Below are positions 1 through 28,404 of a DNA stretch of 28,404 nucleotides, one piece after another. Both the position numbers and the translations under genes were made by a program. The notes beneath the pieces were generated by a model. It worked only from the letters and a program-made list of their open reading frames with translations. It had not been told where the DNA came from and ran no database searches. The stretch comes from a virus: positions 1-28,404 of IMG/VR virus record IMGVR_UViG_3300028820_000052; one strand, given 5' to 3'. Numbering within the stretch: the first letter of the stretch is position 1; each line of letters begins with the position of its first letter.

Positions 1-923
1 TCAGAAGAGACATAGAGATACCCGATGAGTTCAGCGATTTCACTTTTCGGCTCGACGACAACAACATCGGCAAACGGCAACTCGGCTAACTCTCGCGATG
101 CTTGTTTGTCTCCTTTTTTCGCTCTCTCGTAGAGCGCATCGATTCTTTGCTTGAGCGCGTGCGCCATTGTCGTCTTGCCGTACCCCGCGCGCGTTTCCAG
201 ATACGCTGGGAACCCCGCCGCCGCAGTGAGCAGACCTCCCAGCAGCATCGGGTGTCCAAGAGCATCTTCAATCGTTTTCAGTGCAGGGGGATAGTTCGGC
301 GCAATCCCCCACGCTGTGTTTTCGTGCAATCCCGTATGATAAGATGCGTATCCCTTAGGATGCTTCGTTATTTCCGTCGCGCTTCCTGCTTCATCGATGT
401 ATTTGTTATGCAAATCTTTTATCTTTCTCTTCGCCTTTTCTGATGCTATCGCCGCGCCTTGACCTTGTGTTGTCTGCGCGCCTTGACCTGATGTTTGTGG
501 TGCGCCGGGGGGAAGATTGCCTTTAGTTATCGCCTCCATCGTTGTCTGTTGAGTCTCTGCTTGAGTGGATGTTCTCTTTCCGACGCTGCTCAGAAACTCT
601 TGCGACGGCTGCTGTGGGATGGCGAGTTCTTGCTCGGTTGGTCGTCGCTGCGCAGTCGGCATCTGCGGTTGCGCTTGGGGTTGTGGCGCAGTTGGCGTCT
701 GTTGTTCGTCTGCACCCGGAATCTTATACCCCTCTCGGAATTGCTTCACTTTTTGCCGACGGTAGTAGATGCCGTGTTTTCCATGCACAGGCACCTTGTA
801 TTCTTGGAGCGGTTGTCTCGGCTGTTGCGGTTGTCTCGGTTGGGGCGTACCGATTGGGTTCTCCGCCAAGTCCAGCCGAATCATCGACTCAACCACTCGC
901 CGATAGACCTTGAACTCTTTCAC
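1..923 (-). CDS. Pro/Gln-rich virion-module protein, C-terminus cut by window edge
   Basis: An open frame runs from a GTG at 923 to the left edge, giving about 307 residues with no stop. The GTG overlaps the stop of the upstream Asp-rich gene (GTGA) and is preceded by AGGAGG seven bases away, so the start is well supported. The first 120 residues are basic and then rich in Pro and Gln (PRQPQQPRQP-type runs), with a VPVHGKHGIYYRRQKVK stretch. A Gln/Gly/Thr-rich linker follows, then a more ordered part with a hydrophobic stretch (LLGGLLTAAAGFPAYL). A GYGKTT string lies after that stretch but does not fit a Walker A motif. The position downstream of the capsid genes suggests a virion or virion-assembly protein. 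The family is not recognised. Confidence 0.75.
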   Translation of the reverse strand, partial: MKEFKVYRRVVESMIRLDLAENPIGTPQPRQPQQPRQPLQEYKVPVHGKHGIYYRRQKVKQFREGYKIPGADEQQTPTAPQPQAQPQMPTAQRRPTEQELAIPQQPSQEFLSSVGKRTSTQAETQQTTMEAITKGNLPPGAPQTSGQGAQTTQGQGAAIASEKAKRKIKDLHNKYIDEAGSATEITKHPKGYASYHTGLHENTAWGIAPNYPPALKTIEDALGHPMLLGGLLTAAAGFPAYLETRAGYGKTTMAHALKQRIDALYERAKKGDKQASRELAELPFADVVVVEPKSEIAELIGYLYVSS

Positions 924-1981
924 GGCGCATCCTCCTCATATCGTTTTCCGAGCGGTGTGTAGTTGGGTACGCTGCGTGGTGCGCGTTCGTCCATCGCGTT
1001 ATACCCCTGCGGTGTCAGAAGTTTTGGGGTAGACGCGGGCGTTTCGGTCGGCGTACCCGTGCCAGATTCGGGCTCGGACTCGATGTCCGTGGTGTTCGCA
1101 TCGGGAATTGAGACCGCATCGGATTGGTTCGTCTTCCCACTCCCGTCTGCTGAAATGCCTTGTTGCGGTGCAGTTTCGGTTCCATCGTTCTCACCCGTAT
1201 TCTTGAGAAACACTCTTATAAAGTTTTGCCACTCTTCTTGAGAATGATTCTGGATCACACGGCGCGTGACGCCGAAACTGCGCCGTATCGCTTCGTCATA
1301 ACCATAGTCACGCACCAACTTCGCACAGTCCAGTATCGTCGCCCACACATAGAATAACTGTTGCGCATCGACATAGCCCGCATACGACGCCAACTCCATC
1401 AGGTCGGCGAGTATCGCTGAATTATACGGATATGGCACGACCCCGAACACGAGACTGGACATTTCGACGATGGCGCGGGTGGCGTCTTCTACCCGTTCCT
1501 CGCTGTATTCGCCCGTGAGTCGCGCGGTGAAATCGTCAAAGAGACGCGCGATGGTTTCATAGTCGTTGGGTGTGTTGTGTACCGCGTCAACCAGTTGGTT
1601 ATACAACGGTTTGTAGTCGGTCAGTCCCAGTGGCGCGTTATCGGTATCCACGGGTGATGCCGGTGACGACGAATCGGTGAACCGTTCGAGAAGTGTTCGT
1701 CTTCTGGGCGGACTGTCGACGGCGCGCGCCGTGCCCGTATCGTCGCCGCGGTCGGTCTCGGTATCGTCATCGTCCGTGTCATCGTCCGCGTCAGCGGAGA
1801 AGTCATCGCCGTCATCGTCCGTGTCATCGTCCGTGTCGGCGGAGAAGTCGTCGCCAACGCCAACGCCATCATCGGGTCTCCCGAAGCGTGTTTCGTCGTC
1901 ATCCGGTTCGGTCTCCCCCGCAATCGTTCGGCGCAGAGTCGCGTTCTCATCGTCTCGCATTCGGTCAATTCGTCTTGCCAT
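920..1981 (-). CDS. Asp-rich helical protein of the virion module
   Basis: This encodes 353 residues from the ATG at 1981, which has GGGAG seven bases upstream and overlaps the end of the sigma-like gene by 17 bp. An upstream ATG at 2110 is open but would bury the gene far inside its neighbour. The N-terminal third is strongly acidic, with two copies of a 15-residue DDFSAD-DDDTDDD unit encoded by a 45-bp tandem repeat. Residues of roughly 110-260 look like a compact helical domain, and the tail is Ser/Thr/Pro-rich. Its stop overlaps the GTG of the next gene, so the two are probably translationally coupled. I do not recognise the family. An acidic scaffold, capsid-associated protein or partner of the sigma-like protein are all possible, and none is shown. 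Confidence 0.8.
   Translation of the reverse strand: MARRIDRMRDDENATLRRTIAGETEPDDDETRFGRPDDGVGVGDDFSADTDDDTDDDGDDFSADADDDTDDDDTETDRGDDTGTARAVDSPPRRRTLLERFTDSSSPASPVDTDNAPLGLTDYKPLYNQLVDAVHNTPNDYETIARLFDDFTARLTGEYSEERVEDATRAIVEMSSLVFGVVPYPYNSAILADLMELASYAGYVDAQQLFYVWATILDCAKLVRDYGYDEAIRRSFGVTRRVIQNHSQEEWQNFIRVFLKNTGENDGTETAPQQGISADGSGKTNQSDAVSIPDANTTDIESEPESGTGTPTETPASTPKLLTPQGYNAMDERAPRSVPNYTPLGKRYEEDAP
1767..1856 (-). repeat. Two-copy 45-bp tandem repeat encoding an Asp-rich 15-mer
   Basis: Two adjacent 45-bp units (1767-1811 and 1812-1856) differ at only a few positions. They encode the acidic unit DDFSAD(T/A)DDDTDDDG twice inside the Asp-rich protein. The unit length equals that of the repeat in the portal gene, although the sequences are unrelated. 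Confidence 0.85.
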
Positions 1982-2531
1982 AGTCGTTCTCCCGCAATAA
2001 CACCCGCATGCGTTCCACGAAACTTCGCCACTGTTTTCGGAACGCCGTGCAGCGTGGAGTGGTATACCCCATCTGGCGCGCGATCTCCCGCATTGTGTAC
2101 CCTTCTTCAATATAGCGGAGAAACTCGCGTTCGATCGGCGTCAGATGGGGGTCAATTGAAGCGTGGAACATGGTGTTTTCGTAAATCGTCGTGTCGGTGT
2201 TCGCGTGTTCGACGGCGTACTCGATGGGCACGCCCGTTGCGTGTCGGCTGTGGACTTTGAGCAGGTCGGTTCGGATATTGCGGATGATGGTTTGGATGTA
2301 CGCCCCGAAGGTCTCGGTGCGTATCGTGTCTCGATGGGTAAACACACGGATACACGCTTCCTGTACGATGTCTTCGCGGAGTTCGTCGGTGTCGTTGGGG
2401 TAGTGTTGTTTGCACCACGCGGCGATGCGTGCGCGGAGGTTCCCCCAGAAACTGTCGGGCAGTTCATCCCCCGCAAGTTGGGCTTGGCGAAACTGTTCGG
2501 CGAGTTCTGTCCAGTTATACAGTCGCGTCAC
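1965..2531 (-). CDS. ECF-like sigma-70 family factor inside the head module
   Basis: This encodes 188 residues from a GTG at 2531 that overlaps the upstream stop (GTGA). Residues about 48-95 read like sigma region 2 (REDIVQEACIRVF, then TFGAYIQTIIRNIRTDLLK). Residues about 130-180 read like region 4 with a helix-turn-helix (LTPIEREFLRYIEEGY, TMREIARQMGYTTP). Length and two-domain layout match ECF-type sigma factors, which direct host RNA polymerase to alternative promoters. The spacer between the domains carries the segment around HANTDTTIYENT. Sitting between a head connector gene and a structural-like gene, it could drive late phage transcription or act as a negative regulator. A small terminase subunit with an HTH is a less likely alternative. 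Confidence 0.72.
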   Translation of the reverse strand: MTRLYNWTELAEQFRQAQLAGDELPDSFWGNLRARIAAWCKQHYPNDTDELREDIVQEACIRVFTHRDTIRTETFGAYIQTIIRNIRTDLLKVHSRHATGVPIEYAVEHANTDTTIYENTMFHASIDPHLTPIEREFLRYIEEGYTMREIARQMGYTTPRCTAFRKQWRSFVERMRVLLRENDYGKTN

Positions 2532-2968
2532 GGTTGTGCCCCTGTGCGTCGGTGTTGACGGATGCGCCGGAAGTATTTGTTGCCCGTCGGGTCGTTCTCG
2601 CGCGAGCCTTGCACCATGAGCGGGAGCGTCGTGCGGAGGTCTTCGCCGACCAGTTGGATGAACCCCATTCGCACCTTTTCGAGGAGTTCCATCGCTTGTT
2701 GGTAGAGTTGGAGCGCGTATGGGTTCTGCGACGCGCCGACTTGTGTGATGGCGAGCGTGTTCGCTTCCGCGAGCGCCGCGGCGAGAAACTCCACGATGAG
2801 CGGGATGGGGTCGGGCGCGGGCTGGTCGGGTGTGAGCGTCGGATACAGGCGGCTGAGATTGGCGCGCACATGGCTTTGTGCCATGCGTATCGCCGCCTGT
2901 ATCCGCGCGTCGTCGATTTGCAAGTTGCGTGTGAGTTCACGCACCCCCTGTACCGTCGCCCAAGCCAT
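2528..2968 (-). CDS. Head-tail connector, Gp36/DUF1320-like
   Basis: This encodes 146 residues. The N-terminus (MAWATVQGVRELTRNLQIDD, then IQAAIRMAQSHVRANLSRLYP) resembles the helical start of Mu Gp36/DUF1320-type proteins, which bind beneath the portal and join head to tail. A further helical segment (PLIVEFLAAALAEANTLAI) fits the same fold. It lies directly after the major capsid gene, the usual place for this function in Mu-like head modules, and is coupled by a 4-bp overlap to the sigma-like gene. Family assignment is by pattern and context only, so the exact connector type is uncertain. Confidence 0.65.
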   Translation of the reverse strand: MAWATVQGVRELTRNLQIDDARIQAAIRMAQSHVRANLSRLYPTLTPDQPAPDPIPLIVEFLAAALAEANTLAITQVGASQNPYALQLYQQAMELLEKVRMGFIQLVGEDLRTTLPLMVQGSRENDPTGNKYFRRIRQHRRTGAQP

Positions 2969-2980
2969 CGATTACGGCTC

Positions 2981-3934
2981 CTACGCCGGCGTCATGACAT
3001 TCTGGAGCAGTGCGCCTGCGGGCGGCGCGATGATATGGATGCCCCACATCCAGTCCACTTCAATCCATGTCGCGTTGTCGCGCCACGGCTCGACATAAGT
3101 GCGCACATTGCGCGGACGGGATTCGAAAGTGACGCCGTAAGTGATTTTGCGCACGCCGGGCGTGTCCACATACCCAATCCAGACATTATTGCCCCAGACT
3201 TCTTGGAGCTGTGTGGTGGCGCGCGGGTCAAGCGAGTACGCCCCGACGGGTGACGACGGCGCACGCAGCGACTGCGCCTCAATGACCCGTAGACCCCACA
3301 GTGGGTTCGGCAGACCCGATTGCGTCAAGTCCGTGACATACTTGCGCTCCTCTTTGATTTCCTCGATGAGCAGCATGCGGGACGCTATCGTCGCGGGAAC
3401 AACCAGCACATTCGGCACACGCCCCGTCATGCGGAAGATGGCGTTCTTGGCGAGCGTGATGTCCGTCTTCGGCGAGCATGTGAGATAGTTGTCCCACGCA
3501 TTGTTCAGGTTCTGCACATACCCGTTGTTCGCGGGGTCGCTGATGTACCGCGCGGCGGCAATCTCCCAGTTGAGCAGCAACATCTCCGTCAGATAGTTGG
3601 TCGTGTCCACCTCGAGGTCTATCGCGTTGTCGACATTCTCGCGCATGCGCGGCGTAATCATCGCGCGGAGCGAGTGTTGCTCCGTGCGATACCATTCGAG
3701 CCGCCAGCCCCACGACGCCTCACGCGCGATTTCGCCGTCTTGACGCGCGTCGTCGATGTGGACGAAGTTCGAGAGGTCGTAGACCGGGTAGAGGTCGGAC
3801 TCTTTCTTGACGGGTAGCGTCGGAAACACCACCGGGGCAACAAGCCCCGGCTGAGAATACTTGAGACTGATATTCGTGAGTATCTGGTCGTAATGCAGAC
3901 CAAAACTCGCGTTTCCACCAGTAGTCTTCGGCAT
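2981..3934 (-). CDS. Major capsid protein
   Basis: This encodes 317 residues from an ATG preceded by AAGGAGGGGG, one of the strongest ribosome binding sites in the window and fitting for an abundant protein. The N-terminus has the layout typical of HK97-fold coat proteins of this type: a short start, then APVVFPTLPVKKESDLYPVYD, then a loop rich in Arg and Glu. The middle holds long helices (about 100-150) and the C-terminus has the TYGVTFESRPRNVRTYVEPWRD and WGIHIIAPPAG segments. Order after protease and decoration protein, and before a connector, agrees. Length is normal for the fold when the protease/scaffold is a separate gene. Relation to any named phage coat protein cannot be judged here. 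Confidence 0.85.
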   Translation of the reverse strand: MPKTTGGNASFGLHYDQILTNISLKYSQPGLVAPVVFPTLPVKKESDLYPVYDLSNFVHIDDARQDGEIAREASWGWRLEWYRTEQHSLRAMITPRMRENVDNAIDLEVDTTNYLTEMLLLNWEIAAARYISDPANNGYVQNLNNAWDNYLTCSPKTDITLAKNAIFRMTGRVPNVLVVPATIASRMLLIEEIKEERKYVTDLTQSGLPNPLWGLRVIEAQSLRAPSSPVGAYSLDPRATTQLQEVWGNNVWIGYVDTPGVRKITYGVTFESRPRNVRTYVEPWRDNATWIEVDWMWGIHIIAPPAGALLQNVMTPA

Positions 3935-3959
3935 TTTCCCCCTCCTTCACAAAGTGCGG

Positions 3960-4616
3960 TTAGTAGACCCGCTGTGGCGGCGTCAACCGCACGGAAATCA
4001 ACCGCAGGTCATTGTCGTTGGTCGTATCCGTCCCTTGAAGCGCGATCCCGAAGGTGTACGAGAATGCGCTCGGGGAGAAAGTGATCGCTCCGCGGCGCTG
4101 GTTCACCACGCGCAACGGCAGAACCCGCGCAGCGACGAACGCGACGGCGCGTCCCCAGTACGGGTGTACCAGCGGGCGCAGTTCGGGCACATTTCTAAAG
4201 AGCGGATGCATCGTGTCGAGAATGAACTTGCGGTCTACGGCGTTTGTTGACTTGTACGCCAACACGAGTTCGTCGCCCGCTTTCACATCACCGCCGACAA
4301 TCAACCGCGTTACCCCTTCGGTCATCACGGTCACTTGCTGCCCGTGAATCGCGATGCCTTGCGTCACGCCGATAATCGGTAGACGGCACGCGGAGACGAC
4401 ATTTTGACCACTACCCCCGTTTGACCAGAACGCGGAGTCGTCGTGCTTCGGCATCGTCACCGCTTGATGCGCCCCGAAAATCGGGTCGCTGGACGGCACA
4501 TCGCCCGTCCAAAGCACAACGGGCACAAACGGCGCGACGGGGTTCTTAGCGGTATCGTCATAGTCCCGCCAGACATAAGTCTCCGTGCGACCGAGCTTGC
4601 TGTACGCTGTGAACAT
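3960..4616 (-). CDS. Capsid decoration/stabilisation-like protein
   Basis: This encodes 218 residues. The start at 4616 has AGGAGGG upstream, lying across the end of the protease gene. The middle part (about 95-125) contains a beta-rich stretch, GIAIHGQQVTVMTEGVTRLI then GGDVKAGDELVLAYKST, which resembles small beta-tulip decoration proteins that sit on capsid hexamers. The gene sits between the protease/scaffold and the major capsid gene, the common position for such proteins. It is longer than typical decoration proteins (about 110-130 aa), with an N-terminal extension and a C-terminal beta-rich domain, so it may carry an additional surface domain. Confidence 0.6.
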   Translation of the reverse strand: MFTAYSKLGRTETYVWRDYDDTAKNPVAPFVPVVLWTGDVPSSDPIFGAHQAVTMPKHDDSAFWSNGGSGQNVVSACRLPIIGVTQGIAIHGQQVTVMTEGVTRLIVGGDVKAGDELVLAYKSTNAVDRKFILDTMHPLFRNVPELRPLVHPYWGRAVAFVAARVLPLRVVNQRRGAITFSPSAFSYTFGIALQGTDTTNDNDLRLISVRLTPPQRVY

Positions 4617-4619
4617 ATC

Positions 4620-5813
4620 TTAGTCCCTCCTTAATCCAGAAATGCGCAGTTCCCGCGCAGCGCGCTTGATGGCTTCGCTGTACGGGATGTTCTCGTTCCG
4701 TGCGATTTGCTCTGCACGGTTCTGCAATATCTGCAACCGTTGCGAATCGTTGGTGATGACACTGGTGCGCGTGGGCACTTCGTAGCCCATTTGCGAACGC
4801 GCCATCTGCCGTGTCCACTGGTTCGTCGCGGCAATTTCATTCAGCAAAATCTGCACCAGTTCCACGGGCTGGAGTTGATAGTCATCACCCACATTCTCGC
4901 CCAGAGCCAGCACATAATGCGCGTCGTCGCGCAGATAGTCTAACTCGGACAGCGTGACGGTCGCGCCTTCCAACGCGCGAACTAACGCCCGTGCGGTCTG
5001 CAACACGGCGGGCGGCACGCGGTCCGCGTATTCGCTCAGCCACGCCTCACGCGCACTCTCGCGTTGCATCTCCAGCAGGTGCTGAAGTTCCTGCTCCAAC
5101 TCCTCTACACGCGACGCGCGAGACAACAAATCGGTGAACTCTTCTTCCGTGAGTTCAATGACAGCGGTTTCCCCCTCCGACAAGTTCAACCCCAGCGCAC
5201 TGTTCGTTCCATCGGCGTTCCCATCCGTCTCTCCCTCATCGCGCGAACGGAAATTGAAACGCACGGGGGGAAGCAGATGGGGAACCGTGTTTTTCGCCTG
5301 CTCCATAGTGTCCTCCTCATCGTTTGCGAATTCGGAAAGATTCAGTGGGGCAATATCCTGCATGTTCTTGATGTATGGGCGGTTCGTCAACGCAATCCCG
5401 CGCAACACATTCATCCGCTGTCGGTATTCCGGATGCATGTAGCCCAGCGCGAGTTCCGCGCTGGCGAAACGCAACCGTTTCCCGTCCACCAGTTCCTTGA
5501 CCCGCGGGTCAACGATTTCGACCGTCGCGATGAGTGAATCCCCGCGCTGTTCCAAGTCGACGACCCAACCCGCGGCGTCTGTGGAATCGTCGGCATGGTT
5601 CAAATTCACGGGGAGTTCACGCCCCATCACGCCGCTTTTGTAGTGGTCGACAATCTCGCGCAGCATGCGGTCGTCAACGACCAGTTTGCCCCCGGGCGCG
5701 CGCGGATGCAACCATTCGCCCCGACGCAACACCTCCACGCGGTAGCGATTGGACGACTTGCCTTGACAACCGCACCCCCCACGACGGATCTCGGACAGAA
5801 AGTACGAGACCAT
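4620..5813 (-). CDS. Mu I-like head maturation protease with C-terminal scaffold
   Basis: This encodes 397 residues if started at the ATG at 5813, which has AGGGG eight bases upstream. A longer frame back to a GTG at 5879 is rejected because it would run through a hairpin and T-tract. The N-terminal domain matches Mu-like I proteases: VNLNHADDSTDAAGWVVDLE near residues 69-88 with probable catalytic His73, FASAELALGY near 116-125 with probable catalytic Ser118, and IALTNRPYIKN near 140-150. A Glu-rich coiled coil (roughly 225-255) and a helical C-terminus look like the scaffold part that the protease removes during head maturation. It is followed at once by the decoration and major capsid genes. 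A cysteine cluster near the N-terminus (CGCQG) is unusual. Confidence 0.85.
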   Translation of the reverse strand: MVSYFLSEIRRGGCGCQGKSSNRYRVEVLRRGEWLHPRAPGGKLVVDDRMLREIVDHYKSGVMGRELPVNLNHADDSTDAAGWVVDLEQRGDSLIATVEIVDPRVKELVDGKRLRFASAELALGYMHPEYRQRMNVLRGIALTNRPYIKNMQDIAPLNLSEFANDEEDTMEQAKNTVPHLLPPVRFNFRSRDEGETDGNADGTNSALGLNLSEGETAVIELTEEEFTDLLSRASRVEELEQELQHLLEMQRESAREAWLSEYADRVPPAVLQTARALVRALEGATVTLSELDYLRDDAHYVLALGENVGDDYQLQPVELVQILLNEIAATNQWTRQMARSQMGYEVPTRTSVITNDSQRLQILQNRAEQIARNENIPYSEAIKRAARELRISGLRRD

Positions 5814-5835
5814 GCACTGCACCCCTGACTGAATC

Positions 5836-5876
5836 AAAAAAAAGCGTTCACGGCGCGCCGTTCGCCCCGTGAACGC
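5836..5876 (-). terminator. Intrinsic-terminator-like hairpin just upstream of the protease-capsid genes
   Basis: On the minus strand GCGTTCACGG (5876-5867) pairs perfectly with CCGTGAACGC (5853-5844) around a 13-nt loop, and eight T follow at once (5843-5836). This is a textbook Rho-independent terminator. It lies 22 bp before the chosen protease start, and a possible promoter lies just upstream of it, so it either ends transcription of the holin/zinc-ribbon group or acts as a leader attenuator for the capsid genes. Confidence 0.85.
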
Positions 5877-5912
5877 CACATTAATATACGACGAAAGAGA
5901 AATTTGTGTACG
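5877..5912 (-). promoter_or_regulatory. Possible promoter ahead of the hairpin
   Basis: The 40-bp gap between the zinc-ribbon gene and the hairpin is AT-rich against a GC-rich background. On the minus strand it carries TATATT, a 4/6-5/6 match to a -10 box, with CGTACA about 18 bp upstream as a poor -35. A transcript from here would begin just before the hairpin. Evidence is composition and a partial motif only. Confidence 0.35.
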
Positions 5913-5918
5913 AGCCGT

Positions 5919-6323
5919 TCAGTCGGTCTTGAACGGTTCGCCGACAGCGTTCAGTTGTTGTGTGCCCCGTTCGAGCTCGAGCTGTTCTTCGGCGTCTAAG
6001 AGTAGCGGATAGAGTTCGGGGTTCCGCTTGACCTTCGCGCGGAGCCGCCCAACGCTTTCTTCAAGCGTTTCAACCGTCGTATCCAGCACACGCTGCAGAG
6101 CCGTCGCGTTCGCTTCGTTCAGCGCGTTCGCATGTTCCAGCAGTTCAATCGCGTCGGGTTGCTCATTGCGCGTCGTGTACGCACCCGCGCGCTTCGGCGT
6201 GATATGCCCACATTTCGTGCAGTAGACGGCAGGGCGATGATGCCCCCCGACGGTCTGGAGATGGATGTCCCGCTTATGTTCGTCGGGACACTTGCACGGT
6301 TCGTTCGCCGTCACACGCGCCAT
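5919..6323 (-). CDS. Small zinc-ribbon protein with helical C-terminus
   Basis: This encodes 134 residues from the ATG at 6323, which has GGGAGAG about eight bases upstream and overlaps the holin stop by 13 bp. The N-terminal 45 residues carry CKC (near 11-13) and CTKC (near 38-41), a C-x-C/C-x2-C pair that could bind one zinc ion, with several His between them. The rest is helical and charged (AIELLEHANALNEANATALQ, then ETLEESVGRLRAKVKRN), suggesting a coiled coil. It is the last gene before the terminator-like hairpin. Function is not recognised. It could be a virion accessory or regulatory protein. Confidence 0.7.
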   Translation of the reverse strand: MARVTANEPCKCPDEHKRDIHLQTVGGHHRPAVYCTKCGHITPKRAGAYTTRNEQPDAIELLEHANALNEANATALQRVLDTTVETLEESVGRLRAKVKRNPELYPLLLDAEEQLELERGTQQLNAVGEPFKTD

Positions 6324-6823
6324 GACTGTCTCTCCCGACCCCCGCGCAATATCATCCACCAGAGCGGGGGCAGACGCAAGCCCCAATCAACAAGCGTGTA
6401 TGCCAGTAGACCCCCACTGCCGTTGCCCCCGCCCGAACCGTTCCCACCACTCCCGTTACTCCCGTTGGCGTCTCCACGGCGCTCCATCGCTTCGAGTTCC
6501 GACTGCACCTCTTCCAACCGCTCGCGAAGCGCGCGGGGAATCGGGACGCCAAGAAGCGCGGCGTATCGGAAGATACTAATACTCTCCGCAATAATGAAGT
6601 AAGTCAAACACAACGCTGAAACATCGATCCCGACGATGGGAGTCAGATACTTGTTTTGAATCACCACGAAACCCGCGATAATAAGCACGGCGGCTTTACG
6701 GGTCATTCCGCGCCGCGCGACCCCGCTGTGGATACGCTTTCGCGACCACGCCCAAAGCGTGCCCAACAGAATATCAAACGCCTGCGCCACCAAAAGGGCG
6801 TAAAACAGTTCGGGCAATTGCAT
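6311..6823 (-). CDS. Holin, phage_holin_4_1-like
   Basis: This encodes 170 residues from the ATG at 6823. Longer frames upstream give a basic, non-membrane sequence overlapping the previous gene. Residues 5-26 and 43-56 are hydrophobic. The segment AFDILLGTLWAWSRKRIHSG followed by RRGMTRKAAVLIIAG matches the conserved D-x2-G start of this holin family, and TYFIIAESISIFRYAALLGV followed by PIPRAL matches its ending, in which helix three leads into a GVP-PIP motif. Holins form inner-membrane pores that time lysis. Family members are usually near 120-150 aa. Here a Gly/Asn/Ser-rich linker (117-138) and an extra Trp-rich C-terminal segment follow. The ribosome binding site is weak. No endolysin is next to it, and its place inside the head genes is unusual. 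Confidence 0.78.
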   Translation of the reverse strand: MQLPELFYALLVAQAFDILLGTLWAWSRKRIHSGVARRGMTRKAAVLIIAGFVVIQNKYLTPIVGIDVSALCLTYFIIAESISIFRYAALLGVPIPRALRERLEEVQSELEAMERRGDANGSNGSGGNGSGGGNGSGGLLAYTLVDWGLRLPPLWWMILRGGRERQSWRV

Positions 6824-6852
6824 CCAAAGATAGTTACGACGCGGGGCGCAAG

Positions 6853-7359
6853 TCAGTACGGTTCGTGGCGCACGATGGGCTGTTCGTTGATTGCCAGTGG
6901 CGTGTATTGCACAATCTTCTGAAGCACCAGCGGGGCGACCCACGCATCGACGGGCGAGTTGCCAATCATCGTCTGTGTGAATTCGACGCTGGGCATCCAG
7001 TGTTCTTGCGTGAAGAAGGTATGCCCTTCCGCGTTCAGATAGTGCGGGAGTTCGGCAAGTAGGCGGAGCGTCGTCGCGCCGAATAGCCAACGGAGTTCGT
7101 TCGCGCGTTCGGGGTCCGGGTCAATCACGAACCCGTAGAGTTCGAACCGATAGACCTCCATGAAGATGTCGGGCATCCCGAACGGTTGCGTGGCGAGATT
7201 GATGGGCGAAGCCATCAGCACGGGCATCCGTTCCGACGGGATGTTGCCGACCGGATGGGGATAGAATCGCACATCCCCGCACCCCTGCGCGGCGTAGACC
7301 GACCGCCGAAGTGCCAGATAGTCCAGAACGACCCGTATGGGGTTAACTATCTTTTCCAC
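6853..7359 (-). CDS. Unknown protein of the virion module
   Basis: This encodes 168 residues from a GTG at 7359, overlapping the upstream gene by 17 bp. The sequence is a mixed alpha/beta soluble protein with an aromatic centre (FMEVYRFELYGFVIDPDPER) and a second such stretch near 120 (HTFFTQEHWMPSVEFTQ). There is no signal peptide or membrane segment. The size and the regular beta strands would suit a head-tail joining or tail-terminator protein, and the operon position between a chaperone-like gene and the holin is compatible. No family is recognised with confidence. Confidence 0.7.
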   Translation of the reverse strand: MEKIVNPIRVVLDYLALRRSVYAAQGCGDVRFYPHPVGNIPSERMPVLMASPINLATQPFGMPDIFMEVYRFELYGFVIDPDPERANELRWLFGATTLRLLAELPHYLNAEGHTFFTQEHWMPSVEFTQTMIGNSPVDAWVAPLVLQKIVQYTPLAINEQPIVRHEPY

Positions 7360-7900
7360 GCTCTACGGTCTCTTCGCTGACTTGCGGCACGAGCCAATCG
7401 GGGGGTTCCGCTTTGACGCGATACATCACGCCCTGTACCAGTGGGCTAAGCGACGGGCGGAACTCGAAGTAGTGCGGTTCTCCGTTGCGCACGACGATAT
7501 TCGTGATGAACGCCTGCCCCCAGCGCGATGCGATGTCGCGGAGCACGGCGAGAAACGCGCATGCGCGCACGCCCGCGCCCGCCGCACGCGCATCGTGCAA
7601 CGCTTGCCCCCGTGGCGGGCTCCACGACGCTAGGCGCGCACTCGCCGCGAGCCACACGCGCACCGCGTGCCGTTCGTCCGACAAGTCGAACTTCTGGACG
7701 ACCGCCGCATGGTCTTGCGGGTTGTAACGCGCATCGATCGAGATGTCGCCCGTCTCACGGTCAATCACTAACCGTGCGATGTTCCCGTGATACAACCGCT
7801 GGATGAAACGCAAGAACGCGAGTTCGGTGTCCGTCGCCTGCAACACGCGCTCGGCGACACCCGCGCTCTCCCCAAGTTCTGCCTCTGTCCGTTTCGCCAT
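7343..7900 (-). CDS. Unknown protein of the virion module
   Basis: This encodes 185 residues from the ATG at 7900, chosen because GGGGGA lies about nine bases upstream. An ATG at 7909 overlaps the upstream stop (ATGA) and is the alternative start, adding three residues. The protein is soluble and mainly alpha/beta, with VERVLQ-type helices at the start, an Ala/Gly/Arg-rich middle (about 105-130) and an Arg/Pro-rich end. It follows the two-frame gene directly, so it may take part in tail or neck assembly, but no motif identifies it. Confidence 0.68.
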   Translation of the reverse strand: MAKRTEAELGESAGVAERVLQATDTELAFLRFIQRLYHGNIARLVIDRETGDISIDARYNPQDHAAVVQKFDLSDERHAVRVWLAASARLASWSPPRGQALHDARAAGAGVRACAFLAVLRDIASRWGQAFITNIVVRNGEPHYFEFRPSLSPLVQGVMYRVKAEPPDWLVPQVSEETVERGKDS

Positions 7901-7905
7901 CGTGT

Positions 7906-8534
7906 TCATTCCCCCAGTTCCAACCGTACACGGAGCAGTGCTTCCGCCAACGACACGGGCAACTGCCCCAAATCCAGATGTAGATACCCCATCCGCCACA
8001 ACAGTACCATCGTCAAGAGCGGGTTGGGGTTGCTCGTCTCGGCTTCGAGACTGTAGACGGGCTGCGACTCGGCGTTTCGTCGGGCGTCACGGATACGGGC
8101 GGCGCGGAGAAGGGCGTCCTCGACCACGGAAAATTTACGACACGCGACCGTTCTTGGATTAAGTCCCATATCGCACGCCCAACGGCGTCGGGCAACGCCT
8201 GCAGCACCTCTTCCGACAACCCCGTCACCTGTTGCATGACCCACAGCACATACCGCGCCTGATCGATAATCAGCGTCCCGTCGGCTTGGATGACCGTCGC
8301 GTTCGTCTCCGCCGTCAACCGTTCCACCAACCGCATCGGGCGCACCGTGAACTCGACCCGCGTCGCTTCAACATACGGCTCCAACGCCTGCGCGAGTTCG
8401 GGTTGGTTCTGCTGAACCCACGCCCAGTCGGTGTCCCAGACCACACACGGCGGACTCGTCTCGTCCGACGGGTCCGACGGAACCATCGCAACCCATCGCT
8501 GCTCAATACGCTCGTCAAACTGTGGTATTCTCAT
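7906..8534 (-). CDS. Minus-1 frameshift fusion, G/GT tail-chaperone-like
   Basis: This spans a zero-frame protein from the ATG at 8534 (GAGG eight bases upstream) and a minus-1 extension ending at 7906. The two frames overlap from 8013 to beyond 8136, and A AAT TTT in the correct phase sits at 8136-8130. Slippage there would join about 135 residues to about 74 from the second frame, giving a protein of about 209 residues. The extension runs from SVVEDALLRAAR to LGQLPVSLAEALLRVRLEL, which looks like real protein with a Leu-rich end, as in the T part of G/GT tail assembly chaperones. Such chaperones wrap the tape measure protein during tail assembly. Placement between portal and protease is atypical, so the functional label is inferred. 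Confidence 0.6.
8013..8534 (-). CDS. Zero-frame product of the frameshift gene (G-like)
   Basis: This encodes 173 residues from the ATG at 8534. The body (about 1-130) is a folded-looking acidic domain with PMRLVERLTAETNATVIQAD and IDQARYVLWVMQQVTGLSEE, similar in character to tail assembly chaperone G proteins. Beyond the slippery site the zero frame becomes a low-complexity Pro/Ser/Thr/Arg tail (SAPPVSVTPDETPSRSPSTV), which looks like non-conserved read-through. The start overlaps the end of the methyltransferase gene by 20 bp. A sequencing indel joining two halves of one gene is the main alternative. Confidence 0.7.
   Translation of the reverse strand: MRIPQFDERIEQRWVAMVPSDPSDETSPPCVVWDTDWAWVQQNQPELAQALEPYVEATRVEFTVRPMRLVERLTAETNATVIQADGTLIIDQARYVLWVMQQVTGLSEEVLQALPDAVGRAIWDLIQERSRVVNFPWSRTPFSAPPVSVTPDETPSRSPSTVSKPRRATPTRS
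8130..8136 (-). promoter_or_regulatory. Slippery heptamer A AAT TTT
   Basis: The minus strand reads GTA AAT TTT CCG in the zero frame, so the heptamer A AAT TTT fits X XXY YYZ exactly in phase. The downstream frame that stays open is the minus-1 frame. The AT-rich heptamer stands out in GC-rich coding DNA. I see no clear stem-loop immediately downstream. Confidence 0.72.
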
Positions 8535-9348
8535 CGTACAGCCCTCGTTCGTGCGCGAGTATACCCGAACGCGACGCGCGGGGTCGCCACCGATACTCAT
8601 CGGGAATCGCGCCCAACGCCACGCGCTTGCGTATCAGGTCCGCGTACACCGGGTCAATCTCCGCCGTCAACCAGCGTCGTCCCAGCTCGTGACAGACCGC
8701 CACTTCGGAACCCGCGCCCCCAAACAACACCAGCACCAAATCGCCCTCCCGCGTCGACGCGCGAAGCAAAAACTCGAACAGACGACGCGGCACCTGACAC
8801 GGATGAATCGTCTTCTCACGCGAACCCGCTTTGACGATATCGAAGTAGAACCAGTCGTAGGGCATGCACCCCGTCTGCCCTTGCTCGATTCGCTGACGCA
8901 CGCGCCTGTCGCCGACATTCTTGAACGGTTGCGCAATCGCATCTTTGTACCAGCGCACGCGCGTCTGCTTGCGCGCGTGCAGAATCGTCCGATGCGCTGT
9001 GGTTAACCGATAGGGCGTGTAGCCCACATTCGGCGAATAGCACCATACATACTCATGCACATCGTAGCAAGCGTCGTCGAGATAACGCACGCGCAAGTAA
9101 GCGTTCTGCTTCGGCATGTTCAGAAAGAAAGCGTTCCCGTCGGCACGAAGCACGCGCAGGCTCTCACGCGCGAGCCGAATGTACCAATCGATGTAGTCGT
9201 CCCAGCGTTGTCTGTACGACCTGCCGTTGTACCGAACGCCGATGTTGTAATCAGGGTCGGAGAAGACCATATCCACGGATTGGTCTTCCAACTGGCGCAA
9301 CAGGTCGAAGACATCGCCCTCGTAGACGGTATTCACGGGAACACTCAT
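8515..9348 (-). CDS. DNA methyltransferase, beta-type order, motif IV DPDY
   Basis: This encodes 277 residues, and the ATG overlaps the portal stop (ATGA). Motif IV is FSDPDYNIG at residues 29-37, where Pro is replaced by Asp in the usual DPPY. The AdoMet-binding motif I is LVLFGGAGSEVAV near 203-215, followed by an acidic strand end (LTAEIDP). The order IV then I is that of beta-class amino-methyltransferases, and a leading Asp in motif IV usually indicates N6-adenine methylation. The central region (about 75-180, with YDVHEYVWCYSPNVGY) would hold the target-recognition part. Being translationally coupled to the portal gene is odd for a modification enzyme and suggests late expression, before or during packaging. 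Confidence 0.85.
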   Translation of the reverse strand: MSVPVNTVYEGDVFDLLRQLEDQSVDMVFSDPDYNIGVRYNGRSYRQRWDDYIDWYIRLARESLRVLRADGNAFFLNMPKQNAYLRVRYLDDACYDVHEYVWCYSPNVGYTPYRLTTAHRTILHARKQTRVRWYKDAIAQPFKNVGDRRVRQRIEQGQTGCMPYDWFYFDIVKAGSREKTIHPCQVPRRLFEFLLRASTREGDLVLVLFGGAGSEVAVCHELGRRWLTAEIDPVYADLIRKRVALGAIPDEYRWRPRASRSGILAHERGLYDENTTV

Positions 9349-11096
9349 GGTTGTTGTCGGTTCGGGTTGTTGATTCGCACGCGCGGGAGCAGAAGTCGCG
9401 GCGCGCCCGGTTCGGGTTCGGATTGCGATTCGGGTTCAGGCTGGTTCTGTTCGGGTTCAGGCGCGGTCGCTTGTTCGGGCTGTGTGGGTTCGGGTTCCAG
9501 CGGAGTCGCGGATTGCCCGTCGCTGGGCTCGCGGACGGGAAGCGGGGTCGCAATATCGCTCGGTGAACCCGATCCACTGGGGGCGTTCCCGCCCATCGCT
9601 GCGGGGCTGCCCATCATCCCACTGGGGGCGTTCCCGCCCATCGCTGCGGGGCTGCCCATCATCCCACTGGGGGCGTTCCCGCCCATTTGGGGCATCATCT
9701 GCGCTTGCATTTGTTGCATTTCCATCTGCTGTTGCATCATCTCCTCGCGTGTGAGCGTCAAGACCGGGAGATTGTATTCCTGCGCGAGTTGTTGCCAGTC
9801 GGCGTACAGTGTGTCGCCCGTCGCCGTCTGCAACGGCTGCCCATGCGCCAACAGACTAATCATCGCGTCGACCAACGCCGCCGTATCGTCGCGCTCGATG
9901 GTCATCTCGATTCGTGTCGGTCGCGCGCGGGAACCGAAGTTGAACCGCACGATGTCGGGGATTAACTGTCGGTTCAGCACTTCTTGGATTTGCTGGAGCC
10001 ACGCTTCTTCGTTCTGGATGAACAAGTCGATTTGCGACCGTCCGAGCGCATACGAGCCCATCTGAGGATGAATAGACGCCAGCGCGGGCACGCCCATCGC
10101 TTGGCGCATCTGTTCATCCAGAAAGTTCAGAAACGCTTCATACGGCGCGGCTCCCGGCGGGGGCGCGAGTTCCACCTCCCACATCCGCTGACCCCCGGAA
10201 TCCACCATGTTCGGCAAGACGATGGTGTGCGCGTTGGTCAGATTGTCTAACTGTTCCGCAAGATACTCCAGATTGTCCACCAACACGGGTTGCCCGTTCT
10301 CCGCCGTGCCCACACTCGTCTGACCCGGCGGGGCATACCCCTTCTTAATCGGAACCCCGTAAGTCGCGAAATAGCGTGAGAGGTCTTCCAAGAGTCGGAC
10401 TTTGACCTCGAAGTACGGGATACACGGCTTCGTGACGGGGTTGCCGTACACCTCGTTGAATTCGGCGTCGACGGGGTAGTGGATGAGTTTCCCTTCGGGG
10501 ATAATGTCGCCCGCTTGGAGTTGGCGCACGCCCGCGAACTCGCCCGTCGGATACACTAACGCCCAACACAGCGACGGGTCCAGATGCACCACGCGGTCAA
10601 TCGTCCACACATCACGATAGGTGTAGACATCGGACGCATCTTGGGTTGACCGTGTGTGCGACACGCGCAACACGGGTTCCCGACGCCACACCTTCTCGAT
10701 GAACGCGACGCCGTAGTCAAACGCGGTACACAACGCCCATAACAGTTGGCGCATGTGGGGACGAAGAATCTCTTGAACCAACGCTTCAATCTTAGGGTCC
10801 TCGGAGTAGACTTGCCATTTCGCGCGGAGTATCGGGAGTTTGAGCAACCGTAGCGACGAACGCACCACGGGGTCTTGACGCACACGGTCGAGGTCTTCTA
10901 TCCGTATCTCATCCAGACGGAACGCCAACATCCGTCCGTCCGATGAGAACTGCGCCGACATCGGGGCATAACGGTTCTGACCCGTGATCCCGATTTGCCC
11001 CTCAACGGGCTTGGTCATCGGCTCAGCCATCGGCTTGACAGGCTTGCCGACGCCAAACGACCCTAAGAACCAATCACGCCAACGCGCACGGGGCAT
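9345..11096 (-). CDS. Portal protein, DUF935/Mu gp29-like
   Basis: This encodes 583 residues. The portal forms the dodecameric ring at one head vertex through which DNA enters and leaves. Features of the DUF935/gp29 type include the early segment DPVVRSSLRLLKLPILRAKW, the following helices with TAFDYGVAFIEKVWR, and the crown-like helical region with QAMGVPALASIHPQMGSYAL and QIDLFIQNEEAWLQQIQEVL. After about residue 450 the sequence changes to Met/Gln-rich (MMQQQMEMQQMQAQMMPQM), then a 15-residue tandem repeat, then a Pro/Glu-rich tail. Core plus tail exceeds the usual size, and the tail is probably disordered. The start follows the upstream gene by 3 bp with only a weak GAGAT as ribosome binding site. 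Confidence 0.85.
   Translation of the reverse strand: MPRARWRDWFLGSFGVGKPVKPMAEPMTKPVEGQIGITGQNRYAPMSAQFSSDGRMLAFRLDEIRIEDLDRVRQDPVVRSSLRLLKLPILRAKWQVYSEDPKIEALVQEILRPHMRQLLWALCTAFDYGVAFIEKVWRREPVLRVSHTRSTQDASDVYTYRDVWTIDRVVHLDPSLCWALVYPTGEFAGVRQLQAGDIIPEGKLIHYPVDAEFNEVYGNPVTKPCIPYFEVKVRLLEDLSRYFATYGVPIKKGYAPPGQTSVGTAENGQPVLVDNLEYLAEQLDNLTNAHTIVLPNMVDSGGQRMWEVELAPPPGAAPYEAFLNFLDEQMRQAMGVPALASIHPQMGSYALGRSQIDLFIQNEEAWLQQIQEVLNRQLIPDIVRFNFGSRARPTRIEMTIERDDTAALVDAMISLLAHGQPLQTATGDTLYADWQQLAQEYNLPVLTLTREEMMQQQMEMQQMQAQMMPQMGGNAPSGMMGSPAAMGGNAPSGMMGSPAAMGGNAPSGSGSPSDIATPLPVREPSDGQSATPLEPEPTQPEQATAPEPEQNQPEPESQSEPEPGAPRLLLPRVRINNPNRQQP
9574..9686 (-). repeat. 45-bp tandem repeat in the portal tail
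   Basis: Two complete identical 45-bp units (9574-9618, 9619-9663) and a 23-bp partial third (9664-9686) encode MGGNAPSGMMGSPAA about two and a half times. The copies seem identical at the DNA level, which implies recent expansion by slippage or unequal exchange. Confidence 0.9.
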
Positions 11097-11099
11097 CGC

Positions 11100-12815
11100 T
11101 TATCTCGCGCTCTGCAGAGCGTTGCTCCAGACCAGCAGATGGTCGTCTAAAGTCTTCACCGAATTATCCGCCCCATAGACCATATGCGGTTCGTCCGGAC
11201 CGCCGAACGCCTGCTCCGCCGCGGTATACCCTTTCTGGAACATCATCGGCGACGCTCCACCCGACAAGGTGAACATCGCATCCAGCGTCCTACGCACATG
11301 CGAGTTGGGGTCGTTCAAGCCATAGTCGTTGAGAAGCATATCGAGCTTCTCTTTTGCGCCTTCTGAGAGTTCCAATTGGTTCTGTTCGGCGAACTTCGCC
11401 GCCGCCGTCAAGTTCGCAAGCCGCGACAGCACATGGGGCATCGCGGGACGAAACATCATGAACCGTGTGAACTTCCGCTCATCTTCTGGACGCGACGCTT
11501 CGTTTTTCAATGCACCGAACAGCGATGACAATTCTAAAGCGGTGTATTCTACGGCTGCGCTTAGGTCTGATGCGTCGCTTTGTTCGGGATTGCATTGGAG
11601 TAGATGTCGCGCCATCGCCGCTTGGACACGGAGACCGCCCAGCGGGTCGCCGACCACATTCCCCGCGCCTTTCGGCATAAACGCGCCCCGCGCATAGTTG
11701 TTGTTGTAGGCGAAGAAGTCCGCCACGGAGGGGTGACCCTTCAGCTGGTTTTGGTCGTTGTATTCTGTGTTCCAATCGTAGAAAGTGTATCGCCGTCCGT
11801 CGGGACATTCCACCTCGCGCGCGACCGCTACAGGCTCCCGCTTTTCGCCTCGTGGGATGAACCAGTTGTCAAACTCTTCTACATACCGAAAAATGTCTCT
11901 ATGATGATTTACGACCAGCGATGGCATCCCGTAATCGTCGTGCGTCGCAACGAATTCGAGTTGGTCGCACACATGGGCGCGCAACTCTGGGTCGAGCTTG
12001 TCGCCATTTTGTACGCGGTCTATCAGTTCCGCCAACCCTTGCAGGAAGAGATGCCCATCGGCGGAACGCGCCGTCTCCGTTACCAGCAGCGGCGCGCTTG
12101 CGTCCCCCGTCGAACTCAGTTCGTCAATTGTGGTGTCGTGCATCACGGTGTTCGCGAAATAGCTCCCAAGAATAGCTGGCGTGTCTCCGATTTCATCTTC
12201 ATATCCGAATAAGCGTTTCGCGAGTTCATCGGTGGGCAGACCGCTGACCATACCATCGACGACGACGACGCCATATGTGGCGAGCATGCGTGCGTACTCC
12301 TCCGCAGTCTGCTGGTCGCCGATACCCGTACCCGGTACGATGTCGAGTACCAGTTCGCCCAGCGCATCACTCATCTGTTGCGCGAGTTCGCGGGTTTGGG
12401 GACTCATCTTCCCTTCGCGGGTCTGCAGTCGCCGTCTAAGTTCTTCATGTTGCTTTTTGAGTTCGTCTATAATCCGTTCTTTCTGTTCGGGGCGTGTTGG
12501 GTACTCTGCGAACTGCTCTGGGTCGTATTGCACCTGTTGGTCTATCGGAACACCTTGCCAGAATTGAGATGCGTTCCCCACGAGTTTCTCGCTTTTGTTC
12601 GGTTGCCACACCAGATAGGTGACGCCGGAGGGTCGTGCGAGTGCGCCGCGTCGCCCTTCCAAGAATCGGTTATACCGCATTTTGACCCACGCGAGTTTGT
12701 GAGTGGGCTTCCCCCCGCGCGTGCGCTGCGTGAATTGGACAATCGCCCAGCCCAACGGGTTGTTCAATACGCCAGGGTCGTTCGTCTCAGACAGCCGAAC
12801 AATCCGAATTCTCAT
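11100..12815 (-). CDS. Large unknown protein at the head of the virion operon
   Basis: This encodes 571 residues from the ATG at 12815, with GGAG about ten bases upstream. The first 110 residues look beta-rich (GWAIVQFTQ, ALARPSGVTYLVWQ). A basic coiled coil follows (QKERIIDELKKQHEELRRRL, about 108-130), then a long mixed domain. It includes LVLDIVPGTGIGD and VVVDGMVSGLPTDELAKRLF, an NHHRDIFRYVEEFDNWF stretch and a helical C-terminus. It is not a terminase: no Walker A or nuclease motif is visible. It starts the leftward transcript that continues into the portal gene, so a virion or packaging-associated role is likely but unproven. Confidence 0.75.
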   Translation of the reverse strand: MRIRIVRLSETNDPGVLNNPLGWAIVQFTQRTRGGKPTHKLAWVKMRYNRFLEGRRGALARPSGVTYLVWQPNKSEKLVGNASQFWQGVPIDQQVQYDPEQFAEYPTRPEQKERIIDELKKQHEELRRRLQTREGKMSPQTRELAQQMSDALGELVLDIVPGTGIGDQQTAEEYARMLATYGVVVVDGMVSGLPTDELAKRLFGYEDEIGDTPAILGSYFANTVMHDTTIDELSSTGDASAPLLVTETARSADGHLFLQGLAELIDRVQNGDKLDPELRAHVCDQLEFVATHDDYGMPSLVVNHHRDIFRYVEEFDNWFIPRGEKREPVAVAREVECPDGRRYTFYDWNTEYNDQNQLKGHPSVADFFAYNNNYARGAFMPKGAGNVVGDPLGGLRVQAAMARHLLQCNPEQSDASDLSAAVEYTALELSSLFGALKNEASRPEDERKFTRFMMFRPAMPHVLSRLANLTAAAKFAEQNQLELSEGAKEKLDMLLNDYGLNDPNSHVRRTLDAMFTLSGGASPMMFQKGYTAAEQAFGGPDEPHMVYGADNSVKTLDDHLLVWSNALQSAR

Positions 12816-12858
12816 AGCGGTTCGTCTCCGTCTTAATTACGGTTGATTGCGACAATGG

Positions 12859-12864
12859 TACAAT
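12859..12864 (+). promoter_or_regulatory. TACAAT -10-like box before the methyltransferase
   Basis: TACAAT, five of six matches to TATAAT and preceded by GG as in the stronger promoters here, ends eight bases before the ATG at 12873. No good -35 is seen about 18 bp upstream. If active, transcription would begin at or next to the start codon. The spacing resembles the other start-adjacent promoters in the window. Confidence 0.4.
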
Positions 12865-12872
12865 CTTCGACG

Positions 12873-14174
12873 ATGAATGCCGTGCCGTTCGTGTTTCGCG
12901 AAGAGTCTCGTCCCCGTTCGCGCGTGTACGGTCTGTTCGGTCTCTTCCGGTACCCGTCTCGGATGATACCCGAAGTCGTCGAATGGTTCCTGTCGCGTTG
13001 GGGTGTGTCGGGCGGTCGTGTGTTTGACCCGTTCGCGGGTTATGGGACGGTCGGGTATGTCGCGGCGCAGCGCGGGTTGCCCGCGACGCTTTGGGACATC
13101 AACCCGATGACTGCCGTCGCGGTGCGCGCGGTGTTCGATTCGGTTCCGTTGCCGACGGCGCGTGATGTGGAACGGGTCATGACGGCGGTTGCGATGTGTC
13201 CGACGGAATGGTCGCCGCGGGGGAGCGCGTGGCTCGCGTTCTGGCATCCGTCGGGCGCGCACCGCATGCTGTGTCAGATGTGGGGCTACTATCATCATCA
13301 CGCGAGCGCGTGGGAACGCGCGTGGCTCGCGCTGCCGTTTGTCTCGCACACGGTACGCTACTCGTTCAAAGACGCCCCGTCGTACAAGTTGCATCGGTCG
13401 AAGCGGGCGATGGAGAACGCGATGGCGCGCACGCGGCGCGGGTTCTTCTGGAGCGACCTCCGACATGCACTGCTCAAGACCGTCGATGCGATTGGGGCGT
13501 ATCGCGCGGAGACGCCCGCCGATGTCGCCCCCGAAGTGGTCGTCGGCGTCGATGCCGTATCGGGTGTCTACCCCGATTGCGCCGTGTGTTTGACTTCGCC
13601 CCCGTATTTCCACGCGCGGGAGTATCTGCGGAGCGTGAAACTCGAACTGCTCTGGCTCGGCGTCCCCGAAGCGACGATTCGCGCGTGTGCGCGATTGGAG
13701 ATCCCGTATCGCACTGTGGAACCGTATCCCGTGCGTTCGGCGACCTATGAGCGCGTGCGCGCGGACATCGCCCATCCGACCACGCGCGCCCGCTACGACG
13801 CCTACTGGTGGGCACTCGCGCGAATCGTCGACGGGATACGCCCCGAACGCGCGTTCGGGCTGTTTGTGGGGCGTCCGACGGCGCGGAGCGTGCGCGTGCC
13901 GATGGACACGATTCTGATGGAACATCTGACCGCCAACGGCGACTGGTCAGTCGAAGCGTATCTCGAAGACACGATTCAGCGGCGGGCGACCCGTGCGCCG
14001 CGCAACCCCGAAACGGGACGCGCGACCGACGGGATGAACCGCGAGTATCTGCTGGTGTTCGTGCCGTCACGCGGCGGTGTACGGAACGGCGCGTTCGAGC
14101 GTCTCGCGCACGACGGCGGGGTCGGGCTCGTCAATCGCGTCCATCGCGGTTCGCTGGAGCGCGTGTCGGAGTAG
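12873..14174 (+). CDS. DNA methyltransferase, alpha-like order, SPPY
   Basis: This encodes 433 residues when started at the ATG at 12873. Upstream starts in the same frame (TTG at 12843, ATG at 12855) have no ribosome binding site and precede or overlap the -10-like box. Motif I is VFDPFAGYGTVGYVAAQRG near 50-68, with LWDIN as the acidic strand. Motif IV is CLTSPPYFHAREYL near 237-250. Order I then IV with a long insert between fits an alpha-like arrangement, and SPPY is most often an N4-cytosine signature. The C-terminal 100 residues include AFGLFVGRPTARSVRVP. The gene is alone on the plus strand between two leftward blocks, and its last 108 bp overlap the helicase gene on the other strand. 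Confidence 0.85.
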   Translation: MNAVPFVFREESRPRSRVYGLFGLFRYPSRMIPEVVEWFLSRWGVSGGRVFDPFAGYGTVGYVAAQRGLPATLWDINPMTAVAVRAVFDSVPLPTARDVERVMTAVAMCPTEWSPRGSAWLAFWHPSGAHRMLCQMWGYYHHHASAWERAWLALPFVSHTVRYSFKDAPSYKLHRSKRAMENAMARTRRGFFWSDLRHALLKTVDAIGAYRAETPADVAPEVVVGVDAVSGVYPDCAVCLTSPPYFHAREYLRSVKLELLWLGVPEATIRACARLEIPYRTVEPYPVRSATYERVRADIAHPTTRARYDAYWWALARIVDGIRPERAFGLFVGRPTARSVRVPMDTILMEHLTANGDWSVEAYLEDTIQRRATRAPRNPETGRATDGMNREYLLVFVPSRGGVRNGAFERLAHDGGVGLVNRVHRGSLERVSE

Positions 14175-17100
14175 CCGTTCCCACGACTGCGGGATCTCAT
14201 ACCGCAAATCGTACTCCGTCACATGCGCCGCGCGTTGCCCCATCCGATAGACGCGCCCGACCCGCTGTTGCCGTTCCGCTTCGTTGATGGGCATGCCGTA
14301 GTGGACGACGGTATCAGACCCGTCTTTGAATTCCAGTCCCGTCGCGCCTGCGCTGGTCGCCACGAGTACGCGGAGCATGCTTTCAGGCGCGTTGTCGGCG
14401 GTGAACGCGACGGCGCGCCCGTCATCCGTGACGAGTTGACCCGTGCGCCCGTCCCACGCTTGACACACGCCCTCCGCCTGCGTCCCGTCGTCTAAAGTCA
14501 CACGGACACGCACGCCGGGCAGAATCGCGCGTTCGTTCACGGCGCGCCGGACCGCCGCGCGGTCGTTGTAACTCAGACCGCCATGATAGCCAATCGCTTC
14601 GCCCGGGCGGAACGACCGAATGACATGGTTCATTTCCGAAATGTAGTTGCAGAAGACCGTCACGGCGTTCATCCCGTTCTGTGTGTGTCTATCGACGATG
14701 CTGTGCAACGCCTGGAGCGCGGGGTTATGTTCGATGGGCGCGTTGGCAATCGTGGTATAGGCGCGCATCGCAATCGCTGTCCGTTTCTTTTCGTCCGCGC
14801 CCATCGCTTCATACTCCCGATAGAGTTGCTCAAAAGCGCGTTGCTGGTACGGGCTGAGCCGATACCGTTGGGGCACTTGTTCCAGTTGCGCATCAACGGG
14901 CGGGGGGTCGCCCCGCACAAGGAACGGGCGGATGTGTTCTTGGAGCGCGGCGTCATGCTGCGCTTTCATCGGCGCAGTCGGGTTCTCCACCGCGTCGTGG
15001 TAGAGCGAAAGAAACTCGCGCGAGTAGATGTTCTGCTCGCTGATGTCGTCTGACCCGGAGACGAACTGCGCGACCCCGTAGAGATTGCTCGCGGCAGTGC
15101 GAATCGGTGTGCCCGTCATCGCGACGACATGCGTGTTCTCGTTGAACTGTTTGGCGAGTTCAAGAAGCCGTTTCGTGCGCTTCGATTGCTGTGCGCCGGG
15201 CGAGAAGACTTTGTGGGCTTCATCGACGACGATGAGCATCTTCCCGTTGGTGCGTTCCAGTTCGTGTTGGAGGGCTTGCGCGTCGCGTCCGCCGTCCAAC
15301 ACGAAAGTTTCCATCCCGACGATAACGACATCCAAGTCGGGGTCAGCGATGACCGCGGCGCGTTGTTCGCCCGTGCCGTACCGCGCGTTGTGTCGCGCGG
15401 CGGCGGCGTCGCTAATCGCCCCGGCGACCCCGACACGCAAATCGGTATCGTGGAAATATTTGCGGGCTTCCGCGAGCATGTTCTCGCGCAGTCCCGCAGG
15501 CACGATGAGAACGGCTTTCTGGATTGCGCCGCGGTCCAGCAGTTCTTTCGCGAGCGCAATCGCCGCGAGCGATTTCCCCGTGCCCGTCGGTAAGTTCCAG
15601 ATACTACGGCGATTGGTGAGCGTGTGCCCGATGGCGGCGCGTTGCGTCGGCGTGAGACGCACACTGGGGTTCAACCCCGTCGGACGCCACGATTCATCGA
15701 GCATCGCGTCGGGCACTCGTTCCCGCCGCCGTTGCAGCGCGCGCCCGCGCGCGGTCAACTTCTGTTCGCCCGACGCCGTGAGTTCCGCGCGGAGTTTCCC
15801 GTCCCGCGTCTCGACGAGCTTGAAATCGTCTTCGGGGGTCAACCCGTGCAGTTGCATATGGTGCAACGCCTCGTCGGCGTCATCGTGCGCGGCGACGACC
15901 CGTATGGGACGGTCGGCGAGCCCGCGCCGATGCGCATCCAACAGTGCGGCTTGGAACGCCAACTCGCCCGCCATCCCGTTGATGAGCCGACGCTGCGTGG
16001 CAATCTCGCGTTGGAGCAACCGCCGCGCGAGTGGCGCGGTCAGAAACGACTCCTCGCCCGTCGCCATCGCATAAATCTGTTCCCGGATCACATCCCCGCG
16101 ATGCAGTATCATCTCCGCGTCTTGAAGCACCTCGTCGTTGCGCGCTTTGAACCGGTCTTCTATCGTGCGCATGGCGTGTTCCAGTTCGCCTTTGCTCATC
16201 CGCTGCGCCATCTGCTTGTAGAGCCAGTGCGCCGCGCCTTCGACGCCGAGCGTATGCACCAGTTGCGCGGGCACACTGGTCTCGCCGAGCCATTCCGACG
16301 CCATCGATTGCGCCGAAGCGAGCGCGCCGCGCAGATAGTGCCGTGCGCCCCCGCGCCCCTCCGACATATCGACCGCGCGCCACAGACCAATCGCGCGGCG
16401 CGCGGTCTGCGCGTCTTCATGCGCACGGAGTTCCTGCTGATAGATTTTCTCCAGTTCCTTCTCGGAAGCGACTTCGTGCCAGTCGGCAGTCGCCAACACA
16501 TCGTCCGCACGGGATTCGACTTCGGCGCGGATCTCGGCGTTGAACCGTCGCCGTTCGCGTTCGTGCGCGTCCAGCAACATGCCGAGATGCGCCGCCTGTT
16601 CAGGCGTCATCGTCGCTAATCGGTCGCGCAGCGACTGGGGCAAATCGGGTTCCAGTTGGAGTTCGTCGCCCGTGATACGGAGTTCATTGCGGAACACGGT
16701 CTTCGCCAGCGCGTCCCGATGGATGGAACGGGCAACCCGCGAACGCGATTCCGCCGCCGCCAAATCGAACTTCTCGTCGGGCGCGACCATCTCCCGTAGC
16801 GCGTCCAACGCCTTCGCCTGCGCATCGGTCATCGCGTCCGTATCGGGCACGCTCGCTGTCGCCGACTCCGCCGACTCCGCCGACGACCCGCGCGGGGCAC
16901 GCATCGCGCGACGCAACGCTTTGCGCATCTTGAGCGGGTCCAGACGCGCGATGTCGTCATGCGGGACGCCGAGCAAGTCCGCGACCGCGCCATAAAACTG
17001 CTTGAGATGCGCTTCGTATTGGCGCGTGCGCCGCTGACGCGCACGCGCCACCGCCTCGGGCGACACCGAACGCGGGGTGCGACGCGCACCCGAGGCGGAA

Positions 17101-17456
17101 CGCTCCAACCGAAGATGAAACAGACCTTTGTCGCCAGCCCAGACCACACGGAACCCATGCTTGGTCGGACGCACCAACACGCGACGATATTCGGGATGGT
17201 CCGGTCCGAACGGCTTGAGCGTTATCCACCGACATTCGGGACACTGCGCCATAACCTCGCGCCACGGTCGATGCTCCGCAAGCAAGACAACCGCATAGTC
17301 CGTCGGGTCTACCCCGTCAGGAAGCAACTCGGCGAGCAACAGACGCCCGCGCACCCCACGCGCGGATTCGAGAACCGCGCGTTCCAACGGTTCGACCGTC
17401 TCGCGCGGAAGCGAACCGTGCGCCCATCCCAACCGTTCAATCAGTAAGCGCGGCAT
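14067..17456 (-). CDS. Large SF2/SNF2-type helicase/translocase
   Basis: This encodes 1129 residues from the ATG at 17456. A longer GTG start at 17564 has no ribosome binding site and would cover a small frame. ATPase motifs lie in the second half: Walker A NLPTGTGKSLAA (about 621-632), motif II VVDEAHKV (about 741-748), motif III-like AMTGTPIR (about 779), and in the second RecA-like domain ATSAGATGLEF and QRVGRVYRMGQRAAHVTEYD (about 1062). These are typical of DNA translocases of the SNF2/DEAD-like group. The 600-residue N-terminal half is helical, with one CPEC pair near 70 and no recognised domain. Comparable large helicases in phages serve anti-restriction or DNA processing. Nothing here decides between these roles. 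Its 3' end is antisense to a methyltransferase gene. Confidence 0.85.
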   Translation of the reverse strand: MPRLLIERLGWAHGSLPRETVEPLERAVLESARGVRGRLLLAELLPDGVDPTDYAVVLLAEHRPWREVMAQCPECRWITLKPFGPDHPEYRRVLVRPTKHGFRVVWAGDKGLFHLRLERSASGARRTPRSVSPEAVARARQRRTRQYEAHLKQFYGAVADLLGVPHDDIARLDPLKMRKALRRAMRAPRGSSAESAESATASVPDTDAMTDAQAKALDALREMVAPDEKFDLAAAESRSRVARSIHRDALAKTVFRNELRITGDELQLEPDLPQSLRDRLATMTPEQAAHLGMLLDAHERERRRFNAEIRAEVESRADDVLATADWHEVASEKELEKIYQQELRAHEDAQTARRAIGLWRAVDMSEGRGGARHYLRGALASAQSMASEWLGETSVPAQLVHTLGVEGAAHWLYKQMAQRMSKGELEHAMRTIEDRFKARNDEVLQDAEMILHRGDVIREQIYAMATGEESFLTAPLARRLLQREIATQRRLINGMAGELAFQAALLDAHRRGLADRPIRVVAAHDDADEALHHMQLHGLTPEDDFKLVETRDGKLRAELTASGEQKLTARGRALQRRRERVPDAMLDESWRPTGLNPSVRLTPTQRAAIGHTLTNRRSIWNLPTGTGKSLAAIALAKELLDRGAIQKAVLIVPAGLRENMLAEARKYFHDTDLRVGVAGAISDAAAARHNARYGTGEQRAAVIADPDLDVVIVGMETFVLDGGRDAQALQHELERTNGKMLIVVDEAHKVFSPGAQQSKRTKRLLELAKQFNENTHVVAMTGTPIRTAASNLYGVAQFVSGSDDISEQNIYSREFLSLYHDAVENPTAPMKAQHDAALQEHIRPFLVRGDPPPVDAQLEQVPQRYRLSPYQQRAFEQLYREYEAMGADEKKRTAIAMRAYTTIANAPIEHNPALQALHSIVDRHTQNGMNAVTVFCNYISEMNHVIRSFRPGEAIGYHGGLSYNDRAAVRRAVNERAILPGVRVRVTLDDGTQAEGVCQAWDGRTGQLVTDDGRAVAFTADNAPESMLRVLVATSAGATGLEFKDGSDTVVHYGMPINEAERQQRVGRVYRMGQRAAHVTEYDLRYEIPQSWERLLRHALQRTAMDAIDEPDPAVVRETLERAVPYTAA

Positions 17457-17592
17457 GTTCAACCCGTATGGAGATTGCGGTGTGTTCCGCAAAACGGATG
17501 AAGAGCCGTCGGAGTGCGTTACGCAGCACGAGTGGGAACCCGCGCCGTTCAAACGCCCCGTCACGCCGTATCACGAAACGATTGACCAACAT
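17437..17592 (-). CDS. Possible 51-aa basic protein
   Basis: An ATG at 17592 opens a 51-codon frame that fills the gap between the 143-aa gene and the helicase and overlaps the helicase start by 20 bp. The product is basic with alternating hydrophobic residues (MLVNRFVIRRDGAFERRGFP, later NALRRLFIRFAEHTAISIRV). GGAGA lies about 12 bases upstream, a little far. Gap-filling and the overlap with the next start are in favour. Shortness is against. No family is recognised. Confidence 0.42.
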   Translation of the reverse strand: MLVNRFVIRRDGAFERRGFPLVLRNALRRLFIRFAEHTAISIRVEHAALTD

Positions 17593-17615
17593 TGTTGTTC
17601 ACATTCTCCGCGTCA

Positions 17616-18047
17616 TTATTCGTACCTGAAGAACCGAGCGGGAACCCCGAAATCGATGGTCGTAGCGCGAAAACCGAGATCTTCCATAGAGTCGATGTAT
17701 ATCTTTCGGAGCGGGTTCGTCGCCGTCGGGGAGTACCCGTAGCGTTGCAGAATCGCCATGAGTTCACCCATATATTGGTTAAGATACACCAAATCCGTTG
17801 TGGTGACGCGACCAAGGGAAGTGTCCCAACAGATGCCGATATGGTTGAAACGCGGGGAGAGCACGACTCCGTACCCGTCGCCGGTGCCTCTGTACGATTC
17901 GTGGGGTACGGCGTCGCCGAAGATGCCCGCTTTGTAGAAAGTCAATCGGTAGTATTTTTCGTGGAGCCGTCGCAGTTCCTGCCGCAATCGTAGCGGGAAC
18001 GCTCGGACTTCTCCCGGTGCGTCGACTCGCGCGATGAGATGGTTCAT
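17616..18047 (-). CDS. Unknown 143-aa protein with a very strong ribosome binding site
   Basis: The ATG at 18047 is preceded by AGGAGGTGA seven bases away, a full anti-16S match, so strong expression is expected. The protein is soluble and mixed alpha/beta. It starts with MNHLIARVDAPGEVRAFPLR, followed by a basic helix (LRQELRRLHEKYYRLTF), a Gly/Tyr-rich centre (RGTGDGYGVVLSPRFNHIGI) and a helical segment (YLNQYMGELMAILQRYGY). No membrane segment or known motif is seen. It lies between the triple-HTH regulator and the helicase and may belong to their operon. Confidence 0.75.
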   Translation of the reverse strand: MNHLIARVDAPGEVRAFPLRLRQELRRLHEKYYRLTFYKAGIFGDAVPHESYRGTGDGYGVVLSPRFNHIGICWDTSLGRVTTTDLVYLNQYMGELMAILQRYGYSPTATNPLRKIYIDSMEDLGFRATTIDFGVPARFFRYE

Positions 18048-18060
18048 GATTGTTCACCTC

Positions 18061-18171
18061 CTAGATGGGTTGCGTGGACGCGATGATGGTTCCGTAGACG
18101 GGAACCGTGTACGCCCGTCTGTGCGCTTCGATGTTGGACGACACGGACGACGGCGCGTCGCACGAAATCAA
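18061..18171 (-). CDS. Possible 36-aa peptide ending at the next gene's ribosome binding site
   Basis: In the 149-bp gap between the regulator and the 143-aa gene a TTG at 18171 opens a frame whose stop codon TAG runs into the AGGAGGTGA of the next gene. The peptide ends in AHRRAYTVPVYGTIIASTQP, which looks protein-like. An internal GTG is an alternative start. The TTG has no ribosome binding site. This may be a short leader or translational coupler, or may not be a gene. Nothing else is evident in the gap. Confidence 0.22.
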   Translation of the reverse strand: MISCDAPSSVSSNIEAHRRAYTVPVYGTIIASTQPI

Positions 18172-18196
18172 TTACGACGCGGGGGTTTCTTCGGGT

Positions 18197-18967
18197 TCAT
18201 TCGTCGGGCGTTTCGGTTTGTGTCGGGATAGCGACCCATCGGACGCCGAGATCGAACGGGTCCGCGTTGCGGATGGACGGAATCCCCGTGGCGCTCGCGC
18301 GGAGCGTCATGGCGTTCCGATACGCCTCGCGGAGTTCGGGCGTCGGGTCGGGCACAAGCGTCTCCAACGGGACGCGGTACAGTTCGCAGAGCGCAATGAC
18401 GGTCTCTATAGACCGCGTGTTGCGCGGGATGCCGTGCTTGCACCACTGCATGATGAGGTGCGGGTTCGCGTTGACGGAGCGCGCCAAGTCGCGATAGTTC
18501 AACCCGTGTTGCCGTCGGATGCGTTCCAGCGGTTGGAGTTCGCTCGTTTCGAGATGTTCTCGAATCGGGTTCGTGCCGAGCAGCGTCCACAGTGGGGAAT
18601 GGATATGTTCGGGTCGCGCGTTTAGCGGGCGCGTGAGCAGGGAACGCACGGTCTCTTCTTTCGTGTGCGCCGCGCGTGCGAGTTCGGCGACGCTGTAGCC
18701 GTGTTCGACGCGGGCGCGGTCCAGCGGCGAGACGGTTTCCCGTTCCCAGTCGATGAGTTCATCGAGTGGGATACGCAGGATGCGTCCGACGCGGGCGCGG
18801 ATGTGGGGCTGCGGCATACTGTGCCCGTTGAGCCAACGGCGCAGCGTGTTCGGGTTCACGCCCGCACGATACGCCACCTCTTGGAGCGTGTAGCGCGACT
18901 GTGCCAGCGCGTCGCGGAAACGACGCCGTGTGCGTTCCTGAAACGATTCTCTAGAGAGCGTTCGCAT
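18197..18967 (-). CDS. Regulator with three XRE-type helix-turn-helix domains
   Basis: This encodes 256 residues from the ATG at 18967, with GGAGG about 12 bases upstream and a 17-bp overlap with the NurA-like gene. Three XRE-like units follow one another. The first (about 18-65) has YTLQEVAYRAGVNPNTLRRW. The second (about 78-125) has YSVAELARAAHTKEETVRSL. The third (about 148-200) has LNYRDLARSVNANPHLIMQW. Each has the helix-turn-helix core followed by further helices, as in the lambda Cro/CI fold. The C-terminal 55 residues are not recognised. Most phage XRE repressors have one such domain, so a protein that can touch three half-sites or bridge distant operators is suggested. Confidence 0.78.
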   Translation of the reverse strand: MRTLSRESFQERTRRRFRDALAQSRYTLQEVAYRAGVNPNTLRRWLNGHSMPQPHIRARVGRILRIPLDELIDWERETVSPLDRARVEHGYSVAELARAAHTKEETVRSLLTRPLNARPEHIHSPLWTLLGTNPIREHLETSELQPLERIRRQHGLNYRDLARSVNANPHLIMQWCKHGIPRNTRSIETVIALCELYRVPLETLVPDPTPELREAYRNAMTLRASATGIPSIRNADPFDLGVRWVAIPTQTETPDE

Positions 18968-19802
18968 GGCGTTCGACCACCTCCATCGGATACAACACAT
19001 TGTGATTATCGGTCGCAATCGGGCGAGTCTCCGTCATGAGCCACGCCGCGATTCGCTCAATCGGTGCGGGCGCGTTCTCCGCGACGGTCACGCGCACGAG
19101 ACCGAAGTGGGGCGTATCTCCGCGTCGGTCGCACAACCGCATGTAGAACGAGACGGTACCGGGTTCTGTGGGTAAACGGAACGCCGTCGTGCGTTCCCCG
19201 ACTTGGAGATTCAACACGGTGCGCATCGTCTCTATGGGGAGGTGCATGCCGATAGTCTTGGAGACGCCGACGACCAACGGGTTATTGATGTCGGCGGAAC
19301 TGCCATCGACGATGCACCACGCATTCGATTCGCGTGCGAGACGCCGTTCCATGGTGTTTCGCGCTGCGGAGACGAGCGAGTTCGCGCCCGCTTCACCATC
19401 CACATCGACGATGCCGAGTTCGCGCAGAATAGGGACGGAATCGTCGGTGTAGAGCGCGTAGGGGGTCATGAACCATTCTTGGGAGTCGTGCGCCGCGCGT
19501 CGGAGCCGACGGGTCGCATCGCGTGTGAGACGCACGGCGACGGCGCGCCCATAATAACACGGCGCACCCGCCCAGCGGAAGACGGCGCGAACCATCTGCA
19601 CGCCGTCCACAAACTCGGTGAACAGCGTCTCGCCCGTGCGTTCCACACGAATCACACCAAACGGTTCGAGCAGTTCGGCTTCGCCCGTCTCTGAGACGGT
19701 CGTGCCAAGATCGTCTATCGGGATGTCTAAATCCCGAACCGTGACCCCGCGCGCGGTCAGTTGCCGCCGAATCGCCTCCACGGCTGCGATGACCCGTATC
19801 AT
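18951..19802 (-). CDS. NurA-like nuclease
   Basis: This encodes 283 residues from the ATG at 19802, nine bases after the TATAAT of a perfect promoter. The pattern fits the NurA DNase family (RNase H-like fold). FVDGVQM at 64-70 gives the first Asp of the active site. CIVDGSSAD (163-171) and VVGVSKTI (177-184, Lys182) match the second DGS and following Lys strand. The end PIATDNHNVLYPMEVVERHA matches the conserved P-x-D...YP-x-E-H ending. NurA normally pairs with the HerA translocase in end resection, but no HerA is visible here, and the helicase nearby is not HerA. It could process phage DNA ends or attack host DNA. The assignment is by motif reading. Confidence 0.62.
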   Translation of the reverse strand: MIRVIAAVEAIRRQLTARGVTVRDLDIPIDDLGTTVSETGEAELLEPFGVIRVERTGETLFTEFVDGVQMVRAVFRWAGAPCYYGRAVAVRLTRDATRRLRRAAHDSQEWFMTPYALYTDDSVPILRELGIVDVDGEAGANSLVSAARNTMERRLARESNAWCIVDGSSADINNPLVVGVSKTIGMHLPIETMRTVLNLQVGERTTAFRLPTEPGTVSFYMRLCDRRGDTPHFGLVRVTVAENAPAPIERIAAWLMTETRPIATDNHNVLYPMEVVERHANAL

Positions 19803-19811
19803 ACGCTGGAG

Positions 19812-19841
19812 ATTATACCACACGCGATACACAAATGTCAA
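19812..19841 (-). promoter_or_regulatory. Consensus promoter TTGACA-N18-TATAAT (NurA-like gene)
   Basis: On the minus strand TTGACA lies at 19841-19836 and TATAAT at 19817-19812 with 18 bp between. The spacer ends in GTGTGG, so a TGn extended -10 is also present. The ATG follows nine bases after the -10, leaving room for a leader of only about two nucleotides. The -35 overlaps the stop codon of the upstream gene. Confidence 0.85.
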
Positions 19842-20413
19842 GTGGTCTGCCCCGCGATGAGTCCAACGCGATACTGCGCGATGCCGACTTGAACGGGTGA
19901 GATGTCGTTGCCGTAGTAGGGTAGTCCCGCGCGATACGCCATCACGCCCCACAGCCCCCACCGACACGCGAGGTCAAGCAGCGTGCGTGGCGCGCGGGGC
20001 GAGAGTCTCATGAGGAAGTCGGGCAAATCCCCGCTCATCAGCACATCGTGGCGCACGCGACGCACCCGTTTCGAGGGAAACTCATTCGCGCGCGAGAACG
20101 GCAGAATCGCGTACCACCCCGGCGGGTTCGGGTACAACGCGCGCGGGTCGGACACATACGGCGGATTGACCCACACGAACACATGTTCCCAATAGACGAT
20201 GCCGTCCGTCGCGGTCTGGGCAATCGCGTCGGTTATCCGCGATGGGGGCACGACCGCGAGCCAAACCCCACCACGCGCCAAATACCGATGCGCGATGGGC
20301 GACACGGTACGAGTCTCCGCATCGGGCAAATGCGCGACGACCAGCCCCGCGAACCGTTCGCGCGGAATCGTCCAGTAGTCCCCGACGCGAAACTCACATG
20401 ACCATCGTGTCAT
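19838..20413 (-). CDS. Methyltransferase-like protein with degenerate motif I
   Basis: This encodes 191 residues from the ATG at 20413, which overlaps the end of the acidic small gene. A possible motif IV is FVWVNPPYVSDP near 78-90. A possible motif I is LLDLACRWGLWGVMAYRAGL near 145-165, followed by YYGNDISP, which could be the acidic strand. The order is beta-like. Motif I lacks the usual F-x-G-x-G spacing and the protein is short, with no evident target-recognition region. It may be an inactive or specialised methyltransferase, or a related AdoMet-binding fold. It stands immediately after the acidic protein gene. Confidence 0.5.
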   Translation of the reverse strand: MTRWSCEFRVGDYWTIPRERFAGLVVAHLPDAETRTVSPIAHRYLARGGVWLAVVPPSRITDAIAQTATDGIVYWEHVFVWVNPPYVSDPRALYPNPPGWYAILPFSRANEFPSKRVRRVRHDVLMSGDLPDFLMRLSPRAPRTLLDLACRWGLWGVMAYRAGLPYYGNDISPVQVGIAQYRVGLIAGQTT

Positions 20414-20573
20414 CGCCCCACTCGTCCCATCCCGCGTCTTCGTCATCCGCTTCCCCGATGATGGCTTCGAGATAGTCGAGCAGTGCATCGATAATCTCTT
20501 CGAATTCCGCCGTGAGCGCGTCCGTTTCGTCGTCCGTGCCCCACTCGGGATCCATGTCCCAATCGTATTCCAT
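20394..20573 (-). CDS. 59-aa all-acidic protein, candidate DNA mimic
   Basis: An ATG at 20573 with GGGAG six bases upstream opens a frame of 59 codons. About 24 residues are Asp or Glu and there is no Lys, Arg or His. The sequence begins MEYDWDMDPEWGTDDE, has a hydrophobic helical heptad-like middle (EEIIDALLDYLEAIIGEA) and ends with further Asp and Trp. Strongly acidic small proteins with a helical core can mimic DNA (Ocr, ArdA and several anti-CRISPRs are known examples, without sequence similarity here). It sits directly after a basic 75-aa protein gene and overlaps the methyltransferase-like gene. Mimicry is an inference. A chaperone-like or antitoxin role is also possible. Confidence 0.72.
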   Translation of the reverse strand: MEYDWDMDPEWGTDDETDALTAEFEEIIDALLDYLEAIIGEADDEDAGWDEWGDDTMVM

Positions 20574-20588
20574 GGTGTTCTCCCACTT

Positions 20589-20816
20589 TTAGGGACGCTT
20601 CGCGCGCTTTCGGCAACCCGTGTTCTTGGCGAACAGCGCACGCCGTTTCAACTTCGGCGACGCTTTCGGGTCGCGCAACACATGGTTGGCATACGCGCAT
20701 GTGTCCATCCCAGCACGCTTCGCCGCCCGCGAAAACGCGCCTTCCGTCCCACGACGCCTCATCCGCTCACGCGCACGGTCGATCCAATGGTCACCGGTCT
20801 TATACTTGTCTCTCAT
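20589..20816 (-). CDS. 75-aa basic protein of a phage/virus-wide small family
   Basis: The ATG at 20816 has AGGAGGG six bases upstream and overlaps the previous gene by 17 bp. The protein is very basic. The pattern KTGDHWIDRARERMRRRGTE, then GAFSRAAKRAGM, then a spaced KRRALFAKN ending resembles a small conserved family common in phages and large viruses, with a G-T-x-G-x-F core and an AxFAxN-like end. Function of that family is unknown as far as I know. It may bind DNA. It is followed 15 bp later by the all-acidic protein, an opposite-charge pairing. Confidence 0.72.
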   Translation of the reverse strand: MRDKYKTGDHWIDRARERMRRRGTEGAFSRAAKRAGMDTCAYANHVLRDPKASPKLKRRALFAKNTGCRKRAKRP

Positions 20817-22284
20817 CGTTTACCCTCCTGCATAAATCATCTGCCAACCCATCCTCAAATACGCGGTCATGCGCGTTACGGTACGCCGCCAACTTCTGCG
20901 GGTCTTTGAGCAGTTCCGACGGGTTCGTAAGCAGACTATGGAGCCCTTCCCACAAATCAATCCACATCTGAGGCGGATAATAATGGTTCATGTGGTCTGT
21001 TTCGATGCCGAGAACAGCGGAGGCGGTTACCCGCGCGAACTCACCGCGTTGGTTGTGCAATCGGTGCGAACCCGATTGCTTCCCGTGAAACACTCTTTGG
21101 TAGACGATGGGGAGAGCCATTTTCGCAGCGTCGCGCATTGGCTGTGAAACGAATTGGACCGGTTCGGTGTTCCGGTCACCTGCCCAACCCAGCGCGAGAT
21201 GCAGATACATCGTCGCGGCATACGCATTGGGTACGGCTCGCGCCACCAATCGCGCGATTCTCATCGACTGTTCGGGAAACTCATGCGAGAACACCGCCAT
21301 CAGCCCATAAAATGTCGTCGGGAACCCCCGTTTCCAAATCTCTTTGAGGATTTGCCTCAACGCCGATGGCTGTGTAATCCTGCCAAACCCTTCGCGCAAC
21401 ACCGCACGCACAGAATCGCGCGAAAACTCGCGCCGCGCAAACAAATCGCGAAGCCCCTCGTCAAAGAGCGGAGCGAACTTTTCATAGACCCAACTTTGCT
21501 CAAGCGGTGTTGGGTAATACTGGTACTCCCCCAATACATCGGTGAAGTATCGTCTGGGTACTCCACTCGCCGTCGGGTCAACGAGCGCACGACTAAACAC
21601 TTGCGCAATCGGCAAGAACTCTATCGGGTACGCAATCTGTGTGAATGCCTGCCCGTTGATGTCGGGAAACGCGCCTGTTCCATACGCATCGATGAACTGC
21701 TCCACCGCGTCGGCGACCTGTTCCAACATCGCGTCTCCCCCCGATTCGGGCAACAACGGGTACACCAACGCCTTGAACAACATATCGTGCAACACTTGCG
21801 CTTTCAACCCCGCCGCCTGTACCACCAGAGGGCGACTAACCGACAACGACAACAACCGTTTTTCGTCGTCTGTGTCGATGACCGTATCGTCATCATCGGG
21901 CATCGCGTAAAATATTGTATCGGCGAGATTGCGTATCAGCACATGCAGTCCCAGTGGCGGGTCCGTATCCAACACATCGGGCGGGAGACTCTCGTAGAAA
22001 TCTACCCACTCCGAGATACTTCTCTGAATAAGTGGTGCAATTGGCATCCCTGTTCTATCCGACGGGTAAGACGCCATCACGACGAGCGTGAGCGCATCGC
22101 GCAGTTCGGGATGCGCGTCGAAAATCGGTTTCCAGTCGTCGTAGCTCTCGGTCTGAAGCATGAGGCGCGTCTCGCCTTCTGGTACGGGATTTTCCCGTAC
22201 AGACACTATTGGTCTATGGGAATAAGCCTGTCGTTTCCGCTTCAGCACCTCAATCGCTTCCTGCACCTGCTCTTTCGTGATCAT
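20800..22284 (-). CDS. Unknown 494-aa protein, first of a paralogous pair
   Basis: This encodes 494 residues from the ATG at 22284, with GAGAGGGAG just upstream. It is soluble, almost wholly helical, with an acidic loop (MPDDDDTVIDTDDEKR, near 130-145). It aligns by eye with the protein of the next gene upstream. Shared features are an early segment (HPELRDALTLVVMASYPSDR against YPEQRDTLACIVLGALPVEL), a middle segment (LFDEGLRDLFARREFSRDSV against LLKDPLDELFHQRAFAPKDV) and a C-terminal segment (MWIDLWEGLHSLLTNP against AVWNALQTVLGQP). This fits an old tandem duplication. No family or catalytic motif is recognised. The 3' end overlaps the small basic gene. Confidence 0.75.
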   Translation of the reverse strand: MITKEQVQEAIEVLKRKRQAYSHRPIVSVRENPVPEGETRLMLQTESYDDWKPIFDAHPELRDALTLVVMASYPSDRTGMPIAPLIQRSISEWVDFYESLPPDVLDTDPPLGLHVLIRNLADTIFYAMPDDDDTVIDTDDEKRLLSLSVSRPLVVQAAGLKAQVLHDMLFKALVYPLLPESGGDAMLEQVADAVEQFIDAYGTGAFPDINGQAFTQIAYPIEFLPIAQVFSRALVDPTASGVPRRYFTDVLGEYQYYPTPLEQSWVYEKFAPLFDEGLRDLFARREFSRDSVRAVLREGFGRITQPSALRQILKEIWKRGFPTTFYGLMAVFSHEFPEQSMRIARLVARAVPNAYAATMYLHLALGWAGDRNTEPVQFVSQPMRDAAKMALPIVYQRVFHGKQSGSHRLHNQRGEFARVTASAVLGIETDHMNHYYPPQMWIDLWEGLHSLLTNPSELLKDPQKLAAYRNAHDRVFEDGLADDLCRRVNDERQV

Positions 22285-22316
22285 CTCTCCCTCTCTAATA
22301 CGCGGCGCGGACGGCG

Positions 22317-23792
22317 TTAGAATTCATCGGGCGGAGCGCACAGGCGCGCGATGAGGTCCTCGTGGCGGGCTTTGTCCAGCCATCGTTGGAACCGCGCGCG
22401 ATTCCGCGGCGTGGCGCGCAGCACACGGTCGGGTTGTCCCAACACGGTTTGTAAAGCGTTCCAGACCGCCGATGGAGATTCGCTCCCCGCGCACATCGCA
22501 CGAACGGTAAGGGGAAGCAAATGATAGACAGACGCCAGAAGACGCTCAGCGACCGTGTTGCGCAGTGCCGTGTCCCTAGAACTGATTTCACGGTATTTCG
22601 CTCGCAACGCCGTCGTGAGTGCTTCGTGCCCACGGGGTGGCAACATCTTGAGAATCGCTTTATGCTCAAAGTCCGTTGCACCCGCGATAAGCGCAGCGAA
22701 CTTCTTGACACTTTCGTCGCTCGTCATCTGTTGCGCTGTAATCTTCGCCAGACTTCGCACACTTCGCGGGAAACGCCGCATATACGCCGCCACCAAGTCG
22801 CACAATAGATACCTTGAGAGGTCTTCGGTCTCCAAAATATTCTTGACGAACTGCCAGTAGACCTCGGGACCCGCCTCCTGCAGACGGTTCGTGATTGCCG
22901 CATAGACATCTTTGGGTGCGAACGCCCGCTGGTGGAACAGTTCATCCAGCGGGTCTTTTAGCAACGGGTAGAGAGCCTCTGATACCCACTTACTATCGGA
23001 GGCTTGGGGCGTGAACAGAAGTGTCCCGTGCATGAGCGCGGCAAGATACGCAAGAGCCGTCATATCGTTCCGCTGGGGAACAGAGAACCCGATGAGACGG
23101 TTGAGCAACGGGAGTGCGTTGTGTCTGCGCCACAGATGATGTGCGAAGAAACTCGCGTCATCGGGGCTGTTTTGCACTCGCGGTTCGGCACGATACATGG
23201 CTTCGAGCGCGTCTATGGCGTCCGCCATCTTATGGAGCAACTCTGAGCGCGTCTGTTCGTCTGCTTGCGGGTGAACGAACGCAACGGTTCCCATGTGCAG
23301 ACGGTGTGCGTGTAGGTATTCGGGTCGCGCCAAGACCGCTGGGGGCGGGTTCTCCAGAAGATGCAACACCGCCTGGTACGCATCGGGTGTATCCTGCGCT
23401 GTCTCGATGAGTTCTTGCGCCGCGTTGATAATCAGTCGGCGGACATCGATGCCATTGTCCACGAGGTCTTCGGACGCTTCGCTGTACGCGCGCAACACGA
23501 ACGAATGGACTTCTGACGATGGGGCGTATGCGTTGCCGAGAACGGTGCGCAACAAGAGAATTGTTCTTGGGGAACGCAATTCCACGGGCAACGCGCCAAG
23601 TACGATACACGCGAGCGTGTCGCGCTGTTCTGGATAGTATTTGACTATCCGTTTGAGGGTGTCCTCCGAGAAATTGAGCTGGGAGAATTGCAAGACGGTT
23701 TCATCGCGCCCGTCGGGTCGCTTGCGCGATATTCGGACGAACGCGCGTTCGCGGTCAAGTGCATCAATCAGTAAGTCGACATTCGTTCTCAT
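22317..23792 (-). CDS. Unknown 491-aa protein, second of a paralogous pair
   Basis: This encodes 491 residues from the ATG at 23792. An ATG seven codons further upstream is also open but has no better ribosome binding site. The protein is soluble and almost wholly helical, beginning MRTNVDLLIDALDRERAFVR. It shares length and several segment patterns with its downstream neighbour. Repeated helical stretches (AAYMRRFPRSVRSLAKITAQ, GHEALTTALRAKYREISS) suggest an extended helical fold. It is the first gene of the leftward block that runs to the helicase. No function is recognised. A virion or tail role and an early accessory role are both possible. Confidence 0.72.
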   Translation of the reverse strand: MRTNVDLLIDALDRERAFVRISRKRPDGRDETVLQFSQLNFSEDTLKRIVKYYPEQRDTLACIVLGALPVELRSPRTILLLRTVLGNAYAPSSEVHSFVLRAYSEASEDLVDNGIDVRRLIINAAQELIETAQDTPDAYQAVLHLLENPPPAVLARPEYLHAHRLHMGTVAFVHPQADEQTRSELLHKMADAIDALEAMYRAEPRVQNSPDDASFFAHHLWRRHNALPLLNRLIGFSVPQRNDMTALAYLAALMHGTLLFTPQASDSKWVSEALYPLLKDPLDELFHQRAFAPKDVYAAITNRLQEAGPEVYWQFVKNILETEDLSRYLLCDLVAAYMRRFPRSVRSLAKITAQQMTSDESVKKFAALIAGATDFEHKAILKMLPPRGHEALTTALRAKYREISSRDTALRNTVAERLLASVYHLLPLTVRAMCAGSESPSAVWNALQTVLGQPDRVLRATPRNRARFQRWLDKARHEDLIARLCAPPDEF

Positions 23793-23879
23793 AGCGTTCT
23801 CTAACCCCGACATAAGTCTTTGGCGAGTGCTTCGCGTCGGGCATGGTCAAGAATTGTTACGCGGCAGTGGGGATGTGGG

Positions 23880-23885
23880 TAAAAT
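23880..23885 (+). promoter_or_regulatory. TAAAAT -10-like box six bases before a GTG start
   Basis: TAAAAT is preceded by GGATGTGGG, the same spacer end as in the perfect promoters, and is followed by six bases and then the GTG of the methyltransferase gene. A TTGTTA lies 20 bp upstream as a poor -35. The position predicts a leaderless mRNA. Confidence 0.5.
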
Positions 23886-23891
23886 CGCGCT

Positions 23892-24719
23892 GTGGTTGTC
23901 GCGCGTGTGATCGAGGCGGACATGATGACGGTCGCGTTGCCCGCGGAGAGTGTTGACCTCATCGTCACTTCCCCGCCCTATGGGTTGGGCAAGGCGTATG
24001 GGGCGTGTACCGACGACTGGTCGTTCGATGCGTATGTGTCGTTGTTTCGGGAGTGGATGGCGCGTTGTTATGAGTGGTTGAAGCCCGACGGTCGCGCGTG
24101 TGTGAATATCCCGTTGGACACGACGGTCGGTGGGCGTCGTGGCGCGGGCGCGATACTGACCACAGCAATGTTGGATGTGGGGTTCCAGTACCATGCAACC
24201 ATCGTGTGGGACAAGGGGTACATCAACGCGCGCACGGCGTGGGGTTCGTGGCGGAGCGCGCGTGCGCCGAGCGTCATCGCCACAGCGGAACTGATTGTGG
24301 TCGTCTACAGGCGCGAATGGCGCAAGCGTGCATCGGGCGTGTCGGACTTGACGCGGGACGAGTTTATAGACTGGGTACGCGGGGTATGGCGTATCAAGCC
24401 CGCGTCGGCGAAGCGTGCGGAACATCCCGCGCCGTTCCCGCTGGAAATCCCGCGCCGCCTCATCAAGTTGTTCAGTTATGTCGGGGATACCGTGCTGGAC
24501 CCGTTCGCGGGTACAGGTACGACGCTGGTCGCCGCGTATCAACTGGGTCGGAACAGTATCGGGATAGAAATCGAACCGCGCTACGCACAGTTGGCGCGGG
24601 ACGCGCTCGCCAAAGCGGGCGCGCGCCCAGTGGAAACGCTGGAACCCGTAGCGCCGGACATCGAGTACCTGCGGCAGGTGGTTCACTCGATGGATATTGT
24701 GCCCGATCGGGCGGGATGA
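23892..24719 (+). CDS. DNA methyltransferase, beta-class order, SPPY
   Basis: This encodes 275 residues from a GTG at 23892, six bases after a -10-like box, so a leaderless start is proposed. Motif IV is IVTSPPYGLGKAYG at 24-37. Motif I is VLDPFAGTGTTLVAA near 201-215, followed by GIEIEPRYAQLARD. This is the standard beta-class arrangement, and SPPY most often indicates N4-cytosine methylation. The region between (about 90-190, with TTVGGRRGAGAILTTAMLDV and SWRSARAPSVIATAE) should hold the target recognition part. The start lies 99 bp from the divergent paralogue-pair gene. No restriction enzyme gene is adjacent. The end overlaps a tiny 18-codon frame (ATGA). Confidence 0.88.
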   Translation: MVVARVIEADMMTVALPAESVDLIVTSPPYGLGKAYGACTDDWSFDAYVSLFREWMARCYEWLKPDGRACVNIPLDTTVGGRRGAGAILTTAMLDVGFQYHATIVWDKGYINARTAWGSWRSARAPSVIATAELIVVVYRREWRKRASGVSDLTRDEFIDWVRGVWRIKPASAKRAEHPAPFPLEIPRRLIKLFSYVGDTVLDPFAGTGTTLVAAYQLGRNSIGIEIEPRYAQLARDALAKAGARPVETLEPVAPDIEYLRQVVHSMDIVPDRAG

Positions 24720-24772
24720 GCGTCGTCGAGTATGTAGACCGACTGAGACAGACGGATGATGCGGGCGCGTGA
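24716..24772 (+). CDS. Possible 18-aa peptide after the methyltransferase
   Basis: An ATG overlapping the methyltransferase stop (ATGA) opens an 18-codon frame encoding MSVVEYVDRLRQTDDAGA. The overlap type is the one used for real genes here, but the frame is too short to be convincing. It may be chance. Confidence 0.2.
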   Translation: MSVVEYVDRLRQTDDAGA

Positions 24773-24787
24773 TGGGCGAGGTGGGGG

Positions 24788-24850
24788 GCGTGTGTTCAAC
24801 GCTGTGTTGAACATACGGCGCACGGGCGCGTGTGTTCAACCGTGCGTTTT
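24788..24850 (+). terminator. Paired hairpins between convergent methyltransferase genes
   Basis: TGTTCAAC (24793-24800) and GTTGAACA (24806-24813) form a perfect 8-bp stem with a 5-nt loop. CGCACGG (24819-24825) and CCGTGCG (24840-24846) form a second stem followed by TTTT, which would terminate plus-strand transcripts. The 13-bp word GCGTGTGTTCAAC occurs twice (24788-24800 and 24828-24840). The second stem overlaps the end of the minus-strand gene. Confidence 0.65.
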
Positions 24851-25933
24851 GTATGCGACGATGATTTGTTCGTCGGGGTAAGTCGTCATCGTGGCTTTGT
24901 CGGGCGTGGCGACGAACCGTCCGCGGGCGTCGCGCCAATGCCCGATGGCGGACCGGATGGGTCGCGTGTGCCGTTCGCGCACAACCCCGCCCAAGTCGCT
25001 GAGGAGCCGTTCCACTCGCGTTGGGGTATCGAAGCGTTCCCCGCGCACGATAGTTGCGCCGACGACAACGACCATGTGCCCGCCCGTCTTCAGTTCGTTC
25101 CACGCGCGCGCCAGTGCGCATGCGATGTCGTCCCACGCCGATTCGGGTTCACGGCGCATGGGCGCGATGCGGCGCGCGTGTTCGTAGAACGGGTGTCCCG
25201 CAAGCCACTCGATTTCCAGCCGACACCACGCGAGGTAGTCGTAGGCGTTGAGGTACGGGGGCGAAGTCAACACGAGGTGCGGGCGTTCCACGGGGGGATA
25301 GCGCACCGTGCGGGCGTCGCCCCAGACCAGACGCAGACGGTTCTGTTGACGGGGCGTGAGCGGCTCCCATCTTCTCAGACACCCGCGTATCCACAAGGGC
25401 TGACCCACAATCATATCGCGCAGGTCGCGCGGCTTTCCATGGCGCAGTCGGCACACTTTGCCCGAACGGGGGTTCATCCAAGACACTGTGCGGGCGACAC
25501 GCAAGAAAGTGAGTTGTGAAGCGGGGCACTGCGCCGCACGGCGCAGACCGCAGAGCCGTGCATAATCCGACGGTTCATACCAACGGGCGTTCCATTCGGA
25601 ATGCCATGTTCCCTCCGCGCCTGCCAATGCCCATCGGACGAGCCACGCACGCACAGTCTTCTCGTAGGTTATCACATCGGGGAGCGCGAGTTTCGTTCGA
25701 GTGAGCCACAGCGCGAACGGATTGGTATCGCATCCGACGGCGTGGCGACCCCGCAGCACCGCTTCGACCGCCGTCGTGCCACTCCCCAAATACGGGTCGT
25801 ACACCGTGTCGCCCTCGCGCGTGAACCGCTCAATCGCCCAACGCGCGACCGACGACGGGAACCGCGCGGGATATGGGTAGACGGTATGCACGCACAACCC
25901 GTCGTCCAAATTCAACGGGACGCGATTGCCCAT
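24836..25933 (-). CDS. DNA methyltransferase, alpha-like order, SPPY
   Basis: This encodes 365 residues from the ATG at 25933, overlapping the small upstream gene by 22 bp. Motif I is TVYDPYLGSGTTAVEA at 43-58, followed by VGCDTNP. Motif IV is VLTSPPYLNAYDYLAW near 220-235. The order I then IV with about 160 residues between is alpha-like, and SPPY suggests N4-cytosine methylation. A YPYPARFPSSVARWAIERF segment precedes motif I, as in other such enzymes that bind AdoMet with their N-terminus. Layout and motif context resemble the methyltransferase at 12873-14174, so the two may be distant paralogues. It converges with the methyltransferase at 23892-24719. Confidence 0.87.
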   Translation of the reverse strand: MGNRVPLNLDDGLCVHTVYPYPARFPSSVARWAIERFTREGDTVYDPYLGSGTTAVEAVLRGRHAVGCDTNPFALWLTRTKLALPDVITYEKTVRAWLVRWALAGAEGTWHSEWNARWYEPSDYARLCGLRRAAQCPASQLTFLRVARTVSWMNPRSGKVCRLRHGKPRDLRDMIVGQPLWIRGCLRRWEPLTPRQQNRLRLVWGDARTVRYPPVERPHLVLTSPPYLNAYDYLAWCRLEIEWLAGHPFYEHARRIAPMRREPESAWDDIACALARAWNELKTGGHMVVVVGATIVRGERFDTPTRVERLLSDLGGVVRERHTRPIRSAIGHWRDARGRFVATPDKATMTTYPDEQIIVAYKTHG

Positions 25934-26148
25934 AGTCCACCGAACAGGACGCGCATCGGCGTCTCTAACTGTTCACGCGGCGTTCCCAAACGGCAGGCAA
26001 CACTGCGCACGCCGCGGCGCAATCGGAAATGCGAGCCGTGCCACTCCACGCGCAGTCCGAGCCTCTCGGCAACCGCGCTCACCCGCGCCTTCTCGCCCGC
26101 AGCGATGGCGTCCGCCAACTCACGAACCTGAGTTATATCCACCAACAC
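25912..26148 (-). CDS. 78-aa unknown protein upstream of a methyltransferase
   Basis: This encodes 78 residues from a GTG at 26148. A nearby in-frame GTG two codons later is an alternative. TATCAT, a 5/6 match to a -10 box, ends five bases before the GTG, so this could be another leaderless start. The product is small and basic in its second half (LRVEWHGSHFRLRRGVRSVA). The G-S-H with a preceding beta strand recalls HicA-like double-stranded RNA-binding folds, but the match is short and no HicB-like partner is visible. Overlap with the methyltransferase gene suggests co-expression. Confidence 0.58.
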   Translation of the reverse strand: MLVDITQVRELADAIAAGEKARVSAVAERLGLRVEWHGSHFRLRRGVRSVACRLGTPREQLETPMRVLFGGLWAIASR

Positions 26149-26163
26149 GCCCCATGATACCCG

Positions 26164-26421
26164 CTAGCGGCGGACGATTGTATCGGGAAAGACGCGCCCG
26201 TCGATGAAATCGTCAATCCACATGCGGATGCGCAATCGCGCGATGGTATACCCGACGCGGAGCCCGCGATAAATAAGGTCGTCGCCCCCAGACAGAGTGC
26301 GCAACTGTTCGTCGCTGATGAACAGCACGCGGTCTGTGAAATACCGATGGATAGCGTCGCGGTTCCGACGCGCCCACGCGCGCAGTAAGCGCAAGACCCA
26401 CTGTTGAACCAAACGCTTCAT
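26164..26421 (-). CDS. 85-aa basic unknown protein
   Basis: The ATG at 26421 has a GGGG-rich stretch about eight bases upstream. The product is very basic, with an N-terminal amphipathic helix (MKRLVQQWVLRLLRAWARR) and a second region (LRVGYTIARLRIRMWIDDFI). No family is recognised. It lies in the divergent region opposite the perfect promoter at 26479-26508. Confidence 0.6.
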   Translation of the reverse strand: MKRLVQQWVLRLLRAWARRNRDAIHRYFTDRVLFISDEQLRTLSGGDDLIYRGLRVGYTIARLRIRMWIDDFIDGRVFPDTIVRR

Positions 26422-26478
26422 GTGTGGTTCCCCCCCGCATCAAAAGACGAAAAGACACGACCGAAAGTTCCCATCCCC

Positions 26479-26508
26479 TTGACAAAACGGTTGCGGATGT
26501 GGTATAAT
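26479..26508 (+). promoter_or_regulatory. Consensus promoter TTGACA-N18-TATAAT, start-adjacent
   Basis: TTGACA lies at 26479-26484 and TATAAT at 26503-26508, with an 18-bp spacer ending in ATGTGG (TGn extended -10). GGAGGC and then the ATG at 26515 follow directly, so the transcription start is expected at or beside the start codon and the GGAGG would not be transcribed. Confidence 0.9.
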
Positions 26509-26514
26509 GGAGGC

Positions 26515-27147
26515 ATGAGAACCGTTTCACAGGTCGACAACCGCGTGTTGCATGCGATTGGTGTATCCGATGAGAACGCCGCGTGCGAGTGGTTGATGGA
26601 TGAGACAGCCGCGCGCGGTGTTGTCACGCTTGTCGTGCAGGAGACGAAGAATGTGATGGATGCGTTGTACGGCTCTCTCGAATACGCCGTGCGTCTCGCC
26701 ACCGGCGTTGCCAAGAAAATCCAACTGGGCGAAACGGGGAGAACCGTCGAACTGCGGGTCGCGCGCCCGTGCCGCGTCGTATGCGGTATCCCTATGAACG
26801 AACCCGAAGATCTTCTCGCGTGTGGGATGCTCGCAATGGGAGCGACAGAAGACATCGAGGGTTCTATGGAACTCCTCGGAACGAATCTCTCGTTCCGTGC
26901 GTGTCGCACCAAACGCGATCTGGAGAGAATGGTTGCTCACGCGCGGAAATACGGCGCAGACGCTCTCGTGGTCATTATGCCTGCACTTGCCGAAATCAAG
27001 TTTATACAACTTATCGAACGGCTCGACGCGGTCGCGCAAGAAATGAACGCGGCGGTTGTTGTCGTCGAGTCGGTCGGGACCGATGCGTTCGGTGAGATGT
27101 TGCGGCGTCTAGGGAGTAACCAATGCGTGGTTTTGAAGCCGCAGTAG
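26515..27147 (+). CDS. Unknown 210-aa protein under a perfect promoter
   Basis: This starts at the ATG at 26515, six bases after the TATAAT. The product has alternating strands and helices: VVTLVVQETKNVMDALYGSL, CRVVCGIPMNEPEDLLACGM and ADALVVIMPALAEIKFIQLI, with VVVVESVG near the end. The arrangement recalls a RecA-like core, with a Walker B-like hydrophobic strand near 168-175, but there is no Walker A and the usual Asp is replaced. A diverged RecA/DnaB-like protein or an unrelated alpha/beta fold are both possible. It forms an operon with the overlapping HEAT-repeat gene. Confidence 0.75.
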   Translation: MRTVSQVDNRVLHAIGVSDENAACEWLMDETAARGVVTLVVQETKNVMDALYGSLEYAVRLATGVAKKIQLGETGRTVELRVARPCRVVCGIPMNEPEDLLACGMLAMGATEDIEGSMELLGTNLSFRACRTKRDLERMVAHARKYGADALVVIMPALAEIKFIQLIERLDAVAQEMNAAVVVVESVGTDAFGEMLRRLGSNQCVVLKPQ

Positions 27148-27968
27148 AGATCCCGTTCACGCCGAAATCGCCCCATCTGGTGCGGGTGTTCCCGCACGAA
27201 TGGGACGAATACTCTCTGGAGCGGGTGCGCGTGCATGAGAGTGTATCGGACGAGGAAATCCGCCGCGCACTCGCGTCGCACATCGAGCTTCGCCGCGCGC
27301 TTGCGCACAACGCGCATGCGCAGCGCGATGTGGCGCGTCTTATCGCCATGGTGCAGTGGCAGGGGCACTATGGCGAGGGAAGCGAAGACGCTTTGCAGTG
27401 GCTCCGCGACGGCTACACGCGCGAGGAACGGCTCGCGCCACTGCGCCGCGCGCTGGAACACGAAGCAGCGCACATCCGTCGCGCAGCGTGTCTGGTCGCG
27501 TCGCGTCTGCACGAAGAAGCCGTGCTGGACGCTCTGATAGCGACGGCACGGGACGACACGGATGATACCGTCGCAGTAACGGCTGTCACCGCGCTGAGCG
27601 CGATGCCGTGCGATGCGTCGTTCAGAGGGATGTTGAGCGTGGCGATGAACCCGCGACGGCACTGGACGGCGCGTGTGGACGCCGCATACATGCTGGGTCA
27701 AACGCGCCGCGCGGACGCCATCCCGTATCTAATAGAAATCGCGGCTCAGTGCAATTGCGAGCGTACCGCGGAGTGCGCGCGAGAGATGTTCCTTCACCTC
27801 CAACAGATGGCGCAGCCCCCATGGTGCCGATTCGGTGAACCCGAACCGCGTTCCATCCGTTCTGCCGACCGACCGAACAACCGTCCCGTGGGGCGACCGA
27901 TCCCGCACAACCGACGCTGGATTGAGAACCAGCGCGGGGTTGACACAGGCGGTATATGTGGGGTATAA
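27123..27968 (+). CDS. HEAT-repeat protein
   Basis: This encodes 281 residues from an ATG with GGGAG six bases upstream, overlapping the previous gene by 25 bp. Residues about 105-215 show repeating paired helices of the HEAT type (LRRALEHEAAHIRRAACLVA, LDALIATARDDTDDTVAVTA, ARVDAAYMLGQTRRADAIPY). Such repeats form curved helical arrays that bind proteins or nucleic acids. The N-terminal 90 residues are charged and the C-terminal 60 are Arg/Pro/Asn-rich and probably disordered. The stop codon TAA lies inside the TATAAT of the next promoter. Its role with the 210-aa protein is unknown. Confidence 0.72.
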   Translation: MRGFEAAVEIPFTPKSPHLVRVFPHEWDEYSLERVRVHESVSDEEIRRALASHIELRRALAHNAHAQRDVARLIAMVQWQGHYGEGSEDALQWLRDGYTREERLAPLRRALEHEAAHIRRAACLVASRLHEEAVLDALIATARDDTDDTVAVTAVTALSAMPCDASFRGMLSVAMNPRRHWTARVDAAYMLGQTRRADAIPYLIEIAAQCNCERTAECAREMFLHLQQMAQPPWCRFGEPEPRSIRSADRPNNRPVGRPIPHNRRWIENQRGVDTGGICGV

Positions 27969-27969
27969 T
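27940..27969 (+). promoter_or_regulatory. Consensus promoter TTGACA-N18-TATAAT for the RNA
   Basis: TTGACA lies at 27940-27945 and TATAAT at 27964-27969 with an 18-bp spacer that ends in GTGGGG. No convincing reading frame follows. The expected transcription start, near 27976, coincides with the first base of a 9-bp hairpin. Confidence 0.88.
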
Positions 27970-27975
27970 GCATAT

Positions 27976-28165
27976 GGCTTGAACACTGTTCGAGCCGTAG
28001 GGGTGGGTCGCCCCGAACTGACGCCTCTGGAGAGAGAGACCGCTGCACGGATATTGGGGAGCAATCCCTATATCCGCGTAAGTTTCCTCGACGAAGGAGG
28101 AAGCCTGTCCTCAAGGGACAGGAGGAGACCACAACCGGCGCTGGCTCGCGAACCAGTGACGGGGA
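27976..28165 (+). ncRNA. Probable structured non-coding RNA
   Basis: Directly after a perfect promoter, six hairpins can be read in about 185 bases. They are GGCTTGAAC/GTTCGAGCC with a 3-nt loop (27976-27996), GGGG/CCCC (28000-28014), CGGATAT/ATATCCG with an inner GGGG/TCCC and loop AGCAA (28048-28076), TTTCCTC/GAGGAAG (28083-28103), CCTGTCC/GGACAGG with loop TCAAG (28104-28122) and CGCTGG/CCAGTG (28139-28158). Stems are nearly perfect and closely spaced. No frame of quality begins after the promoter: the first ATG is followed by a stop after two codons. It is not a tRNA, rRNA or riboswitch that I recognise. The 3' end is not clear, as no T-tract follows. The end stated is where the convergent minus-strand gene begins. 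Confidence 0.62.
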
Positions 28166-28168
28166 AGG

Positions 28169-28404
28169 TCATAGCGTCAGGACTGTCGTCCAGTTCACGC
28201 CGTCTTCACTGGATAAGACGCGATAGTTCTCGCCCTCGCGCACCACGAGATAGTAGGCGTGCTGGATGAGCGCGAGCGTCGCATCGAGCGGAACGCCGCG
28301 CAGTGGCGTGCCCCCGTCCCGCACGCAGGGGACTGCGGGTTCGAAACTGATGCCCCAATCCTGAGAGACGCGCGTGAAGATGTCGTCGTCGTCGCCCGCG
28401 TTGT
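28169..28404 (-). CDS. C-terminus of a probable tail or adhesin protein
   Basis: An open frame enters from the right edge and stops at 28169-28171, giving the last 77 residues. It holds VSQDWGISFEPAVP and YRVLSSEDGVNWTTVLTL, which look like BNR/sialidase-type repeats (S-x-D-G-x-x-W) found in beta-propellers and in tail fibres or surface proteins. The start and N-terminal part lie outside the window. A host-binding role is inferred only from that pattern. Its 3' end faces the structured RNA. Confidence 0.6.
   Translation of the reverse strand, partial: NAGDDDDIFTRVSQDWGISFEPAVPCVRDGGTPLRGVPLDATLALIQHAYYLVVREGENYRVLSSEDGVNWTTVLTL

Follow-up and report, generated by a model that had tools for sequence, protein, structure and literature searches.

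The RNA encoded near the right-hand end of a 28,404-base linear phage fragment (the whole of IMG/VR record IMGVR_UViG_3300028820_000052, here called the window) is, as read from its sequence, an omegaRNA (reRNA) of full length; RNAs of this family guide the IS200/IS605 protein TnpB. The locus combines homology to that family, a full-length scaffold, a conserved fold with its pseudoknot, and a promoter, and neither a tnpB gene nor a transposon left end adjoins it. It is probably a stand-alone, phage-borne omegaRNA, expressed from its own promoter and loading onto TnpB in trans.

TnpB, the ancestor of CRISPR-Cas12, uses a guide of about 16 nucleotides, and the tnpB transcript normally includes the guide RNA. 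Karvelis et al. (PMC8612924) and PMC10097598 describe TnpB as an RNA-guided DNA endonuclease, with its guide located after the omegaRNA/reRNA scaffold and with a requirement for a TAM beside the target.

Identification of the RNA

A reading frame remains open through the entire RNA, from 27835 to 28269, which qualifies the statement in the initial annotation that no usable frame exists; the codon score of that frame (-0.14 per codon, versus 0.21 +/- 0.11 in real genes) is that of non-coding DNA. Used as a tblastn query, the frame matched the C-terminus of the IS605 'putative transposase' (TnpB) of Thermus phage phiLo (62% over 37 amino acids) and that of a broken tnpB on another phage contig (L012; 58%). 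Both proteins contain the TnpB zinc-ribbon domain (Pfam PF07282), and solved TnpB structures, 8bf8, 8ex9 and 8exa among them, match the phiLo protein. It was this resemblance of the open frame to the C-terminus of TnpB that led to the identification as an omegaRNA: the homologous part coincides with the 3' end of tnpB, which is the site of the omegaRNA, and the alignment at the DNA level spans the whole region.

A scan with the three C-termini located 16 loci in genomes, mostly of thermophiles (among them Coprothermobacter, Caldanaerobacter, Aquificota and Clostridia), and three viral loci. A covariance model constructed from 11 of these omegaRNAs, with the window excluded, has a sole match in the window, at 27971-28132, which covers model positions 1-164 of 164 with 135.1 bits and E 2e-34 (the E-values of this search are rough, the bit score is not). 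The RNA of the window shares 64-80% identity with the others over 135 nucleotides, and is closest to that of Coprothermobacter platensis (L019).

The compensatory double changes for which the initial annotation had proposed a covariance analysis are present. In an alignment of 16 omegaRNAs, scored against the structure including the pseudoknot, 92.8% of cells are paired, 19 pairs are double-changed and the covariation score is 0.380; for shuffled alignments the figures are 81.0%, 9.3 +/- 1.7 pairs and 0.159, and not one of 500 comes up to those observed. When the structure is slid along the alignment, 33-54% of cells are paired, with 4-7 double-changed pairs and a score of at most 0.113, a contrast that is inflated by the partial derivation of the structure from the same 16 sequences, which does not explain the double changes. 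Such changes affect three of the four pseudoknot pairs and two of the four pairs of the core helix (which is 100% paired across the 16 sequences), and all four pairs of helix 1 (H2 in Table 1) covary. The pseudoknot of the relatives is mostly GACC/GGUC, with GAUC/GAUC in L019, GACA/UGUC in L016 and GGCC/GGCC in L030; the window has GGUC/GACC, a double compensation at two positions.

A structured phage non-coding RNA behind a strong promoter, as first annotated, is thus upheld (its non-coding nature being very probable), while the novelty of its class is not. That it should belong to a wholly new class of structured RNA is practically ruled out by the full-length match to the TnpB omegaRNA model and the covariation, pseudoknot included, even though Rfam offers no match at gathering or permissive thresholds, down to E <= 5. 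This silence means that no Rfam model reaches this omegaRNA subfamily, rather than novelty. The earlier failure to match a tRNA, tmRNA, 6S RNA or riboswitch agrees with the Rfam result and with the absence of a tRNA or tmRNA from the window RNA according to ARAGORN.

A protein-coding gene, starting at TTG 27979 or further upstream, would account for the open frame but is very improbable: besides the codon score, its similarity to proteins is restricted to the stretch where omegaRNA and tnpB overlap, it has no Pfam match, and it lacks a stop where TnpB genes end, which fits an absent coding constraint. Third-position changes are in excess (0.50 versus 0.39 in tnpB-linked pairs), a figure that is uninformative on the loss of that constraint.

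Fold and anatomy

The region 27970-28190 folds with -105.3 kcal/mol, compared with -78.7 +/- 4.8 for shuffled sequences (z -5.55), and in a scan of the window by 200-nucleotide tiles three of the 566 tiles rank above the one at 27901 (+). For 27973-28182 the z-score is -6.7 on the + strand and -3.9 on the - strand; because the + strand folds better, an RNA from that strand is favoured. The comparison with shuffled controls that had been suggested at the outset therefore bears out the structure, at z -5.6 to -6.7. Searches of the region revealed no terminator, and a convergent terminator or a DNA origin was rejected on that ground and on the strand difference.

Table 1. Features of the omegaRNA locus and its neighbours (window coordinates).
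Feature	Position	Strand	Remarks
HEAT-repeat protein gene	27123-27968	+	Upstream neighbour; occupies the place of tnpB in relatives
Upstream copy of 34-bp repeat, with hairpin	27906-27939	+	Abuts promoter, inside 3' end of HEAT-repeat gene
Promoter TTGACA-N18-TATAAT, 12/12	27940-27969	+	Two further perfect N18 promoters of this class in the window
H1, 5' hairpin, 9 bp, loop ACU (GGCUUGAAC-ACU-GUUCGAGCC)	27976-27996	+	Aligned with 5' hairpins of tnpB-linked omegaRNAs
H2, hairpin, GGGG/CCCC	28000-28014	+	Loop GGUC (28006-28009) is 5' half of pseudoknot
Core helix, CCUC (28024-28027) / GAGG (28097-28100)	28024-28100	+	Around long arm
H3, long arm, GCAA tetraloop (28061-28064)	28044-28081	+	Both-side changes in 5 of 13 pairs
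Right-end-type hairpin, CCUGUCC/GGGACAGG	28104-28122	+	Counterpart of transposon right-end hairpin in relatives
Scaffold end: GACC (28127-28130, 3' half of pseudoknot) + AC	28127-28132	+	
Predicted guide, first 16-20 nt past scaffold (AACCGGCGCUGGCUCGCGAA)	28133-28152	+	Begins AACCGGCGCUGGCUCG
Imperfect hairpin of guide and following bases	28135-28162	+	Within 34-bp imperfect direct repeat (79%)
ORF, incomplete at contig end	28169-28402	-	Convergent neighbour of RNA

The stem and internal loop annotated earlier at 28048-28076 are real and form part of H3; the loop belongs to the GNRA tetraloops (GCAA). In the pseudoknot, the H2 loop pairs with the bases immediately before the guide. The start of the guide could be fixed at 28133 because conservation among the relatives ends at ...CAC; beyond this point their sequences vary, as a guide directly 3' of the scaffold would. 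A further predicted closing stem, CUGACGC/GCGUCAG (28018-28024 with 28176-28182), lies beyond the omegaRNA and was treated as a chance pairing.

Promoter and flanking repeat

The promoter described initially is confirmed at all 12 consensus positions, and its expected start, 27976, seven bases past TATAAT, is indeed the opening base of the 9-bp hairpin H1. The TAA stop codon of the HEAT-repeat gene falls inside TATAAT, and the promoter overlaps the final codons of that gene. Perfect TTGACA-N18-TATAAT promoters occur three times in the window (19841-19812 on the - strand, 26479-26508 and 27940-27969 on the + strand) and not once in 100 dinucleotide shuffles of it. The first two both carry TGTGGTATAAT, and their genes begin some 7 to 10 bases past TATAAT; at 26479 the ATG lies 7 bases past it, as in a leaderless mRNA. 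These two promoters suggest mRNAs with little or no leader and a shared type of host promoter. A descent of the window promoter from those of bacterial stand-alone omegaRNAs was considered and set aside, the similarity being marginal (equalled in 5 of 500 and 34 of 500 shuffles).

The cassette of promoter and omegaRNA is exactly bracketed by two imperfect direct repeats of 34 bp (27906-27939 and 28130-28163), of which the right-hand copy covers the guide. The two copies can fold into the same hairpin and differ mainly outside its stem. The repeat may be a duplication of the end of the HEAT gene (HNRRWIENQ / HNRRWLANQ-stop), a pair of insulating hairpins, or a trace of the arrival of the cassette. 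Pairing of the guide with downstream bases would hinder targeting unless the RNA is trimmed.

A locus without tnpB or a left end

The window also encodes a Mu-type portal, a head protease, a major head protein and a sigma-like factor. TnpB similarity across the window is confined to the tail that overlaps the omegaRNA, and no TnpB is found in the known related phage contigs, which cover about 3 kb beyond the left end of the window. An adjacent nuclease-dead TnpB homologue (TldR) is likewise missing within the contig; as the contig is a fragment, a tnpB gene could sit elsewhere in the phage. The left ends of the relatives read TTAC|GATC...CGGGAAAGCC-hairpin, from which the TAM is inferred to be TTAC. 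A left-end palindrome is absent from the window (scores of 15-17, against a shuffled mean of about 15), and the right-end hairpin is present; since the left end is missing, as it is in L017, the copy looks fixed in place.

The HEAT-repeat protein and the 26404 protein retrieved nothing from IMG/VR; the capsid protein retrieved four contigs of the same phage group, none of which extends to the RNA region; and a contig reached through a fourth window protein (L007) was a chance match only. Related contigs derive from the metagenomes IMG 3300043543, 3300043544 and 3300034696. No close homologue of the omegaRNA locus of the window was found in IMG/VR, a DNA pattern of the long arm had zero matches there, and a BLAST comparison of the region with phage and plasmid nucleotide sequences returned only chance matches of about 30 nucleotides.

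Related loci without tnpB

Among the distinct related loci with enough upstream sequence, roughly half have no upstream tnpB, and promoter-like boxes precede the tnpB-less omegaRNAs of L017, L022, L050, L054, L057 and L058. Three loci (L022, L057 and L062) consist of a left end, a TATAAT-like -10 box (TATAAA in L062), the omegaRNA and a right end, and all belong to one Coprothermobacter genome (UBA10526), which also carries a tnpB copy (L021). L050 has a left end, TGTGGTATAAT and the omegaRNA; L017 and L058 have TGTGGTATAAT and the omegaRNA with no recognised left end; L023 and L049 have a left end and an omegaRNA, with no clear promoter. Given these promoter-bearing relatives without tnpB, the window exemplifies an arrangement that recurs, in which an omegaRNA has a promoter to itself and no neighbouring TnpB gene.

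The promoter-bearing, tnpB-less omegaRNAs form families (L022:2865-3144, L057 and L062; and, in Clostridia MAGs, L050, L017, L058 and L068), most members of which are composed of a left end, a -10 box, the omegaRNA and a right end; they resemble selfish elements reduced to a guide. At L017:3157-3500, the guide of the stand-alone omegaRNA extends into the ribosome-binding site of an AbrB-like gene, which is followed by a PIN-like gene; judged by eye, the two are likely a toxin-antitoxin pair. A parS-like palindrome, TGTTCCACGTGGAACA (L022:3168-3183), lies 23 bases past the right end of the stand-alone omegaRNA element at that locus. In the TnpB proteins of L013, L016, L018, L019, L021, L024 and L031, the surroundings of the second acidic RuvC residue read QDD, QED or QDE rather than VEDL; motifs one and three are largely kept.

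Two other phage contigs carry tnpB-less omegaRNAs. In the first (L054:1500-1690, IMGVR_UViG_3300017461_000035), TTGACA-TATACT stands between a left-end-like hairpin and the omegaRNA, a right-end hairpin follows downstream, and the same contig contains the broken tnpB L012 as two fragments (3863-4603 and 4686-5126). In the second (L053:1527-1710, IMGVR_UViG_3300040935_000019), a shortened tnpB-less omegaRNA is followed by three direct repeats of GTGGGAGGAGGTCA, at 1599, 1639 and 1692 (spaced by 40 and 53 nucleotides), each with a different sequence after it; a short ORF and a recA-like gene come directly downstream. This is a putative CRISPR-like guide 'mini-array' of three units derived from an omegaRNA, and is possibly more novel than the window itself; its contig (G018) has a full tnpB elsewhere (L031).

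Guide and target searches

The inferred TAM and the predicted guide together give the expected target form TTAC-AACCGGCGCTGGCTCG. The 18-nucleotide guide has zero exact matches in IMG/VR, and 8 of 399 Bacillota genomes match it with at most one mismatch. Two of these matches are exact, both in what we take, from the recognisable motif in its translation, to be a clpC-like gene; another three, inexact, fall in genes presumed on the same basis to be clp-like (clpC/clpB). In the two genomes with exact matches, guide bases 28133-28150 correspond to the clpC codons for (K)PALARG. These sites are not proposed as targets: they have CTCA, TTAA or CTGA where TTAC is expected, and near matches are no scarcer for a control coding 18-mer taken from the HEAT gene (13 of 398 genomes, none exact). 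Autoregulation of its own promoter by the guide is not proposed either, the copy at 27909 having 4 mismatches in 18 and the flank CGCAC, which is no TAM. Among exact matches in IMG/VR and matches with at most one mismatch in the sampled Bacillota genomes, no guide target flanked by TTAC was found.

Possible roles of the phage omegaRNA

Transcription from its own promoter would begin at the 5' hairpin and yield a stand-alone omegaRNA of 27976 to about 28150, whose ready-made 5' end would need no trimming. TnpB, supplied in trans by the host or by the unsequenced part of the phage, would load this RNA and be directed to DNA by the guide from 28133. It most likely arose from an IS605 derivative lacking tnpB that lost its left end and then became fixed in the phage. 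The virus may thereby lend or feed a guide to TnpB made by its host. A guide role (in cutting or in binding) and a decoy role are both compatible with the data: the precise position of the guide and a scaffold predicted to be fit for binding favour the former, and the lack of a target found and the ability of the guide to fold with the bases that follow favour the latter.

Of the roles proposed initially, that of decoy or regulator may apply, and nothing was found in support of a packaging-linked RNA. As a decoy, the phage omegaRNA would lack a useful guide and would occupy a TnpB of the host, or a repressor derived from TnpB, as an RNA inhibitor resembling the Racrs, single CRISPR repeat units of viruses. 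The maintained scaffold and pseudoknot, the strong promoter, the self-folding guide, the failure to find a target in IMG/VR or in the sampled Bacillota genomes and the CRISPR precedent of virus-encoded Racrs (PMC11656645) all speak for this reading, which nonetheless appears unlikely: nothing indicates that this phage is restricted by TnpB, the self-folding guide may just be trimmed, and a target missing from sampled genomes is weak evidence.

It is about equally unlikely that the RNA is a functionless relic, a promoter-bearing, tnpB-less IS605 derivative (similar to a PATE or MITE) stranded in the phage. Thermophile genomes often contain elements composed of a left end, an omegaRNA and a right end (L022, L023, L049, L050 and L057), PATEs are known for IS605 (PMC7290912), and the left end has been lost in the window; however, the scaffold is full-length, the pseudoknot is uniquely compensated (a compensation that could predate capture), a perfect promoter is placed at the 5' hairpin, and the phage genome is compact.

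The third alternative, to which a similarly small chance is assigned, is that the RNA is the detached guide RNA of a TnpB or nuclease-dead TldR that the phage encodes elsewhere. The contig is incomplete, phage TldR-gRNA systems exist (PMC13418256), and phage contig G018 possesses both a tnpB and a separate tnpB-less omegaRNA with its mini-array; on the other hand, no TnpB is encoded in these 28.4 kb, nor in the approximately 3 kb past the left end seen in relatives. A stand-alone omegaRNA that loads onto TnpB in trans remains the preferred reading.

Should it be correct, the RNA would be the TnpB counterpart of the viral CRISPR mini-arrays and Racrs; from a phage that retains the guide RNA alone, intact and with a promoter of its own, it would follow that TnpB, like CRISPR, is exploited or inhibited by viruses. 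Guide RNAs would then also be seen to turn into independent genes, which the passage from transposon to CRISPR requires. The reading makes a concrete prediction, of a single promoter, RNA, guide and protein partner family. The broader proposal, that thermophile phages carry dedicated, promoter-driven omegaRNAs without TnpB and thereby commandeer or block host TnpB in trans, the guide part having been duplicated into a mini-array in at least one of them (L053), is put forward tentatively, as the less probable outcome but a real one.

Comparison with known systems

The RNA family is known, and so, as PATEs, are tnpB-less IS605 derivatives. With the TnpB omegaRNAs of Thermus phage phiLo, Coprothermobacter platensis and Aquificota, the RNA of the window shares the scaffold end to end, the helices, the 3' pseudoknot and the guide directly past the scaffold. 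In contrast to tnpB-linked omegaRNAs, it is not the 3' end of a tnpB gene, has its own perfect promoter at the 5' hairpin, lacks a left end and resides in a phage. Stand-alone (trans) omegaRNAs of IscB were reportedly described by Altae-Tran and colleagues in 2021; these likewise have no adjacent nuclease gene, but they belong to IscB rather than TnpB and to a bacterial chromosome rather than a phage.

PATEs and IS605-derived MITEs are tnpB-less and consist, like the window copy, of 3' tnpB sequence and a right end (one PATE keeps the last 58 nucleotides of tnpB with the right end; PMC7290912); several relatives also have promoter-like boxes. The window copy differs in having no left-end palindrome, and so by sequence is not a mobilizable PATE. 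The TldR-gRNA systems of prophages, in which a phage-borne TnpB-type guide regulates host genes, are likewise viral, but there the guide adjoins the TldR gene (PMC13418256), whereas no effector gene is adjacent to the RNA of the window. Searches of the openly available full-text literature gave no account of a phage-borne stand-alone TnpB omegaRNA with its own promoter. A parallel in viral strategy is that of the viral CRISPR mini-arrays and Racrs (PMC11656645), which provide precedents for both guide and decoy and in which the virus likewise has the RNA part alone, with the protein perhaps supplied by the host; those RNAs are CRISPR repeats of demonstrated function, and the window holds an omegaRNA known from its sequence.
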